The notes below the pieces were generated by a model that was not told where the DNA came from, searched no databases, and saw only the letters and a list, made by a program, of their open reading frames with translations. A program made the position numbers and the translations under genes. From Parasutterella excrementihominis YIT 11859 (GTDB lineage: Bacteria > Pseudomonadota > Gammaproteobacteria > Burkholderiales > Burkholderiaceae_F): a stretch of DNA of 64,000 nucleotides. Each line of letters starts with the position of its first letter. The stretch's first letter is position 1. The DNA is taken from the NCBI RefSeq assembly GCF_000205025.1, contig NZ_GL883687.1:62001-126000 (forward strand), written 5' to 3'. Positions 1 to 64,000 of this stretch are shown here, piece after piece.

Positions 1-450
1 AGCTTCAGCCTTAGCTTCGGTAACCTCTCCGCGCTCACCGATGATGAACCAAATGTTCTGTCCGATGACTTCGGGAGGAGGAACTTCATCCTCGACGGGC
101 TTTTTCTTGGCCTTTTTCTTAGGCTTCGGTGTTTCTTGGATCGGAGCGGAATAACAAAGGTAGTCCGTACGATCGGGCAAGTGATGCAGACTGCCTCCGA
201 ACGCTTTAGTCACAACGGAAAGGGGCGTGACGCCGAGCACAATCGGAAAGTCTCCGAACTGAATGACAGAGGCGGGATTCTGCTCCAATGTGAATTGCGG
301 AGTGGATAAGCCTTCGGGGTAGTCAAAAGGTTTAGGGGTCGGATCGGCCGGAAACGGACCGGGCAGGGGCGAGGTCGTTTGTGCAAATGCACAGGCACAA
401 GCCCCGAGTCCGAGCGCTGCGATAAACGAAAAAAGTTTAGGGTGGCGCAT
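1..450 (-). CDS. Exported protein of unknown function, 3' end outside window
   Basis: An open frame runs leftward from ATG 450 off the window edge, with 150 codons visible. It begins with a basic n-region and hydrophobic stretch (MRHPKLFSFIAALGLG) ending in ACACAFA-QTT, which reads as a Sec signal peptide; a cysteine in LGAC could instead make it a lipoprotein. A Pro-rich start of the mature part is followed by a globular stretch (about 50-100) and a Lys/Pro-rich linker (KPKKKAKKKP, about 112-122). It starts 10 bases after the purD stop on the same strand, so it is probably cotranscribed with yebC-purD, although no clear Shine-Dalgarno is seen before the ATG. I do not recognise the family. 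Confidence 0.7.
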   Translation of the reverse strand, partial: MRHPKLFSFIAALGLGACACAFAQTTSPLPGPFPADPTPKPFDYPEGLSTPQFTLEQNPASVIQFGDFPIVLGVTPLSVVTKAFGGSLHHLPDRTDYLCYSAPIQETPKPKKKAKKKPVEDEVPPPEVIGQNIWFIIGERGEVTEAKAEA

Positions 451-460
451 AAAGTAATAA

Positions 461-1738
461 TTAAAGTGCTCTGTGACCGATGTCTTTACGGTACTGCATA
501 CCGTCGAAATGAACTTTGTCCAGAGCTTTGTATGCCTTGTCACGGGCCTGATGCAAATCGTCACCGAGCCCTACAACGCAGAGGACGCGGCCGCCGCTGG
601 TGACCAGTTCGCCTTTACCGTTGAACTTGGTGCCGGCGTGGAAAGTGACTGTGTCGTCGCCTTGGAGCTCAACGCCGGAGATAACGTCGCCTTTTCTCGG
701 GGCTGCCGGATAGCCTTTGGAGGCCAGCACGACGCCGAGGGCGCAGCGAGGATCCCATTCGGCAATGACCTTGTCTAAAGAGCCGTCAATACCGGCTTCA
801 ATCAGCTCGGAGAAGTCGCTCTTTAAGCGAGACATGATGGGCTGGGTTTCCGGATCTCCGAAGCGGCAGTTGAATTCCAGCGTCTTAACCGTGGGTTTCC
901 CGGCGGCATCTTTGCTGATCATTAATCCTGCGTAGAGAAAGCCCGTAAAGACGATACCGTCTTTCTTCATACCTCTGACGGTCGGATAAATGATCTGGTC
1001 CATGACCATCTGATAGATCTCGGGCGTTACGACCGGAGCCGGGGAGTAAGCACCCATGCCGCCGGTGTTGGGGCCTTCGTCGTTATCGAGAAGTCTCTTG
1101 TGGTCTTGGCTGGTGGCCATCGGAAGAACGTGTTCGCCGTCCACCATAACGATGAAACTGGCTTCTTCGCCATCGAGATAATCCTCAATGACAATACGGG
1201 CGCCGGCGTCACCAAGTTTGTTGTCCTGGAGTATGAAGTCGACGGCTTCGTGCGCGTCTTCTTCCGTCATCGCAACAACGACACCTTTGCCGGCGGCTAA
1301 GCCGTCGGCTTTGATGACGATCGGAGCGCCTTTGTGGCGGACATAAGCATGAGCGGCTTCGGCATTCGTAAAGGTTTCGTATTCGGCTGTCGGGATACCG
1401 TGACGCTTCATGAAGGCCTTAGCGAAGTCCTTAGAAGATTCCAGCTGAGCAGCTTCTTTGGTCGGCCCGAAGATCTTTAAGCCGCGGTCGCGGAAGATGT
1501 TGACAACACCCTTGGCGAGCGGAGCTTCGGGGCCGACGACGGTGAAAGCAATATCGTTGGAAGCAGCGAAATCGGCGAGTTCGTTCAAGTCGGAAATAGC
1601 CAAATTTTCAAGGTTCGGTGTATTTGCCGTTCCGGCATTACCCGGAGCAACGTAGACTTTTTCAACTCGGGGAGATTGGGCTAAGCGCCACGCCAGGGCG
1701 TGCTCACGGCCGCCACTTCCGATAACCAGAATCTTCAT
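461..1738 (-). CDS. purD: Phosphoribosylamine--glycine ligase (GAR synthetase)
   Basis: Catalyses the ATP-dependent joining of glycine to phosphoribosylamine, the second step of de novo purine synthesis, in the cytosol. The 425 residues match the usual length. The N-terminus [19 protein letters not shown] is the family signature, followed by the ATP-grasp domain with [12 protein letters not shown] (about 143-154) and the conserved [14 protein letters not shown] loop near 223-236; the C-terminal domain carries the [10 protein letters not shown] motif. It lies 35 bases downstream of yebC on the same strand, an order common in Betaproteobacteria. No oddities seen. Confidence 0.97.
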
Positions 1739-1773
1739 GGGAACTCTCTAAGTTTTAAGGTTGAATTGAGTAA

Positions 1774-2496
1774 TTATTCAAAGACAGCGGTGGTGTAAAC
1801 CTCAGAGACGTCATCGAGGTCTTCCAGAGCGTCGATGAGACGCTGCATACGTTCTGCGTCGTCGCCGGTAAGAACGGTTTCAGAGTCGCTCTTCCAGGTA
1901 ACTTCAGCAACTTCGGGTTCCCAGCCTTTGTCCGTGAAGGCTTTGTGCAGAGCTTCGAAAGCGGCCGGATCGCAAGTGACTTCGATGGAGCCGTCTTCTT
2001 CGGTAACCACATCATCGGCGCCGTTATCAAGAGCGACTTCCATGACGTCGTCTTCTTTCAGTCCGGGAGCAAAGAGGAAATAGCCGCAGTGCTTGAACAT
2101 GAAGGAAACGCTGCCGTCTGTACCGAGGTTGCCGCCGTTCTTGGAGAGGATATGGCGAACGTCTGCAACAGTACGGGTTCGGTTGTCCGTGGTGCAGTCG
2201 ATGATCAGAGCTGCGCCGCCGACGCCGTAGCCTTCATAACGGATTTCTTCGTAGTTGGCGCCTTCAAGCTGACCGGTGCCTTTCAGAATGGCATTTTTAA
2301 CAGTGTCTTTAGGCACGTTGGCTGCCCGTGCTTTCAAGAGAGAGAGTCTCAGACGCGGATTCATGTCCGGGTCTCCGCCGCCTAAACGAGCTGCGACGAT
2401 GATTTCACGAATGACTTTGGTCCAGAGATTGGAGCGCTTTGCATCCTGACGGCCTTTTCTATGTTGAATATTGGCCCACTTGGAATGTCCTGACAT
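1774..2496 (-). CDS. yebC: YebC/PmpR family protein
   Basis: A 240-residue member of the YebC/TACO1 family, cytosolic proteins described as DNA-binding transcriptional regulators and, in more recent work, as ribosome-associated factors that help translate proline stretches. The start [21 protein letters not shown] is diagnostic, and full-length conservation continues through [14 protein letters not shown] and an acidic C-terminus. An AAGGA Shine-Dalgarno lies about 10 bases before the ATG. It heads the leftward unit yebC-purD-exported protein. The family assignment is certain; the molecular role in this organism is not. Confidence 0.95.
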
Positions 2497-2863
2497 TTAA
2501 AAGAGTCCTTAAAGCTATAAAAAGACAATCTCAAATTTTACCAAACACAAGGCTTGTACTTGCTTGGTTTCAGCAGATGCGGAGCATTGATGGAATAAGA
2601 CCGTAGAAACCAGCCGTTCAGATAACTGACAGCTGCTTCTAAAGCAAAATAAATCAAGGAAGTGAGATGACAACTTCTTATTTTTCGGGGAATTGATGAG
2701 TAAAGCGCAGCCAAAAGAAAAGGAGACAACTTTTGTAACAGGTATTAACATTAAGGCCTGACGATCCGATGAGAGACAATTCCATTGATCATCAACCCGT
2801 TCAAGACAATTTTTATTCCAGGCGCACGGCACACAGGATTTACGTTCAGAATTAGGAGACTCC
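2497..2863. other. Intergenic region between divergent yebC and larA
   Basis: These 367 bases hold the divergent promoters of yebC and larA. No convincing protein-coding frame or RNA gene is seen. A TTGAT-C-ATCAA palindrome lies near 2785-2795, and AGGAG sits 5 bases before the larA ATG. The FNR-like half sites in that palindrome have a 1-base spacer rather than 4, so it is not a standard FNR box. Confidence 0.5.
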
Positions 2864-4138
2864 ATGAAGAAGTACGTTTTGCCCTACGGACAAGGCTCTA
2901 AAGAAATCGAACTCGACGAAACTCTGGTCCTAAAAGAGGTTCGTACTAAAGAGTTTGAGCCGCTGAAAAACATCCCCTACGAAGTTCTCGAGGCGATCTA
3001 CCACCCGATTGGATGTCCTCCCATCAACGAAATCATTAAACCGGGCCAGAAAATTGCTTTCATCTGCAACGATCCGACCCGCGTCGCAAACAGCTTTGAT
3101 TTCATGCCGGTCCTCGTCAATGAGATGAATAAGCTCGGCGTCAAAGATGAAGATATGCACATCGTCTTCGCCTTGGGTACACATCGTCCTATGACAGAAG
3201 AAGAAATGGTTCAGGCAGTTGGCAAGGACGTTGCTTCTCGTTTGAAGATGTACAACAGTCTCTGCAACGAGCAGGAAGACTTTAAGTACTTCGGTACGAC
3301 TTCCCGCGGAACTCCGGTTTGGATCAATAAGCATCTCTGCGACGTCGACCACGTTATCCTGACAGGTACGATCGTTCACCATTACTTCAGCGGATACGGC
3401 GGCGGCCGTAAGGCCATTCTCCCGGGATGTGCCGCTATGGAAACAGTGCGTGTCAACCACAGCTTCATGCTCGATCCAGCGGCCGGCCTCGGAAAAACGA
3501 CCGGCAATCCCTGCTACGAAGACCAGATGGAAGGTGTGGCACTTTTCGCTAAAGGACGCTCCCTCTTTTTGTTTAACGCCATCCTGAACGCGAAGCACCA
3601 GTTCCTCAAGATGTTTGCCGGCGACTACATCAAGGCTCATAAAGAAGCCTGCAAGTTTGTGGACGAAGTCTACGGCAGCGTCATCCCGAAGGAAGCTGAT
3701 CTAGTGATTGCCTCCTGCGGCGGATATCCGAAAGATATCAATGTTTATCAGATGCAAAAAACAATGGACAACGCAGCCTGTGCCGTTCGCAAAGGCGGAG
3801 CCGTCATTATGGTGGCTGAGTGCGTTGAAGGAAGCGGATCTGCCGTTCTGGAAGAAGCTTGCCGCCGCCTCGGTTCTCCTCAGGCCATTAAAGCTGAACT
3901 CGAGAAAGATTTCCGTATCGGTGCAAACAAGGCTTACGCCGTAACGCGCTTAATGGAAAAAGCCAAATACTACTTAGTGACTGCTTTAGATCGTAAGATG
4001 GCACGCGACATGCTGTTCTCAGGTGCTTATGACACGATCGAAGAAGCTTTGGCAGCTGCGGAAAAAGAAATCGGTAAAGTGGAATCCGTTATCGTTATGC
4101 CGGAAGGCTCTCTCACGGTACCGCGCGTCGAAGAATAA
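2864..4138 (+). CDS. larA: LarA-family nickel-pincer 2-hydroxyacid racemase
   Basis: Lactate racemase family enzyme using the nickel-pincer nucleotide (NPN) cofactor to racemise or epimerise a 2-hydroxyacid in the cytosol. In 424 residues the landmark residues of Lactobacillus plantarum LarA are all seen at nearly the same positions: R73 in the DPTR motif, H107 in GTHRPMT, H173 in the HHYFSGYGGGRKAI block, K183 (the residue that carries the cofactor) and H199 in NHSFMLD. A strong AGGAG lies 5 bases before the ATG. It converges on larE, and the cofactor genes larB, larC and larE lie just beyond. LarA homologues act on several 2-hydroxyacids, so lactate is the default substrate, not a proven one. 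Confidence 0.9.
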   Translation: MKKYVLPYGQGSKEIELDETLVLKEVRTKEFEPLKNIPYEVLEAIYHPIGCPPINEIIKPGQKIAFICNDPTRVANSFDFMPVLVNEMNKLGVKDEDMHIVFALGTHRPMTEEEMVQAVGKDVASRLKMYNSLCNEQEDFKYFGTTSRGTPVWINKHLCDVDHVILTGTIVHHYFSGYGGGRKAILPGCAAMETVRVNHSFMLDPAAGLGKTTGNPCYEDQMEGVALFAKGRSLFLFNAILNAKHQFLKMFAGDYIKAHKEACKFVDEVYGSVIPKEADLVIASCGGYPKDINVYQMQKTMDNAACAVRKGGAVIMVAECVEGSGSAVLEEACRRLGSPQAIKAELEKDFRIGANKAYAVTRLMEKAKYYLVTALDRKMARDMLFSGAYDTIEEALAAAEKEIGKVESVIVMPEGSLTVPRVEE

Positions 4139-4148
4139 TCTGTCGCGC

Positions 4149-4194
4149 AGCTCATACAAAGGACGCTTCGGCGTCCTTTGTCGATTAATGAGCT
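4149..4194. terminator. Bidirectional terminator between larA and larE
   Basis: A perfect 11-base stem (4156-4166 with 4171-4181) closes on a TTCG tetraloop. A further 7-base inverted repeat, AGCTCAT/ATGAGCT at 4149-4155 and 4188-4194, surrounds it and overlaps the larE stop codon. It serves both converging genes. Confidence 0.85.
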
Positions 4195-5021
4195 TTTTGT
4201 CCGAGAAGCCGATCGAAATATCCCGAGAGCTTCTCCATCGGCTTCCATTGAGCCGAAGCAAAGAGCGGGAAGGAAGCCAAGAGATGTTCAGCCTCTGTGC
4301 GCTCTTCCTCGGAAAGACGCTTGAAGTCTTCTCTTTGGATGTGCATTTCAAACGTTTCCGGACTGACCTTGCGAAGCCGGAAGCGAATCTCGCCTTTGTT
4401 CAAGCCGGCAAAGAAACGGTTCATTGCCGTTTCGGTTTCCTCGAGAGCGGTGAGGTCGGAGGCGAGAACTTTTTGGTTGTAAGGCAGACGCGTCAGCATA
4501 CAGGGCCGTGCAGCCTGATCCCAATGGTCCAAGCCGATTAAGGCGCCGACTTCGCGATTGTCCTGTTTAGAAAATTCGGCTTCAGCCAAAGGTGAATGGA
4601 TTTTCAGTTCGCTCAATGCCTTCAGTCCGGGACGGTAATGAGATAAGTCCGAATGGTTGGTACCGTCGCAGAGCGGAAGATCCGCTGCCCGTCTTTTGAG
4701 CTCAAGGAACAAATGCTTTTTGCAGAAGTAGCACCGGTCAGTGTGATTAAACTCAACAGCTTTCATCTGCAGGGGATTGAGATCAAGAAGCTCCATCTCA
4801 AAGCCGTTATCCTGCGCCCACTGCACGGCTTCCGCTGTCTCTTCCGCAGAAATGTGCGGACCTCTAACGGTGAGAAGTTTGACGGTGTATCCCAGATACT
4901 TGGCTGCAAAGCTCAGGAAACGGCTGTCCAAACCGCCGGAAAAGGCGATCGCGAGCCGCTTATCAGGCGCAATCTCAGCAAGCACCTTTTCAAGTCGGGA
5001 CAAACGAGGGTCGTTATTCAA
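4185..5021 (-). CDS. larE: LarE-type sulfur transferase for nickel-pincer cofactor
   Basis: ATP-dependent enzyme that converts the two carboxylates of pyridinium-3,5-biscarboxylate mononucleotide to thiocarboxylates during NPN synthesis. 278 residues; the PP-loop AFSGGLDSRF is at 26-35. Three cysteines stand out: C97 and C100 (CYFC) and C174 (ARPCMLTRLPY). Lactobacillus LarE sacrifices the single cysteine equivalent to C174, whereas three-cysteine LarE proteins are known to bind a [4Fe-4S] cluster, so this is predicted to be the cluster type. The start is TTG at 5021, overlapping the end of larC by 8 bases with AGGAAAAAG acting as ribosome-binding site, which suggests translational coupling. 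Confidence 0.9.
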   Translation of the reverse strand: MNNDPRLSRLEKVLAEIAPDKRLAIAFSGGLDSRFLSFAAKYLGYTVKLLTVRGPHISAEETAEAVQWAQDNGFEMELLDLNPLQMKAVEFNHTDRCYFCKKHLFLELKRRAADLPLCDGTNHSDLSHYRPGLKALSELKIHSPLAEAEFSKQDNREVGALIGLDHWDQAARPCMLTRLPYNQKVLASDLTALEETETAMNRFFAGLNKGEIRFRLRKVSPETFEMHIQREDFKRLSEEERTEAEHLLASFPLFASAQWKPMEKLSGYFDRLLGQKAH

Positions 5022-5880
5022 AACTTTTTCCTAATGCGAAGGTAGCGCCGTTAGGTACGCCTTCATAGACATACGTCCCATACACGGTTTCAATTTTTTC
5101 GATAACCATTTGCGGCCACGGACCAAACTCAGCGCCGAAAGCCTTAAGAAGGGCAATGCCGGTCGGCGTCACGGTTTCACCTTCGGCACCGAAAGGACGA
5201 ACCGGAATACCGACTAAAAGCGCTTGAACAGCCGGCGCCGGAGATGGGATCACGCCGTGTGCGCAATGAATGTGTCCGTCAGCGATCGGAAGCGGGCTGA
5301 CAATGAGACGATCCGGATTCAAACGAGTGAAGAGCTCGCAGTTAAAGCAGATATCCAAAATGCTGTCTAATGCTCCGACCTCGTGGAAGGTCACTTCTTC
5401 GGGTGTCATGCCGTGCACTTTGCCCTCGGCTTCAGCAACGAATCCGAAAGTTTTAAGCGCGAGTTCCTTGGCTTTGTTGCTCATCCGGGCTTTTTCAATG
5501 ATGGCGCGGACATCGGACAGTCGACGGTGCTCATGTTCGTGAAGTAGCTCTACACGGCAGAAGGAGCCGCGGATACCGCCGACAAATTTGTCCTCAAGAT
5601 GGACCGAACCTTTGAGCTCGGAAAAGATTCCGTTCAAAACGGAGTCTGCTTCTTCATTGTTCATGCCGAGCATGCACATTAAGCCGCACAGGAACATATC
5701 TCCTGCGATGCCGGAATGGAGACGAATCGTGAGAATTTTTTGATCGGCTCCGTGACTGTGGTGTTCGTGATGGTGATGATGGTCTTCGTGGTCATGATCC
5801 GCATGGTCATGATGGTGAACATGCTCTTCGCAGTGATCGTGAGCGTGGAGAGATTCGATATCGTGGGAATGAGGAGTCAT
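5014..5880 (-). CDS. larC: LarC1-like nickel insertase, no C-terminal domain, His-rich N-terminus
   Basis: Inserts nickel into the NPN cofactor precursor. The core (from about residue 47) shows HSGIAGDMFL, FHEVGALDSILDI, SPLPIADGHIHCAHG and ETVTPTGIALL, all LarC landmarks. Two oddities: residues 1-43 contain 20 histidines, a likely metal store, where Lactobacillus LarC has a shorter His stretch internally; and the protein stops at about residue 288, where LarC1 ends, without the roughly 140-residue LarC2 domain that binds CTP. larE follows at once, so LarC2 is not encoded next door. Start ATG 5880 is 4 bases after the larB stop; an in-frame ATG at 5940 inside larB would add 20 residues. Confidence 0.85.
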   Translation of the reverse strand: MTPHSHDIESLHAHDHCEEHVHHHDHADHDHEDHHHHHEHHSHGADQKILTIRLHSGIAGDMFLCGLMCMLGMNNEEADSVLNGIFSELKGSVHLEDKFVGGIRGSFCRVELLHEHEHRRLSDVRAIIEKARMSNKAKELALKTFGFVAEAEGKVHGMTPEEVTFHEVGALDSILDICFNCELFTRLNPDRLIVSPLPIADGHIHCAHGVIPSPAPAVQALLVGIPVRPFGAEGETVTPTGIALLKAFGAEFGPWPQMVIEKIETVYGTYVYEGVPNGATFALGKSFE

Positions 5881-5884
5881 TTGA

Positions 5885-6547
5885 TTAGCATCCGAAAGAG
5901 CTGAGAGTTTTAGCGGCAGTGCAGGCGGCGCCGAAACCATTGTCGATATTTACGACCGAAAGTCCCGGAGAGCAGCAGGCTAAGAGACTGTTCAGGGCAG
6001 TTTTTCCGCCGTCACAGACGCCGTATCCCACAGAAGTGGGGACGCCGATGATGGGCCGGGAGGTGAGTCCCGCAAGAACGCTGCCGAGTGCGGCTTCCAT
6101 GCCGGCCACGGCAATAATGATGCGGTGGCGGTTGATCTCTTCGATTTTGCTTTCCAGGCGCCAGAGGCCTGCTACGCCGCAGTCTTCGAACACTTGGAAG
6201 GGAATATTCATGAATTCCAGCGTACGCGCGGCTTCCCAGGTGATGAAGCCGTCTGCGGTTCCGGCGGAAACGATAGCGACACTTCCTTGGTGTTCTTGAT
6301 CAAGCTTTTTGCAAAAGGCGGTACGGGCCAATGAGTCAAAAGAATAATGTCGGCTTACTTCGGCGGGAGAGGAGGAGAAGACCTCTTCACTGAGCCGGGT
6401 AAAAAGAATTGCCGGCGCATCCGCTTGGGAGAACTCTTCCATGAGACTGTAGATGACCTCACGGGACTTGCTTTGGCAGAAGACCGCCTCGGGAACCGAG
6501 GTGCGGGCCGCACGGTCATAATCAAAAAGAACGCGATTTTCTGTCAT
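5885..6547 (-). CDS. larB: LarB, pyridinium-3,5-biscarboxylate mononucleotide synthase
   Basis: First enzyme of NPN synthesis: carboxylates the nicotinate ring of nicotinic acid adenine dinucleotide and releases AMP. 220 residues. Visible family features are the N-terminal DYDRAARTSVPEAVFC block (about 9-24) and the PurE-like C-terminal half with AVAGMEAALGSVLAGLTSRP, GVPTSVGYG and VVNIDNGFGAA. Cysteines in LLACCSPG sit where the substrate-binding cysteine of Lactobacillus LarB is expected. AAGGAG lies about 9 bases before the ATG. It is followed closely by larC and larE. Confidence 0.92.
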   Translation of the reverse strand: MTENRVLFDYDRAARTSVPEAVFCQSKSREVIYSLMEEFSQADAPAILFTRLSEEVFSSSPAEVSRHYSFDSLARTAFCKKLDQEHQGSVAIVSAGTADGFITWEAARTLEFMNIPFQVFEDCGVAGLWRLESKIEEINRHRIIIAVAGMEAALGSVLAGLTSRPIIGVPTSVGYGVCDGGKTALNSLLACCSPGLSVVNIDNGFGAACTAAKTLSSFGC

Positions 6548-6640
6548 CGTCGAGGAGTCTCCTTTAGCCGAAAGTGCTGAGATATCTGCTCATTTTATTC
6601 GATGCGGCGGCGCCGTAAATTCAGGCAAAGACCGTACTTG

Positions 6641-7636
6641 TCAGTCAATTTTCTGCAGACGGTAGACCTTAGAGCCGAGTCCTTTCCTTTCGGCATAATC
6701 GAGAACGTCGACGGAATGTTCGCGTTCCCATTCTTTGCGCAGTTCCGGATCAGAGGTAAGACCATAGACGATATCAAGCGCGGCTCGGTCGGCAGCAATC
6801 GGATCCGTGGAAGCAACGATGCCGAGATCAGGACGATCCGCCGTTCCGCTGCAGCCGTCGACCGGTTTTAAGGCGTTGATGATGTTAATAAACACCCAGC
6901 GTCCTTTCTTGTAATCAAGGGCCGCGCTCACGGCGTCTGCCATAGATTCGGAAGTCTCTTTGGGAGAAGAGGGATGGTAGTAGTCCGTGACTTCGCCGGC
7001 ACTGTGTACCTGGCACGCACCTCTGGCCGTTCCCAGACAGATGGAAAGGTTTTTCGTCGCTCCGCTGTATCTCTGTAAGTTATGTCCTTTGAAACGAACG
7101 ATTGAAACCAGCGTGTCGTAATCAGCCAGGTGCGATCCGGTAATGAAGTTCTTTAGGTGGTAGCCGTTGTGCACCGGAATTGCTATTTCTTTTTCGGCAT
7201 CCAAAATATCGATCGGAGCGACCTTGTTATAACCGAGGGATTTAGCGGTTGCCAAATGAGCTGCAGCGTCCGAGCGGGCGCTGTCCATGTAATTGCTCTC
7301 AATCAGCGTTGCATGAAGTTCATCAGCGATCGGCTTCAGGAGAGCCGGATCGATCATTTTGGCGCGGTCACGCTGATTTCCGAATACAACCTTCAAACCG
7401 ACTCTGCCTTGTACGGGCAGTCCGACGGCTTTGAATATGTCTAAAACGGCTTGGGGCGAGACGCTCGGAGAATAAAAGACAACCGGGGCATTCTTATTGA
7501 CTGTTAGGTGCGTCAGTTTGATGTTTTCGATAGGTGTTCCTTTTAAAGAACTGTCGGCGGTTTGAGCAAGAGCGGGGAGGGGGAGGCCGGAAACGGAGGC
7601 GCCAACCGCGAGTAAAACTTGTCTTCTTTTCAACAT
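6641..7636 (-). CDS. Exported DUF362 protein upstream of larBCE
   Basis: A 331-residue protein with an N-terminal export signal, MLKRRQVLLAVGASVSGLPLPALAQ, in Tat-like style (KRRQVLL). The body matches the DUF362 family, whose role is poorly known and which often accompanies iron-sulfur proteins. No cysteine cluster of ferredoxin type is seen here; the conserved parts are the GNQRDRAKMIDPALLKPI and VHSAGEVTDYYHP regions. Start ATG 7636 is chosen because AGGAC precedes it and the signal peptide begins there; a longer frame to 7675 adds 13 residues. It lies 93 bases upstream of larB on the same strand, so a link to the racemase pathway is possible but unproven. Confidence 0.75.
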   Translation of the reverse strand: MLKRRQVLLAVGASVSGLPLPALAQTADSSLKGTPIENIKLTHLTVNKNAPVVFYSPSVSPQAVLDIFKAVGLPVQGRVGLKVVFGNQRDRAKMIDPALLKPIADELHATLIESNYMDSARSDAAAHLATAKSLGYNKVAPIDILDAEKEIAIPVHNGYHLKNFITGSHLADYDTLVSIVRFKGHNLQRYSGATKNLSICLGTARGACQVHSAGEVTDYYHPSSPKETSESMADAVSAALDYKKGRWVFINIINALKPVDGCSGTADRPDLGIVASTDPIAADRAALDIVYGLTSDPELRKEWEREHSVDVLDYAERKGLGSKVYRLQKID

Positions 7637-8209
7637 GATCGTGGGTCCTATGGAGAGAGGTGGCTGATGAAACAAAATTTACCAGTGGGCCCTTTTTCAT
7701 GTCCAATATTTATTTTTTATTCTTTTTCATAAAACTTTAATATAAATTAACGGTCCCCATTAAGGCTCTAATTGATTCATGAGAATGGACATTCTGAGAA
7801 GCCGGAAATACTTTTTCGCCGCGATTCCTGAAAAAGGCGGCTAACTCATCGTGCCTTCAAACCAAAATGTTTCAAAAATGCAAGACGGAAAAGCCAGAAT
7901 GAAAACAAATATGTCTAGGAAAAAGGCTAATTTGTAGGCGTTTAGATCATCAAAATATAAGTAGAAACACCTAATAAAATTACGTTTCGCATAAAATTGA
8001 AAAACCTTCTCATTCTTCAAAAAGAATATTTAAAAACAAATAATTAAGCTTAAAATTTAATCCGTAAGGTTTAGGTACTTTCCCTAATTTAGCGTACAAA
8101 CTGAACTTTTCGCTTGTTTACAAAAACAAATCGGCGGATTATTCCGTTTGTTTCAGATGGAAACAATTTGTAAAAAGATCTCTGAAAGTTTAGACAGGAG
8201 AAATTCGCC
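7637..8209. other. AT-rich divergent regulatory region upstream of the Dcu carrier
   Basis: A 573-base stretch between the divergent DUF362 and Dcu genes. No coding frame is convincing. AAAACAAAT occurs three times (7902-7910, 8033-8041, 8123-8131). The two elements nearest the Dcu gene form inverted repeats with TTGTTT/AAACAA arms, listed separately. The rest shows many A/T tracts and nothing else I can name. Confidence 0.6.
8114..8166 (+). promoter_or_regulatory. Tandem TTGTTT/AAACAA inverted repeats, candidate operator
   Basis: TTGTTT (8114-8119) pairs with AAACAA (8124-8129), and TTGTTTC (8148-8154) pairs with GAAACAA (8160-8166). The centres are about 35 bases apart, close to a whole number of helical turns, and end 43 bases before the Dcu start codon. 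This is the layout expected of a pair of dimer-binding sites. The protein that would bind is unknown. Confidence 0.4.
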
Positions 8210-9571
8210 ATGAGTATTTATTTCTGGTTCCAATTTGCCCTGCTGATTGCATTCCTCTTCATCTCCGCTCCGCGCGGCGGTATGTTCCTGGGTTTGTTCT
8301 CCGGCATCAGTTTGATTGTGATTATGTTCGGTCCGAAACCTTGGTTAGGTCTTCCTCCGGGTAAACCGCCGGTCGACGTTATTCTGACCATCATCGCCGT
8401 GGTGGCAGCAGGTTCTACACTGCAGGCTTCCGGCGGCTTGGACTGCATGCTTCAGATCGCTGAAAAGATTCTGAGAAAACGTCCTAAAGTTGTGACCTTC
8501 CTCGCTCCGCTTTGCACCTTCACACTGACGATCCTCTGCGGTACAGGCCATACGGTTTACACACTCCTTCCTATTATTTATGACGTCGCAATCAAGACCG
8601 GTATCCGTCCGGAACGTCCGATGGCAGCTTCCTCTATCGCTGCTCAGATGGGTGTGATCTGCTCTCCGGTGTCCGTCGCCTGCGTTTCTATGGTCGCTTT
8701 GATCGCCGGCCATCCGATGGCAAACGGTACTGAAGTCGGCCTGGTTGAACTCTGCAGTTTGACCATCCCTGCCGGTTTGATCGGTTTGCTCGTCATGGCT
8801 ACATACTCCAACTTCCGCGGCAAAGACCTCGACAAAGACCCGCAGTTCCAGGCTCTGATCGCTGATCCGGAAGCCAAGCGCTATGTTTACGGCGATTCCA
8901 TGACTCTCCTCGGCAAGAAGCTTCCTTCCAGACAGTGGACAGCTATGTGGATCTTCCTTGCTGTTGTTCTCGTCGTTGCTCTGCTTGGTGCCTTCTCTGA
9001 ACTCCGTCCGATGGTCGGCAAGAAACCTCTCTCCATGACTCTGGTTATTCAGATGTTCATGCTCTGCGCCGGCGCTCTCATCTGCATGATCACAAAGACT
9101 CCTCCGAAGTCCGTCGGCGGTACCTCTGTGTTCCGTTCCGGTATGGTTGCTGTGGTCTGCGTGTTCGGCGTTGCATGGCTCTCCGATACGATCTTCAAGG
9201 CTCACCTCAATGAACTGAAAGAAGTCCTCGTTGAATACGTCAAGCTCTATCCGTGGGCATACGCAGTCGTTCTCCTGTTAGTTTCCAAGCTCGTTAACTC
9301 TCAGGCTGCTGCTATCGCTATCGTGGTTCCGGTTGCCATCAGCATCGGTACTCCGACTGGTGTGGTTGTCGGCTGCTGCTCTGCTTGCTATGGCTACTAC
9401 ATCATCCCGACATATCCTTCTGACCTGGCTTCCATCGAGTTCGACCGTTCCGGAACAACTCATATTGGTAAGTTCGTGATCAACCACTCCTTCATCCTTC
9501 CTGGCTTGATCGGTGTGATCACCGCCACGATCTGCGGTTACTTTATGGCGATCGCTCGCGGCTGGATCTAA
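8210..9571 (+). CDS. Anaerobic C4-dicarboxylate carrier, DcuA/DcuB family
   Basis: A 453-residue inner-membrane carrier with about ten hydrophobic segments. Proteins of this family exchange or take up fumarate, malate, aspartate and succinate during anaerobic growth. The Dcu block [15 protein letters not shown] (about 21-35) and the [19 protein letters not shown] stretch (about 111-129) are characteristic. It has a good ACAGGAG ribosome-binding site and is followed by a strong terminator, so it is monocistronic. Sequence alone does not separate DcuA from DcuB. The upstream tandem operator suggests tight control. Confidence 0.85.
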
Positions 9572-9611
9572 GAGAAGATTTAGTACTCTAGAAAAGCTCT
9601 GATTTTTGAGG

Positions 9612-9648
9612 CGAGGGAAAACACCTAGTGTTTTCCCTCGTTTTGTTT
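9612..9648 (+). terminator. Rho-independent terminator after the Dcu gene
   Basis: A perfect 13-base stem (9612-9624 with 9628-9640) with a 3-base loop is followed by TTTTGTTTT. This isolates the Dcu gene from the nap operon. Confidence 0.95.
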
Positions 9649-9667
9649 TATGCTCATGGAGTACTCG

Positions 9668-9686
9668 CTTGAGCTTGTCGCTCAAG
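9668..9686 (+). promoter_or_regulatory. Palindrome in the nap promoter region
   Basis: CTTGAGC-TTGTC-GCTCAAG is a perfect 7-base inverted repeat, 48 bases before napD and after the preceding terminator. The TTGAG/CTCAA halves resemble FNR halves (TTGAT/ATCAA), but the spacer is 7 rather than 4. It could be an operator for a Crp/Fnr-type regulator or a leader hairpin. A possible -10, TATTAT, lies near 9713-9718. Confidence 0.4.
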
Positions 9687-9733
9687 TGTTGGTAGATTCT
9701 TGAAGGACACTCATATTATTTAAAGGAGTTGTT

Positions 9734-9994
9734 ATGAACTATTCCGGAGTGTTGGTTAGTGCCTTCCCCGGCCGTTATGACGAAATGCTCCGTGAACTCG
9801 ACACCATAGAGGGTGTGGAAGTCCACCAACAGGACCCCGATCATAATCGCTGCATCATCGTGATTGAAGCTCCGGATGTCACAGCGGAAGTTGACCTTTT
9901 TAAAGCCGTTTCAACTCTTTCTGGTGTTGCCGATGCGGCTCTTGTTGTTCACAACTTTGAGGACGATGCAGTAGTTTGTTCCTCTAATACTTAA
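9734..9994 (+). CDS. napD: NapD chaperone for periplasmic nitrate reductase
   Basis: A small (86-residue) cytosolic protein that binds the NapA twin-arginine signal peptide and takes part in its maturation before export. The ferredoxin-like fold pattern of NapD is seen: SGVLVSAFPGR at the start, a central EGVEVHQQDPDHNRCIIVIE, and a C-terminal STLSGVADAALVVHNFED. AAAGGAG lies 6 bases before the ATG. It is first in the napDAGHB operon, 36 bases before napA. Confidence 0.9.
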   Translation: MNYSGVLVSAFPGRYDEMLRELDTIEGVEVHQQDPDHNRCIIVIEAPDVTAEVDLFKAVSTLSGVADAALVVHNFEDDAVVCSSNT

Positions 9995-10030
9995 GTTTTC
10001 CCCAATTAGATTTCTTGTTCAGGAGACAAT

Positions 10031-12796
10031 ATGACGATTAATAATCCCCAAGTTAAACGTCGTGATTTACTGAAAGCCGGAGTGGCTGCATCTGCAGCGA
10101 TGACGGTTGGTATACCTCTGAGCGAAGTTGCTAAAGCTGCGATTCAGAGCAGCGAAGGCGCTATCGTTTGGACGAAAGGCGTATGCCGTTTCTGCGGGAC
10201 AGGCTGCGGGCTTCAGGTCGGCGTAAAGGACGGCCGTGTTGTTGCCACAAAAGGCGACCCGGATGCACCCGTTAACAAGGGCTTGAACTGTATTAAAGGT
10301 TATTTCAATGCCAAGATTCTTTACGGAAAGGATCGCCTGACACAGCCTCTGATGCGCCGTACAAACGGGAAGTTCGATAAGAACGGAAAGTTTGAAGCGG
10401 TGACATGGGACGAGGCTCTCACCGAAATGGCGAATCAGTTCAAACGTGTTTACAAGGAAAAAGGACCGACAGGCGTTGCAATTCTGGGCAGCGGTCAGTA
10501 CACCATTCCGGAAGCTTATGCAGCCAGCAAACTCGTAAAAGCTGGTTGGCGTTCTAACAACATTGACCCGAATGCCCGTCTCTGTATGGCGAGCGCTGTG
10601 GTTGGTTTTTACCAGGTATTTGGTATAGACGAGCCGGCTAACAATTACTCCGACATTGAAAAATGCAACACAATGGTTTTGTGGGGCAATAACATGGCCG
10701 AGGCTCATCCGGTTCTTTGGTCTCGCGTTGCCGACCGCAAGCTGACGCACAAAGAGACGAAGATCATCAATCTTACGACCTATAAGAACATGAGTTCTAA
10801 CATGGCCGATGAAACGATCATCTTTGCTCCGAATGGTGACTTGGCTATCCTTAACTATATCCTGAGAGAAATAGTTCACCGTGACGCAATTGATCACGAC
10901 TTTGTGAACAAGCACTGCATCTTCGCCGCAGGCGGAATGGATATCGGCTACGGTATGCGTCCTACCGACAAGTTTGCATTTCCGAAAGAAAAAGATATTC
11001 AGGCTAAACAGAACGCCATCATCCTGAGCAAGGAAGAAGCCATCGCTCAGAGCCGTCCTGAATTAGCCGGCAAAGAAGTCAAACAGACTCAGCAGGGCGG
11101 CAAAGCCGGTGCTCACTGGAGCATCTCGTTTGAAGACTTCAAAAAAGGCGTTGAACCCTACACCTTGGACTTCACGGCACAAATCGCTAAGGGCGACCCT
11201 GACGAAAGCCTGGAAGACTTCAAGAAGAAACTTAAGAACCTTGCTGACATCTACATCGACAAGAAGAACGACATCCTCAGCTTCTGGTGCATGGGCTTTA
11301 ACCAGCATCAGAGAGGCGTTTGGGTCAATGAACTGATCTACTCCGTCCATCTCCTTCTTGCTAAACACGCTCGTCCGGGCAACGGTGCCTTCTCCTTAAC
11401 TGGTCAGCCTTCCGCTTGCGGTTCTGCTCGTGAAGTCGGTACTTTCTGCCACCGTCTGCCGTCCGACCTGCTGGTTGCTCAGAAACCGGCTCGTGTGAAG
11501 AGTGAAAAGATTTGGGGTGTCCCTGAAAAGACGATTAACCCGAAGGTTGGCCGTGCTTACATGGAAATCCTCCGCGGTATGGAAGACAATTCTGTCAACT
11601 TCGTTTGGACACAGGTTGTCAACCCCTTCCAGGCTGCACCGAACTCCAATCACTGGCTTAAGGCAGCTCGCCATCCCGAAAACTTCGTTGTGGTTGCCGA
11701 TGCCTATCCGACATTCTCCTGCCAGTACGCCGACTTGATTCTGCCGGCAGCAATGATCTTCGAAAAATGGGGTCTCTATGGCAACGCCGAACGTCGTACA
11801 CAAGGCTGGCAGCAGATGGCCAATCCTCCCGGAGAAGCTCGTACCGATCTGTGGATGATGATGGAATTTGCAAAACGCCTGCAGGTTAAAGACTGTTGGG
11901 GCGAACAGCCGGTTCCGGGCCTCAAGGTTGACGGCTACACCGACGGTAAACTGCCGAGCGTTCTCGACGAAGCCGAGAAGATGGGCATCAAACCCGACAT
12001 GACGCTCTATGACGTTCTCTTTGCACGTCCTGATAACCTGAAGGTGGCTTGGCCTGATCCTGACCTCGTCAGTAAGATCAATAGCACAACCGCTCCGGGC
12101 AACCTGAACTGGTTCCCTGAAAAGGCCCTGTTCAACGAATATCGTAAGTTCACATTGGGCGACGGCCATGACCTGGCTGACTTCACAACCTATATGAACT
12201 CCGAAACACGCGGTTTGATTTGGCCGGTTGTCAACGGTAAAGAAACCCTCTACCGCTTCAACCAGGACTATGACCCGTATGTCAAGGAAGGCGGTTACGC
12301 TTTCTACGGTAAGCTCTTCAAGGCAATCCCGACCGGCAACTTGTTCGGTGTCACGGATCCGAAACCGGTTCCGCTGCCTAACAAGGCTAAGATCTTCTTC
12401 CGTCCGTACGCTGCTCCTGTTGAACAGCCGGATAAGGAATATGACCTGTGGCTCTGCACCGGCCGTATCCTTGAACATTGGCATACCGGCAGTATGACCA
12501 TGAGAGTGCCTGAACTTGAACGTGCTCAGGCGAACTCCTTCTTGTACATGAATCCGAAGGATGCTGAAAAACGCGGCCTGAAGAACGGTGACGTCGCAGT
12601 TTGCGAAAGCCGCCGCGGTCAGGTCAAGGCGATTGTTCAGACCAACCAGCGTAACTTCATGCCGAGAGGAATGACATGGCTGGCCTTCTTCGATAGAAAA
12701 GTTCAGACCAACCAGGTCGTTATTGACGCGACAGACCCGATTTCCGAAGAACCGGATTTCAAGAAATCTGCCGTCAAGGTCTATAAGGCTCAGTAA
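10031..12796 (+). CDS. napA: NapA, catalytic subunit of periplasmic nitrate reductase
   Basis: Reduces nitrate to nitrite in the periplasm. 921 residues, longer than the E. coli enzyme (828) and near the length seen in epsilonproteobacterial NapA. The Tat signal KRRDLLKAGVAASAAM is at 9-24. The [4Fe-4S] cluster is held by C52, C55, C59 (CRFCGTGC) and C87. C185 in DPNARLCMASAVVGF is the expected molybdenum ligand of the bis-MGD cofactor. The C-terminal molydopterin-dinucleotide domain has LCTGRILEHWHTGSMTMR. NapD upstream fits its maturation; modABC elsewhere in the window would supply molybdate. Confidence 0.97.
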   Translation: MTINNPQVKRRDLLKAGVAASAAMTVGIPLSEVAKAAIQSSEGAIVWTKGVCRFCGTGCGLQVGVKDGRVVATKGDPDAPVNKGLNCIKGYFNAKILYGKDRLTQPLMRRTNGKFDKNGKFEAVTWDEALTEMANQFKRVYKEKGPTGVAILGSGQYTIPEAYAASKLVKAGWRSNNIDPNARLCMASAVVGFYQVFGIDEPANNYSDIEKCNTMVLWGNNMAEAHPVLWSRVADRKLTHKETKIINLTTYKNMSSNMADETIIFAPNGDLAILNYILREIVHRDAIDHDFVNKHCIFAAGGMDIGYGMRPTDKFAFPKEKDIQAKQNAIILSKEEAIAQSRPELAGKEVKQTQQGGKAGAHWSISFEDFKKGVEPYTLDFTAQIAKGDPDESLEDFKKKLKNLADIYIDKKNDILSFWCMGFNQHQRGVWVNELIYSVHLLLAKHARPGNGAFSLTGQPSACGSAREVGTFCHRLPSDLLVAQKPARVKSEKIWGVPEKTINPKVGRAYMEILRGMEDNSVNFVWTQVVNPFQAAPNSNHWLKAARHPENFVVVADAYPTFSCQYADLILPAAMIFEKWGLYGNAERRTQGWQQMANPPGEARTDLWMMMEFAKRLQVKDCWGEQPVPGLKVDGYTDGKLPSVLDEAEKMGIKPDMTLYDVLFARPDNLKVAWPDPDLVSKINSTTAPGNLNWFPEKALFNEYRKFTLGDGHDLADFTTYMNSETRGLIWPVVNGKETLYRFNQDYDPYVKEGGYAFYGKLFKAIPTGNLFGVTDPKPVPLPNKAKIFFRPYAAPVEQPDKEYDLWLCTGRILEHWHTGSMTMRVPELERAQANSFLYMNPKDAEKRGLKNGDVAVCESRRGQVKAIVQTNQRNFMPRGMTWLAFFDRKVQTNQVVIDATDPISEEPDFKKSAVKVYKAQ

Positions 12797-12806
12797 CTTT
12801 TGAACG

Positions 12807-12827
12807 GGAGGGCCGGGACGGCCCTCC
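12807..12827 (+). promoter_or_regulatory. GC-rich hairpin between napA and napG
   Basis: GGAGGGCC (12807-12814) pairs perfectly with GGCCCTCC (12820-12827) around a 5-base loop. No U-tract follows, so it is not a standard terminator. The only purine-rich Shine-Dalgarno-like run before napG lies inside this stem. It may protect the napDA message end or reduce napGHB translation. Confidence 0.55.
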
Positions 12828-12836
12828 GTACCCTCC

Positions 12837-13595
12837 ATGACGAATCAAACCCGAAGAGACGTTTTGAAGAAAGGTTTGCAAGTCGCTGCCGTCGGCGTGG
12901 GCGCCGGTCTGATTTGGGATTTATTCCTGCAGAAGTCCGCCAAAGCCCAGGGGTTTGTTCCCCGTCCGCCCGGAGCACTGCCTCCTGATCAGTTTGAAAC
13001 CGCCTGTTCCAAATGCGGACTGTGTGTGGAAGCATGCCCTTACGACACGCTGAAACTGGCCCGTTTCAACGATATCGCCGCCCCTGGAACACCGTTCTTT
13101 ACGCCGCGTGATATTCCCTGCTACATGTGCAGAGACATTCCCTGCGTGAAAGCCTGTCCGAGCGGAGCGCTGTCGCACGAATTAACCGACATTACCGAGG
13201 CAAAGATGGGTGTGGCCGCAATCGACCACTACACATGCTTGTCCTGGCAAGGTCTGCGCTGCGAAATCTGCTATCGCGACTGCCCTGAACAAAACAAGGC
13301 GATCGTGATCGTGAGCCAGCCGCGTCAGATCAGTAACCATGCGATGTTCGTACCGGAAATTCATCCCGATAAGTGCACCGGATGCGGTTTGTGCGTGCAT
13401 AGCTGCCCGACCGATAAACCTTCCATCAACATTGTTGATCCGGATGCGTTCCTCGGTAAGATCGGCGACCACTATCGTTTGGGCTGGAAGGAAAAACTCG
13501 ATGCTCGAGCTGTGCCCGATGCACCGATGACGAGTAAAGATGGGAAGCCGCTTCCTCCGGGAGGCCTCGACTTCCTGAATTCGGAGCTGCCATGA
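12837..13595 (+). CDS. napG: NapG, periplasmic iron-sulfur quinol dehydrogenase subunit
   Basis: Passes electrons from NapH toward the NapAB reductase. 252 residues. A Tat signal (QTRRDVLKKGLQVAAVG, about 4-20) precedes four ferredoxin-type clusters: CSKCGLCVEACPY, CYMCRDIPCVKACP, a CEICYRDCPEQ block, and CTGCGLCVHSCP near 180-191. The start at 12837 lacks a nearby Shine-Dalgarno because the GGGAGG upstream lies in a hairpin. It overlaps napH by 4 bases (ATGA). Confidence 0.93.
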   Translation: MTNQTRRDVLKKGLQVAAVGVGAGLIWDLFLQKSAKAQGFVPRPPGALPPDQFETACSKCGLCVEACPYDTLKLARFNDIAAPGTPFFTPRDIPCYMCRDIPCVKACPSGALSHELTDITEAKMGVAAIDHYTCLSWQGLRCEICYRDCPEQNKAIVIVSQPRQISNHAMFVPEIHPDKCTGCGLCVHSCPTDKPSINIVDPDAFLGKIGDHYRLGWKEKLDARAVPDAPMTSKDGKPLPPGGLDFLNSELP

Positions 13596-14479
13596 TGGAA
13601 AACAAAAAAGTAATTCGTCATCTGGACGCGCCCCGCACGTTCGGAGAATGGCTGCATCGCTATCGTTTTACGATTGCGCGCCGTTTTGTTCAGTTCTGCA
13701 TTCTGCTCGCCTTCATCGGGACATTCCGCTTCGGCTGGAAAGTCCTCGGTCATCCGATTCTTGCAGGTGATCTTTCTTCTTCTCGAATCTTTGACACCGT
13801 TCCGCTGGCTGATCCGTTTGCCGCTCTGCAGCGCTTGGTCGCTCAGTATTGGCTTTCACCGGAATCCATGATCGGAGCCGGAATCATCCTTGCCGTTTAC
13901 TGGGTTGTAAGCGGCAGATCGTTCTGCTCCTGGGTGTGCCCGATGAACTTGGTGACGGACTTTGCCTTCTGGTGCCGTAAGAAGTTAGGCATCAACACGA
14001 ACGTTCTGTCTCTGTCTTCCGGTACGCGTTATGTGCTTCTGGCGATTGCTCTGATTCTGTCTATTGTGACGGGAACGGCAGCTTTTGAAGCCATCAGCCC
14101 GCAAGGCATTCTGTGGCGTGAGATCGTTTACGGAGGATTCTTAGGTCTGTTGAGTGCTGTCTTCGGAATCTTTGCGCTTGACCTTGCCGTGACAAAACGC
14201 GGCTGGTGCGGCCATCTCTGTCCTTTAGGCGCCTTCTGGGCGTTGTGGGGAAAGATCGGTCTGACCAAAGTCAAGTTTGACAATGATACGTGCACCCGCT
14301 GCGGCGACTGCATCAAAGTCTGCCCCGAACCGCAAGTGATTAACTTCAAGAAAGCGGCGGAAGTCGGTATGTACGCTTCCGGAGAATGCACGAACTGCGG
14401 TAAATGCGTGAGCATTTGCCCGGAAAACAGCCTTAATTTCGGAATTCGCCCGATTAAAGATTCAAAGAAAACTCAATAG
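13592..14479 (+). CDS. napH: NapH, membrane quinol oxidase subunit
   Basis: A 295-residue inner-membrane protein that, with NapG, oxidises quinol for nitrate reduction. It has about four to five hydrophobic segments between residues 25 and 200, cytoplasmic CSWVCPMNLV and CGHLCPLGAFW motifs typical of NapH, and two C-terminal [4Fe-4S] motifs, CTRCGDCIKVCPEP and CTNCGKCVSICPENS. A second in-frame ATG follows immediately at 13595. It overlaps napG and is followed by napB 8 bases later. Confidence 0.93.
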   Translation: MMENKKVIRHLDAPRTFGEWLHRYRFTIARRFVQFCILLAFIGTFRFGWKVLGHPILAGDLSSSRIFDTVPLADPFAALQRLVAQYWLSPESMIGAGIILAVYWVVSGRSFCSWVCPMNLVTDFAFWCRKKLGINTNVLSLSSGTRYVLLAIALILSIVTGTAAFEAISPQGILWREIVYGGFLGLLSAVFGIFALDLAVTKRGWCGHLCPLGAFWALWGKIGLTKVKFDNDTCTRCGDCIKVCPEPQVINFKKAAEVGMYASGECTNCGKCVSICPENSLNFGIRPIKDSKKTQ

Positions 14480-14487
14480 GAGTTCAT

Positions 14488-14799
14488 ATGAAAAAATTAT
14501 TCATGCTTTCTCTTGCTGCACTGGTCTTTGCCCCTGTAGTGTATGCACAGCAGCCTGCTCAGTCCTCTGAGCTCGCCAAGTTTGCTCCCCCGATGATTCC
14601 GCATCCGATCGCAGCCTACATTCCGATTACTCCGGAAAAGAATGCCTGCGTGATGTGCCACATCCCCGGCGAACCGGGCATGAAAGTAGCCAAAGGCTCT
14701 CCCACACCGCTGCCTCCCAGCCATGTGAGCGACGGTAAGGTCAATCCCAACCGCTACGAATGCCTGCTCTGCCACGCTGAAGTTCTGCCGCAAAAATAA
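14488..14799 (+). CDS. napB: NapB, diheme cytochrome c subunit of nitrate reductase
   Basis: Periplasmic electron donor to NapA. A short (103-residue) form with a Sec signal (MKKLFMLSLAALVFAPVVYA-Q) and two CxxCH heme sites, CVMCH (about 54-58) and CLLCH (about 93-97). PHPIAAYIPITPEKNACVMCH matches the NapB core. E. coli NapB is about 150 residues, so this is a compact version. It is last in the operon and is followed by a strong terminator. No napC or napF accompanies it. Confidence 0.9.
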   Translation: MKKLFMLSLAALVFAPVVYAQQPAQSSELAKFAPPMIPHPIAAYIPITPEKNACVMCHIPGEPGMKVAKGSPTPLPPSHVSDGKVNPNRYECLLCHAEVLPQK

Positions 14800-14814
14800 A
14801 GCGTAGAGCCACAC

Positions 14815-14856
14815 AAAAAAGCGCACTTCCGAATTTCCAGTCGTGCGCTTTTTTTG
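14815..14856. terminator. Bidirectional terminator between napB and the response regulator
   Basis: AAAAAAGCGCAC (14815-14826) pairs with GTGCGCTTTTTT (14843-14854) around a 16-base loop. A-tract and T-tract flanks allow termination in both directions between the convergent units. Confidence 0.9.
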
Positions 14857-14867
14857 TATTGGCAGAA

Positions 14868-15512
14868 CTAAAGATTCTTTTGTTCTTTAGCCCAAACCGC
14901 TGCTTCCACTCTGGAGCGGAAGGAGAGCTTGTGGAGCACATGTTTGACGTGCACTTTGACCGTGCCGTCAGAAATTTCAAGGGCTTTGCCGATTTCTTTG
15001 TTGGTCTTGCCCTGCGCAATGAGCTTCAAGACGCTCTTTTCTCGTTCTGTAAGCTCGGAGACGCGGCGCTCTTTGCTGAAGGACTCTTCTCTTAAGCACT
15101 CGGCTAAGGCCTGATTCATCGACGCAGAGAGAACTGTTTGGCCTTTTGCGGCTTTCTGAATGTCTTCAAGAATCTGTTCCGGCTCCTGATCTTTGAGCAG
15201 GTAGCCGTCGGCGCCGTTTTGGAAGCATTGGAGCAGGTCGGAAGGAGAGTCCGAAACCGTGAGCATGATGACACGGATCGAAGGGTCAAACGTTTTGATT
15301 GCCGTTAGGATCTCCACGCCGCTCGTGTGCTTCATGTTCAAGTCCAAAAGAACGATATCGGGGTCTCTTTCGCGTACAGCTACCATTGCTGCTTCGAAAT
15401 CGCCGGCTTCAGCGACAACGTTAAAGGACGGATCCATTTTTAATAACTGGATGACGCCGCGGCGAAAGAGCGGGTGGTCATCTACAACAATAATGTCATG
15501 TTCACTAGCCAT
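14868..15512 (-). CDS. NarL/FixJ-family response regulator
   Basis: A 214-residue DNA-binding regulator. The receiver domain has the acidic pair D11-D12, the likely phosphoacceptor D57 (VLLDLNM) and the K in LLKDQ; the LuxR-type HTH runs about 148-190 (LTEREKSVLKLIAQGKTNKEIG). It overlaps the kinase gene by one base (TGATG), so the two are cotranslated. The partner kinase carries a nitrate-sensor signature and nap lies convergently next door, so a NarL or NarP role is likely. The target set is inference. Confidence 0.9.
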   Translation of the reverse strand: MASEHDIIVVDDHPLFRRGVIQLLKMDPSFNVVAEAGDFEAAMVAVRERDPDIVLLDLNMKHTSGVEILTAIKTFDPSIRVIMLTVSDSPSDLLQCFQNGADGYLLKDQEPEQILEDIQKAAKGQTVLSASMNQALAECLREESFSKERRVSELTEREKSVLKLIAQGKTNKEIGKALEISDGTVKVHVKHVLHKLSFRSRVEAAVWAKEQKNL

Positions 15513-17416
15513 CAGGAAACCGCCTTTTTCTGAGAGTTAAAACGAAGAACAACCGAAGTTCCGTGGGGGATGACAGGTTCAACATGCAATTCCCCGCCCA
15601 ATACCTTAGCACGCTCATGCATGATTTCCAACCCGTAATGACCTTTCTTACTTTTTAGATCAAATCCTTGCCCGTTGTCTGAGACGCGCATTTCGAAGGA
15701 ATATTCCCCTATCGGTTTAAAGGTGACCTCTACGGCGCTTGCCCGAGAATGCTTCTCGACGTTGGTCAGAGCTTCACGCAGGATGTGGAGCAAATGTACA
15801 TGGCTTTGAGCATCCAGCTCAAAACTTTGAATCTGATTTTCGACGCTATAGTCGATGCCGGAACGCTCCTTAAATTCATCCAGAGAGGAAAGAATGTTCT
15901 CACGAAGGTCTGGAGATTTCGGCTTGAGACGGAAGGTTGTCAAAACTGAACGGAGCTGTTGATAAGCGGTGATCACGCCGAGCTTGAGCTCATCGAGAAT
16001 GCTGCGGACTTCAGCTTCGTCGGACTTGTTTTTAAGTGCGGCGTCCAGACGTGTGATTTGAATTCGAGAGAAGGAGAGGGACTGAGCGATCGAGTCATGA
16101 AGTTCGCGCGCGATTGTCGAGCGTTCTTCAAAAAGAATCAGGCGGCGAGACTCCACGTTCTTCTCAGAGTTGTTGATCGCTAAAGCAAATTCTCGTGCAA
16201 TGCTTCGAAGCAGTTCGCGATCGATGTGCACCGGAGCTTCACCGCAAAAGATTGCAGCAAAAGACAGCCTCGTGGTTCCGACAGCTCCGGGGACAAGAAC
16301 GAGTGTGCAGTCTTTTCCGAGGACTTCTTTCTTGAAGAAATTGTATTTCTCGAAGGAAACGTTTTGGCCTTCAAAAAACTTTCTTATTTCTTCGGGGTCA
16401 ATCGGATGGTGGCTGAATCGCGCGGCAAGACGAAGCGTCTTGTCGCCGTCGTTGCGAAGGTAAACAGCGCAGCTCAAGGCTTCTAAATTTTCGGAGCAAA
16501 AGTCCAGGGCTTTTTCTAAAACCGATCGGTTGAGCTCAGCCCCGAGGACGTTCTTAAGCCCGTAGAGCAGGTTGAGCGCTTTGTTTTGGCGATTTAAGTC
16601 AGCAGTCTTTTCACGAACTTGTTCTTCCAGGGATGAGTACATGCGCGATAAGTCGCGGATCATGAAGTTCATGCTTTCGGAAAGTGTTCCGATCTCATTG
16701 TGCTTTCTGTAAGTACTCGACTTTGTGAAATCGCCGTTTCGGACGGAAGAGGCAAGGTTAGCCAAATCTTCTAAGGGTTCAAACAGCGTGTGACGCAGGA
16801 AATAGCGTACACCGAAGTAAAGGACGAAGGCCAAAAGCATGAAAGCAATGAGGCCGGCGTGGATGAAATTGCTTTTTGATTCGAGATCCTGTTCCAGGTC
16901 AAAAACAAACGTGTCGATGACAGAGACGAACTTAGGAACCGTATTTAAAAACTCATGGATCTTTTGCGGCTGCTGAATGGTTTCTATCGCCATCGGTTTT
17001 ATTTTTGAATAGAAATCGGAGGAAATAAGGTCGTAGCTTTTGCGAAGTTCATTGTCTGACTCCTCAGGAATAGCCTGAGTTAGCCCCGGCAGGTTTAAAC
17101 GTCTTTCGAATTCTGCAATGGCAGCCTTAATGTCCTTACTGCGAACAACCTCGGTGTCTTCCGAGCTGCGTGCGACTGTCAAGGCCAGCACATAACTCTG
17201 CATACGAAGAGAGCCCGACACATTAATTGCACTGCCTTTTCCGGTCGAATCTTCCGAGATTTGAAGTACGAGGAAGAGGGCTCCGAAGGCAAAGGCAGTG
17301 ACGACGAGCAAAAAGCAGGAGATCTGCCAAAACAGCGAGTGGCTGAAAGTTACAAGGAGTTTTTTCAGGTTCACTTTCGGCTTCTCCAATGAATGAACGT
17401 TGCAACTTCCGTTCAT
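15512..17416 (-). CDS. NarX/NarQ-type nitrate sensor histidine kinase
   Basis: A 634-residue inner-membrane kinase. TM1 is about 30-52 and TM2 about 184-206. The first part of the periplasmic domain carries the nitrate-binding P-box, with AINVSGSLRMQSY at 63-75, as in NarX. HAMP (about 207-260), a central GAF-like region, the HisKA_3 box with phosphoacceptor H440 (ARELHDSIAQSLS), and an HATPase domain with SDNGQGFDL follow. The P-box makes nitrate or nitrite the likely signal. Whether it is closer to NarX or NarQ cannot be told by eye. Confidence 0.9.
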   Translation of the reverse strand: MNGSCNVHSLEKPKVNLKKLLVTFSHSLFWQISCFLLVVTAFAFGALFLVLQISEDSTGKGSAINVSGSLRMQSYVLALTVARSSEDTEVVRSKDIKAAIAEFERRLNLPGLTQAIPEESDNELRKSYDLISSDFYSKIKPMAIETIQQPQKIHEFLNTVPKFVSVIDTFVFDLEQDLESKSNFIHAGLIAFMLLAFVLYFGVRYFLRHTLFEPLEDLANLASSVRNGDFTKSSTYRKHNEIGTLSESMNFMIRDLSRMYSSLEEQVREKTADLNRQNKALNLLYGLKNVLGAELNRSVLEKALDFCSENLEALSCAVYLRNDGDKTLRLAARFSHHPIDPEEIRKFFEGQNVSFEKYNFFKKEVLGKDCTLVLVPGAVGTTRLSFAAIFCGEAPVHIDRELLRSIAREFALAINNSEKNVESRRLILFEERSTIARELHDSIAQSLSFSRIQITRLDAALKNKSDEAEVRSILDELKLGVITAYQQLRSVLTTFRLKPKSPDLRENILSSLDEFKERSGIDYSVENQIQSFELDAQSHVHLLHILREALTNVEKHSRASAVEVTFKPIGEYSFEMRVSDNGQGFDLKSKKGHYGLEIMHERAKVLGGELHVEPVIPHGTSVVLRFNSQKKAVS

Positions 17417-17461
17417 TCTAATGACGAGAACACCATTGTTCGATTATTTTTCGAAAGGCCA

Positions 17462-17502
17462 AAACAAAAGGCGTCTGAAGCCAATGCATCGGACGCCTAT
17501 AG
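17462..17502 (-). terminator. Terminator downstream of the M20 hydrolase gene
   Basis: On the minus strand AGGCGTC and GACGCCT pair around a 16-base loop, followed by TTTTGTTTTGG. It lies just after the stop of the leftward gene at 17518. Confidence 0.7.
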
Positions 17503-17517
17503 AAAGCTAATCAATGT

Positions 17518-18798
17518 TTAGCGGATGCCTCCGACCGGGAAAGCCTTGACGGCGTGCCACAGTGCTTCTGCACCTTGAATGAAGTCTGTGATTTCCATGG
17601 CTTCGTTCGGATTGTGAGAACCCTTCTGGTTAGCAACGAAGATCATCGCAGCTGGAATGCCGAGGTTGCCGAAAATAACCGTATCGTGACCTGCGCCGGA
17701 CGGCAACTTCTTAACCTTGAGGCCTGCCTCAGTGGCGGACTTGGCCAAGTGCTCGCTGAGTTCTTTGTGAATGGCGAGCGGCTGGCTCTTGATCATGCCG
17801 TCAAATTCAAATTTAACGCCGCGTTTTTCTCCGATCTTACGGGCTTCTTCTTCAAACAAAGCATGGAAGCCGTCGAGTGTCTCCTGAGACAGAGAACGAA
17901 TGTCGGAACAGAAGGTAACTTCGCCCGGAACGATCGCGATTGCAGAAGTCGGGGCAGTGTGAACGACGCCGATCGTGAAAACCAGGTCGTGTCCGGCTTT
18001 GAGCCACTCATCCCACAAGCAGTCCATACGATAGGCCAATTCGGCAAAAGCGAGCACGGCGTCGTGTCTGAATTGTTTGTCAACGGCGCCGGAATGAGCG
18101 GTCTGGCCGATGCAGCGAATCGTCTTATGACGAAGGTTGCCGCGGATGCCGGTGACGATACCGACGCGGTATTCTTCGGAAGAATCAAGGGTCGGGCCCT
18201 GTTCGATATGAAGTTCGATAAAGGCAGCCATCTTGGCGAGATCGACAACAGGCTCGCCGGTTGTCAGATCTTCCGGATTAAAGCCGCATTCTTTGATGGT
18301 CTCAGCAAGTGTTTTTCCGTTGCTGCGATGTTTGAGGGCTAAATCCTTTTCAGTGAGCTGGCCGGTCATACCGAGAGAACCCACATAGCATTTGCCAAAC
18401 CAGGAGCTTTCTTCCATTCTCATCATCAGAACCGTATAGTCGCGTTCGGGCTGATAACCCGTTTCGCGCATCCATCGGGCGACGGTCAGAGCGGCGACGA
18501 TGCCGGCTAGTCCGTCATAGTTTCCGCCCTGAGGAACAGAGTCGGCATGAGAGCCGCTCACGAGCGCGGGAAGTTCACGATTTTTTCCGGGGACGGTCAT
18601 CCAAACGTTGCCGGCCTTGTCGGTGCTGATTTCGAGATTGAGTTCTACGCCGATTTTTTTGAAGTACTCAAGAACCTTTGTTTCAACAGGGCTGTAACCC
18701 TGTCTGGAAACGCCGGTGGTGTCTTTGGACATAGCGCGCACGTCATCAAAGCATTTTTGAGCAAAGACTAGGGAATCTTTTTGGAAGTCAGTTGTCAT
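17518..18798 (-). CDS. M20-family Zn-dependent amidase (allantoate amidohydrolase/N-carbamoylase type)
   Basis: A 426-residue cytosolic hydrolase of the family that includes allantoate amidohydrolase, N-carbamoyl-L-amino acid hydrolase and beta-ureidopropionase. Metal-site motifs seen: SGSHADSVPQGGNYDG (about 81-96), MRMEESSWFG, and FIELHIEQGP. GQTAHSG is the lid-domain substrate motif. It is divergent from a DcuC carrier. The exact substrate cannot be read from sequence; no allantoinase, hydantoinase or dihydropyrimidinase gene is nearby. Confidence 0.85.
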   Translation of the reverse strand: MTTDFQKDSLVFAQKCFDDVRAMSKDTTGVSRQGYSPVETKVLEYFKKIGVELNLEISTDKAGNVWMTVPGKNRELPALVSGSHADSVPQGGNYDGLAGIVAALTVARWMRETGYQPERDYTVLMMRMEESSWFGKCYVGSLGMTGQLTEKDLALKHRSNGKTLAETIKECGFNPEDLTTGEPVVDLAKMAAFIELHIEQGPTLDSSEEYRVGIVTGIRGNLRHKTIRCIGQTAHSGAVDKQFRHDAVLAFAELAYRMDCLWDEWLKAGHDLVFTIGVVHTAPTSAIAIVPGEVTFCSDIRSLSQETLDGFHALFEEEARKIGEKRGVKFEFDGMIKSQPLAIHKELSEHLAKSATEAGLKVKKLPSGAGHDTVIFGNLGIPAAMIFVANQKGSHNPNEAMEITDFIQGAEALWHAVKAFPVGGIR

Positions 18799-19084
18799 GT
18801 GTTCTCCTGGTGTGAATGTTGAGTATCTGTGAGAGTCTAAATCGTTAAGTCAGACTCCGAAAGATGGGAAGAAATGAGTAAAAGTCACAAATAAACGGGA
18901 TCAATAATTTTATGTCTAAATGTAAAAGAAATGTGCAGATGTAAGGGTTACCCACATTACAAAAAAGTGACAAATGTGAAACACTCACGGCAGGCCGAAA
19001 TAGTGAATTTTCCCATTTCAGCCGGGGAGAGTTTTGTCCGGATTCGGAAAAAGCAGTACACAAAAAATCAATAGGTATATTTCA

Positions 19085-20356
19085 ATGTCAATTACAGCCT
19101 GGATTGCAGTGCTCGTCATTATTGCGACGATTTACTGCTTAATTAAGCGCTATGAGACACGTTTGGTGTTGTTCACAGCCGGCTTGTTCTTATGCTGCAT
19201 CTCTATGAAACCGATGGCAGCTTTAGACCAGTTTGCCAAGAGCATGACGAACGCCAGCTTGATCATGGCAATCTGCGGTGCGATGGGCTTTGCTTACGTC
19301 GTTACGCACACTTCCTGCGATCGTCATCTGGTTAGCCTGCTTGCAGCTCCGCTCAAGAGATTGGGCATTCTGCTGATTCCGGCCGCTACTGCCGTGACCT
19401 TCTTCGTCAACATTGCTATTCCTTCTGCCGCAGGTTGTGCTGCTGCTGTGGGTGCAACGTTCATTCCGGTTATGATTCGCGCCGGTATCCGTCCCGCTGC
19501 AGCCGGTGCTGCCATTTTGATGGGTACATACGGTTCCATTCTTTCTCCGGGTATGAGCCACAACAACTTCGTTGCCGGCATCTCCAAGATGAACGTGATG
19601 GATTTGATCTCTCTCCACACTCCGTTCTCGCTCATCATGATGGGTATCGGTTTGGTTGGTATTACGATCGTCTGCTTGGTTCTTCGTGACAACAAGCCTA
19701 CTGCTGAAGAACTGGCTGTTTACTCTGCTAAGGAAGGCGGTGCTCCGATCGAGAAGATCAACTTCCTGAAAGCTCTTGCCCCGCTCATCCCCTTGATCAT
19801 CCTCGTTCTCGGCAACAAGTACGTTCCGGTTCTTAAGATGGGTGTTGCTCAGGCTATGGTCCTCGGCGCCATCTTCACGCTGCTCGTCTCCTGGTGCGAT
19901 CCTCAGAAGTTCTCCAAAGAGTTCTTCAGAGGTATGGGCAACGGCTACGGCGACGTTATGGGTATCATCATTGCCGCCGGTGTGTTCGCTGCCGGTCTCC
20001 GCAGTGCCGGTCTGATCGATGCTTTCGTTACAGCTCTGAAGACCTCCAACGAACTCGCTCGCTGGGGCGGTTCTCTTGGACCATTCGTTCTGGCTGTTAT
20101 TACCGGTTCCGGCGACGCTGCTACCTTTGCTTTCAACGAAGCGGTTACTCCGCACGCACTTGACTTCGGAATGCAGGTTCCTAACCTCGGTTCTCTGGCA
20201 CTCATCTCCGGCTCCCTCGGCCGTACGATGTCTCCGATCGCCGGTGTTGTGATTCTTATTTCCGGTCTCGCAATGGTTCCGCCGATCCAATTGGTGAAAC
20301 GTACCGCAATCCCGATGATTGTGGGCGTGATTACCTTGGCTTTGATTATGGTTTAA
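19085..20356 (+). CDS. DcuC-family anaerobic C4-dicarboxylate carrier
   Basis: A 423-residue polytopic membrane protein (about 12 hydrophobic segments). DcuC-type landmarks are the N-terminal TAGLFLCCISMKP, VNIAIPSAAGCAAAVGATFIP and GTYGSILSPGMSHNNF. Family members export succinate or take up fumarate during anaerobic growth. Start ATG 19085 begins with the first TM segment and has AGGT upstream; an earlier in-frame start at 19034 adds 17 polar residues. The 286 bases before it hold the divergent promoters shared with the amidase gene. A strong terminator follows. Confidence 0.87.
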   Translation: MSITAWIAVLVIIATIYCLIKRYETRLVLFTAGLFLCCISMKPMAALDQFAKSMTNASLIMAICGAMGFAYVVTHTSCDRHLVSLLAAPLKRLGILLIPAATAVTFFVNIAIPSAAGCAAAVGATFIPVMIRAGIRPAAAGAAILMGTYGSILSPGMSHNNFVAGISKMNVMDLISLHTPFSLIMMGIGLVGITIVCLVLRDNKPTAEELAVYSAKEGGAPIEKINFLKALAPLIPLIILVLGNKYVPVLKMGVAQAMVLGAIFTLLVSWCDPQKFSKEFFRGMGNGYGDVMGIIIAAGVFAAGLRSAGLIDAFVTALKTSNELARWGGSLGPFVLAVITGSGDAATFAFNEAVTPHALDFGMQVPNLGSLALISGSLGRTMSPIAGVVILISGLAMVPPIQLVKRTAIPMIVGVITLALIMV

Positions 20357-20377
20357 TCAGCCTTAGCTGAACAAATA

Positions 20378-20418
20378 AAACCGCTCGGTCCCTCTGTGGG
20401 TCGGGCGGTTTGTGTTTT
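20378..20418 (+). terminator. Terminator after dcuC-like gene
   Basis: AAACCGC pairs with GCGGTTT and the stem extends inward through CGG/TCG and CCC/GGG with minor mismatches; TGTGTTTTT follows. Confidence 0.85.
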
Positions 20419-20495
20419 TACGGGGTAAATCGGGTAAGAGCTTAATATTCATAGGATTTACTGATGACTAAAAAAGTGTTCACATTTCGTTACGA

Positions 20496-20525
20496 CTGGT
20501 TTAAAATCAGTCTGTTATATATAAC
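20496..20525 (+). promoter_or_regulatory. Two adjacent palindromes upstream of the AbgA-like gene
   Basis: GACTG and CAGTC flank GTTTAAAAT (about 20494-20512), and GTTATATATAAC is a perfect 12-base palindrome at 20514-20525. They lie within 60 bases of the start codon, and TATAAC could be a -10 element. They look like an operator/promoter overlap; the regulator is unknown. Confidence 0.35.
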
Positions 20526-20551
20526 GAACTGACAAAACAAAAGGAGAAAAA

Positions 20552-21820
20552 ATGACTGATTACACCAAGCAGCTTGTCGAACAAAGACGTGAGCTTCATC
20601 AGTGGCCGGAAGAAGGCTGGACAGAATTCTGGACCACGAATTACATCGTCACCAAGCTGCGCTCCTGGGGCTATGAAGTCCTGCTCGGCACCAAGATTAT
20701 CAACCCCGAACAGGTTTTCGGCCGCAACGAAAAACTCGTTCAGGAAGGCATTAAGAACGCCCTGACCCGCGGAGTTTCTCAGTCTTTCATTGATGAAACC
20801 GAAGGCTATACAGGCTGTGTTGCTTTGCTTGACACCGGCAAAGAAGGTCCGACCACTGCTTTCCGTTTCGATATTGACTGCGTTTGCGTGAACGAAACCG
20901 ACAATCCCGAACATAAGCCGAACAAAGAAGGTTTCAGAAGCCAGCACGCCGGCTTTATGCACGCCTGCGGTCATGACTCCCACATTTCTATCGGTCTGAC
21001 TCTGGCTCATTGGATTGCCGAGCATAAAGATGAACTGAAGGGCAAGTTTAAGATCGTCTTCCAGCCTGCTGAAGAAGGTGTTCGCGGCGCCAGCGCCATT
21101 GCTGCTTCCGGAATTGTTGACGATGCTGACTACTTCCTCGGCAGCCATATTTCCTTCATGGCTGATACCGGTGAAATCGTTGCCGCTCCCTACGGTTTAC
21201 TTTGCACCTCCAAATACGACGTAACTTTCAAGGGCAAACCCGCTCACGCCGGTAAAGAACCGAACGCCGGACGCAACGCTCTGGCAGCTGCCTGCAACGC
21301 AGTTGTACAGATGATGGGTATTCCTCGTCACGGCGGTGGTATGACTCGTATTAACGTCGGCACGCTGCGCGCCGGAGAAGGCCGCAACGTCATTCCGAGC
21401 TCTGCCCACATGGCTTTAGAAGTTCGCGGTGAAACCAGCTCCATCAATGATTACATGGCCGAAAACGTCAGAAACATTGTTGAAGGTATCGCCAAGGGCT
21501 TTGACGTCTCTTATGAAATTTCTCAGATGGGCGCTGCCGTTGACTTTACCAACGATAAAGAACTTTCTGAAATGTTGATCGAAGTTGCCAAGACTGTTCC
21601 CGGAATCAACAAGATCCGTCCGGATGGAAACTTCGGCGGTTCCGAAGACATTTCCGTTCTCGGTAAGCGTGTCCAGGCTCACGGCGGTAAAGCTGCATTC
21701 TTCATTTGCGGCGCTGACAGAGCTGCAGGCCATCACCAGGGATCTTTCGACATTGACGAAGGCGCATTCAAACAGGCCTTTGACATGTATGCCGGAATGG
21801 CTAAGAAGCTGAACGGTTAA
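20552..21820 (+). CDS. M20D amidohydrolase, AbgA-like
   Basis: A 422-residue metallo-amidase resembling subunit A of p-aminobenzoyl-glutamate hydrolase. Motifs in order: RRELHQWPEEGWTEFWT at the start, the metal-binding HACGHDSHISIGL (about 132-144), the catalytic Glu in FQPAEEGVRGA, and the dimerisation-domain KGKPAHAGKEPNAGRNAL. GGSEDISVLG supplies the distal metal region. AAAGGAG lies 6 bases before the ATG. There is no AbgB or AbgT partner next to it, so the substrate may be another N-acyl or gamma-glutamyl compound. It is monocistronic, with a terminator after it. Confidence 0.83.
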   Translation: MTDYTKQLVEQRRELHQWPEEGWTEFWTTNYIVTKLRSWGYEVLLGTKIINPEQVFGRNEKLVQEGIKNALTRGVSQSFIDETEGYTGCVALLDTGKEGPTTAFRFDIDCVCVNETDNPEHKPNKEGFRSQHAGFMHACGHDSHISIGLTLAHWIAEHKDELKGKFKIVFQPAEEGVRGASAIAASGIVDDADYFLGSHISFMADTGEIVAAPYGLLCTSKYDVTFKGKPAHAGKEPNAGRNALAAACNAVVQMMGIPRHGGGMTRINVGTLRAGEGRNVIPSSAHMALEVRGETSSINDYMAENVRNIVEGIAKGFDVSYEISQMGAAVDFTNDKELSEMLIEVAKTVPGINKIRPDGNFGGSEDISVLGKRVQAHGGKAAFFICGADRAAGHHQGSFDIDEGAFKQAFDMYAGMAKKLNG

Positions 21821-21842
21821 TCAGACTTAGACATAGAAATTA

Positions 21843-21881
21843 TTTAGGTCCGGCCTCGTAAAGAGTCCGGGCCTAAATTTT
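21843..21881 (+). terminator. Terminator after the AbgA-like gene
   Basis: TTTAGGTCCGG pairs with CCGGGCCTAAA (one G-T pair) around a 13-base loop and runs into TTTTG. About 160 bases beyond it, up to 22042, hold no gene; they contain two copies of CCTGTAACCA about 50 bases apart. Confidence 0.85.
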
Positions 21882-22042
21882 GCCTGTAACCAGACCTAAA
21901 TGCGCCGCGGAGATCGATGGTAAAACAACCAGTTCCCTGTAACCAAACAGGACGCAGGTTGAGAGTATCGGTCAATCCAGGGCTTGTGATTATGGTGAAT
22001 TCTTAGCCCGTCACAGAAGGACGTAGAAAGGATTTTGAACAG

Positions 22043-22074
22043 ACAAAAGAAAACGGGCGCTTAACGCGCCCGTC
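22043..22074 (-). terminator. Terminator downstream of frdC
   Basis: On the minus strand ACGGGCGC pairs with GCGCCCGT around a short loop and is followed by TTTCTTTTGT. It lies 27 bases after the frdC stop. Confidence 0.9.
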
Positions 22075-22100
22075 TGAATTATGTACTCAGAAGAATCTGA

Positions 22101-22943
22101 TTAGTTCTTCTTGAGGTGGTCAGGCCACCAGCTCGGGTAAGGAGCAGTCTGAGGAGTCTGCAGCCAGCCCGGAACGTAGTGAGCTTCGGGATCAAGTTTG
22201 GCAGCTTCTTCACCGGCGTTGTAGAAGCCCATGATCGTGAAGGAACCCATGGCGATCATACCGACGATGAGGACATATGTAAGCTTGCGGAGGAAGCTGC
22301 GTGTGGCGTTCGACGGACCGCACCACTTCATGCACAGACGATACAGACCGATCATGCCGTGAAGTTCAGTAACGATGAGGAACAGGAAGACAACCCACAG
22401 CCAGGAGTGATAAACCTCGAGACCGCTGCCGTAAGGTCCGATGCTGCCCGGATCCATCAGCATGGGGAGCATGTGCGGGAAGACCAGAGCGGTGAGGATA
22501 ACACCGGTGATGAACTGAACCCACCACATTGTTGTGTCGGTGTGACGGAGCAGTTTGTAGTGGCCGCGCATGATGCGGAAGGCTTTGTAGTTGTTCGGGA
22601 ACTTGCGGAGAGCAAGAATCGCGTGAATAACAACCAGGACGAAGATCACGCCGACGAATACGGAGTGCATCCAGAGGTGATCGACACCGTCAATGAAGTA
22701 GCCGCCGGTCAAAGAAACCAGAGACCAGAAAGTGTCTTTGCCAAGAAGAATGGAGCTTGTGAAGCCCATATGGCAGAAAAGGAAGAGACCGAGGATCAAG
22801 CCGGTAACGGACTGGAGAACGTCGCACCAGGCATAAGCCTTGGATTTCTGTTTTGTTTCCACCAAGTCTTCGCCATCAATGATGGTCTTGGCAGAAGGTG
22901 TCACCTTGTAGAGGTGGGAGATGTCTTTGAAATCATCAGCCAT
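22101..22943 (-). CDS. frdC: Diheme cytochrome b subunit of quinol:fumarate reductase (Wolinella type), orphan
   Basis: A 280-residue inner-membrane protein with five hydrophobic segments. Alignment by eye with Wolinella FrdC places all four heme b ligands: H58 (FCHMGF), H107 (IHAILALRKFP), H157 (FPHMLPM) and H195 (ELHGMIGLYRL), and the Glu two residues before the last His. The Glu equivalent to Wolinella E66, needed there for menaquinol oxidation, falls at G80. A C-terminal WLQTPQTAPYPSWWPDHLKKN tail is unusual. frdA and frdB are absent on both sides, so the catalytic subunits must lie elsewhere. AAGG precedes the ATG by 8 bases. Confidence 0.85.
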   Translation of the reverse strand: MADDFKDISHLYKVTPSAKTIIDGEDLVETKQKSKAYAWCDVLQSVTGLILGLFLFCHMGFTSSILLGKDTFWSLVSLTGGYFIDGVDHLWMHSVFVGVIFVLVVIHAILALRKFPNNYKAFRIMRGHYKLLRHTDTTMWWVQFITGVILTALVFPHMLPMLMDPGSIGPYGSGLEVYHSWLWVVFLFLIVTELHGMIGLYRLCMKWCGPSNATRSFLRKLTYVLIVGMIAMGSFTIMGFYNAGEEAAKLDPEAHYVPGWLQTPQTAPYPSWWPDHLKKN

Positions 22944-23052
22944 GATAAACCTTAGAAATAGGATGAGTTAGCGTTTAACACTGAGCGTAATAATGCGCTT
23001 GAACGAACGACCTGTCTTCTAAAAATCAAGCTTTGACTGAAGAAGATAAAGC

Positions 23053-23086
23053 AAAACCCTCATTTTTAATAAAAATACGAGGGTTT
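23053..23086 (-). terminator. Probable terminator downstream of upp
   Basis: AAACCCTC and GAGGGTTT pair around an AT-rich 17-base loop about 30 bases beyond the upp stop; on the minus strand TTGCTTT follows. The U-tract is imperfect. Confidence 0.6.
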
Positions 23087-23113
23087 ACACCTAAATTTTA
23101 TTCAAGAATGCAC

Positions 23114-23764
23114 TTATTTGGTGCCGAAAACTCTATCTCCGGCATCGCCAAGACCAGGAAGGATGTAAGCGTTCTTGTCGAGCTTTTCGTCTAAAGAGGC
23201 GACGTAGAGTTCAATTTCGGGATGAGCTTTCTGGAATGTTTCAACACCTTCCGGAGCAGAAACCAGAGCGACAAAAGTAATGTCTTTTGGTTTTACGCCG
23301 CGCTTAAGCAATGTATCGACAGCTGCGACCGCAGAGTTACCGGTAGCCAGCATCGGGTCACACAGAATGACGCGACGGCCTTCGAGTTTGGAGGGCAGCT
23401 TAACAAGGTATTCAACCGGTTTATGATCAGGGCCGCGGTATAAGCCGATATGACCCACACGGGCGGACGGCATCAAGTCCAGTAGTCCTTCTGACATACC
23501 TAAGCCAGCTCTCAGGATCGGAATGATTACCAGCTTTTTACCTTTGATGAAATTACCTTTGCATTTGCAAAGCGGAGTATCAATCGTACGAGTTTCGAGC
23601 GGCAGATCGCGTGTCACTTCATATCCGATCAGGTAAGTAAGTTCGCGAAGCAGTTGACGGAAAGAATTAGACGGGGTCTTCTTTTCACGCATGGTGCTGA
23701 GCTTGTGCTGCACGAGCGGATGGTCAACGATATGAAGTTTTGGGAAACGCGGATCAGTTTTCAT
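23114..23764 (-). CDS. upp: Uracil phosphoribosyltransferase
   Basis: Salvages uracil to UMP using PRPP in the cytosol. 216 residues, usual length. Landmarks: [20 protein letters not shown] at the N-terminus, the hood-region [25 protein letters not shown], and the PRPP-binding [17 protein letters not shown] lies 8 bases before the ATG. Monocistronic. Confidence 0.97.
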
Positions 23765-24469
23765 TCATTCTCTCCTAAATATTCCCATCATTATGCGCCT
23801 ATTGGAGTACCTCCATGAGTGCTCGGATGTTCGGTACGAGCAAATTCTTTCTCCAAATGAGCTGTGTTTTCACTTCTCCGATCACTGGAGGAACTCCATG
23901 AATCCTAAGGAGATTTTTGGAAGAGAAGTTCTGATGTTCCCGTGTGTCAACAGGTAAGGGTATGTACTTATTTAAATAAAAGCTCCACTTTCTAATTCGA
24001 CTTTTAAAACCCATTCGAAGAATTATGGATCGAGATTCTTTTAAAGGCTCTGGCGTAAGATAATCCTTATCCAACAAAGAGTTGCAAACCTGCCTTGGGC
24101 GTTACGATTTCTTTAATTTAAATAACTTGTCATCCTTACTGACAAAATCTTCAAGTACAAAAAATCCTCCGGGACCGGCTGTCCTATCTTAAATGGTGAG
24201 TCTGACAAGCCCAATTTCGCGTCAGGTACATTAAAAAATCAAAGTGATTATGATTTCTCATTGGGTTTCTATCCTGCGCAGGAGGTTCCATCAGCAGCCA
24301 TGATGAGTAACCAACCTCCGAACCTATTTTATTGCTCAACATCTTTAGCGAAAATCGCAGTTGAAGGAAACGAGAAGATCTGAGAGGTTGCACGTAACAG
24401 CTTCTGTGCATATGCGCGCATATCTATTAAACTGACATAATCCTCTCTAAAAATTTATAAGGTCCCTTT
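23765..24469. other. 700-base stretch without an intact gene
   Basis: Lies between upp and the small membrane protein gene. No intact gene is supported. The minus strand from about 24110 to 23799 carries a probable LysR-type regulator remnant, listed separately. The remainder is stop-rich in all frames. The last 50 bases form the promoter region of the downstream gene. Confidence 0.6.
23799..24120 (-). pseudogene. Probable remnant of a LysR-type regulator (effector domain)
   Basis: The minus-strand frame ending at 23799 reads LDKDYLTPEPLKESRS, then RKWSFYLNKYIPLPVDTREH with QNFSSKNLLRI, and ends IWRKNLLVPNIRALMEVLQ. The W-x-F, the 'n...ll' and the final VPN-RALxxxLQ pattern resemble the second half of LysR substrate-binding domains and their C-terminus. 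The usual GxGIxxLP block between them is missing, no HTH is found upstream, and stop codons interrupt the frames before 24110. This is a by-eye call without alignment. Confidence 0.4.
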
Positions 24470-24997
24470 ATGCGCTATATCGTCCTCTTATTGGTCTTAT
24501 TAGTCGGAGCCGGTTTTGTCTTTATTAATTGGCCGGCTGTAAACGCCCCCGCAGAAGTCAATCTTTTGATTACTACAGCTAAGGCGCCGATTACGCTGAT
24601 GCTTCTTTTCTGGTTCAGCTTGCTTTTCGTGATCGTGATTTACATCTTGTTTGTCCAGCAAACCGGATCGTTTGCCACAATGCGCCGCCTGACAAAAGAA
24701 CTCCAGGAACAGCGCAAGCTTGCAACGGATCAGGAAGCTTCCCGACTGACCGATGTTAAGGCTGACTTTGAAAAGAAATGGCAAGTCTGGATGGAAGAAC
24801 AAAAACAGATTCTTAGTCAGACCGAACAGCGCTTAACCGAACGCCAGAACAAGATCCTTGAAGCTTTCAAGGGTGCGGAAGATCAGATTGCTGCCGCCAA
24901 TAAAGAATTGAATACTTCTATTTCCGGTACGCTGGATACGATGGACGACAAAATTACAAAGATTTTGATTGCTAATAAAAATCCTGATCAGCAATAG
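24470..24997 (+). CDS. Small inner-membrane protein with coiled-coil tail (LapA-domain-like)
   Basis: A 175-residue protein. TM1 about 2-22 and TM2 about 40-63 form a hairpin, followed by a long charged, Gln/Glu/Lys-rich helix (about 70-150) likely to be coiled coil in the cytosol. The two-TM layout with a helical tail resembles the LapA (DUF1049) family, but the match is by architecture only. It stands alone, convergent with fbp. Confidence 0.6.
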   Translation: MRYIVLLLVLLVGAGFVFINWPAVNAPAEVNLLITTAKAPITLMLLFWFSLLFVIVIYILFVQQTGSFATMRRLTKELQEQRKLATDQEASRLTDVKADFEKKWQVWMEEQKQILSQTEQRLTERQNKILEAFKGAEDQIAAANKELNTSISGTLDTMDDKITKILIANKNPDQQ

Positions 24998-25011
24998 TCG
25001 CTGACAATAAC

Positions 25012-25042
25012 AAGAAAGCGGGCTTCTGCCCGCTTTCTGTTT
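25012..25042. terminator. Bidirectional terminator between the membrane protein gene and fbp
   Basis: AGAAAGCGGGC (25013-25023) pairs perfectly with GCCCGCTTTCT (25028-25038) around a TTCT loop, with A-rich and T-rich flanks. Confidence 0.9.
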
Positions 25043-25056
25043 CTGAAGAGAACGTA

Positions 25057-26043
25057 TTACTCGTGATAAGAAGTGACACGTTCCACTTCTTCGGCACTCC
25101 CTAAGAATACGGCCACTCTCTGATGCAGCTTCTCGGGCTGCAGGTCAAGAATATTCTGATATCCGTTTGTGGCTTTGCCGCCGGCCTGTTCGATAAGGAA
25201 AGACATCGGGTTGGCTTCATACATCAAACGGAGTTTGCCGGGTTTAGACGGATCGCGGTTGTCGCGCGGATACATGAATATGCCGCCGCGGCAGAGAACT
25301 CGATGAACTTCAGCAACCATGGCAGCCACCCAGCGCATGTTGAAATTCTTGCCCAAAGGACCGGTATCGCCGGCTAAAAGTTCCTGAACGTACTTCTGAA
25401 CAGGAGCTTCCCAATGTCTCATGTTCGACATATTGATCGCAAATTCCTGTGTCTGAACAGGAATACGGATATTTTCCTTCGTGAGGATGTATTCGCCCGT
25501 GCCGAGGTTTAGCGTGAACATGAAAACGCCGTTTCCGACCGTTAAGGTTAGGATGGTTTGCGGCGAGTACATCACATAGCCGGCGGCAATCTGCTTGCGG
25601 CCCGGCGTGAGGAAGCTCTCATCGGCGATCTTTCCTTCGGGAGCCTTAGTAATGGAGAAGATCGTTCCAATCGGCGCGTTGATATCGATATTGCTCGAAC
25701 CGTCTAAGGGGTCGAACATGATGAGATATTTGCCGCGTTTGTAAGCTGCCGGAGTAGGCAGGCAGTGGTCCATTTCTTCACTGGCCATGCCGGCTAAGGC
25801 ACCGGTCCACTCGACGCCTTCCACAAAGATTTCATTTGTGATGACGTCAAGTTTTTTCTGGTGTTCGCCTTGAACGTTGTCTGTTCCGGCAAAGCCGAGA
25901 ACGCCGGCAAGAGCTCCGTGGGTCACCTTATCGTTGATTTCTTTACTCAAGTCTGCAACCGCGTTGAGAAGATCGCAAAGCTGCTGATCGATGACGCCGT
26001 CGCTTAACTGTTTCGCTAAAAACTGCTGAAGGTTGATGGCCAC
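25057..26043 (-). CDS. fbp: Class I fructose-1,6-bisphosphatase
   Basis: Hydrolyses fructose-1,6-bisphosphate to fructose-6-phosphate in gluconeogenesis. 328 residues. The metal-binding motif [13 protein letters not shown] is near 109-121, and the C-terminal sugar-phosphate site has [18 protein letters not shown]. It starts with GTG at 26043, supported by AAGGAG 9 bases upstream. It lies downstream of pepN on the same strand with a 52-base gap. Confidence 0.96.
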
Positions 26044-26095
26044 TTTATAAATCTCCTTTTGAAAGATCGTTTGTGTTCTGCATTCTAAAAAAATT

Positions 26096-28774
26096 CTAGA
26101 CGGGTTCTGTCAGGGCATGCTCAATAATTTCTCGAACATTCGGAGAAAGATTCTTCTCTTCACTGACATATTTGAGCGCTTTGTACATGAGGTTGGACAA
26201 AGTCGGCTCGTAACGGCGCCAGTTTTCTAAAGCTCGAGCAAGGCGGGCTGCCACTTGCGGGTTGAATTTGTCGACGAACAGAACGCTGTCAACCCAAAGC
26301 TGATAACCCATTCCGTCAGGACGATGGAATTCCGGACCGCCTGTACGGAAGAATGTGCCGAGCAGGGCGTAAATGCTGTTCGGGTTGTGATCCTGATACT
26401 TCGGATGCTGAGTCAGGGCACGAATTAAATCCACGGTCGGACGCTTGCCGCGCTGAGTGCGGAGCTGAGTGCTGAGCGCCAGCCACTTGTTGTTCAGAAG
26501 CGGTTCAGACTTCCATTCAACGTCTGCCTTACTCAAGAGTTCTTCTCCGATCGGCAGGGAAGCCTGCACGGCAATATTGACGGCACCTAATCGGTCGGTC
26601 AGGTTGTTTGCATTTTTATAGAGATTGCGAACCTGTTGCATAGCCTTGGCATCCTGAGCATAAGCCAGGTAGCTCAGGGACAGCAGCTTAAGCGCACGGC
26701 GACCTGCGTCCGCGGCATCCGGTCGATAAAGACCCGGTGTCTGGTTGTTTTTAATCTTGTCTTCAAAAGAGCCTCTTAGGCGCTGACCGATTCTGCGCTT
26801 GATCAAGTCGCAGGCCTCGCGAATGAGCGCCGGTTCGATCAGAACACGGTTCTCGGCGATGTAATTCTCGCTCGGCATTTCTAGAACTTTGGCGCGGTAA
26901 GCCGGAGACAGAGAGTCGTCGTTCAGGATGTCCTCAAAGGCGAAAAGATAGGACTCGGACGGCATTGCGTTCTGAGCTCCGCGTCTGCTCAGATCCGTGA
27001 TGAACTGATCGACCATTTGGAGCGTGAGCTTTTCAAACGCATCGGCACGGTTGAAAAGATCGGAATCGTGGCGGGCTAAGAAAGCCAACTGTTCGCGGGT
27101 GTATTCGGTGTTGAAGATGACCGGAGCGGAGAAGCCTCTTCCGATGGAGAGCAGTGGTTTTGTCGAGACATTGCGGAAAGTCCAGCTCTGGACTGCCTCG
27201 TCCAAAATCAGCAGACGAGACGTGCCGTCCGGGGAGTCTTCACCTTCGAGCTGCAGAGGAATATCGTTTCCAGCGTCGTCCAGAATGCCGATCTTCACGG
27301 GAATCATGAGCGGCTTCGGCGCCGGTTTGCCCGGGAAGGTTCGGTTGTTCTGACGCAGTGTCAAAGTAAAGGTTTTGGCGATTTCGTCCCATTTGGTTTC
27401 GACAGAGATGCGCGGAGTACCGGCCTGTGAATACCAGAGTTCGAACTGAGACAAGTCTTCATAATTCGATTCCGCCATGGCATTTAAGAAATCGTCGCAA
27501 GTTGCTGCGGTGCCGTCATAGCGATTGATGTATTCAAGCAAGCCGCGGCGGAAGCCGTCCTTGCCGAACAGTGTCTGATACATACGGACGACTTCAGCGC
27601 CTTTTTCATACACCGTAGTGGTGTAGAAATTGTTGATCGAGCGGTAAGACTCCGGACGAATCGGATGAGCCATAGGGCCGGCGTCTTCCGGGAACTGAGA
27701 ATTTCTCAGTACGCGTACGTCATCGATACGTTTTACCGCGCGGGAAGATTCGTCGCCCAACATATCGGCAGAGAATTCCTGCTCTCTGAAGACGGTAAGG
27801 CCTTCTTTCAGAGACAGCTGGAACCAATCTCGGCAGGTGACGCGATCGCCGGTCCAGTTATGGAAATATTCGTGTCCGATGACGGCTTCAATATTGGCGA
27901 AGTCCTGATCGGTTGCGACATTCTCATCAGCCAGAACATATTTGGAGTTAAAGATGTTCAGGCCTTTGTTTTCCATGGCGCCGAAGTTGAAGTCGTCGGT
28001 CGCCACAATCATGAAGCGGTCTAAGTCCAGGTCCAAACCGAAACGCTCTTCGTCCCACTTAATGGCTTTGACCAGACTTTGCATGGCAAACTCTGTTTTA
28101 CCTTTGTTGGCCGGTTCCGTCCAAATTTGGAGCAAGGCTTCGCGGCCGTCGGACAAGGTGACTTTCTGCTCCTGAGCGACGAAATTGCCGGCAACCAAGG
28201 CAAAGAGGTAAGAGGGTTTCGGGAACGGATCTTCCCAGATGGCATAGTTGCGTCCGTCGAGCAGTTCTCCCTGTTCGACAAGATTGCCATTGGAAAGAAG
28301 GTCTTTGTAGTCTTTCGGCGCACGAATGACCACTCTGTACTTGGCAAGAATGTCGGGACGATCGGGGAAGTAGGTAATGCGGCGGAAGCCTTCGGACTCG
28401 CACTGAGTAATGTAGTTGTTCTTACTCATGTAAAGTCCGGAGAGCTCAAGGTTGTTGCGCGGATTGATTCTCGTGACGATTTCAATTTCCGTGCGTTCCT
28501 TAATGTTGTGAATAATGAGCTTTCCGGGACGCATGTCGTATTGCCCGGGGAAGGAATCTTCGCCCGCGATCTTGATGGAGACTAGTGTCAGGTCGTCTCC
28601 GTCCAAAATCAGATCGTCACTTTTTCTGTCTTCCTGCGGGACAGCAATAATTTTGGAAGTGACTTCTGTGCAGGTAGGGATTAAATCGAAAGAAAGGTCG
28701 ATCGACTCGATCTGATGATCGGGAGCCGTGTAGTCTTTTCTAAAAACAATATTTGATGCGTTTTGTGATGCCAT
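26096..28774 (-). CDS. pepN: Aminopeptidase N (M1 family)
   Basis: Broad-specificity cytosolic zinc aminopeptidase. About 892 residues against about 870 in E. coli. The exopeptidase motif GAMEN is in [12 protein letters not shown], and the zinc site is [11 protein letters not shown] with the third ligand Glu in LKEGL. The C-terminal helical DUF3458 region is present. I place the start at ATG 28774 ([20 protein letters not shown]), where homology would begin; in-frame ATGs at 28804 and 28891 would add a basic extension unlike the family. Confidence 0.95.
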
Positions 28775-28960
28775 CTTTATGTTCGCTTTTTTGAATTCGA
28801 CCATTTTAGCGCGGTACCTATTTTTACAAGGAAAAAGGCGCTGATGTTTGACGCATTGTCTTAATTCTTCACATATTTTTGCGCTCGGCAAAAACTGTTT
28901 TTAAGCCTCTCTGAGCGATAGCAATTAGAATGGGTTCACTTTTTAACCAAGGAGTTGCAT

Positions 28961-30391
28961 ATGTGCACTACTTTTATCGTCGGCGACAAAGCTACGGTTG
29001 ACGGTTCTTTCTTAGTTGCAAGAAGTGCCGATAGCTCTGCGCTCAAGGCTCAGTTGTTCATCATTCATCCTGCTTGCTACTATCCTGAAGGCGCGATGTA
29101 TCGCACCAAGGATCACAACGGCGCAACCGATTTCAGCTATCCGCAGCCTGTGCACGCTATGCGTTACACCTCGGTTCCCAACTGGCAGACAAAACTTCAC
29201 GGCGCCGTCGGCTTTAACGAAGCCGGCCTCGGCGTGACCGGCACGGAGTCCATTTTCGCCCGTGACGACGCATTGGCCATCGATCCGTACAACAAAGAAA
29301 CCGGTATCACTGAAGACGACATCATCGATATCATTCTTCCTCGCTGCCATACCGCGGCAGAAGGTGTTGAGCTCTTAGGCAAGATAATTGAAACACACGG
29401 CGCAGGCGAAGGTTTCGGCGTTGCATTTGTTGACGACAACGAAATCTGGTATCTGGAAACCGGAACCGGTCATCAGTGGATGGCTCAGAGAATTCCGGAA
29501 GACGTTTACTTCGGTTCCGGCAATCAGGGCCGTCTGCGTCTTTACGATCCGAACGCTTCCGAGTTCAAAGGCAGCCCCGACCTGATCGACTTTGCCATCA
29601 GACACGGCTTCTATGATCCGCAGAAAGGTCCGTTCGATTTCGCCGCTGCTTACACACGCAACGACGACCGTGACCGTGTTTACAACGATCCGCGCGTTTG
29701 GCAGATCCAGAAGCTCTTCAATCCGTCTGTGATTCAGCCCGTCGAAGACGGCCGCGAATTCGGCGTATTTATGAAGCCCGAACGCAAACTCTCCCTCGAA
29801 GACGCCAAGCGCGTGATGCGTGACCACTTCGACGCCAGCGAGCACGATCCGTACTCTCACGGCCTTAACGGCAATGAACCCTGGCGTCCCGTCAGTGTCT
29901 TCCGTACTTACGAAGCACACGTTATGCAGGTTCGTCCCTGGCTGCCGAGAGCTATCGGTGATGTGATCTACATCGCTTTCGGTATGGCTGATCTTTCCTG
30001 CTTCATGCCTTTCTATCAGGGCCTCGAACAGGTTCCGGGCCACTACGGTATCGGTACTTGCCAGGCTGACAGTGCCTCTGTTTACTGGAAGTTCCGTAAA
30101 CTTCAGACGCTCGTCATGACCGACTATCCGACTTATGCTCCGATCGTGAAGAAAGCCTTCGGCGATCAGGAACGCGCCATGACGGCTAAGCAGGAACAGA
30201 TGGAAAAGCAGTACGTCGAACTCATCAAGTCCGACAAGAAAGCTGCCACTGCTCTCCTGCAGAAGACCAACCTTGAGCTTCTGGCCGAATGCGAAGCCCT
30301 GGCTGAAGACCTGACCAACCAGATCTTCACGCTGGCTACTGAAAACATTCAGAAGGCTAACTTCTTTGCCAATCGTTCAAAGAAAGACTAA
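28961..30391 (+). CDS. C69-family dipeptidase (PepD-like, Ntn hydrolase)
   Basis: A 476-residue peptidase of family C69. These are N-terminal nucleophile hydrolases in which Cys is exposed after Met removal, and here the second codon is Cys (MCTTFIVGDKATVDGS). That fixes the start at ATG 28961, with AAGGAG 6 bases upstream, rather than the ATG 6 bases earlier. No signal peptide is seen, so it probably acts on dipeptides in the cytosol. A terminator follows. Confidence 0.88.
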   Translation: MCTTFIVGDKATVDGSFLVARSADSSALKAQLFIIHPACYYPEGAMYRTKDHNGATDFSYPQPVHAMRYTSVPNWQTKLHGAVGFNEAGLGVTGTESIFARDDALAIDPYNKETGITEDDIIDIILPRCHTAAEGVELLGKIIETHGAGEGFGVAFVDDNEIWYLETGTGHQWMAQRIPEDVYFGSGNQGRLRLYDPNASEFKGSPDLIDFAIRHGFYDPQKGPFDFAAAYTRNDDRDRVYNDPRVWQIQKLFNPSVIQPVEDGREFGVFMKPERKLSLEDAKRVMRDHFDASEHDPYSHGLNGNEPWRPVSVFRTYEAHVMQVRPWLPRAIGDVIYIAFGMADLSCFMPFYQGLEQVPGHYGIGTCQADSASVYWKFRKLQTLVMTDYPTYAPIVKKAFGDQERAMTAKQEQMEKQYVELIKSDKKAATALLQKTNLELLAECEALAEDLTNQIFTLATENIQKANFFANRSKKD

Positions 30392-30411
30392 GTCTTTTGG
30401 TAGCTAAAACA

Positions 30412-30437
30412 AAACGCCGCGATTCTCGGCGTTTTTT
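30412..30437 (+). terminator. Terminator after the C69 dipeptidase
   Basis: AACGCCG and CGGCGTT pair around CGATTCT-type loop and run into TTTTTT. Confidence 0.9.
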
Positions 30438-30446
30438 ATGGGCACA

Positions 30447-30478
30447 AAAAACGGAGCTCACTTTCGAGCTCCGTTTGT
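30447..30478 (-). terminator. Terminator downstream of the tetraheme cytochrome gene
   Basis: AAACGGAGCTC and GAGCTCCGTTT form a perfect 11-base stem with a 6-base loop; on the minus strand it is followed by TTTGTGCC. Confidence 0.9.
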
Positions 30479-30486
30479 TCTAAGAA

Positions 30487-31122
30487 TTATTTCTTAGCAG
30501 CGGCGTCAGCCTGTTCCCAAGCTTTGGCCGGATCAGGCCATTTGCCTGTAGCCTTAATGATTTCGTCAGCCATCTTGTAGTTGTGACCGGCGGTCTTATG
30601 GCACATTATGCAGTTTGTCGGTTTGTCGATGAAGCCGGCGTGCATCTTAGCAACCATCGGGTTCTTAGCGTTGTACATATCGGCTAAGTTGTGGCAACCG
30701 CGGCAGTTGCGGAAATTGTAAGAGACCATCCAGTCGTTTACAGCCTTAGAAAGTTCAGGACGTTTTTCCAGCCACATCTGCGGTGTGTTGAGTGTGCCGC
30801 GGAGTTCGCCGAAACCGGAAATAGAACCGGCTTTTGCTTTTGCGAACAGGAGTTCAACATAAGCAACAGGTGTTAACGGACGATTTGTTTCATTTAAGAG
30901 GTGGCAGTCGGAGCATCCGGCTGTGTAACCTGACGGGGTTCTGGCGTGCTGGCCTTGTTTCCATGCATAGGTAACGCCGTCCATAGAGTGGCACCAGCCT
31001 GTGCAGAATTTATCGGTACCGGCCCACTGAACAACACCGACGAGACCTGCCGTACACAGAATGCCGACGACGATGCCTATCACGAGGATCCAAAAAGTAC
31101 CCCATTTTCCGGTTTGAGACAT
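30487..31122 (-). CDS. NapC/NrfH-family tetraheme quinol dehydrogenase
   Basis: A 211-residue membrane-anchored cytochrome c that would oxidise quinol and donate electrons to periplasmic reductases. One N-terminal TM segment (about 8-32) is followed by four heme sites: C40-H45, C70-H74, C140-H144 and C171-H175. The first is CTGWCH, i.e. CX3CH instead of CX2CH; the Met two residues after it (HSM) matches the heme-1 Met of NrfH. Start ATG 31122 has AAGGGAG 6 bases upstream; the longer frame to 31221 lacks support. It lies 16 kb from nap, which has no napC, so it could serve NapAB. A serving role for other reductases is equally possible. Confidence 0.85.
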   Translation of the reverse strand: MSQTGKWGTFWILVIGIVVGILCTAGLVGVVQWAGTDKFCTGWCHSMDGVTYAWKQGQHARTPSGYTAGCSDCHLLNETNRPLTPVAYVELLFAKAKAGSISGFGELRGTLNTPQMWLEKRPELSKAVNDWMVSYNFRNCRGCHNLADMYNAKNPMVAKMHAGFIDKPTNCIMCHKTAGHNYKMADEIIKATGKWPDPAKAWEQADAAAKK

Positions 31123-31270
31123 TTTGTACTCCCTTTTTTCGCTTTCCAGGGTGAAATTAGAAAGCATGTTATTGGACTTAAGAATCAAGTAGAGACGGTG
31201 TAGCGCCGCTCTCACATTCATAATATTATCTTAAGAAAACGAAAAATGCTTTTCTACCTACCTTATGATT

Positions 31271-31296
31271 AGGTAAATACTCCTAAGGGTTTACCT
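31271..31296 (-). promoter_or_regulatory. Inverted repeat with NarL-like site upstream of the tetraheme cytochrome
   Basis: AGGTAAA (31271-31277) and TTTACCT (31290-31296) are a perfect 7-base inverted repeat. Inside it, TACTCCT-AA-GGGTTTA (31278-31293) has one half that fits the NarL/NarP heptamer TACYYMT exactly and the other with three mismatches, in the 7-2-7 arrangement. It lies about 150 bases before the cytochrome start codon. Confidence 0.4.
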
Positions 31297-31308
31297 TTAG
31301 AAAAACAC

Positions 31309-31335
31309 TTTCCTGTTGTTTTTTGTCCAGGAAAT
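31309..31335 (-). terminator. Terminator downstream of modE
   Basis: TTTCCTG and CAGGAAA form a 7-base stem around an A-rich loop on the minus strand, followed by GTGTTTTTCT. It lies about 35 bases after the modE stop. Confidence 0.75.
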
Positions 31336-31360
31336 TCAAGGGGTTATTCTTTCCACCAAA

Positions 31361-31377
31361 TTAGGCTATCAGCCTAA
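31361..31377. repeat. Palindrome overlapping the modE stop codon
   Basis: TTAGGCT-ATC-AGCCTAA is a perfect 7-base inverted repeat that includes the modE stop codon at 31369-31371. No U-tract follows. Its function is unknown. Confidence 0.5.
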
Positions 31378-32121
31378 TAAGGCTATGACAACACTTTGTT
31401 CAGGAATCTGAATATAAGCTTCAGATCCGATTTGCAAGCCGTGATTTCCGCGAATGAAGCCGACCACATTTAAGCCGTTAGGCAGCCTTAAGGTTACTTC
31501 TCCGCCTTTCTCTTTTTGAGGTAGCCGGGAGACTTGTCCGAAGAGGAAGCAGCGGCTGCTGTCGTCCGGTTTTTCTTTAGAGACGGTAGCGGCCGAAGCT
31601 TTGAAGAGGGCTAAGACACTTTTGCCTTCTTTGAGGTCGAGCAACTGACGGCTTTCGAGCGTAACGCTGGAGCGGAGGTACTGGCCCTCGCAGACTTTCA
31701 TCTTGACCTTGCACATGGACATTCCGCCGTGAATGTCTTCAATCACGCAGGGAATAATGTTGCGGATGCTCATACGCAGAGCCACCGAGGCCAAAGCGGC
31801 TAGTTTCGGAGATTCACCGCCTTGGATATCTGTCAGGATTTGATTTCTTACCTTATTCAAAGCGGCAGAAGCTTCCAGCACGGCTTCGCCCGCTTCTGTG
31901 ATGCGAGCGCCTCCGCCTGAGTTCCCGCCGACGGTTTTTTCGACCAACGGTTCCCCGGCAAGAGCGGAAAGCGTTTCGATTGCCTGCCATGCGGCTTTGT
32001 AGCTAATGCCGGCGCTTCGGGCCGCTTCAGAAATACTTCCGTATTGTTTGATGCGCTGGAGGACATCTATTCTTTTATCCACCACATTCTGTGAAAGGGC
32101 GTCGGAAATATTTAAGGCCAT
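31369..32121 (-). CDS. modE: ModE-family molybdate-responsive regulator
   Basis: A 250-residue repressor/activator that senses molybdate. The N-terminal winged HTH (about 20-85, DVLQRIKQYGSISEAARSAG) is of LysR-like ModE type, followed by two C-terminal TOBE (molbindin) domains (about 115-180 and 185-248). It is divergent from modABC, and a candidate ModE site lies in the 105-base gap. It probably represses modABC when molybdate is plentiful. Confidence 0.92.
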   Translation of the reverse strand: MALNISDALSQNVVDKRIDVLQRIKQYGSISEAARSAGISYKAAWQAIETLSALAGEPLVEKTVGGNSGGGARITEAGEAVLEASAALNKVRNQILTDIQGGESPKLAALASVALRMSIRNIIPCVIEDIHGGMSMCKVKMKVCEGQYLRSSVTLESRQLLDLKEGKSVLALFKASAATVSKEKPDDSSRCFLFGQVSRLPQKEKGGEVTLRLPNGLNVVGFIRGNHGLQIGSEAYIQIPEQSVVIALLG

Positions 32122-32156
32122 CTTTATTCCTTACTTAAACGAATGTTGTTATTTTA

Positions 32157-32181
32157 TCGATATTCAAGATTAGAATAACGA
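32157..32181. promoter_or_regulatory. Candidate ModE operator
   Basis: TCGATATT (32157-32164) and AATAACGA (32174-32181) form an inverted repeat with one mismatch and a 9-base spacer. The TCGnTAT/ATAnCGA core is that of the E. coli ModE consensus, with a spacer about one base shorter. It lies between modE and modA. Confidence 0.5.
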
Positions 32182-32226
32182 CATAGAAGTTCCATATTTG
32201 CTTACATTATAGCCAATGAGGATGTT

Positions 32227-32976
32227 ATGAAGAAAACAATGATCGCTCTTGCAACACTCTTAACCTTTTCTGCTTCCGGTGTTTCGGCTGCAGAAATCAA
32301 CGTTGCTGTTGCAGCTAACTTTACGGCTCCAATAAAAGAAATCTCCGCTATTTACGAAAAGGAAAGCGGTAATAAGATTCTGGCCTCTTTCGGTGCAACC
32401 GGTGCCTTCTACGCTCAGATTAAAAATGGTGCTCCGTATCAGGTTTTGTTTGCCGCGGATGCAAAGACACCTAAGAAGATTGTCGACGAAGGTCTCGGTA
32501 TCGACGCTAAACCCTACGCCTTCGGAAAGCTGGTTCTCTGGAGCTCAGCAGATAATTTCATCAAACAAGATCCCAACTTCATCCTCTCCGACGCCGTTAA
32601 GAAAATCGCGGTTGCCAATCCGAAGTTAGCGCCTTACGGTGAAGCCGCCTATCAGACCATGGAAAAATGGGGCAATCTTAAGAAAGTCGAACCTAAATTC
32701 GTCACCGGTGACAACATCGGAAAGACTTTCCAGTACGCTAAGACAGCAAATGCACAAGTAGGTTTTGTCGCGTTGTCTCAGGTTTATAAAAACGGCAAGT
32801 TTACTTCCGGCTCCGGCTGGATCATCCCGGCTGACTGCTATAAGCCCATCCGTCAGGATTCCGTTATTCTGAACCCTGGCAAAGACAACAAAGCCGTGGC
32901 AGACTTCATGAAATTTATGGCAACAAGCCCGAAGGTTCAGAAAGTGATTGATTCCTACGGCTACAGTACCAAGTAA
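32227..32976 (+). CDS. modA: Molybdate-binding periplasmic protein
   Basis: The substrate-binding component of the molybdate ABC transporter, 249 residues with a Sec signal (MKKTMIALATLLTFSASGVSA-A). Typical ModA segments: INVAVAANFTAPIKEI, SFGATGAFYAQIKNGAP, and FVALSQVYKNGKFTSG. It heads modABC, 18 bases before modB, and has GAGG upstream. Confidence 0.95.
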   Translation: MKKTMIALATLLTFSASGVSAAEINVAVAANFTAPIKEISAIYEKESGNKILASFGATGAFYAQIKNGAPYQVLFAADAKTPKKIVDEGLGIDAKPYAFGKLVLWSSADNFIKQDPNFILSDAVKKIAVANPKLAPYGEAAYQTMEKWGNLKKVEPKFVTGDNIGKTFQYAKTANAQVGFVALSQVYKNGKFTSGSGWIIPADCYKPIRQDSVILNPGKDNKAVADFMKFMATSPKVQKVIDSYGYSTK

Positions 32977-32994
32977 CTAAGAATTAGGACCGAC

Positions 32995-33675
32995 ATGTTT
33001 ACTGCGGAAGAACTGCTCCCTATCAAGCTAACCTTAGAGCTTGCTTTGATTACGACTGTTTTCCTGCTGCTGGTGGCAACACCGCTGGCATGGTGGCTGT
33101 CGCACACCAAATCAAAATGGAGAGCGCCGATCAGTTCGATTGTTACGCTGCCATTGGTTCTTCCGCCGAGCGTGCTCGGTTTCTATCTCCTCGTTGCCAT
33201 GGGACCGTCGGGTCCTTTAGGCAAGCTCACTGAGGCTTTGGGCATCGGCTTGCTGACATTTACTTTCCCCGGTCTTGTGATCGGAAGTATTGTTTATTCG
33301 ATGCCGTTTGCCGTCCAGCCACTACAGGCGGCTTTTGAATCTATCGGCAAGCGTCCTTTGGAGGTTGCCGCTACCTTGGGAGCCAAACCGCTTGACGCCT
33401 TTTTTAACGTCGTTCTCCCGCTTGCTAAGCCCGGCTTTGTGACAGCAGCGCTTCTAACATTTGCGCATACCATCGGAGAGTTCGGCGTCGTTTTGATGAT
33501 CGGCGGCAACGTTCCCGGTAAAACACAAGTTGTTTCGACGGAAATTTACAGTTATGTTGAGGCAATGGAGTACGGCAAAGCGCATTGGCTGGCCGGCGGC
33601 ATGGTGGTCTTTAGTTTCTTCGTTTTGCTCGGCTTAACGCTTTTGAATCGCCACAACGAGCGCGTTATGCCTTAA
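32995..33675 (+). CDS. modB: Molybdate ABC transporter permease
   Basis: A 226-residue inner-membrane permease with about five TM segments. PLVLPPSVLGFYLLVAMGPSGPLG and the EAA-type loop EVAATLGAKPLDAFFNVVLPLAKPG (which contacts ModC) are typical of ModB. The segment AHTIGEFGVVLMIGGNVPGKT is a ModB signature. It is 21 bases before modC. Confidence 0.95.
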   Translation: MFTAEELLPIKLTLELALITTVFLLLVATPLAWWLSHTKSKWRAPISSIVTLPLVLPPSVLGFYLLVAMGPSGPLGKLTEALGIGLLTFTFPGLVIGSIVYSMPFAVQPLQAAFESIGKRPLEVAATLGAKPLDAFFNVVLPLAKPGFVTAALLTFAHTIGEFGVVLMIGGNVPGKTQVVSTEIYSYVEAMEYGKAHWLAGGMVVFSFFVLLGLTLLNRHNERVMP

Positions 33676-33696
33676 TTTTCTCGACTTCTAATCTGT

Positions 33697-34785
33697 ATGT
33701 CTGATTCTTTAAGTTCCGCTTCTCTGCTGCTTCCTCGGGAAGACGGTTTCAGGCTGGAATGTTCATTTGAGTTCCCGAATTTCGGAATTACAGTTCTTTT
33801 CGGAGCGTCCGGCTCCGGAAAAACAACGGTTCTTCGCTGTATTGCAGGATTGGAGCGGGCAAAGGGTTTTGTTAAGGTCGACGGCGTTTATTGGCAAAAC
33901 GACGAACAAAAACTTTTTCTACCGACTTGGGAGCGGCCTTTAGGCTATGTGTTTCAAGAGGCGTCGCTTTTTCCTCATCTGACTGCGAAGCAAAATATCG
34001 AATTTGCGGTTAAGCGCAGCAAATCGACGGATGCCCGCTCCCGTATGGAAGAAGCGATTGATTTATTGGGCATTCGCGGCCTTCTCGGGCGAAAGCCTGC
34101 TCAGCTCTCGGGCGGTGAGCGCCAGCGTGTGGCAATTGCGCGTGCTGTCGCAACAGAGCCCAAAATCATGCTTTTTGACGAGCCGCTGGCGGCGCTGGAT
34201 TTCAAAAGGAAGTCCGAGATTATGCCTTGGCTTGAGAAGCTCAAGACCAACCTCAAAATTCCGATGCTTTATGTCACGCACTCTGCGGAAGAAGTACTGC
34301 ATCTTGCCGACAATCTCATCGTGATGGAAGACGGCAGGATCAAAACTTCCGGAGCTTTGACTGATGTTCTTGCCAATATCGATTTGCCGATCAAAATCGG
34401 TGAGGATACAGGTGTTCTCCTAAAAGGCAAAATTGTCTCCAAGGACAAAGAATGGTTACTGATGACTGTTGACTGCGGCAACATCGCTCTGCATATCGGA
34501 GATAACGGCCAGCCGATCGGAAGTCCGGCGTCGTTGCGAATATTAGCCAGAGAGGTGGTATTTGCAAAAGAGCAGCCAAGCGGTCTGTCGGTTCAGAATG
34601 CTTTCGAAGGTGTTGTCGAAGAGATTTCGGTGCAGAAGGATTCCTCGGGTGCCCTGATACGAGCAAACTGCTCGGGAAAGATCATCGTCGGTAAATTAAC
34701 ACGCAAAGCGCTCAGCGAATTAGACATAAAAGAAGGGAGCCAAATTTGGCTCCTCATCAAAAGTGTTGCGCTGCTTTCTGTTTAG
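33697..34785 (+). CDS. modC: Molybdate ABC transporter ATPase
   Basis: A 362-residue ATPase: Walker A FGASGSGKTT (about 34-43), Q-loop FQEASLFP, signature LSGGERQR, Walker B IMLFDEPLAALD and the switch His in YVTHSAEEV. A C-terminal TOBE/molbindin domain occupies about 295-360. Its stop overlaps by a few bases the stop of the convergent DUF3426 gene, with no terminator between. Confidence 0.95.
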   Translation: MSDSLSSASLLLPREDGFRLECSFEFPNFGITVLFGASGSGKTTVLRCIAGLERAKGFVKVDGVYWQNDEQKLFLPTWERPLGYVFQEASLFPHLTAKQNIEFAVKRSKSTDARSRMEEAIDLLGIRGLLGRKPAQLSGGERQRVAIARAVATEPKIMLFDEPLAALDFKRKSEIMPWLEKLKTNLKIPMLYVTHSAEEVLHLADNLIVMEDGRIKTSGALTDVLANIDLPIKIGEDTGVLLKGKIVSKDKEWLLMTVDCGNIALHIGDNGQPIGSPASLRILAREVVFAKEQPSGLSVQNAFEGVVEEISVQKDSSGALIRANCSGKIIVGKLTRKALSELDIKEGSQIWLLIKSVALLSV

Positions 34786-35639
34786 TCTTCCAAGACCTTC
34801 ACTTTGTAAGAAGTCGGTCTGCCATCATCGAAACTAAACGGAATAGTGATATTGGCGGTACCGCCGCCGGTAATGAGATCAACCTTCGGATCTGTCTTGT
34901 ATTCGGCAGGTTCAAAGATTTTTTGTATTCTGGAGTTGCCTGCGCCTTCAAGAGTGAGCTGAATAACGGGCAGCTTCTGACTCCGCATATCCTGATTCTG
35001 GATCTGAAGCTTTAACTCCCACTGTCCCGGAGAAATGGCATTGACTTGGTTGGACAAGACGACCGGAGTTCTCAGAGGCGGGCAGTAGAGATAATCACAG
35101 CTTTGCTGAGAAAGTGTATTCAGAGGCTCTTTTTTCAGGATTTCGGGTTGCAGGAACAGCGTTACCTGCCATGCGGCAAGAATCACAAAGCACAGGCAGA
35201 TAAAAAGCATGATGGAGCGAACGATTCCCGGAGTGCGGGACGGATCCGTCGGATCTCCGAGGTCATCTTCGGGCGGAAGGATAACGCCGTCACTGCCTTT
35301 GACGCCGAACTTCTCAATAGGGTCAGGAGCAGGTTTCGTCTCAGACTTCGTTTCTTTAGGAGTTTCTTCTTTTTTCAAAGGTGCGGAAAGTTCAGAAATA
35401 TCCTTTGAGAGCGAAGCCATCAATGCCTTCGGATCTTTCGGACGTTCCTGAGGAGGCTGAGCCGCCGGAGCGGGTTCGCCCGGACGAACAGAAGCGGTCG
35501 GAAGCTTAAAGTCTTCGGGAAGTTTTTTCAGGTCAGCAGGGACGATTTTCGGAATATCTCTCTGCTTCTGATTTCCGCCCAGTGAAGGTTCGGACGGGAA
35601 GTTGTAGTGATTCGAATCTCCCTCGAATTTAGGTTCCAT
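34782..35639 (-). CDS. DUF3426 single-pass membrane protein, no zinc ribbon
   Basis: A 285-residue protein. Residues 1-125 are Pro/Lys/Glu-rich and probably disordered; one TM segment lies near 145-167 (SIMLFICLCFVILAAWQVTLFL), and the C-terminal part is a beta-rich DUF3426 domain facing the periplasm. Betaproteobacterial homologues in this position usually begin with a CxxC zinc ribbon, which is absent here. Start ATG 35639 has AAGAGG 6 bases upstream. It follows prmA in the aroQ-accB-accC-prmA unit. Confidence 0.75.
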   Translation of the reverse strand: MEPKFEGDSNHYNFPSEPSLGGNQKQRDIPKIVPADLKKLPEDFKLPTASVRPGEPAPAAQPPQERPKDPKALMASLSKDISELSAPLKKEETPKETKSETKPAPDPIEKFGVKGSDGVILPPEDDLGDPTDPSRTPGIVRSIMLFICLCFVILAAWQVTLFLQPEILKKEPLNTLSQQSCDYLYCPPLRTPVVLSNQVNAISPGQWELKLQIQNQDMRSQKLPVIQLTLEGAGNSRIQKIFEPAEYKTDPKVDLITGGGTANITIPFSFDDGRPTSYKVKVLED

Positions 35640-35656
35640 AGCCGCCTCTTTTCTAA

Positions 35657-36556
35657 TTAGTGAATCTGACCGGCCAAACAAATCCAGCCGTCCATAGACT
35701 TCCAAACAGAAAGGGGAGAGTCAGGACGATAAGAGCCATAAACCTCGATCAATTCTTCTGCCTGTCTTTCCAAAATGCCGGAAAGAACGAGATAACCGCC
35801 TTTTTTCACGCGCGCCAAAAGTGCCGGCGCTAAGAGTCGAAGCGGATTGCTGAGGATGTTTGCCACAACGACATCGAATTTTTCGTCCGGCATATCCTTC
35901 GGCAGATAGAAGCTGGCGTCTGCCCGGTTCACTTCTGCATTATAGTCGGCGGCCTCGATGGCCTGAGGATCAATGTCCGTACCGAGCACTTTGGAAGCCC
36001 CGAGTTTCTTGGCAGCAACAGCCAAAATTCCGGATCCGCAGCCGTAATCCAGAACGGATTTTCCTTCCAAATTATGGTCATGCAGCCACTCCAGACACAG
36101 ACGTGTGGTCGGATGTGTTCCGGTACCGAAAGCAACGCCCGGATCCAGACGGATATTGATGGCGTCGGGATTGGGCGGTTCATGCCAGGACGGAACGATC
36201 CAAAGATCGCCGGCAATCTGAGTCGGTGTGAACTGGGCCTGCGTGATGCGAACCCAGTCATTGTCCGGAACTTCCGTTCTGCCCTCGAGAACTGGTTTTT
36301 TAAGACCTTGTTCTTTGAGCGCAGCTTCTAATGCGCCTTCCATGTCGAAGTCGTCTCCGCAGAGGACTTTAAGACGGGAGCTGTCCCAAGCGAAATCATC
36401 AATCTCGATTCCCGGTTCTCCGAAAATCGGTTTTTCACGTTCGGTTTCGGCGTCCGCGTCCTCGATAGAAACCGAGTAGGCGCCCTTATCCATTAAGAAG
36501 TCGGTCAAAGGCTCGACTTCCTTTTTGTCCGTCAGCAGAGAGTATTCGAATAACAT
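35657..36556 (-). CDS. prmA: Ribosomal protein L11 methyltransferase
   Basis: SAM-dependent enzyme that trimethylates ribosomal protein L11. 299 residues. The C-terminal Rossmann domain has DPGVAFGTGTHPTTRLCLEWL and the SAM-binding DYGCGSGILAVAA; VVANILSNPL is the conserved motif IV region. It follows accC by 11 bases, a common Betaproteobacterial pairing. Confidence 0.95.
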   Translation of the reverse strand: MLFEYSLLTDKKEVEPLTDFLMDKGAYSVSIEDADAETEREKPIFGEPGIEIDDFAWDSSRLKVLCGDDFDMEGALEAALKEQGLKKPVLEGRTEVPDNDWVRITQAQFTPTQIAGDLWIVPSWHEPPNPDAINIRLDPGVAFGTGTHPTTRLCLEWLHDHNLEGKSVLDYGCGSGILAVAAKKLGASKVLGTDIDPQAIEAADYNAEVNRADASFYLPKDMPDEKFDVVVANILSNPLRLLAPALLARVKKGGYLVLSGILERQAEELIEVYGSYRPDSPLSVWKSMDGWICLAGQIH

Positions 36557-36567
36557 GAGTAACAGCC

Positions 36568-37926
36568 TTATTTCTTCACAGATTCGCGGTGTGCCAGCTT
36601 CTCTTCCAGATAGTGAATGCTCACGCCGCCCTGAAGGAACTTCTGATCGATCATCATTTCTCGGTGCAGCGGAATGTTGGTCGAGATGCCTTCAATAACG
36701 GTTTCGGAAAGTGCCGTGCGCATTCTGGCGATAGCCTGGTCACGGGTGTCACCGTAAGTGATGAGCTTGCCGATCATGGAGTCGTAATGAGGAGGAATGA
36801 AGTAACCGGGGTAGACGTGAGAGTCGACACGAACACCGGGGCCGCCGGGCTGATGCAGTGTTGTGATGCGGCCGGGGCTGGGGATGAAGCGATACGGATC
36901 TTCAGCGTTGATACGGCACTCAATCGCGTGACCCTTGATCTGAATGTCGCGCTGACGATAACGAAGTTTTTCGCCTGCGGCAATGCGAATCTGTTCCTGA
37001 ACCAGATCAACACCGGTGACGAACTCTGTGACCGGGTGTTCCACCTGAATACGGGTGTTCATTTCAATGAAGTAGAACTCACCGTTTTCGTAGAGGAACT
37101 CAAACGTGCCTGCGCCGCGGTAGCCGATCTTGCGGCAGCCTTCGGCACAGCGCTCTCCGATCTTTTCAATCGCGCGGCGGGGAATGCCGATGGCCGGAGA
37201 CTCTTCGATGACTTTCTGGTTGCGGCGCTGCATGGAACAGTCGCGTTCACCGAGCCAAATCGCATTGCGGAAGTTGTCGGCGAGAACCTGAATCTCAATG
37301 TGACGTGGGTTTTCAAGGAATTTTTCCAGATAAACCGTGTCGTTGCCGAAAGCGGCTTTTGCTTCCTGCTTGGTGGTGTTGACGGCGTTAATCAATGCAG
37401 CTTCGGTATGAACGACTTTCATACCGCGTCCGCCGCCGCCACCCGAGGCTTTAATGATGACTGGGTAGCCGACAGAGCGGGCAATCTTGATGATTTCCGA
37501 AGGGTCATCAGGCAGGGCGCCGCCGGAACCGGGGACGCAGGGCACGCCCGCGTCGATCATGGCTTGTTTGGCAGATACCTTATCGCCCATCAGGCGGATC
37601 GTTTCGGGACGCGGGCCGATAAAGACGAAACCGCTGGACTCCACGCGTTCAGCGAAATCGGCGTTTTCAGAAAGGAAACCGTAGCCGGGATGGATCGCTT
37701 CGGCATCAGTGACTTCCGCAGCACTGATAAGAGCCGGCATGTTCAAATAGCTTTGATGAACAGGGGCAGGTCCGATACAAACGGACTCGTCGGCGAGGCG
37801 AACGTACTTGGCATCCGTATCTGCAAGCGAGTGGGCAACCACCGTTTTAATGCCCATTTCCTTACAGGCGCGCTGAATGCGAAGTGCGATTTCTCCGCGG
37901 TTGGCAATCAAAATCTTACCGAACAT
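36568..37926 (-). CDS. accC: Biotin carboxylase subunit of acetyl-CoA carboxylase
   Basis: Carboxylates biotin on AccB, the first committed step of fatty acid synthesis. 452 residues: [17 protein letters not shown] at the N-terminus, ATP-grasp Gly-rich loop [11 protein letters not shown] (about 159-169), and the active-site region with [14 protein letters not shown]. It is 13 bases after accB. Confidence 0.98.
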
Positions 37927-37939
37927 AGGGGCTCACTGA

Positions 37940-38407
37940 TTATTCGATGACGAAAAGCGGCTGGCCGAATTCGACCGGAGAACCGTTATCCACAAGAATT
38001 TCTTTCACTGTGCCGCTGACTTCGGCTTCAATTTCATTGAGAAGCTTCATGGCTTCAATGATGCACAGCGTGTCGCCTTTCTTAACCTGGGTGCCGACTT
38101 CTACGAAAGGATCGGCGCCGGGGCTCGGAGCTCTATAGAAAGTACCGACCATCGGGCTTGTTACCTGAGTACCGCTCGGGGAGTTAGAGGCCGGAGCGGC
38201 AGAAGGAGCAGCAGGGGCTGCGGAGGGTGCAGGAGCGGCCGGGGCCGGAGTTGCCTGCGGGATCTCGATAATCGCCGGTGCGGCTTGAGCGGCTTGGGCA
38301 GGGCGGTTCACGATTCTGACGTGGTCGCCTTCTTCATTGATTTCGATTTCGGCGATGCCGGAAGCCTGAACTAAATCGATCAATGTTTTAAGTTTTCTCA
38401 AGTCCAT
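37940..38407 (-). CDS. accB: Biotin carboxyl carrier protein of acetyl-CoA carboxylase
   Basis: 155 residues. The biotinylated lysine lies in [13 protein letters not shown] near 117-129. A Pro/Ala-rich flexible linker (about 36-78) joins a short N-terminal segment to the biotinyl domain, as usual. AAAGG lies 7 bases before the ATG. It is cotranscribed with aroQ upstream and accC downstream. Confidence 0.97.
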
Positions 38408-38440
38408 AGAAATGCCTTTCTATATATAAATTAGGGAAAA

Positions 38441-38875
38441 TTATTTTGCGGTAAGGAAATAGGCGGCGGCTGAGAAGTAGCCGTGGACTCCGAGGCCGAT
38501 GATGCAGCCTTCGGCAATGTCAGATAGGTAAGAATGGTGTCTGAATTCCTCACGCTTAAAAATGTTGGATAAATGAACTTCGATAAACGGGATCTGTACA
38601 GACAAAAAGGCATCGCGAATCGCGATGCTGGTATGTGTGTAAGCGCCGGGGTTGATAATGACTGCTTCGATACCTTCTTTTGCTGCCTGCTGAATCCTAT
38701 CGACTAAATCACCTTCGTGATTACTCTGGTAGGTTGTAAGTGTTCCTCCGGTGGATTCAACGAAGGCTCTTAAATCGGTTTCGATCTCGGCAAGCGTTGT
38801 CGTACCGTATTTGTCCGGCTCTCTGGTTCCCAAAAGGTTGAGGTTTGGACCATTTATCAAAAGTAGTTTTTTCAT
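38441..38875 (-). CDS. aroQ: Type II 3-dehydroquinate dehydratase
   Basis: Third step of the shikimate pathway. 144 residues. [20 protein letters not shown] contains the active-site Arg/Tyr lid, [16 protein letters not shown] holds the substrate-binding segment, and [18 protein letters not shown] carries the catalytic His region. It is first in the leftward aroQ-accB-accC-prmA-DUF3426 unit. Confidence 0.97.
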
Positions 38876-38881
38876 AGGCGA

Positions 38882-38903
38882 AGCCGCGGGCTAAATCGCG
38901 GCT
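38882..38903 (-). promoter_or_regulatory. Leader hairpin immediately before aroQ
   Basis: AGCCGCG and CGCGGCT form a perfect 7-base stem around an 8-base loop, ending 6 bases before the aroQ start codon. The space normally used by a Shine-Dalgarno is inside the stem, so it could limit translation. Confidence 0.45.
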
Positions 38904-38920
38904 AAATTGGTTTTCCGCCT

Positions 38921-38968
38921 AGTATAGACGCTATTTGCGCCTAAATCTTCAATAAGTTAGCCTAACTT
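38921..38968 (-). promoter_or_regulatory. Candidate promoter and palindrome upstream of aroQ
   Basis: On the minus strand TATACT (complement of 38921-38926) is a good -10 element. A perfect palindrome AAGTTAG-C-CTAACTT lies at 38954-38968, near the -35 to -45 region. A matched -35 at normal spacing is not obvious, which would suit an activator-dependent promoter. Confidence 0.4.
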
Positions 38969-39056
38969 GTTTCTGTTTTCTTACAATTTACGCCGAAAAA
39001 CCGTTCGGAAATTGCACGAAATTAAAAGAAGATAAGCTCTATTTAAGGGTAAATAC

Positions 39057-39698
39057 TTACTCCGGTTCTGTGAGCGAAATCAGTCTTTCGAGTTGTTCGA
39101 TATTGGCGGTTTTTGCGGTTTCTTCCTCGATTTGCCAAGGATCTGGATTTTTCTTTATCAGATTTTTAATCTTTGCATGATCCTCAAAAACTTTCAAACG
39201 AACCCAAACCGTTAAGTGTTGGCGATCAAAATAGCCGCCTCTGATGACCGGAGCCTCAAAAACGATCTCTTCGACGGGTTCGTTCTTTCCGGGCCGTTCG
39301 TTCGGAAAGACTTCGATTTCAATTTCTCGGTCGATTAGAACGATTTCGAGAGATTTCGCGTCGTCGCATTCAACCGCGATATAGATATCCGAATACTTGT
39401 CCGCGCAGCCGTTCAAGACGCCACGGATCAGAAGCGGTTTGCAATCACTCACTTCTCTCATGACGATTAAAGCCGCCTTTCTAAGTTCCAGAAGACGTTC
39501 GGCGTGGCCGTTCGGGTCGAAAATCGCATAGTGCTCCCTGAGCGCCGATTCGATCGCGTCGTCGTCCGGCAGCTGGGCGCCGGAAGTGATTTCGTATTCT
39601 TCGGCGAGTTTGCGTCTGGCCTCACTCCAGTCAGGTACGCCTTCGGCAATGATTGCGGCTGCCTCTGCCGCCAATCCGCGGGTGTCTTTGTTTCTCAT
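39057..39698 (-). CDS. Conserved Betaproteobacterial protein with nucleotidyltransferase-like N-terminal region
   Basis: A 213-residue cytosolic protein. The pattern of an N-terminal helical region (RRKLAEEYEI, DDDAIESALREHYAIF), RLLELRKAALIVMREVSDCKPLLIRGVLNG, and KYSDIYIAVECDDAKSLEIVL matches a family that lies next to mpl in many Burkholderiales and is annotated as nucleotidyltransferase-like. The GS/DxD catalytic motif of true nucleotidyltransferases is not clearly present (NGCADKYSDI is the best candidate). It is divergent from mpl. Function unknown. Confidence 0.7.
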   Translation of the reverse strand: MRNKDTRGLAAEAAAIIAEGVPDWSEARRKLAEEYEITSGAQLPDDDAIESALREHYAIFDPNGHAERLLELRKAALIVMREVSDCKPLLIRGVLNGCADKYSDIYIAVECDDAKSLEIVLIDREIEIEVFPNERPGKNEPVEEIVFEAPVIRGGYFDRQHLTVWVRLKVFEDHAKIKNLIKKNPDPWQIEEETAKTANIEQLERLISLTEPE

Positions 39699-39774
39699 AT
39701 TAATTAAGAGTCGGCAGGAATCTTCCGATCAGTCGTGGCACAATGCCACACATCAATTTAGCGAGGATTTTAAC

Positions 39775-41133
39775 GTGCACATTCATATTCTCGGTATTTG
39801 CGGCACATTTATGGGCGGCATTGCCCAGCTTGCAAAAAGTCTTGGTATTGAGGTCAGCGGCTGCGACGCCGGAGTCTATCCTCCGATGTCCGATCAGCTC
39901 AAGCAAGCCGGAATCCATTTAATCGAAGACTACGATCCGGAACAACTCGACGCCGGTGCTGACTTATATATCATCGGCAATGCGATCAGCCGCGGCAATC
40001 CTTTGCTTGAAGAAATTCTTAACCGCGGTTTGCCTTACACGTCCGGCCCGCAGTGGCTGCAAGAGAACATTTTGAACGGGCGCCACGTGCTGGCAGTTGC
40101 CGGTACCCACGGTAAAACCACAACGACTTCAATGCTGGCCTGGATTTTGGAAGACTGCGGATTGAATCCCAGTTTTCTGATCGGCGGTGTTCCTCAGAAT
40201 TTCGGACACTCGGCCCGTTTGACCGAATCGGAATACTTCGTGATCGAAGCCGATGAATATGACACGGCTTTCTTCGATAAGCGTAGCAAGTTTGTGCACT
40301 ATCGTCCCCGCACGGTCATTCTGAACAACCTTGAATACGATCACGCCGATATTTTCCCGAATTTGGAAGCGATTGAGCGCCAGTTCCATCATTTGGTGCG
40401 CACGATCCCGTCCCATGGAAAAGTTATTTTCAACGAAGCCTCCGAAGCGCTTCATCGAGTATTGAAGATGGGCTTGTGGACACCGGCTGAAAGTTTCGGA
40501 ACGTCTCCGGTCTGCGACTGGCGTTTGGTCGAGCATGAAGGCGCTCGATTGTTTGCCGGCGGCAAAGAAGTCGGACGCTTTGAGCTGTCTCTCCCGGGCG
40601 AACACAATCTGCTGAATGCTTCGGCTGCAGTTGCAGCTGCTGTGAATGCAGGCGTCAGCGCGGAAAGAGCAGTTGACGCGTTATCTCGCTTTGAAGGCGT
40701 CAAGCGCCGTATGGAAGTCAAAGGAGAGGTTGCGGGCACCAAAGTGATCGACGATTTTGCTCATCATCCGACGGCGATTGAAGAAACAATCAAAGCCGTT
40801 CGCAGTAAATATCAGACAGGCCGTCTGCTCGCAGTTCTTGAGCCGCGCTCCAATACTATGAAGCTCGGCACGATGAAAGCTCAGCTCCCGGGAAGTTTGG
40901 TTCAAGCCGATAAAGTGTTCTGTTATCAGGGACCGGCTGTTCAGTGGGATACGGCAGCTGCCTTGGCACCGCTCGGTGAAAAGGCTGAAGAGTTCAAAGA
41001 TCTGGAAGCCCTCGTGGAAGATGTCGTGAGCCAGGCAGAGCAGGGCGATACAATTTTAGTGATGAGCAACGGCGGCTTCGGCGGCGTCCACAAAAAACTG
41101 CTGGACGGATTGAAATCTAAGTTCGGAGCCTAA
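39775..41133 (+). CDS. mpl: UDP-N-acetylmuramate:L-Ala-gamma-D-Glu-meso-DAP ligase
   Basis: Attaches recycled murein tripeptide to UDP-MurNAc. 452 residues, close to E. coli Mpl. The start is GTG 39775 (VHIHILGICGTFMGG), with GAGG 8 bases upstream; frames extending further left have no homology. The ATP loop VAGTHGKTTTTSML, the YDTAFFDKRSKF motif and the C-terminal domain with DDFAHHPTA are seen. It is followed 4 bases later by the YqiA-like gene. Confidence 0.96.
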   Translation: MHIHILGICGTFMGGIAQLAKSLGIEVSGCDAGVYPPMSDQLKQAGIHLIEDYDPEQLDAGADLYIIGNAISRGNPLLEEILNRGLPYTSGPQWLQENILNGRHVLAVAGTHGKTTTTSMLAWILEDCGLNPSFLIGGVPQNFGHSARLTESEYFVIEADEYDTAFFDKRSKFVHYRPRTVILNNLEYDHADIFPNLEAIERQFHHLVRTIPSHGKVIFNEASEALHRVLKMGLWTPAESFGTSPVCDWRLVEHEGARLFAGGKEVGRFELSLPGEHNLLNASAAVAAAVNAGVSAERAVDALSRFEGVKRRMEVKGEVAGTKVIDDFAHHPTAIEETIKAVRSKYQTGRLLAVLEPRSNTMKLGTMKAQLPGSLVQADKVFCYQGPAVQWDTAAALAPLGEKAEEFKDLEALVEDVVSQAEQGDTILVMSNGGFGGVHKKLLDGLKSKFGA

Positions 41134-41137
41134 ACGC

Positions 41138-41710
41138 ATGCGTCCTACCCTTTATCTTCACGGTTTCTTGTCCCACCCAAACTCTGCGAAGCCCAAGCTT
41201 CTCAAAGAAGCGCATGAAAAGATCGGTAAGCCGTTCATTGCACCTGAACTCTATATGTCGCCGGACGAGGTCGCTGAGTTTCTGTCCAAACTAATTAAAG
41301 AAGATCTCAAAGGCGGTCCGGTCGATGTGATCGGCTCTTCACTCGGAGGCTTTTATGCGGCGTGGGCAAAAGAGCATCTTCCGGTGGAAAAGGCCGTGTT
41401 GCTCAATCCTGCGTTAGGCAACTGGGGACAGGTTGATTTCCAGCCGGGCTGGCACAAAGTGAGCGGACTTGACCGTGAAATGTATGTTTGCCCCGAATTC
41501 ATGGTCCAGCTAGAGAAGATGCTGGTAAAGGATTTGAAGAAGCCTCAGGATTATCTTTCGCTCATCAGCTTGAAGGACGAAGTCTTAGATCCGCAGCAAA
41601 CTTTGGATTTTCTAAAAGATACAAAGATTGTGAAGATTCCTGACGGAGATCATAGAATTACGGACTTTGCGCCTCATGTCGAAGAGATCATGAGTTTTAT
41701 TGCTGAATAG
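41138..41710 (+). CDS. YqiA/YcfP-family alpha/beta hydrolase
   Basis: A 190-residue esterase-like protein. The nucleophile elbow is GSSLGG (about 67-72), YLHGFLSHP forms the oxyanion strand at the start, and the terminal catalytic His is in DGDHRI (about 174-179). Family members are acyl-CoA or short-chain esterases of uncertain role. It is coupled to mpl by a 4-base gap. Confidence 0.85.
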   Translation: MRPTLYLHGFLSHPNSAKPKLLKEAHEKIGKPFIAPELYMSPDEVAEFLSKLIKEDLKGGPVDVIGSSLGGFYAAWAKEHLPVEKAVLLNPALGNWGQVDFQPGWHKVSGLDREMYVCPEFMVQLEKMLVKDLKKPQDYLSLISLKDEVLDPQQTLDFLKDTKIVKIPDGDHRITDFAPHVEEIMSFIAE

Positions 41711-41733
41711 CCGTTTTAGCGAAGAAATCATCG

Positions 41734-41776
41734 CGGCGCCTGTTCCCAAGGCGGGTAACCGGCCATAGGCGCCTAA
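41734..41776 (+). terminator. Weak inverted repeat after the YqiA-like gene
   Basis: GGCGCCT and AGGCGCC flank a 26-base partly paired loop, but no U-tract follows directly. It may be a poor terminator or a processing site before the RNB nuclease gene. Confidence 0.3.
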
Positions 41777-41866
41777 GAATTCTTGTTTGAGCCTTAAACG
41801 ATAGGCTTAAACTCTACCGAGAACAGGTAATACCAGTCAGTCATAACGTCAATACGAAAGGACGCA

Positions 41867-43861
41867 ATGAATTTATTTTTTGAAGAAGACGGAGCATTCA
41901 AAGTCGGAACAGAAATGTCCGGCACCGATTCGGCCTGCCAAGTTGAACTACCGACAGGAAAAAGAATAAAAGTTAAGCGCTCTCACATCTTCGTGACGTA
42001 CAACAGTCCGTCACCGGCTGAATTTTTAGCTCGAGCCCAGCAGGAGTCTGAAGAAATCGATCTGGAAATCCTCTGGGAATTTGCACCGGATGACGAGTTC
42101 GATTTCAAAACCATCGCGGCAGAGTATTTCGGAGACAGCGTTACCCCAATTCAGCAGGCGGCGACGATTCTTCGTCTGCATTCCAATCCAGTTTATTTCT
42201 ATCGAAAAGGCCGCGGCAAATACCGTAAGGCACCGGCCGAGACACTGAAGCTGGCTCTTGCCGCGATTGAACGAAAGAAAAAGCTGGAAGAGCAGAAGGA
42301 CGCTTATGTTCAGATGCTCATCGAAGAACATAAGGCCCCAGCCGAAATTGCCAATAAGGCTATTGAGCTTTTGGTTCGTCCCGATAAGAACTCCATTGAG
42401 TGGAAAGCTCTGAATGAAGCGAGCGACAAACTCAGCTGTATGCCGCTGCGTTTGCTGCTCGATGTCGGTGCGATTCCGAATGCTTGGCGCTGGCACGTCG
42501 AAAGCTTCTTCATGATTAACTTTCCGAAAGGAAAGAATTTTCCCGAAAACCTCTCCAAGCCTCATCGCGAAGCACATGACGAGCTTCCCTTATCAGATGC
42601 CGTTGCATTCTCTATTGACGACTCGGAAACCACGGAAATTGATGATGCCTTGTCGGTAACGCCGTTGGAAGACGGAAAAACGCGCGTTGGTATTCATATT
42701 TCCGCACCGGGCCTGGGCATTGAACCTGGGTCGGACATCGACTTGGTCGCTCGGGAAAGAATGTCGACCGTCTATGCACCGGGACTTAAGACCACGATGC
42801 TGCCGAAAGATTGGGTAGCAGCCTTCTCTTTAGACGAAGGACTGATCTGTCCTGTCGTTTCTCTTTACGCCGTTGTCGATAACGAAACGCTTGCCGTTCT
42901 CTCCACTGATACTCGCCTCGAACGCATCAAAATCGAAAAGAATCTGCGTTATGACCTGATCGCCGATAAGGTGACGGAAGAAGCTATTCAAGAGGGCAAC
43001 CTTCCTGTTCCTTATGGCCCCGAGCTCATTTGGCTTTGGAAGTTCGCCAAGAAACTTCTGAAAGATCGCGAAGAAGTTCGCGGCAGACCCGAACCCGTCG
43101 GACGCATTGACTGGTACTTCAGCCTGAAGGGCGAAGACGAGAATGCGGAAATCGAATTGAAGGGACGCCGAAGAGGAGATCCGCTGGATCTGCTCGTGGC
43201 CGAAATGATGATTTTTGCGAACTCGACCTGGGGCGGATGGCTGGAAGAAAGAGATGTGGCCGGTATCTATCGTTCCCAGCGAATGGGGCGCGTCAAGATG
43301 AAAAGCGTTCCGGGGCCGCATGACGGTATCGGTGTTCCTTATTACGCTTGGTCGACTTCTCCGCTACGCCGTTACGTTGACATGGTCAACCAGCGTCAGA
43401 TTATTGCGACCCTTAAAGGCGAAAAAGCCCCGTATCGCAATAATGACTCCGAGCTCTTCTCGATCATTTCTACTTTTGATTCCAACTACTCGGCTTTCAA
43501 CGACTTCCAGTCCCGTATGGATCGCTACTGGTCGATGCGGTGGATTGAACAGGAAGGCATTAACGAACTCAAAGCTACGGTGGTTAAGGGCGACCTCGTA
43601 AGGATTGAAGGCCTGCCGATGGCTCAGCGCGTCCCCGGATTGCCTGAGCTTCCGCGCGGTCAGAGCGTCCTGATGAAGGTTTTGAATCTCGACTATCTGT
43701 CTTTAGTCATGGAATGCAGTCTTATTAAAGTGCTGAACGAAAGCCATGAGGAAGATTTAGAAGAGGAAGAGATCGAAGTTGAAGTCGGGACGCCGGAAGC
43801 TGTGCCTCCGGAAGAGCCTCAGATTGAAGGGGTTGAGCCTGGGAACGAAGGGCTGCCGTGA
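41867..43861 (+). CDS. RNB-domain 3'-5' exoribonuclease (RNase II family)
   Basis: A 664-residue RNase II-type enzyme for RNA decay or processing. The catalytic RNB start FSIDDSETTEIDDALSV carries the metal-binding aspartates near 249-258. The YAWSTSPLRRYVDMVNQRQI segment (about 490-509) is the conserved end of the catalytic domain. The N-terminal 240 residues replace canonical cold-shock domains with a region typical of the shorter Betaproteobacterial branch. The C-terminus ends in a Glu/Pro-rich acidic tail (about 627-660). Neither RNase R nor RNase II can be assigned strictly. Confidence 0.9.
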   Translation: MNLFFEEDGAFKVGTEMSGTDSACQVELPTGKRIKVKRSHIFVTYNSPSPAEFLARAQQESEEIDLEILWEFAPDDEFDFKTIAAEYFGDSVTPIQQAATILRLHSNPVYFYRKGRGKYRKAPAETLKLALAAIERKKKLEEQKDAYVQMLIEEHKAPAEIANKAIELLVRPDKNSIEWKALNEASDKLSCMPLRLLLDVGAIPNAWRWHVESFFMINFPKGKNFPENLSKPHREAHDELPLSDAVAFSIDDSETTEIDDALSVTPLEDGKTRVGIHISAPGLGIEPGSDIDLVARERMSTVYAPGLKTTMLPKDWVAAFSLDEGLICPVVSLYAVVDNETLAVLSTDTRLERIKIEKNLRYDLIADKVTEEAIQEGNLPVPYGPELIWLWKFAKKLLKDREEVRGRPEPVGRIDWYFSLKGEDENAEIELKGRRRGDPLDLLVAEMMIFANSTWGGWLEERDVAGIYRSQRMGRVKMKSVPGPHDGIGVPYYAWSTSPLRRYVDMVNQRQIIATLKGEKAPYRNNDSELFSIISTFDSNYSAFNDFQSRMDRYWSMRWIEQEGINELKATVVKGDLVRIEGLPMAQRVPGLPELPRGQSVLMKVLNLDYLSLVMECSLIKVLNESHEEDLEEEEIEVEVGTPEAVPPEEPQIEGVEPGNEGLP

Positions 43862-43939
43862 TGGATAGAAAACCTCTCTTCTATCCCGTAAAGACATGAG
43901 GTAAGATTTAGAAAAGAAATCTTGAAAGGATTCATCAAT

Positions 43940-44767
43940 ATGAAGCAGGTTACCAAATTAGGAGTTATGGGTAATCCCATCGGACATAGTCTCTCTCCGG
44001 AAATCCATTTAATGTTTGCCAAGCAGTTCGGCGACGAGATTTCCTACGATAAAGTTGAAATCCCGCTCGGCGAATTTGAGAGCGCCATCGGCGAAATGAT
44101 CGACGAGGGCTATCACGGACTCAATGTCACGATTCCTTTCAAGTTAGACGCTTTCCGCTGTTCTACAAAGTGTTCTTCTCAGGCTCGCCAGTCACGTGCC
44201 GTGAATACGCTTACTTTCCAAAACAACAAGATTCTCGGTGAAAACACAGACGGCACGGGTTTCATTCGTGATTTGGAAGAGCGTCTGAAGTTCTTTGTAG
44301 AACACAAAAAGATTCTTATCCTCGGCGCCGGCGGTGGTGTTCGCGGTATTCTCCCGGCCCTGATGGAACGCATGCCCAAGTCTGTGACCGTGGCTAACCG
44401 TTCTGTTGCTCGTGCTCAGGAACTCTGCGACGAGTTTGGGATTCAGAGCATCCTTTATGATGAGACCGGTTCCGAGTCTTATGACCTGATTGTGAATGCC
44501 ACGCCGACAAGCCTGCAGAATAAAGCTCCTTTGGTTTCTCCGTTCGCATTTGACGGATGCGAACTCGCCTACGACTTGGTCTACGCCGCTAAGCCCACAC
44601 CGTTCATGGAACTGGCTAAACAGGGCGGCGCAAGACACGCTTCCGACGGTCTCGGGATGCTGGTTGAACAGGCGGCCGATTCCTACGAAATTTGGATGGG
44701 CCATCGTCCGGGTACCCAAGACGTTTACGCAAAACTTCGCGAAACTCTGGATAAAAGCGCAAAATAA
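43940..44767 (+). CDS. aroE: Shikimate dehydrogenase
   Basis: NADPH-dependent reduction of 3-dehydroshikimate. 275 residues. Start ATG 43940 (MKQVTKLGVMGNPIGHSLSPEIH) has AAGGA 9 bases upstream; a TTG 18 bases earlier is less likely. NVTIPFKLDAF carries the catalytic Lys, GENTDGTGFIRDLE the Asp, and LGAGGGVRGILPAL the NADP loop. It is followed by mgtE. Confidence 0.95.
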   Translation: MKQVTKLGVMGNPIGHSLSPEIHLMFAKQFGDEISYDKVEIPLGEFESAIGEMIDEGYHGLNVTIPFKLDAFRCSTKCSSQARQSRAVNTLTFQNNKILGENTDGTGFIRDLEERLKFFVEHKKILILGAGGGVRGILPALMERMPKSVTVANRSVARAQELCDEFGIQSILYDETGSESYDLIVNATPTSLQNKAPLVSPFAFDGCELAYDLVYAAKPTPFMELAKQGGARHASDGLGMLVEQAADSYEIWMGHRPGTQDVYAKLRETLDKSAK

Positions 44768-44791
44768 GGGCGCAACCCGACAGGTGAAACC

Positions 44792-46249
44792 TTGAGCGCA
44801 AACAATCCTTCTTCTCAGCTTCACGACCCTGATTATGACGTCGCAGTAAGAGACCCTGAGGCAGCAGCCCGGGGGCTGGCGCTTGTGCAGCAGCTGCTTG
44901 ACGAAGGGGAAGATGCGGCTGACCGCAAAGATCTAAAGGTCGGCGAAGAGATCAAAAAAGAGCTTCGCGATACTCTGTCGGAACTGCACCCTGCCGATAT
45001 CGCCTACATTCTGGAAGCCCTTCCGCTCGATGAACGTCTCATCGTTTGGGACTGCGTGCGCTCCGGACGCGACGGCGAAATTTTGGTTGAAGTCAATGAA
45101 GGTGTTCGAGAAACCTTGATTGACGCCATGAACCGCGATGAGTTGGTGGACGCTGTCGAAAGCTTGGACACCGACGAAATCGCCGACTTAGTCGAAGACT
45201 TGCCGCCGGACGTTGTGGCCGAAGTTCAGGAAGGTCTGTCGCACGAAGAAAGAGCTCAGCTGCGCGCGGCCATGAGCTATCCGGAAGATACGGTCGGTGC
45301 CCGTATGGACTTCGAAATCGTATCGATCCGTCAGGAAGTCACGCTCGATATCGTGCTTCGTTATCTTCGCCGCTTAAAGAAACTCCCCGACCATACCGAC
45401 CAGGTATTTGTGATTGACCGAGAAGAACGTCTCATGGGTACGCTGCCTGTTGACCGTATTCTGACGCATTATCCGGAGGATGCCGTTAAAGACGTCATGC
45501 TCACGGAGGTTTTACGACTGTCTCCGCTGGAAGATGTCAGTGACGCAGCACAGGCCTTCGAACGTTACGACTTGGTGAGCGCACCGGTTGTTGACGAGGC
45601 AGGACGTTTGGTCGGACGTCTTACCGTGAACGAAGTGGTGGACGTGATCCGTGAAGAAAGCGATGAAGAGGCTTACGGTGCGGTCGGTTTGGATGACGAT
45701 CAGGATATTTTCGATTCGGTTTGGTCATCTGCGAAAGCCCGCTGGGTCTGGCTCGGTGTGAACCTCTTTACGGCCTTCTTTGCTTCCCGCGTAATTTCCG
45801 CATTCGACGGAACGATTGAAAAGGTTGTTGCATTGGCAGCCTTAATGCCGATTGTCGCGGGTATTGCTGGCAACTCCGGCAACCAGACACTGACACTGCT
45901 GGTCCGTTCCCTTGCTACCGGTCAGATTACCGAAGCCAACCAAAGCGACGTGGTCAAAAAAGAAGTCTTGGTGGCTTTGGTCAATGGTTTTATTTGGGGC
46001 ATTATTGCCGGTCTCTTTACCTGGGGGCTCTACTACGACTCTCCGGACGGCATGAAGCTCGGCTTTACCATGTTCTTGGCCATGATGCTGAATATGCTCA
46101 TGGGCGCGATTGTGGCTATCCTCGTTCCGATTACGCTTAAGAAACTCGGCCGAGATCCGGCCATGGGCGGATCGGTACTCCTGACATTTATTACCGATTC
46201 AGGCGGTTTCTTAATCTTCCTCGGCCTGGCAACCTATATATTCGGATAA
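44792..46249 (+). CDS. mgtE: MgtE-family magnesium transporter
   Basis: A 485-residue Mg2+ channel. The cytosolic N domain (about 60-165, helical MgtE_N repeats), tandem CBS domains (about 175-300) and five C-terminal TM segments (about 325-484) follow the standard order, with GIAGNSGNQTLTLLVRSLATGQI as the pore-helix signature. The start is TTG at 44792, supported by AGGTG 8 bases upstream. Mg2+ binding to the CBS and N domains is known to gate the pore. Confidence 0.94.
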   Translation: MSANNPSSQLHDPDYDVAVRDPEAAARGLALVQQLLDEGEDAADRKDLKVGEEIKKELRDTLSELHPADIAYILEALPLDERLIVWDCVRSGRDGEILVEVNEGVRETLIDAMNRDELVDAVESLDTDEIADLVEDLPPDVVAEVQEGLSHEERAQLRAAMSYPEDTVGARMDFEIVSIRQEVTLDIVLRYLRRLKKLPDHTDQVFVIDREERLMGTLPVDRILTHYPEDAVKDVMLTEVLRLSPLEDVSDAAQAFERYDLVSAPVVDEAGRLVGRLTVNEVVDVIREESDEEAYGAVGLDDDQDIFDSVWSSAKARWVWLGVNLFTAFFASRVISAFDGTIEKVVALAALMPIVAGIAGNSGNQTLTLLVRSLATGQITEANQSDVVKKEVLVALVNGFIWGIIAGLFTWGLYYDSPDGMKLGFTMFLAMMLNMLMGAIVAILVPITLKKLGRDPAMGGSVLLTFITDSGGFLIFLGLATYIFG

Positions 46250-46274
46250 TCAAGACTCAACTTTGAGAATCCGA

Positions 46275-47468
46275 ATGAAAGCAAAAATCTGCGGTTCTTT
46301 ATGTCTACTTTCTGCTGCGGTTCTTTTATCCAATGCGCATGCAGAAACTCCCTCCGACGTTTTGCAAGCGATTCCCCATACAGAAGAGCTTCTCAATGTC
46401 GTTGTAGTCTCACGCCACGGTGTGCGTTCTCCGACTCAATCTGCAGAAAAACTGCACGGTTGGTCGGATAAGAAGTGGTCGGCTTGGCCCGTTGCTCCTG
46501 GATTGCTCACATCTCGCGGTTTTTATCTTGTCAAAGCCACGTGGAAACTCAATCGCAGTCGCGCTCCTTTTACCTACGGGGTCTGCCCGAAGCCGGAAGA
46601 CGTTCAAATCATTGCAGACGTTGATGAACGAACACGCAAAACAGCCGAGGCTTTAAATGAGGGCCTCTATCCGACCTGTGGTTATAAAGTTAAGGTCACG
46701 AGTTCCGAACATTCAGCGATTTTTTCTCCGCTGAAGGCGAAAGTCTGTCGAATTGACTATCCCAAAGAGCTCGAAGAAAAACTCACTCAAAAAGTTGTCG
46801 GGATCAACGAAAAGTTTGCGGCTCAAATGGCTGAGATCTCGAAACTAACGGGACATGAGTTTACCGGGCCGATGCGCGCAAAGGTCAGTAAATATAAAGT
46901 TGGCTTTAAGGGAGCACCGTACGATTGCTCGAGCATTACCGAGATCTTTGCTTTGGAGTGGGGCCAAAATCCTGAAAAGAAGGTCGCTTGGGACCAATTG
47001 GATTGGAACGGAATTCTGCATCTCATGCCGATACGCGTTGCTGTATTTTCTGCGCTTAATCGAGACATGGAAGTTGCTCGTTACAAAGGTTCGGCTTTAG
47101 CGAACAAGATTATTGAGAGCCTCGATCACGGTCCTAAATACACCTATCTTATCGGGCATGACACGAACTTGGCTAACCTCGGCGAAATTTTTGATTTGAA
47201 CTGGAAACTTCCCGGAAGAGATCAGAACGAAAATACGCCGGGCGGTTATCTGACCTTTGAGAAATGGTCCGTTAACGGACAGCCGGAAATCCGTGTGTTT
47301 TATTCGGCGTTATCACCCGAACAAATTCATGCAGAGAGGGTGACTCAGCCAACCGATGATTTCGAGATTCTTCCCCGCGGAACGAAGTTCGATGAATGGA
47401 AGACGACATATGGCCGCAGACTTCAGTCGAACTGTATAGCGGACGACAAGTACGAAAATCGAAAATAA
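46275..47468 (+). CDS. Periplasmic histidine-type acid phosphatase (AppA/Agp-like)
   Basis: A 397-residue exported phosphatase. The signal peptide runs MKAKICGSLCLLSAAVLLSNAHA-E. The catalytic motif VVSRHGVRSPT provides the phosphohistidine, and LIGHDTNLANL is the HD proton-donor motif. Even-numbered cysteines suggest disulfides. Family members are glucose-1-phosphatases, phytases or acid phosphatases; the substrate is not resolved. The in-frame TTG at 46263 is less likely than ATG 46275. Confidence 0.88.
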   Translation: MKAKICGSLCLLSAAVLLSNAHAETPSDVLQAIPHTEELLNVVVVSRHGVRSPTQSAEKLHGWSDKKWSAWPVAPGLLTSRGFYLVKATWKLNRSRAPFTYGVCPKPEDVQIIADVDERTRKTAEALNEGLYPTCGYKVKVTSSEHSAIFSPLKAKVCRIDYPKELEEKLTQKVVGINEKFAAQMAEISKLTGHEFTGPMRAKVSKYKVGFKGAPYDCSSITEIFALEWGQNPEKKVAWDQLDWNGILHLMPIRVAVFSALNRDMEVARYKGSALANKIIESLDHGPKYTYLIGHDTNLANLGEIFDLNWKLPGRDQNENTPGGYLTFEKWSVNGQPEIRVFYSALSPEQIHAERVTQPTDDFEILPRGTKFDEWKTTYGRRLQSNCIADDKYENRK

Positions 47469-47492
47469 TCAGCTGACTTAACTTAGGAATAC

Positions 47493-47533
47493 TCCTGAAA
47501 ATGTATCACGAGATACATTTCAGGAATTTTTTG
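47493..47533 (+). terminator. Terminator after the histidine phosphatase
   Basis: TCCTGAAAATGTATC and GATACATTTCAGGA form a 14-pair stem with one bulged A and an ACGA loop, followed by ATTTTTTG. Confidence 0.92.
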
Positions 47534-47682
47534 TGTATCGGATGATACTGACAGCCGAGGTGTAATTACCGCACAATAACACTTAACAAGACCGCCTTAA
47601 ACCACGATTCAGACGGACTTGATAACAAAAAACACACCGCCGCAAATAGCGGCACTACACTCAAAACACGGAGAAAACAAAC

Positions 47683-49176
47683 ATGAAAAAGCTGATTGCT
47701 GTTGCAGTGCTTGCTGCATTCTCTTCTCTTCCTTATGCAGCTGAAAAAGACATCACAACAGACGTCGTCGTGGTCGGTCAGGGTGCCGCCGGTACCGCCG
47801 CCGCATTCGCCGCAGCCGAACAGGGCGCTAAAGTCATCGGCCTTGAAAAGAAAGGCATGGTCGGTGGAACGGGTAACTTCTCCGAAGGTATTTTCGCTGT
47901 AGGTTCCAAGATGCAGCGCGACTACTACATTCCTCTTACCAAAGACGAAGCTTTCAAGAAGATCATGAACTATGGTCACTGGCGCAGCAATGCCCGTCTG
48001 GTTCGTGCCTTCGTCGATAAATCTGCCGATACAGTCGAATGGATGCAGAAACACGGAGTTAAGTTCGAAAAACTGACCACCAACTATCCGGGCGGCCTCT
48101 ACACATGGCATATTTATCAGGGCCGCGGCGCTGGCTGGATTAACGCCCTTCAGAAGAAGGGCAAAGACGAATACGGCATGCAGGTTCTCCTGAACACTCC
48201 TGCTGAAAAACTGATTTTCGGCAAAGACGGCAAAGTTGCCGGCGTTGTTGCTAAAGATAAAGACGGCAATACGCTCAACATCCACGCTAAAGCCGTGATT
48301 ATCGCTACCGGCGGTTTTGCTGACAATCCCGAAATGATGAAGAAGTACACACGCTTCCCGAACACTGACGGTATTGCCCAGACCGGTAAGAACGGTGTCG
48401 GTATCCAGATGGCTTGGTCTGCCGGCGGCGGTAAAGAAGGCTTAGAAGTTCAGCAGTCCTATCGTCCGGGCCCCCGTGCAGTTTCCACAACGAACCATGT
48501 TTCTGCTACTGCCAAACAGCCTCATCTTTGGCTGACTCCGAACGGCGAACGTTTCTGCGACGAAACCATTATGGGCGACTGGCCCGCTGCCGGTAATGCT
48601 CTTGAAAGAATCGGCGGTCAGATGTGGGTTGTCTATGACAACAAGAACCTTGACTCTATGAAGCACGACGGTATTGTCCAAGGTGTCGGCGTTATGGTTC
48701 CGATCGGAGCAAAACTGACTAACTTCGAAAAAGAATGGCCGGCAGCAGAACAGGCAGGCTGGGCTGTTAAAGCTAATACGCTTGACGAACTCGCCAAAAA
48801 GACAGGTATGGATCCTGCCGTCCTGAAAGCCAGTGTTGAACAATACAACAAGGCTGCCGAACAGCGCCATGACGCTCTGTTTGCTAAGGATCCGCAGTAC
48901 ATCTTCCCGGTCAAACAGGGCCCATACTACGCCATCAAGAGTGTAGCGTCCTCTCTGGGAACTCTGGGCGGTATTAAGGTTAACGACCGTCTGCAGGTTG
49001 TCACAGATAAAGACAAGGCTATCCCGAACCTCTACGCAGCCGGTTCCGATGTCGGCGGTATGTACGGTGACTCTTATGACTTGCTAATGGCAGGCTCCAC
49101 AATTGGTTTCGCAGTTAACTCCGGCCGTATCGCTGCTGAAAGCGCCGTTAAAGATCACAACCTTGGCAAAAAATAA
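47683..49176 (+). CDS. Secreted FAD-dependent reductase of the fumarate/urocanate reductase family
   Basis: A 497-residue periplasmic flavoprotein with a Sec signal (MKKLIAVAVLAAFSSLPYA-A) and the FAD loop VVVGQGAAGTAAAFAAAEQGA (about 29-49). Its domain plan is that of the flavocytochrome c flavin subunit, and NGERFCDE fits the G-RF--E motif. The substrate-binding residues of fumarate reductase are changed: the conserved His before the MGG-type turn reads SSLGTLGGI, and the NRLGG-type segment reads YGDSYDLLMAGSTIGF. It has no heme or FMN domain, so a separate cytochrome must reduce it. The acceptor is unknown. Small hairpin GCCGC/GCGGC lies about 30 bases before the ATG. Confidence 0.85.
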   Translation: MKKLIAVAVLAAFSSLPYAAEKDITTDVVVVGQGAAGTAAAFAAAEQGAKVIGLEKKGMVGGTGNFSEGIFAVGSKMQRDYYIPLTKDEAFKKIMNYGHWRSNARLVRAFVDKSADTVEWMQKHGVKFEKLTTNYPGGLYTWHIYQGRGAGWINALQKKGKDEYGMQVLLNTPAEKLIFGKDGKVAGVVAKDKDGNTLNIHAKAVIIATGGFADNPEMMKKYTRFPNTDGIAQTGKNGVGIQMAWSAGGGKEGLEVQQSYRPGPRAVSTTNHVSATAKQPHLWLTPNGERFCDETIMGDWPAAGNALERIGGQMWVVYDNKNLDSMKHDGIVQGVGVMVPIGAKLTNFEKEWPAAEQAGWAVKANTLDELAKKTGMDPAVLKASVEQYNKAAEQRHDALFAKDPQYIFPVKQGPYYAIKSVASSLGTLGGIKVNDRLQVVTDKDKAIPNLYAAGSDVGGMYGDSYDLLMAGSTIGFAVNSGRIAAESAVKDHNLGKK

Positions 49177-49204
49177 TCCTTAGTCAGTACTAAGGACTAG
49201 TAAG

Positions 49205-49228
49205 AAAGCCGCCTTCGGGCGGCTTTTC
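49205..49228 (+). terminator. Terminator after the secreted flavoprotein
   Basis: AAAGCCGCC and GGCGGCTTT form a perfect stem with a TTCG tetraloop, followed by TCT. The convergent DUF1848 gene ends 8 bases on. Confidence 0.9.
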
Positions 49229-49233
49229 TGCAC

Positions 49234-50349
49234 TTAGGCTTCGGGAAAATCTGGAATGAAGATACTTTCGGCCAAAGGATGGTTCTTTCTCCGTTCAAAA
49301 TTTTTGAGAGTTGATTCCGGAGACGTATTTGCATAGCAGTAGACACAGCCGTGGAGACACGTGTTGTACATTCCGATGTCCTTGCTTTTAACGCACCCGC
49401 ATTCTTCTCGCTGTCCCGGATCTTTTTTGATCGTGACGATCTTTTTCATTTCAACCCGATTTGCGTTGAACAGATCTAAGTGATCAAGCTCAAACGGAGT
49501 TCTGGCCGGAGCCTTTGTGAGATAGTCTGTGAGCTCGGGATTTTCGCCGAAAACTTTGAGCATCAGTTCAGCATCGATGCACTTGCTCGGAAGTATTCCG
49601 TGGTGAGACAGATCGAATTTTTCTGCGCAAGCGCAGATCTCCAAGTTCCATCCGCGCTCTTTCCAGTAAGCGCGAATCTTCGAAAGGTATCCGGCGAACT
49701 CTTCGATTTGTTCTGCTGACGGTTCAGCCTCACAGATAGAGGTTGAATCGTATTGAGAGGCAAAGTGCTCAGAGTACTTGAGTAGATTTCTCTGAACCTT
49801 TTTGTAGACCTTGATGTCGATGAAACTAAACACCAGTCGGTTAGTACAGCCTTTGAGTTTTTTGCTGATCTTGAAAATCCTCGTTGCGAGCTCTCTTGGC
49901 GTGAGCGTTTTAGTAAATAGCACTGGATCAAAACGCCAGACGATTCTTTCCGGACCGAGTAAGGAAGCGAGCTCCTTGAAGGTTTGAATCCTGCTTTCTA
50001 GTGACGGTACGTTCGGCTCAAGATTTTCCTGCTGATAGTCATTCAGAGTGAAATGAAAATAGTAATGAACACCGGCGGCATCAAGTTGCGGAAGATACGG
50101 AATCAAAGGCTTCGGATTCTTGGTCCAAAAAACGATGACTTTGGTTTTTTCAAAAGAAACAAAGACCGGTTTCTGGTTGAACGGATTGAACCACTTCACG
50201 TAGCCTCGGCCGCCGTTGAATCGTGTTGCGAACCACTTCGGAAAGTAAGCCGGGATGTCCGTTGAACGGCTGGCAGAGATGATGACCGGAGCGATTGCTT
50301 TCACTGTCGTGCCGTTATCTGTGAGGATTTCGACTTTTTCTGCGGGCAT
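49234..50349 (-). CDS. DUF1848 family protein with C-terminal iron-sulfur-type cysteines
   Basis: A 371-residue cytosolic protein. APVIISASRSTDIPAYFPKWF near the start and VIVFWTKNPKPLIPYL are DUF1848 signatures. The C-terminus has CGCVKSKDIGMYNTCLHGCVYCYAN, a cysteine set like that of radical-SAM spore photoproduct lyase relatives. The biochemical role is not established. Start ATG 50349 fits family N-termini (KVEILTDNGT before the ISASR block); a TTG at 50376 adds 9 residues. It is divergent from the MFS gene. Confidence 0.8.
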   Translation of the reverse strand: MPAEKVEILTDNGTTVKAIAPVIISASRSTDIPAYFPKWFATRFNGGRGYVKWFNPFNQKPVFVSFEKTKVIVFWTKNPKPLIPYLPQLDAAGVHYYFHFTLNDYQQENLEPNVPSLESRIQTFKELASLLGPERIVWRFDPVLFTKTLTPRELATRIFKISKKLKGCTNRLVFSFIDIKVYKKVQRNLLKYSEHFASQYDSTSICEAEPSAEQIEEFAGYLSKIRAYWKERGWNLEICACAEKFDLSHHGILPSKCIDAELMLKVFGENPELTDYLTKAPARTPFELDHLDLFNANRVEMKKIVTIKKDPGQREECGCVKSKDIGMYNTCLHGCVYCYANTSPESTLKNFERRKNHPLAESIFIPDFPEA

Positions 50350-50529
50350 CTTAAGTGTGTTGTTCCGGCTTTTCAAACGAGTTCGATGAGTCAGACTACT
50401 TTACTTTTAAACCTCAAGTTCTTCAACACATCGACTTCGCCGCGGAAGACGAGCTCGCTTCGGAGCCTGACTATTCACACTTCATTCGAATGGCAAATTA
50501 CAATGACCTCGTAATAACAAGAGGACACC

Positions 50530-51720
50530 ATGACACCACTGATAGCCGCGAGACGATATTTTTGGGGAGCTTACAGCTTTTCCACGCTCGGACGATTTGT
50601 TCACGGTATGGCGTTGTCGTGGGTTGTGTGGACTCAAACGCATTCCCCGCTCTGGCTGAGCGCTATTGCTCTACTATCTGCGCTGCCTTCTTTGCCTTTG
50701 GCGCCGGTAGCGGGTTCCATGGCGGATCGTTTCCATCGCCACCATATTCTTTTAATTACACAGACAATTGGCTGTGTCATCGCGGCACTTACAGCGTTCC
50801 TGTCTTTTTTCGGCTACCTCAATCCGTACAACTTAGCTGTGCTGGCATTGATTTTCGGCATTGTGACTTCTATTGACGGTCCGTCTATGCACTCGATGCT
50901 GGTAGAGACCGGTGAGACGGTTTCTCAAGCTGTGGCTCGGCAGTCTTTAGTGATGAATGTGGCGCGATCGATTGCACCGATGGTGGCGGTTTTCATTATT
51001 GAAAGTTTTTCTGCTACCTGGTGTTTCGCGATGAATGCGATCTGCTTCATCCCGATGATCGCCGTGATGGCAGTTGTCAAAATACCGAACCGCACTACGA
51101 GTGAGCAGAGAGAAGAGAGTGTGGGCGTGACTTCTCGTCAGCTTTTCATGACTTATCCTATTCTCCGAGAAGTATTGCCGCAGGTGGCGTGCCTTTCTAT
51201 CTTAGTGATGCCTGCCGTAGCTCTGCTGCCTGCGATTTCTCTGAAAGGCAGCGAATTGATGAGCTTCGGTTCTATGTCCTCAGGTTTAGGTTTCGGCGCG
51301 GTGGCTGCTGCTGTTTTGATGCAGAGAAACCGCCGCATTATTCATCATGTGACGACGGTTTGGACAGGCGGTTGGGTCACGTGTATTGCTTTTGCGGTTC
51401 TTCCTGCTCTGGAGACTGTGACTTCACAGTGGCTCTGTGCTCTGGTAGCCGGAGGCTCACTGACCTTTGCGCTTGCGGCGGCAAATAATCTTGTGCAGTG
51501 CAAGGCGCCGGATATCTACCGCGGGCGTTTCTCGGCGATGTATTTGGCGGTCATGCTCGGACTCGTGCCCGTCGGGCAGCTGATCTTAGGTTTTGCCTCC
51601 GAGCAGTTCACGGCTGTCGTCGCTGTGCGCGCCTGTGCCGTGATCGCCATGGTCCTGATGGTGCTGTTCGCGTTCCTCTTTTCGATATCTAAGGCAGAAG
51701 AAACGGTAGGCCCGGACTAA
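50530..51720 (+). CDS. MFS exporter (EntS/MFS_3-like)
   Basis: A 396-residue, 12-TM major facilitator protein. Residues 60-72 (GSMADRFHRHHIL) carry the MFS loop 2-3 motif, and the layout resembles enterobactin-exporter-type MFS_3 carriers. Substrate unknown. AGAGG lies 6 bases before the ATG. The stop overlaps the convergent stop of the Crp/Fnr gene by 4 bases, with no terminator between. Confidence 0.85.
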   Translation: MTPLIAARRYFWGAYSFSTLGRFVHGMALSWVVWTQTHSPLWLSAIALLSALPSLPLAPVAGSMADRFHRHHILLITQTIGCVIAALTAFLSFFGYLNPYNLAVLALIFGIVTSIDGPSMHSMLVETGETVSQAVARQSLVMNVARSIAPMVAVFIIESFSATWCFAMNAICFIPMIAVMAVVKIPNRTTSEQREESVGVTSRQLFMTYPILREVLPQVACLSILVMPAVALLPAISLKGSELMSFGSMSSGLGFGAVAAAVLMQRNRRIIHHVTTVWTGGWVTCIAFAVLPALETVTSQWLCALVAGGSLTFALAAANNLVQCKAPDIYRGRFSAMYLAVMLGLVPVGQLILGFASEQFTAVVAVRACAVIAMVLMVLFAFLFSISKAEETVGPD

Positions 51721-52409
51721 TCGGTCCACCAGTCGTAGATATTCTCAAACAGTTTGGCTTTAACGTAGACGTTGCGGCCGCTCTTATATAAGAGGTCCTT
51801 GCTGATCCAGTCGGAGAAGATTCGGCTGACTGAAACACGAGTCAGGTTGACCACAGCTCCGTATTGTTCGTTGGTCAAATCCAGCGGAATTCGATTCCAC
51901 ACGGTATCCGAGATCGGAACTTCATAGTTGATCAGCAGAACTTTAAGGAAACGCCTTAGACGTTCGGCTGGTTCCAGTGTGAAGTTGGCGACCATTGCTT
52001 CCAGAGAACACTCTTGTTTCCGGGTGACGTGCGCGGCCTCCTTGGCGGCAAATTCGCTGTTGTTTTTCATTAAATCGGTTAGAACATGCGGCTGCATGAT
52101 GAGCACCTCACAAGGCCCAATGGCTCGGGTAGTAACATTGACCCGATCTCCGGTGATGACGGATAAGTCGCACGCTGAACATCCGGGGATCAATAAGCTT
52201 AAAACACTCGGATGACTTTTGTAACGATCTGCAACATAGTAAGCAGCGGCTCCTCTTGTGATGAGGTAGAGCTTTGACGGCTCACCTTTGCCCTTGAGCA
52301 GATGACCCGGCCGAATAGAGCCGGGAACCCCGTATTTGCGGAATAATTCCTGGGTCTCGGGTAATTCTTTAGGCGGAACCCAGGGGTGGGTTTTGAAAAT
52401 TTGTCGCAT
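51717..52409 (-). CDS. Crp/Fnr-family transcriptional regulator
   Basis: A 230-residue regulator with an N-terminal cNMP-binding-type beta-roll (about 30-125) and a C-terminal helix-turn-helix (about 175-210, TNEQYGAVVNLTRVSVSRIFSDW). Cys residues are present (GCSACDL, near 92-98), but the N-terminal four-cysteine set of oxygen-sensing FNR is absent. The ligand is unknown. With many anaerobic respiratory genes in the window, it may control some of them, but nothing in the sequence ties it to a target. Confidence 0.85.
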   Translation of the reverse strand: MRQIFKTHPWVPPKELPETQELFRKYGVPGSIRPGHLLKGKGEPSKLYLITRGAAAYYVADRYKSHPSVLSLLIPGCSACDLSVITGDRVNVTTRAIGPCEVLIMQPHVLTDLMKNNSEFAAKEAAHVTRKQECSLEAMVANFTLEPAERLRRFLKVLLINYEVPISDTVWNRIPLDLTNEQYGAVVNLTRVSVSRIFSDWISKDLLYKSGRNVYVKAKLFENIYDWWTD

Positions 52410-52530
52410 ATTTAAGTACTTAATGGGTGCATAATCATTTTTGCACTGGCAAGAAGTTTTTAACAGTCAGTCACGTATTAACACCTAGTAAACGATGGAC
52501 AAACGATTCTGTCAAAGGCACCATTACGGG

Positions 52531-53445
52531 ATGACTAAAAACCAGCAGTTTAAAAAACAAACACATAGAGGCGCTTTTTCCGTCCTACGCGCTTGTAAGG
52601 AAGAACCTGTTTTCAAGGGCAAAAAGGTTGCCGCGTCCCTGACGCTGGCCCTGGTTGTTTTATTGGGTCTAGGTTCTCTTGGCTCACAAAGTGCATTAGC
52701 AGTTTCCTCTCCGAAGGTAGCCGCTGATTCTAAAGGTCCTCAGACCGAGCCTCCGTTGAAGGTTAAATCTTTGAGCTACTCCAATTTCGAACGCGAGGAT
52801 TTGACCAAGCCGTTTGAAACCGAGGAGCAGGTCATTGATCGAATGGAAACCAATGCCGCTCGTTTTATTTCCGAGCATTACCGCGTTGACCGCGAAGATG
52901 CTTCTGAAATTGTTGAACAAGCATTTATTTCTGGCAAAAATCACGATGTTGATCCTTTGTTGATTTTGGCAGTTATTGCGACTGAATCCTCTTTTGACCC
53001 GAAGGCCGGCAGCTCTGTCGGTGCGAAAGGTCTGATGCAGGTTCACGCCAAAGTGCATGCCAAACGCTTCAAAGAGTTCGGCGGTCTTAAAGCCGTTCAT
53101 GAAGTGGAAGCCGGAATTGAAGTCGGTACCCAGATTCTTAAAGAATATCTGAATAAGACCGGCTCTCTGAAGGGCGCATTGAAGTACTACGTCGGTGCTG
53201 CTAAGCATTCTCACGACGGCGGGTACAGCCGCAAGGTTCTCTCTATGAGAAACCATCTTCGTCTGGCTGCCAGCGGTCAGGTGGAAGCGGCAAAGATTCA
53301 GGCTCGTGCACCGAGCAAATTCCCTGAAAACTACAGAGATGGTCCGGTTTTTGCAACTTACGGTGCCAATTTGGCCCGTGCGATTACTGAAGGGTACAAG
53401 ACGACTCAGACCTCCGGCTCCGCTGACGGGAACGGATCAGCCTAA
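52531..53445 (+). CDS. Lytic transglycosylase with SLT domain
   Basis: A 304-residue exported or membrane-anchored murein hydrolase. A hydrophobic stretch VAASLTLALVVLLGLGSLGSQ near 32-52 follows a long basic N-terminus, so it could be a signal anchor. The SLT domain has the catalytic Glu in AVIATESSFDPKAGSSVGAKGLMQV. An ATG at 52495 would extend it by 12 residues; neither start has a strong Shine-Dalgarno. It converges on rsmE with only 12 bases between the stops. Confidence 0.85.
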   Translation: MTKNQQFKKQTHRGAFSVLRACKEEPVFKGKKVAASLTLALVVLLGLGSLGSQSALAVSSPKVAADSKGPQTEPPLKVKSLSYSNFEREDLTKPFETEEQVIDRMETNAARFISEHYRVDREDASEIVEQAFISGKNHDVDPLLILAVIATESSFDPKAGSSVGAKGLMQVHAKVHAKRFKEFGGLKAVHEVEAGIEVGTQILKEYLNKTGSLKGALKYYVGAAKHSHDGGYSRKVLSMRNHLRLAASGQVEAAKIQARAPSKFPENYRDGPVFATYGANLARAITEGYKTTQTSGSADGNGSA

Positions 53446-53457
53446 TCGCATGGCGGC

Positions 53458-54168
53458 TTAGCGAAAGTCACCCCACAAAGTTTGAGCAAACGAAGCGGCA
53501 GCAAGAGCTGCCGTTTCTGTTCTTAGGACTCTGTTGCCGAGTTTGCAGCTGTAAAATCCGCTTTCTATTAGGGTATTAATTTCTTTCGGAGATAAGCCGC
53601 CTTCAGGCCCCACGGCGAATGTGACCGCTGTCGGAGTGTCAGGAGAATCGTAAGTCTTTCCGATCGGGCTCAGGACGAATTTCAAGCCTTCGGCGTGAGC
53701 TGCGGCATCTTTCAAACTGCTGCAGAACCGAATATTCGGAAGATAGTTTTCTCCGCATTGTTGACACGCAGAGACGGCAATTTTGTTCCAACGCTCAACT
53801 CGCTTCACTGCTTTTTCGCAGGTCAAGCGCACTTCGCCGCGCTCGGACGGAAAAACAGCGATCTCCGCATAACCGAGCTCGCAAGCCTTTTCAATAATCC
53901 AATCCATTTTCTCGTTGGCAACCAACGCCTGCATGAGAACAAGCTTAAGTCCTCTCGGCTGCATGATGACTTCCTGTGGAATCACTTCTGCGAAATCCGT
54001 TGCAAAACGAATCGTTCCTTTAACAGCACAGCCTTTTCCGTTGAACACTTCGACTGCGTCACCTTGTCTCATGCGCAGAACCCGCATTGCGTGATGGACG
54101 GCCTCCGGCGGCAGAACAAGAGGTGCTTCGGTGTCAGCGGATTCAAAAAAATAGTAAAAGCGGGGCAT
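53458..54168 (-). CDS. rsmE: 16S rRNA (uracil1498-N3)-methyltransferase
   Basis: SPOUT-class enzyme that methylates U1498 of 16S rRNA. 236 residues. PRFYYFF at the start, an OB-like RNA-binding part with HHAMRVLRMRQGDAVEVFNGKG, and the knot motif VGPEGGLSPKEI with LGNRVLRTETAALAA at the end are diagnostic. It is divergent from tkt. Confidence 0.95.
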   Translation of the reverse strand: MPRFYYFFESADTEAPLVLPPEAVHHAMRVLRMRQGDAVEVFNGKGCAVKGTIRFATDFAEVIPQEVIMQPRGLKLVLMQALVANEKMDWIIEKACELGYAEIAVFPSERGEVRLTCEKAVKRVERWNKIAVSACQQCGENYLPNIRFCSSLKDAAAHAEGLKFVLSPIGKTYDSPDTPTAVTFAVGPEGGLSPKEINTLIESGFYSCKLGNRVLRTETAALAAASFAQTLWGDFR

Positions 54169-54308
54169 GTTTTGTTAAAAGTGCTTTCAGAGAAAAACAA
54201 AATGATAAAGCAATTGTCGGATTATTAAGGAAAATAAGGAGGGTTTTTCGGCTAAACGGCTGATTTCGATAAGGGTTCAGAGTTGGTAGAATTACAGGTA
54301 TTCTCAAG

Positions 54309-54330
54309 CCCGAAACTCGGGATTTTTCTT
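54309..54330 (+). promoter_or_regulatory. Terminator-like hairpin in the tkt leader
   Basis: CCCGA (54309-54313) and TCGGG (54317-54321) pair around a 3-base loop and are followed by ATTTTTCTT. It sits about 20 bases before tkt, where it could attenuate transcription of the tkt-gap-pgk unit. The stem is short. Confidence 0.35.
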
Positions 54331-54348
54331 ATTTAGATCATATTGACT

Positions 54349-56367
54349 ATGTCCTCTTCCGTCTCCAGTAAGACAATGGCCAACGCAGTTCGCGCTCTGG
54401 CTATGGATGCAGTCCAAAAAGCAAATTCCGGTCACCCCGGAATGCCGATGGGTATGGCAGATATCGCTGTCGCCCTTTGGACTAAACACCTTCGTCACAA
54501 TCCTTCTGATCCTAAATGGCTCGGCCGCGACCGTTTCCTTCTTTCCAACGGCCACGGTTCCATGCTCCAGTATGCACTGCTGCATCTGGCGGGCTACGAC
54601 CTCACCATTGATGATCTGAAGAATTTCCGCCAACTTCACAGCAAGACGCCGGGACACCCCGAAATCGGAGTGACTCCCGGCGTTGAAACATCCACCGGTC
54701 CGCTCGGACAGGGAATTGCCAATGCTGTCGGTATGGCTTTGGCTGAAAAAATGCTGGCAGCCGAATTCAACGAAGAGGGCTATGACATCATCAATAACTA
54801 CACCTATGCATTCTTAGGTGACGGCTGCTTGATGGAAGGCATTTCTCACGAAGTCTGCTCTTTGGCCGGTGTTTGGAAACTCAACAAACTCATCGCTCTG
54901 TACGATGACAACGGTATTTCCATCGACGGCAAGATCGAAAACTGGTTCGGCGAAAACGTTCGCGAACGTTTCGAATCCTATAACTGGAACGTCATCGGCC
55001 CGATCGACGGCCACGATATCGAAGCAGTTTCCGAAGCCATTGAAGAGGCTAAGAAATCTGACAAGCCGACACTCATCGACTGCAAGACGGTGATCGGTTT
55101 CGGTTCTCCCAACCGCGCCGGCACAAGCAAAGCTCACGGTTCTCCGCTCGGAGACGAAGAGCTTGCCGAAGCCAAGAAGGCTCTGGGCTGGGAATACGCA
55201 CCGTTTGAAATTCCTCAGGAAATTTACGACGCATTCGATGCACGTAAGGCCGGTGCCGAAATGGAAGAGGCATGGCTTGAAAAATATCGCCGTTATGCCG
55301 AAGCTTTCCCGGCTAAAGCAGCTGAATTAGAACGCCGCATGAAGGGCCAGCTTCCCGAAAACTGGGATGACGTCATCCTTGAGGCTATCGTTAACGCAGC
55401 CGGCGAAGCTAAGACAGTCGCAACCCGTAAAGCCAGTCAGATGGCCTTGAATGCTTACGCACCGCATCTGCCTGAACTGCTCGGCGGCTCTGCAGACCTG
55501 ACAAGCTCCAACCTGACTAACTGGGAAGGTGTTCAGGCCATGAGACCGGATACCTATCTCGGACGCCACATCAACTACGGTGTTCGCGAGTTCGGTATGT
55601 GTGCCATCATGAACGGTATCGCTTTGTACGGCGGATTCATCCCCTACGGCGCTACATTCCTTACGTTCGCAGACTACGGCCGCAATGCTCTGAGAATGGC
55701 TGCGCTGATGAAACTGCGCTCTATCTTCGTCTTTACACACGACTCTATCGGCGTCGGCGAAGACGGCCCGACACATCAGCCGATCGAACAGACAGAAAGC
55801 CTGCGCATCATCCCGAACATGGATGTCTGGCGTCCTGCTGATGCCTGCGAAACGCTTACCGCCTGGGCCTGCGCAATTTCCCGGCAGGACGGTCCATCCT
55901 CCCTGATTTTCAGCCGTCAGAACCTTCCGTTCGTTGAACGCGATGAGATCAATGTCGATGACATGGAAAAGGGCGGCTACATCATGCTCGAAGCCCCGAA
56001 CGGTCCATCTTCCGTTGAAGTGACTTTGGTGGCTACCGGCAGCGAAGTTGCACTGGCTGCCGAGGCTCGCAAACAGCTTTTGGCAATGAACATCCAGACA
56101 CGTCTCGTCTCCATGCCCTCCACGACAGTCTTTGATCGTCAGGACAAGGAATACCGCGACTTCGTCTTAGGCGAAGGCAGACCCGTTGTCGCCATCGAGG
56201 CCGGCAGAACGGACGGTTGGTGGAAGTACATCCGCGGCGCCGGTACCGTTATCGGTCTGGATCGTTTCGGCGAATCTGCTCCTGCTTCCGAACTCTTTAA
56301 ACTTTTTGGTTTCACCGTCGATAACGTTGTTGAAACTGTTCAGCACGTTCTTTCTCAAGGAAAATAA
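54349..56367 (+). CDS. tkt: Transketolase
   Basis: TPP-dependent transfer of two-carbon units in the pentose phosphate pathway. 672 residues. Motifs: [16 protein letters not shown], the TPP motif [13 protein letters not shown], and [19 protein letters not shown]. Start ATG 54349 is chosen over a TTG 6 bases earlier; ATG 54376 is a shorter option. First of tkt-gap-pgk, with gap beginning 2 bases after the stop. Confidence 0.97.
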
Positions 56368-56369
56368 AC

Positions 56370-57383
56370 ATGACTATTCGAGTTGCTATTACCGGTTACG
56401 GCCGCATCGGTCGCAACGTCCTCCGCGCTTTCTATGAAGAAAAGAAATGGCCGGACGTTAAGATCGTTGCCATTAACGATACTGCTAAACCCGAAGCCAC
56501 CGTTCATCTGACCAAGTTCGACACAACGCACGGCAAGTTCAACGGCGACGTTTACTGGGACGACGGTCATCTGGTCGTGAACGGAGACCGCATTTTCATG
56601 TGCTCCGAGCGTGATCCGAAGAAGCTTCCTTGGAAAGATCTGGACGTCGATATCGTTCTCGAATGCACGGGTGCATTCCGCGATAAAGAAGGCGCCATGC
56701 AGCACATCGAAGCCGGTGCTAAGAAAGTTTTGATCTCCGCTCCGGGCAAAGACGTTGACGCTACTGTTGTCTACGGTGTGAACCAGGACGTTCTCAAGGC
56801 AAGCGACGTTGTCGTTTCCAACGCTTCCTGCACCACCAACTGCATGTGCCCGTTCGTTAAGCCTTTGATGGATAAACTCGGCATTGTTGACGGCATGATG
56901 ACTACTATCCACGCCTTCACAAATGACCAGGTTCTGACCGACGTTAAGCACAAAGATCTGCGCCGCGCCCGTGCCGCTGCCGACAACATCATCCCGACGA
57001 AGACCGGTGCTGCCAAGGCCGTCGGTGTCGTGATCCCCGAACTGAAGGGCAAGCTTGACGGTTACGCCATGCGCGTTCCGACTCTGAACGTTTCCGTTGC
57101 CGACCTTACCTTCAACGCTAAGCGTCCGACAACCGTTGAAGAAGTCAACAAGATCATTCTGGAAGCCTCCGAAAGTCCCGAACTTAAAGGCATTCTCGGC
57201 TACAACGAACTGCCGCTGGTTTCTTCCGACTTCAACCACACTTCCTTCTCCTCCATTTTCGATGCCACTCTGACTAAGGTCATCGACGGTACGCTGGTGA
57301 AAGCTGTTGCTTGGTATGACAACGAGTGGGGCTTCTCCTGCAGAATGCTCGACACCGCTGTTGCGATGTACAACGCGAAGTAA
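56370..57383 (+). CDS. gap: Glyceraldehyde-3-phosphate dehydrogenase
   Basis: 337 residues. The N-terminus [16 protein letters not shown] binds NAD, the catalytic Cys is in [12 protein letters not shown] (about 150-161), and [19 protein letters not shown] with WYDNEWGFS at the end are diagnostic. It is tightly coupled to tkt. Confidence 0.98.
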
Positions 57384-57402
57384 TTCTTAAAATCACTTGA
57401 TC

Positions 57403-57426
57403 AAACCCCGCATTGTCGGGGTTTGG
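57403..57426 (+). terminator. Intercistronic hairpin between gap and pgk
   Basis: AAACCCCG and CGGGGTTT form an 8-base stem with a 6-base loop, followed by GGTTT. The U-tract is interrupted, so it is probably a partial terminator or message-stabilising element rather than a full stop. Confidence 0.65.
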
Positions 57427-57446
57427 TTTAACAGGAAAGAAGATCC

Positions 57447-58646
57447 ATGAAAGTCAAAACACTTGAAGAATTAGTCAATGAAGGCGCGCTTGAAGGAAAG
57501 CGTGTTTTTATTCGTGCCGACATGAATGTTCCCCGCGATGCAGAAGGCAACGTTACTGATGACCATCGCTTGAAAGAATCCATGCCTGCCGTGAAGATGG
57601 CTCTGAAGGGCGGCGCCGGCGTGATGGTCTGCTCTCACCTGGGTCGTCCTAAGGAAGGCGAACTCACAGAACAGGACAGTCTGGCTAAAGTTGCCGAAAC
57701 GTTCGGCAAGATGCTCGGCATGCCGATCCGTTTTGAAAAAGACTGGCTCAACGGCGTTGACGTAAAGCCGGGTGAAGTCGTGATTCTTGAAAACTGCCGA
57801 GGCAATGTCGGCGAGAAGAAAAACGATCCCGAACTCGTTAAGAAGATGGCAAAGCTTTGCGATGTCTACGTTAACGACGCTTTCGGAACCGCTCACCGCG
57901 CTCAGGCCACCACTGACGGTCTGGCCCGCGAAGCCGAAGTCGCCTGCGCTGGTCCTCTGCTTGCCAAAGAAATCAAGGCTCTGACAAAGGCTGTTGCCGA
58001 AGCCAAACGTCCGCTGGTTGCTATCGTCGGCGGTTCCAAGGTTTCCACGAAGCTCACCATTTTGAAGCATCTGGCTCCGCTGGTTGATACCTTGATTGTC
58101 GGCGGCGGTATTGCCAACACGTTCCTTTTGGCTGAAGGTCATCACATCGGTACTTCTTTGGCTGAGCCTGCCCTTGTCGGCGAATGCAAAGAAGTCATGA
58201 AGATCATGAAAGAGAAAGGTGGTCATCTTCCTCTTCCGGTTGACGTTGTTGTGGCCCACCATATTGGATATGACGCCGGCTTCAGAATCTGTGATCTTGA
58301 CGATATCGAAGCAGACGAAATGATTCTCGATATCGGTCCGAAGACCAGCAAAATGCTTGCTGAATACCTGAAAGACGCCAAGACGATCATTTGGAACGGT
58401 CCGGTCGGCGTTTTCGAAATGGACAACTTCAAAGAAGGTACCCGCGACCTCGCAGAAAAAGTTGCCGAAGCTACTGCTAACGGTGCTTTCACGATTGTCG
58501 GCGGCGGCGATACGATTGCTGCGGCGAAAGCCTTTAAGGTGGCAGATAAAGTTTCTTATATCTCTACAGGCGGCGGTGCCTTCCTTGAATTCCTTGAAGG
58601 CAAGACATTGCCTGCTATCGCAGCCCTTCAGGAAAGAACTAAGTAA
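57447..58646 (+). CDS. pgk: Phosphoglycerate kinase
   Basis: 399 residues. [13 protein letters not shown] (about 19-31), [25 protein letters not shown] and the C-terminal nucleotide loop [10 protein letters not shown] are diagnostic. It follows gap after a hairpin-containing 63-base gap and is followed by a terminator, ending the unit; pyk and fba are not in this stretch. Confidence 0.98.
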
Positions 58647-58666
58647 TAGTCTTTTCTGAAATAACG

Positions 58667-58704
58667 AAACCTGTCGACCTCAAATCGGCAGGTTTTTGTT
58701 TTAT
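58667..58704 (+). terminator. Terminator after pgk
   Basis: AAACCTGTCGA and TCGGCAGGTTT pair (one mismatch) around an 8-base loop and run into TTGTTTT. Confidence 0.9.
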
Positions 58705-58752
58705 TGACCGGGAAATTTCTTTGCTTTCCAGAGGAGTTGAGGAGAAAATTTA

Positions 58753-58814
58753 GACTTTTCAGACTCGTAAATCCGAAAGGTCTGAACTATTCGTATTTAA
58801 CGATCTGAAAAGTC
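58753..58814 (-). repeat. 62-base imperfect hairpin downstream of the tonB-like gene
   Basis: GACTTTTCAGA (58753-58763) and TCTGAAAAGTC (58804-58814) are a perfect 11-base inverted repeat. A second pairing, CGTAAAT with ATTTAACG (one bulge), extends it inward. It lies 33 bases after the tonB stop and could end the leftward unit, though the U-tract (TAAATTTTC) is weak. A short mobile repeat is the other option. Confidence 0.6.
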
Positions 58815-58847
58815 AAAATATCTTGAATAAACGGCCTGTTTATTGTT

Positions 58848-59375
58848 TCATCGAAGTCGATACTGATATCTCACCTCCTGGTAGATATTCATTGGCTGTA
58901 CGCCGGTTGAAGGAGGACGCTTAACAAAGCCGCTGCATGCTCTGACAGCTGTCAGACCTGCCCGATCTAATTGCTTATTTCCTGAACTTTTGTAAAGATC
59001 GGCTGCTGTGAAAATTCCGTCGGCAGTGACACGGATTTTGTAAAGAGCAATACCGATCAGACCGTGAGAATTTGGCTCTAGGAACCTCCGCGCGTGAATG
59101 CAAAGCGAAACATCTTCAAGGTATTGTAGGTAAATCTCTCGTTTTTTATCGGCGACTTTTTTTTCAGTGAGGCTATTTTCCGAAACAGATTCCATCCCAA
59201 GAGATTGTCCTTGTTCTGAGACAGCTGCTTGTGCACTGTCCAGTTTTACGATGACGGTCATTGGAAAATCTTCTTCGGACGGCGCAGGTGCGGTTAAAAA
59301 CATCAAACCAAAACAATGGCACAAGATCGCTAGCGAGATGCCGATTTTGAGTGTGTCATTGGAAAGTTCGCTCAT
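58848..59375 (-). CDS. Short TonB-like energy transducer
   Basis: A 175-residue protein with one N-terminal TM segment (about 10-28). S14 and H20 sit on the TM face at a spacing like S16/H20 of E. coli TonB. The C-terminal TonB domain (about 100-175) reads ALYKIRVTADGIFTAADLYKSSG, LDRAGLTAVRACSGF. It lacks the Pro-rich spacer that lets standard TonB span the periplasm, so reach is limited. Overlaps exbD by 4 bases (ATGA). The partner receptor is not in the window. Confidence 0.82.
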   Translation of the reverse strand: MSELSNDTLKIGISLAILCHCFGLMFLTAPAPSEEDFPMTVIVKLDSAQAAVSEQGQSLGMESVSENSLTEKKVADKKREIYLQYLEDVSLCIHARRFLEPNSHGLIGIALYKIRVTADGIFTAADLYKSSGNKQLDRAGLTAVRACSGFVKRPPSTGVQPMNIYQEVRYQYRLR

Positions 59376-59785
59376 TTTTCGACCCTCGGAGAGGTAGCGA
59401 CATGAAGCTTCTCGCCTCCGTGTTGACGAACAGCATCGACCAAATAAATCATCTCTCCGGCAGGCGCCTGAGGATCTGCCATCAACACAATCTGACCCGG
59501 TCTGGCCTTGAATTGGATAATTACTGAAGCCAAACGTTCATCGAGTTCTTCTTTTTTGGTTGGGATGCCGTCGCAGAGGAATGATCCGTCTTTGTTTAGG
59601 CGAATTTCAACCACATGGCCAGCCAAGGCTTTCGATGTTTTTGCCGGAGGGAGGTCAAAATCAATAGAATGGACGGCAAAACTAGCTGCTAGGATAAAGA
59701 AGATCAGAAGAATAAAGACGACGTCAATGAGAGAAGTCAGGTCAGAAGAGTCTTCTCGCTCCCCGCGTGCTCTTATGTTGATCAT
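59372..59785 (-). CDS. exbD: ExbD-like proton-channel subunit
   Basis: 137 residues: one TM segment (about 17-40) with the essential Asp at D21 (LTSLIDVVFILLIFF), then a periplasmic ExbD domain. It works with ExbB and TonB to transmit proton-motive force. It is 36 bases after exbB and overlaps the tonB-like gene. Confidence 0.9.
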   Translation of the reverse strand: MINIRARGEREDSSDLTSLIDVVFILLIFFILAASFAVHSIDFDLPPAKTSKALAGHVVEIRLNKDGSFLCDGIPTKKEELDERLASVIIQFKARPGQIVLMADPQAPAGEMIYLVDAVRQHGGEKLHVATSPRVEK

Positions 59786-59821
59786 AATTCTCTCCCTCCG
59801 GGTTACTAGACTTCCTATGGG

Positions 59822-60427
59822 TTAGGCCGCGTTATTCTGAGACTGTTTATAAAGAACTGCCTTGTTGGCCACGCGGTTTAAATAATCCAATCGGTTACTC
59901 TCGATCGAAAGGAAAATCCTGTAGCAAAAAACGGCAGGAATGGCGATGATTAGACCGGTTGCGGTCGTAATTAATGCCTGCCATATTCCTTCGGCTAATA
60001 GTTCCATATCGATGCCGCTGCGAGATTGTGCTATGACTGCGAAAGTCTGAATCATTCCGATGATCGTTCCCAACAACCCGAGCAAGGGGGAAATCCTACC
60101 CAGCGTAGCTAAAAGAGGCAGGCGTTTATCCATCATAGCGGCTAAGGACGAGATATTTTCAGCTAATACGCCTTCGTAAAAAGGCATCTTCTCACTGGAA
60201 CCGAGCGCGGAAGCATAATTTTTGAGCCAAGGTGTTTCGGAGAAATATGTTTCAGCTGCTGCAAATTCGCCTTTTTGAATTTTTTCAAGAATATTCTTTT
60301 GTTGATCCGCATCCGGAAGCGGATTCCAGATGTAACTTAAAGACCGATCAATAATCAAAGCAAGGACAATAATGGAGATCAATAGTAAGGGTACCATTAC
60401 CCATCCGCCGGCGATAATCAGAGACAT
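59822..60427 (-). CDS. exbB: ExbB/MotA/TolQ-family proton-channel subunit
   Basis: 201 residues with three TM segments (about 8-30, 108-130, 145-170). LLATLGRISPLLGLLGTIIGMI and EGIWQALITTATGLIIAIPAVF are the MotA_ExbB signature. Start ATG 60427 has AAGGAAG 5 bases upstream; frames extending to 60493 lie inside the GTPase gene. It overlaps that gene by 10 bases, so the two are translationally coupled. Confidence 0.92.
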   Translation of the reverse strand: MSLIIAGGWVMVPLLLISIIVLALIIDRSLSYIWNPLPDADQQKNILEKIQKGEFAAAETYFSETPWLKNYASALGSSEKMPFYEGVLAENISSLAAMMDKRLPLLATLGRISPLLGLLGTIIGMIQTFAVIAQSRSGIDMELLAEGIWQALITTATGLIIAIPAVFCYRIFLSIESNRLDYLNRVANKAVLYKQSQNNAA

Positions 60428-62115
60428 CTTGACTTCCTTATAGTTGTTGAGCCCGTTTGTGGTCTGAGGCCTTTTCCAATGATTGTCAGCCATCGATCGC
60501 AGGCTTGCAAGTCATCACGAGCCTGCGAGATGCTCAGCATTCCATCTGTATATTGAACCTCGCAGCAGCCTTTTCCGACAATATCGACAATTCCCTTGGC
60601 GCGAAGCACCTTTTTTCCTGAGTTTCGAATGATTGGTTCAATTCGTTCCAATTCAAGCGGTTCAGAAAATTTGACGGCACAAGTTTCGAATAGACTGGTA
60701 TTGCCTCGCATGGAAAACCCGGCGTTGTTCAGCAGCATCGTGTCTGCTCCCGGCGTGTGTTTTCGAGAGGTAAACATACCGTACTTTTTGTCTATCCAGT
60801 GGTTGAAGAAGTGATCAAGGACGGCAAAGTTTGCATCGCCGTTGGCAGAAAGAATGATCAATGCTTTGGAATTAAGATCGTGTAGTGACTGCGTGAGCCG
60901 CTCGATGCTTTCGTCGCAGACGAGATCCGCTTTACTGACGACAATGACGTCTGCTCGTGTAAGTTGGGCCAATCTTAGTTTTTCATTGAGATATTCCGGA
61001 TGTTCGGTAAGGTTGGGTGCATCGGCCACAGAGACGACTAGACCGATCTTGCAAATATCATTTAGTTCTTCCAGAGAATGAACCACGTTATCGGGATTTG
61101 CTAAACCGGTCGTTTCCAAGATCAGTTGATCGGCCGGAGTGTTCTGAATTAACCGCAAAATCCCCGGACGAAGGCTGTCGGCGAGCGAACAGCAAATGCA
61201 GCCATCGTTGAGAGCCTCAACACAAGTTTCATCTCCGATGAGTGCCGTGTCTAAATCGATTTCACCAAATTCGTTCTGAAGGACACCGGTAAAACGTTCT
61301 CGTGTGTGAAGGAAATTGAGCCAATTTTGCAGAAAAGTGGTTTTTCCTGATCCTAAAAAACCGCAAAGAACGTGAATGAGAGGTTTGTCACTAAGGTCAA
61401 CTTCATCCGGGATATATGAAAGAGGAGGTGCAGAGAGTTTATAAACGGCGTCCATTTCTTCATCGTCTTCAAAGACCGGCAAGCCGAACTCTGCTTCTAT
61501 AAAGAAGTCATTTACACTGGGCAGATTGCCGGATTTCAGTACTCCAAGAGCCGGAGTGGTGTTTAAAGACGTTTTAAATGATTGAATCAGGGCGGAAAAA
61601 AGCGGCATAAGGGCACGTGCCGGCCGCATCTCTCGTCCGATAAAGCGGGCGTCTCTTTTGTGAGTATGGAACGAAAGATTAAGACCTTTTTTATCTAACC
61701 GAAACACGAGTCCCATCGAACCGATCTTAAAATCCTGCAGTTCCTGGAAATGTTCGGATAGAGTCCTGATCTTTTGAATGTGATTATCTTTTTTGTATAA
61801 CCCCTGCATGCTCTCGGGCATTTGGGTCTTTAATTCGTCTCCCACGGGAAAAGCGTAGAGATCAAACGAGGAGGCAATCGCCTGATCATCATGCTCTTCT
61901 CCCATGAAGACGATTCCATATACCAAGTCGCTGTTAGCCAGTCTTGTGGACCAAGAGAAATTTCCCTTATTTGAAGGGAGAAAACCCCTCCACCCTAATC
62001 CTCGTGCAACCTTACGGTCTAAGTGGAGCTGCATGAGGAGGTTGTGAAGAAGAGTGACGCCTTCGTTTTCGGTTTCAGGAGAAAGGCTTCGGGGAATTAA
62101 ACAATCGAGCAACAT
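60418..62115 (-). CDS. COG0523 (CobW-like) GTPase with a novel N-terminal half
   Basis: A 565-residue protein. Residues 1-240 match nothing I recognise: a mixed alpha/beta-looking region with LLHNLLMQLHLDRKVARGLGW near 21-41 and HTHKRDARFIGREMRPA near 150-166. Residues 245-565 are a CobW GTPase: P-loop GFLGSGKTTFL at 252-262, NEFGEIDLD, the metal-binding CxCC motif GCICC at 305-309, ETTG at 334-337 and guanine-specific SKAD at 394-397, then a CobW_C domain. COG0523 proteins are metallochaperones or insertases for Zn, Co, Fe or Ni. Coupling to exbB-exbD-tonB suggests a metal-import system. The metal is unknown. Confidence 0.85.
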   Translation of the reverse strand: MLLDCLIPRSLSPETENEGVTLLHNLLMQLHLDRKVARGLGWRGFLPSNKGNFSWSTRLANSDLVYGIVFMGEEHDDQAIASSFDLYAFPVGDELKTQMPESMQGLYKKDNHIQKIRTLSEHFQELQDFKIGSMGLVFRLDKKGLNLSFHTHKRDARFIGREMRPARALMPLFSALIQSFKTSLNTTPALGVLKSGNLPSVNDFFIEAEFGLPVFEDDEEMDAVYKLSAPPLSYIPDEVDLSDKPLIHVLCGFLGSGKTTFLQNWLNFLHTRERFTGVLQNEFGEIDLDTALIGDETCVEALNDGCICCSLADSLRPGILRLIQNTPADQLILETTGLANPDNVVHSLEELNDICKIGLVVSVADAPNLTEHPEYLNEKLRLAQLTRADVIVVSKADLVCDESIERLTQSLHDLNSKALIILSANGDANFAVLDHFFNHWIDKKYGMFTSRKHTPGADTMLLNNAGFSMRGNTSLFETCAVKFSEPLELERIEPIIRNSGKKVLRAKGIVDIVGKGCCEVQYTDGMLSISQARDDLQACDRWLTIIGKGLRPQTGSTTIRKSRCL

Positions 62116-62130
62116 GGTGGAAAATCTTTC

Positions 62131-62151
62131 CGGCCCCGCTTCCCGGGGCCG
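62131..62151 (-). terminator. Intercistronic hairpin before the CobW-like gene
   Basis: CGGCCCCG (62131-62138) and CGGGGCCG (62144-62151) pair around 5 bases in the 48-base gap between the MBL and GTPase genes. On the minus strand GAAAGATTTTCC follows, a weak tract, so it is probably a partial terminator or RNA-processing site. Confidence 0.55.
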
Positions 62152-62163
62152 ATAGCGGTTAAA

Positions 62164-63312
62164 TTAACTTGGGAACAGTAACGTATCACCGTTGCCTAAG
62201 TAGTTGGTTGTCTTCGAACGGAACCGAGCTGTACCCTGTACCACCGGATAACCTGCATCCACGAATTTTTGTGCTGTGATTAAGCCTGTGCAGTGGTTGC
62301 AGCCCACCTTCTGAAGATCCCATTTCTTAAGGCCTATGACCAAGTCGTCATACTTCGGATCCCAGTCGTCAAACGGGGAGATATGAAGGCCGCCGTAAAG
62401 ACCGTAGAACTTATCGTTTTCGTAAGCGATTTCTTTGTAAGCCGTGTCCGCAAACAGGATGATGCCTTGATGGCAGCAGCCCGTAATGGAAACCAAACCT
62501 ACGTCTTTAACGTTGCAGTACAGAGACATCTCTCCGTAGACCTTGAAAATAATCGGGCATTCGAACTGGTACAGTGCCACACCTTCCTGGATTTTATGGA
62601 GTCCTTTCGTGACGTCAATTACCTTGCCGACATGGCCGGAGCGCACCATATAGTCCTTACCTGCAGGGTAGAAAGTGGATGGACGGTAGACAGTGACGTT
62701 GGGGCCGTATTTGGCGACGACAGGGAAGCCGAAATAGTGGTCCATGTGCTCATGCGTGGAGATAAAGGCAGCTATCTCACCGTTGGCGAGCATTTTGTCG
62801 ATGCCTTCGCGCTTGAAGCATTGATCCATCCACATGTAGTTCCAGCCGCAGTCAAACAAGTACTTCGTTTTCTTGCCGTCCAGAGCTTCGATTTCAACGA
62901 GGCAGGAGTAGCCGCCTGCGTTGTCGGCATGCTCACTCAGTTCACGAGTGATTTCCCAAGCTTTTTCCAGATTTTTAGGAAGGTACGGTCCGATATTTTT
63001 CATACCGTCTTCATAAGTTCCTTTGCCGGGGCCTTTACCGTTGCCGAAGGGCGCCCAGTTATAGGTGTACTGGTCAACCAACAAACCGCCGGAAGCCGTG
63101 ACGTCCTGCATAAAGATGCTGTTGTCAAACCAGCTTGTTTCGGAAATGTTGGTGATCTTGACGGATTTGCACAAGCCGATGTCAGCTGTTCCGCGTTTAA
63201 TGTCAGGAAGAAAGGCCGTGCGGGCGGGTGAGTAAGAATAGGCACCCATTGCACCGAGAGTACCAACACCGGCACCAAGTGCTAAACCTTGTACGAAATT
63301 ACGTCGTTTCAT
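62164..63312 (-). CDS. Tat-type exported metallo-beta-lactamase-fold protein
   Basis: A 382-residue protein whose N-terminus MKRRNFVQGLALGAGVGTLG has RRNF, an apparent twin-arginine signal. The MBL metal motif THEHMDH is at 186-192, with further metal-site residues expected in GCCHQG and in the late GGLHIS. The fold variant resembles the dihydropterin-methyl-ribofuranosylaminobenzene-phosphate-synthase-like MBL branch. Extra cysteines (GCC, GCNHCTG) are notable. The substrate is unknown. It lies between a membrane protein (15 bases upstream) and the CobW-like gene in one leftward unit. Confidence 0.78.
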   Translation of the reverse strand: MKRRNFVQGLALGAGVGTLGAMGAYSYSPARTAFLPDIKRGTADIGLCKSVKITNISETSWFDNSIFMQDVTASGGLLVDQYTYNWAPFGNGKGPGKGTYEDGMKNIGPYLPKNLEKAWEITRELSEHADNAGGYSCLVEIEALDGKKTKYLFDCGWNYMWMDQCFKREGIDKMLANGEIAAFISTHEHMDHYFGFPVVAKYGPNVTVYRPSTFYPAGKDYMVRSGHVGKVIDVTKGLHKIQEGVALYQFECPIIFKVYGEMSLYCNVKDVGLVSITGCCHQGIILFADTAYKEIAYENDKFYGLYGGLHISPFDDWDPKYDDLVIGLKKWDLQKVGCNHCTGLITAQKFVDAGYPVVQGTARFRSKTTNYLGNGDTLLFPS

Positions 63313-63327
63313 AATTATTCCTTTCTT

Positions 63328-64000
63328 TTAATCGACTAATGTGAACAGTTTGCTGCAGATCGGGAGAACCCAGACGACGGCGAAGTAGAAGGCGATACCG
63401 ACTGCGATTCCGCATACCAAGCCCGGTATCATGTCTGTGCGCCAAACAGCTCGTTCTTCAACTTCTTTTTCTGCAGCTTCGACTTCTTCGGCTGTACGCA
63501 TCGTCAGTTTCCAGCCTGGCCATCCGTCCATGAACCACCAGTTAATCAGCCAAATGTCGATTAACCAAATCATCGGGATCATCGGGAACTGCTGCGGATG
63601 AGAGAATCCCTTCTGAGTTCCGAGGAAGAAATGACCGTACTTGTAATACAAGCAGTAGATCGCAACGCCGCCCAGAAGAACGATGGTGGATCTGATTAAG
63701 ACGTTAACCGGAGTGCTGAACTTACGGGGCCAATTGCCGCAGTAGAACTGCAGGAAGAGCGCCGGAACGAGGAAGAAGATGGCGGTTTCGCCGACATGCA
63801 GCCAGCGCCAGTCAGGAGCAGCGTCGCGTCTGTGACCGCGAATTGCTTCGCCCCATGTTAATTCCTGCATGTACCAGAAGAAGAAGCACAGAGCCCAGGA
63901 AATAACAATAATGCCGAAGAAAACAGCCAGTCTGCGGAGCCACGGAGTCTTAATCATCGTGAACGGGTAGCGTTCCCAGATGCCTTCCATGAACCACACC
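63328..64000 (-). CDS. Integral membrane protein, 5' end outside window
   Basis: The frame is open to the window edge, with 223 codons visible. Hydrophobic segments lie at about 24-44, 70-88, 103-121, 142-160 and 193-216 of the visible part; Trp-rich stretches (WYMQELTW, WLINWWFMDGWPGW) are striking. A charged Glu-rich loop precedes the last TM segment. I do not recognise the family. It ends 15 bases before the exported MBL protein and is probably cotranscribed with it. Confidence 0.7.
   Translation of the reverse strand, partial: VWFMEGIWERYPFTMIKTPWLRRLAVFFGIIVISWALCFFFWYMQELTWGEAIRGHRRDAAPDWRWLHVGETAIFFLVPALFLQFYCGNWPRKFSTPVNVLIRSTIVLLGGVAIYCLYYKYGHFFLGTQKGFSHPQQFPMIPMIWLIDIWLINWWFMDGWPGWKLTMRTAEEVEAAEKEVEERAVWRTDMIPGLVCGIAVGIAFYFAVVWVLPICSKLFTLVD

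Follow-up and report, generated by a model that had tools for sequence, protein, structure and literature searches.

A conserved six-gene unit of Parasutterella excrementihominis combines a membrane protein without a family name, an exported MBL-fold protein, a CobW-type fusion GTPase and a short-TonB cassette

Background

The TonB protein of TonB-dependent transport has a long, periplasm-spanning and usually proline-rich linker. The ExbB-ExbD-TonB and TolQ-TolR-TolA systems share their three-gene order, family domains, TonB transmembrane histidine and ExbD transmembrane aspartate with the unit described here; unlike them, this unit has a short TonB without a proline-rich linker, no receptor beside it, and an ExbD that mostly forms its own tree group. 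The exported protein of the unit (MBL) shares the fold, by sequence, and the HxHxDH, GCxH and HCTG-type motifs with 7dck and with 2p4z and 3h3e, which we take to be COG1237-like MBL-fold proteins, but differs from these in its twin-arginine N-terminus, an extra N-terminal segment and a near-constant membrane partner gene. This partner (MEM) is polytopic and helical, as are chains C and F of alternative complex III, presumably quinone-binding NrfD-like subunits, to which it shows a weak Foldseek resemblance (E 0.08-0.42); unlike them, it has no sequence match and carries invariant histidines on its predicted periplasmic side.

The next gene of the unit encodes a fusion protein that shares the cobW and CobW_C domains, the P-loop and the GCxCC motif with the COG0523/CobW family (ZigA, YjiA, CobW and P47K, the activator of nitrile hydratase). 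Unlike these relatives it has about 243 extra N-terminal residues, which form a separate protein in distant loci. Zinc-linked and cobalamin-linked members of this GTPase family have been described, as has a P47K/Nha3 gene adjoining nitrile hydratase genes (PMC2770081); the fusion protein likewise adjoins one putative metalloprotein client.

The window analysed here is a stretch of 64,000 nucleotides of the P. excrementihominis YIT 11859 genome. Its first-pass annotation described six co-directional genes as one transcript without a known counterpart, proposed TonB-driven uptake of a metal or metal complex with cytosolic delivery by the GTPase, and named unrelated cargo as the alternative for the MEM-MBL pair. 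The first part of that reading, a single unit with a GTPase-MBL link, is supported; receptor-driven metal uptake is not.

Gene order and boundaries

An ORF check placed all six ORFs on the minus strand in positions 58848-64000 of the window (Table 1). The intergenic distances of 15, 48, -10, 36 and -4 bp are correct provided that ExbB starts at ATG 60427, upstream of which AAGGAAG is located; the overlap of -10 between the GTPase and ExbB genes is also present in relatives L056 and L057. The MEM gene is truncated by the end of the window.

Table 1. Features of the unit and their positions in the window
Feature	Position	Strand	Basis or remark
MEM, polytopic membrane protein (3' part of the gene)	63328..64000	-	Whole gene L004:7328-8728 (minus), 466 aa
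MBL-fold protein, N-terminal twin-arginine signal	62164..63312	-	Pfam Lactamase_B; HxHxDH
Fusion: N-terminal domain of MEM-MBL system + COG0523/CobW-type G3E GTPase	60418..62115	-	Pfam, homologues
Fusion N-terminal domain, residues 1-243	61387..62115	-	No Pfam family; model; stand-alone homologues
cobW nucleotide-binding domain, residues 247-420	60856..61377	-	Pfam E 3.9e-37; GFLGSGKT, GCICC
CobW_C domain, residues 476-553	60457..60690	-	Pfam E 4.8e-9
ExbB/TolQ-type proton channel subunit	59822..60427	-	Pfam MotA_ExbB E 8.2e-27; start ATG 60427; conserved columns
ExbD/TolR-type subunit	59372..59785	-	Pfam ExbD; D21 in 28/28 unit copies
Short TonB/TolA-type protein, 175 aa, without proline-rich linker	58848..59375	-	Pfam TonB_2 E 1.6e-5

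From the spacing we infer that the six genes would be co-transcribed. Promoter-like sites (13, against 10.8, sd 4.0, in shuffled sequence) and terminator-like sites (13, against 10.1, sd 3.1) were not enriched at the unit and are uninformative, because their frequency is no higher than in the shuffles. In an Rfam scan of the locus and eight related loci the unit itself had no riboswitch; a single SAM-I/IV match, in L059, lies outside it.

Conservation of the unit

Relatives were searched with MEM as the anchor, and the 80 named loci are the best 80 of 102 relatives found by pattern. MBL adjoins MEM in 78 of these; the other two (L121 and L129) end at a contig edge. The GTPase protein was detected in 72 of the 80 by HMM and in 71 by BLAST, including four loci (L072, L074, L076, L088) whose contig holds only its N-terminal part and one (L130) where the gene is located upstream on the opposite strand. 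Five of the eight loci without it are cut, and three uncut loci (L132, L133, L135) have no GTPase nearby. ExbB-ExbD-TonB was present in 27 of the 80 MEM loci; none was seen in the other 53, some of which are cut. The cassette is located upstream of MEM in L077 and about 2 kb behind the GTPase in L083.

The order MEM-MBL-GTPase-ExbB-ExbD-TonB is repeated in other genera and phyla, and the arrangement is thus beyond chance. Within the family, 6 of 67 genomes have a full-length MBL, and these six are also the ones with a full-length GTPase, the two genes being adjacent, in line with the link drawn in the first-pass annotation; in two further genomes the MBL matches were weak and partial (E 7.8e-5 and 3.5e-4). 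Identity within the family was 82-96% for MEM, 79-93% for MBL and 37-71% for the GTPase. Carriers belong largely to groups known for an anaerobic or phototrophic life; among them are sulfate reducers, purple bacteria, gut Desulfovibrionaceae and Sutterellaceae. A search of plasmids with MEM gave no match.

The six genes are a real, widely conserved unit, and a neighbourhood search, which might have spoken against it, revealed a conserved neighbourhood. The genes for MEM and MBL are hardly ever found apart and make up the most conserved part of the unit; the cassette is an accessory of the MEM-MBL loci, since only 27 of the 80 show it. At the level of listings and abstract openings in the open-access literature no description of the six-gene unit was found, in agreement with the earlier remark that no known system has this content.

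The MEM-MBL pair

Neither the truncated nor the complete MEM sequence matched a Pfam family, and there was no NCBIfam match either. A MEM profile found nothing among PDB sequences up to E 10, and one distant MEM-like protein gave only matches of E 0.13 or worse. In alignment A4, which holds 52 of the 80 rows (Sutterella loci L059, L061 and L071 were left out), mean column identity was 75% across several phyla. For the P. muris orthologue, AlphaFold2 gave a model with 11 transmembrane helices (pLDDT 76.5, pTM 0.82). Six histidines are invariant in all 52 rows and lie on the side with fewer K/R (7.9 versus 15.7), so that they are predicted to face the periplasm. H311 is the only histidine kept in all three MEM groups; H233, H366 and H377 are lost in some distant relatives.

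Foldseek gave no match to MEM at E <=0.001. The weak matches, at E 0.08 or worse, include transporters and subunits of alternative complex III, and the latter make up four of the top eight; the likeness to alternative complex III would fit a quinone enzyme as well as the reading preferred below, and counts against the latter. The top match of a second fold search, with Z 9.1 and rmsd 6.0 over 233 residues, was a de novo five-helix coiled-coil barrel, in the range classed as a common arrangement; there was no alternative complex III chain among the 50 matches listed. Five internal repeats in MEM are suggestive only: the pairs R1-R5, R4-R5 and R1-R2 scored 41-74% in hhalign and the other seven of the ten pairs below 4%, with at most 7.6% in 60 column-shuffled control pairs. 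A motif likeness to methane/ammonia monooxygenase subunits was dropped, as neither the PDB-profile nor the Foldseek search supported it.

In MBL, the HxHxDH motif (H187-H192, with H187, H189, D191 and H192) and the downstream histidines H281, H310 and H340 are conserved in at least 97% of 78 sequences, which marks it as a predicted metallo-hydrolase; 120 columns reach at least 97% conservation over these 78, the copy of the window included. The twin-arginine signal has G9, G13, G17, M22 and S26 fixed in 78/78. Relatives in the PDB are 7dck (E 2.7e-9) and 2p4z (E 4e-7). DsrC-like genes between MBL and GTPase had suggested sulfur metabolism; Pfam-tested, they were present in L091 and L096 only, and the idea was set aside.

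The pair could form a respiratory or other redox complex, with haem, metal or quinone bound by the MEM histidines, MBL as the catalytic part, and electrons passed to or from the quinone pool or cytochrome c. The position of the six histidines on one side, the alternative complex III chains among the Foldseek matches and the presumed anaerobic or phototrophic life of the carriers are consistent with this, as are a small CxxCH protein encoded immediately 5' of MBL in two of six distant loci (L165, L167) and single MEM-like genes that adjoin acyl-CoA dehydrogenase genes in two loci. We nevertheless consider such a complex unlikely: the Foldseek E values are poor, H311 alone is kept throughout, the MBL motifs are of hydrolase type, and no cytochrome family turned up more than once among the neighbour ORFs scanned on either side (70 downstream, 70 upstream).

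The fusion GTPase and its N-terminal domain

Pfam recognised cobW and CobW_C in the fusion protein, both above cut-offs, preceded by about 243 residues without a family. These domains place it in the COG0523/CobW G3E family; its P-loop and GCICC motifs are also found in relatives. It scores far below every NCBIfam equivalog cut-off.

The N-terminal domain was modelled with pLDDT 93.5. Many top matches of a fold search are, by title, of the helix-grip (SRPBCC/START-like) type, with Z at most 5.5 and rmsd 4.0 over 128 residues; Foldseek gave no match at E 0.001 or better. Alignment A5 contains the window and 61 of 64 rows (L058, L087 and L126 left out). Stand-alone homologues are present in five of six distant MEM-MBL loci (E 3.5e-23 to 4.6e-12), the sixth giving a match of E 0.011; the distant MEM-like matches in G880 and G768 were left out of this comparison. 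With hhalign the homology scored 99.8% (E 1.6e-27). By homology, the N-terminal domain belongs to the MEM-MBL pair, because distant pairs carry its homologue as a separate gene. There the neighbouring protein has no CobW domain and the distant MBL copies retain their metal motifs; the GTPase is therefore not strictly needed for the MBL fold. Where the two occur together, we infer with good reason that the GTPase would mature MBL.

The cassette and the question of receptors

All three genes of a TonB system (ExbB, ExbD and TonB family) are present, and the cassette keeps its predicted proton-coupling residues: S16 of TonB in 26 of 28 copies, and H20 of TonB and D21 of ExbD in every copy. The short TonB matches NCBIfam tonB_Cterm above cut-off (E 4e-7). 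Against the NCBIfam exbB, tolQ, tolR and ExbD models the scores stay below cut-off, nearer to TolQ/TolR. The TonB copies measure 168-179 aa, with starts assigned by homology in the 5 of 28 whose raw ORFs are longer (236-341), and none of the 28 has a (P.)4 repeat or a long proline-rich linker. Elsewhere in these lineages, TonB-like genes identified by eye have ORF lengths of 239-302 aa, with unverified starts. In a quick ExbD tree without bootstrap and with a long-branch warning, 27 of 28 unit copies form one group (SH-aLRT 88) and L095 lies outside; row L158 was counted as 'other' but represents the unit of G477.

The conserved co-occurrence and gene order, this common ExbD group and the association of the N-terminal domain with MEM and MBL even without the GTPase contradict the idea that the pair is unrelated cargo beside a metal-uptake operon. 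The cassette is present in just 27 of 80 MEM-MBL loci, as such cargo would allow, but we find the idea scarcely credible.

Metal uptake would require the cassette to drive a TonB-dependent receptor importing a metal or metal complex, with the GTPase delivering the metal in the cytosol, possibly to MBL. The sequence beyond position 64000, where a receptor might have been expected, has about 690 bp 5' of MEM without an ORF of at least 100 aa, followed by two genes that are DedA-like by eye, and there is no plug domain on the contig. The genome has two plug-domain receptors on other contigs. In a survey of 34 genomes (35 loci, L111 and L079 sharing one genome), at least one plug domain was found in 24 of 28 cassette-bearing genomes, mostly drafts; these receptors, the intact proton-coupling residues and the zinc-linked and cobalamin-linked GTPases described in PMC2770081 are compatible with uptake. 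No plug domain was found anywhere in the other four of these largely draft genomes (G002, 99% complete; G469; G472; G477), and the receptor barrel family is absent in three of them; the sole barrel-family match of G002 is a 429-aa protein, FadL-like by eye. G475 also lacks a plug domain, but its unit is cut and shows no cassette, so that it is not among the four. G002, G469 and G472 have two ExbD-family genes each, one grouping with TolR and the other belonging to the unit, and G000 has another ExbB-ExbD-TonB set about 6 kb from a receptor gene. Because of the four plug-less carriers, the lack of a recurrent receptor family among the neighbours scanned and the short TonB, receptor-driven uptake is unsupported. 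With the 53 loci in which no cassette was seen, the lack of a recurrent metal-transporter family among those neighbours and the lack of a riboswitch at the unit, we judge it quite improbable.

Neighbouring genes and regulators

Pfam was run on 140 neighbour ORFs called by length: 70 from the 144 candidates downstream, and 70 from the 171 located upstream or in between. No family occurred in more than 7 of 70, and neither the downstream nor the upstream set had a receptor or metal-transporter family more than once, single cases being possible. A GntR-type cluster is located upstream in 53 of 86 loci, a count that includes six family loci, mostly repeats of named loci; the one member tested by Pfam is GntR + FCD. 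No GntR-type regulator was found at the Parasutterella loci. Chemoreceptors with dCache domains lie beside a few loci, and distant MEM-like genes adjoin acyl-CoA ligase, thiolase or methylmalonyl-CoA mutase genes.

These neighbours would suit MEM as an organic-acid permease and MBL as a periplasmic hydrolase freeing the acid from an ester, lactone or amide, with the regulators sensing the acid. MEM was judged very conserved for a permease at its column identity, and it has no convincing transporter match; we give this explanation little probability.

A possible function

The reading we lean towards, with slightly less than even confidence, is that the six genes build and operate a pair of membrane-bound metalloproteins that face the periplasm, together with a maturase dedicated to them. 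The fusion protein would fold MBL and load its metal in the cytosol, the N-terminal domain serving as a client adaptor and the CobW part as a GTP-dependent metal inserter. MBL would then be exported by Tat and held against MEM by an uncleaved signal anchor; the six invariant MEM histidines suggest that MEM has a further metal or redox site. A dedicated short-TonB motor may, in this lineage, act on the MEM-MBL complex or on a different partner in the envelope, and would not have to serve a TonB-dependent receptor. The reaction is probably a hydrolysis or a redox conversion, with a small compound, perhaps of carboxylate type, as substrate. The carboxylate idea draws on genes beside distant relatives and on a regulator for which no copy was found at the Parasutterella loci. 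Counting against the preferred reading are the three uncut loci without GTPase, the distant MBL copies that keep their metal motifs beside a protein without a CobW domain, the accessory status of the cassette, the incomplete retention of the MEM histidines in distant relatives and the receptors in 24 of 28 cassette carriers.

A more specific proposal, which we hold to be rather unlikely, is an undescribed class of envelope machine made of MEM, with no recognised fold, and anchored periplasmic MBL with an adaptor-GTPase maturase, in some lineages driven directly by a short-TonB motor that pulls an inner-membrane or periplasmic partner and not an outer-membrane receptor.

Conclusions

None of the libraries searched has a family name for MEM, the central protein of this strongly conserved gene set. 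Because the domain fused to the GTPase also stands alone beside MEM and MBL, the unit offers a defined candidate client for an orphan COG0523 GTPase, in a family for which the metalloprotein that each member serves is a long-standing gap. The cassette, in turn, may be a natural example of a TonB-type motor that does something other than open TonB-dependent receptors.

Conservation and spread of the unit

The six minus-strand genes grouped in the first-pass annotation (MEM, a polytopic membrane protein; MBL, a Tat-signal MBL-fold protein; a CobW-type GTPase fusion; ExbB, ExbD and TonB) were present as described, and relatives backed the proposed ExbB start with its overlap of 10 bases. The MEM gene is cut at window position 64000; the adjoining stretch gave its full length of 466 aa and, upstream, approximately 690 bp without an ORF of at least 100 aa, followed by two genes that are DedA-like by eye. 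Scans for promoter and terminator patterns gave no excess over shuffled sequences.

Within the family Burkholderiaceae_F the full-length GTPase fusion was found in 6 of 67 genomes (3/3 in the own genus, g1, and 3/12 in genus g16). Full-length MBL occurred in these same six, adjacent to the fusion, and each of them contained all six unit genes in order. Two further family genomes gave weak partial MBL matches; the remaining CobW matches were mostly to the GTPase part of the fusion.

A MEM pattern search yielded 102 relatives, of which the best 80 loci were analysed. By record title these belonged to Desulfovibrionaceae (including Bilophila and Mailhella), other Desulfobacterota, Rhodospirillales, Hyphomicrobiales, SAR324, Spirochaetia, Deferribacteraceae and Bacteroidales. 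In these best 80, MBL adjoined MEM in 78, the GTPase protein was present in 72 by HMM (71 by BLAST; in 4 of the 72 a contig end left the N-terminal part alone) and ExbB-ExbD-TonB in 27. At one locus (L130) the GTPase gene lies upstream on the opposite strand. Five of the eight loci without it end at a contig edge; three (L132, L133 and L135) do not. Median gaps, with the own locus included and starts set by homology, were 36 bases for MEM-MBL (79 pairs), 102 for MBL-GTPase (72 pairs, including loci with intervening genes) and -4 at each of the next three junctions (28 pairs). The neighbourhood on whose conservation the first-pass observation had been staked recurs in relatives, and that observation stands.

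In an even sample of the own phylum (398 genomes) MEM matched strongly in 2, own genome included, and weakly in 1 (E 6.7e-4). Of 395 genomes sampled from the Desulfovibrio phylum, 28 had a match: in 11 it was nearly full-length with E below 1e-200, in 1 a contig-end fragment and in 16 a distant relative. Three MEM-like matches (G762:C57, G624:C63 and G501:C7) carry 1–3 in-frame stops as counted by the search, and may be decaying copies or alignments that run past the gene end. The MEM tree places Parasutterella inside Desulfovibrionaceae, with SH-aLRT 100 for a nine-row gut clade and 98 for the surrounding eleven-row clade; a gut clade of Parasutterella, Sutterella, Bilophila, Mailhella and Desulfovibrio (98) also appears in the ExbD tree. 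Both trees would fit transfer of the six genes as one block among gut lineages.

Neighbouring genes

A GntR-type regulator was found upstream of MEM in 53 of 86 loci and a PAS-domain protein near it in 47 of 86, mostly upstream of the GntR gene and downstream in 2 (each named from one Pfam-tested member). In the PAS-domain protein that was scanned, Pfam detected neither a kinase domain nor a GGDEF or DNA-binding one. Small proteins with a twin-arginine-like start also recur by MEM, in four clusters (19, 7, 6 and 6 loci); those starting with RRxFF have, by eye, no hydrophobic stretch, and L166 has a comparable protein next to MEM. None of these three kinds was seen in the sequence read at Parasutterella loci. 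Across a further 140 neighbouring ORFs, each family occurred in at most 7 of 70, so that the unit looks self-contained. Individual features are listed in the table.

Coordinates of the unit and of individual features in the window and at other loci
Location	Strand	Feature	Remark
Window 58848-64000	minus	Six-gene unit	
Window 46263-47468		Exported-looking protein, RHGVR motif	Presumably resembles periplasmic histidine acid phosphatases
Window 47683-49176		Exported-looking FAD-dependent protein	Presumably resembles soluble fumarate/urocanate reductase flavoproteins
L066:6500-7846		Conserved PAS-domain protein of this set	
L073:8607-8903, L110:8634-8933		Small RRxFF-start proteins	Directly upstream of MEM; relatives likewise
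L091:13959-14645, L096:5912-6571		DsrC-like genes (Pfam)	Between MBL and GTPase; in L096 a second look-alike downstream (by eye)
L012:250-4302 (G002)	convergent to unit	Molybdopterin-oxidoreductase-like, ferredoxin-like, NrfD-like trio	Labels by eye

MEM and MBL

MEM had no match in Pfam, NCBIfam or PDB sequences, and its AlphaFold2 model (pTM 0.82, 11 TM helices) no convincing PDB fold match. Six histidines (200, 202, 233, 311, 366 and 377) are invariant in 52 sequences. All six lie on the side poorer in K and R (7.9 vs 15.7 per protein, loops taken alternately), which also has more invariant loop residues (41 vs 27). Because it has fewer K and R this side is likely periplasmic, as would then be the histidines. 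In distant MEM groups H311 alone is always kept.

At least 97% of 78 MBL sequences retain the HxHxDH motif along with additional His positions; the nearest solved relatives are 7dck and 2p4z, then 3h3e (E 0.051). Downstream of the twin-arginine start G9, G13, G17, M22 and S26 are fixed in 78/78, and we infer that this start may be an uncleaved anchor touching a partner.

The GTPase fusion

The CobW part of the fusion is ordinary. Its 243 N-terminal residues (N-domain) have a confidently predicted fold (pLDDT 93.5), with weak likeness (Z no higher than 5.5) to helix-grip proteins. Among distant MEM relatives the MBL-MEM pair recurs in six loci (L162-L167), five of which have an adjoining stand-alone N-domain homologue (295-336 aa, E 3.5e-23 to 4.6e-12); the sixth gave an N-domain match no better than E 0.011. 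Profile-profile comparison of the stand-alone proteins with the N-domain gave 99.8% (E 1.6e-27), and two of the five, when scanned, had no Pfam domain. Since these homologues adjoin distant MBL-MEM pairs, the N-domain is part of the MEM-MBL system, to which the fusion ties a metallochaperone-type GTPase. As the metal motifs persist in distant MBL copies, the GTPase may not be what allows metal to bind, but may instead select the metal or load it when metal is scarce. L165 and L167 encode a small CxxCH protein directly upstream of MBL.

Nine loci of a third, yet more distant MEM-like group were read (L168, L169, L171, L172 and L175-L179). By Pfam, six adjoin acyl-CoA ligase, thiolase, acyl-CoA dehydrogenase or methylmalonyl-CoA mutase genes; L171 is a seventh by eye. 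Four members scanned had no Pfam match above cut-off.

The ExbB-ExbD-TonB cassette and receptors

Positions that we take to be proton-coupling are kept in the 28 unit copies: TonB S16 in 26, TonB H20 in 28 and ExbD D21 in 28. TonB is 168-179 aa in all 28 (raw ORF in 23, start set by homology in 5), none with a Pro-rich repeat. A quick tree of the 28 ExbD copies, to which 20 further ExbD/TolR sequences of carrier genomes were added, places 27 unit copies in one group (SH-aLRT 88) and L095 outside it on a long branch.

The cassette is present in 28 of 34 carrier genomes. The plug domain, marker of TonB-dependent receptors, was absent from 5 of the 34 searched; receptors occur in 24 of the 28 cassette carriers, with no plug domain in G002, G469, G472 and G477. 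Three of these four had no barrel family, and the lone barrel match in G002 was a FadL-like protein. G002, G469 and G472 have two ExbD-family genes each: the copy in the unit and one that groups with TolR. In G000 and G001 a third lies 6-7 kb from a receptor; with the two linked in relatives, one missing contig could drop both from a draft genome, and completeness is known for G002 alone of the four (99%).

Proposed role

The first-pass annotation had proposed TonB-driven metal uptake with delivery by the GTPase, possibly maturing MBL. The receptor step is weakened by these results and the GTPase-MBL step strengthened. MEM and MBL would form a membrane metalloprotein pair with a dedicated maturase and, in some lineages, a dedicated motor, ExbB-ExbD-TonB. 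MBL, CobW and ExbBD-TonB are already known kinds of part; for the assembly around MEM, no description was found in the open-access literature searched.
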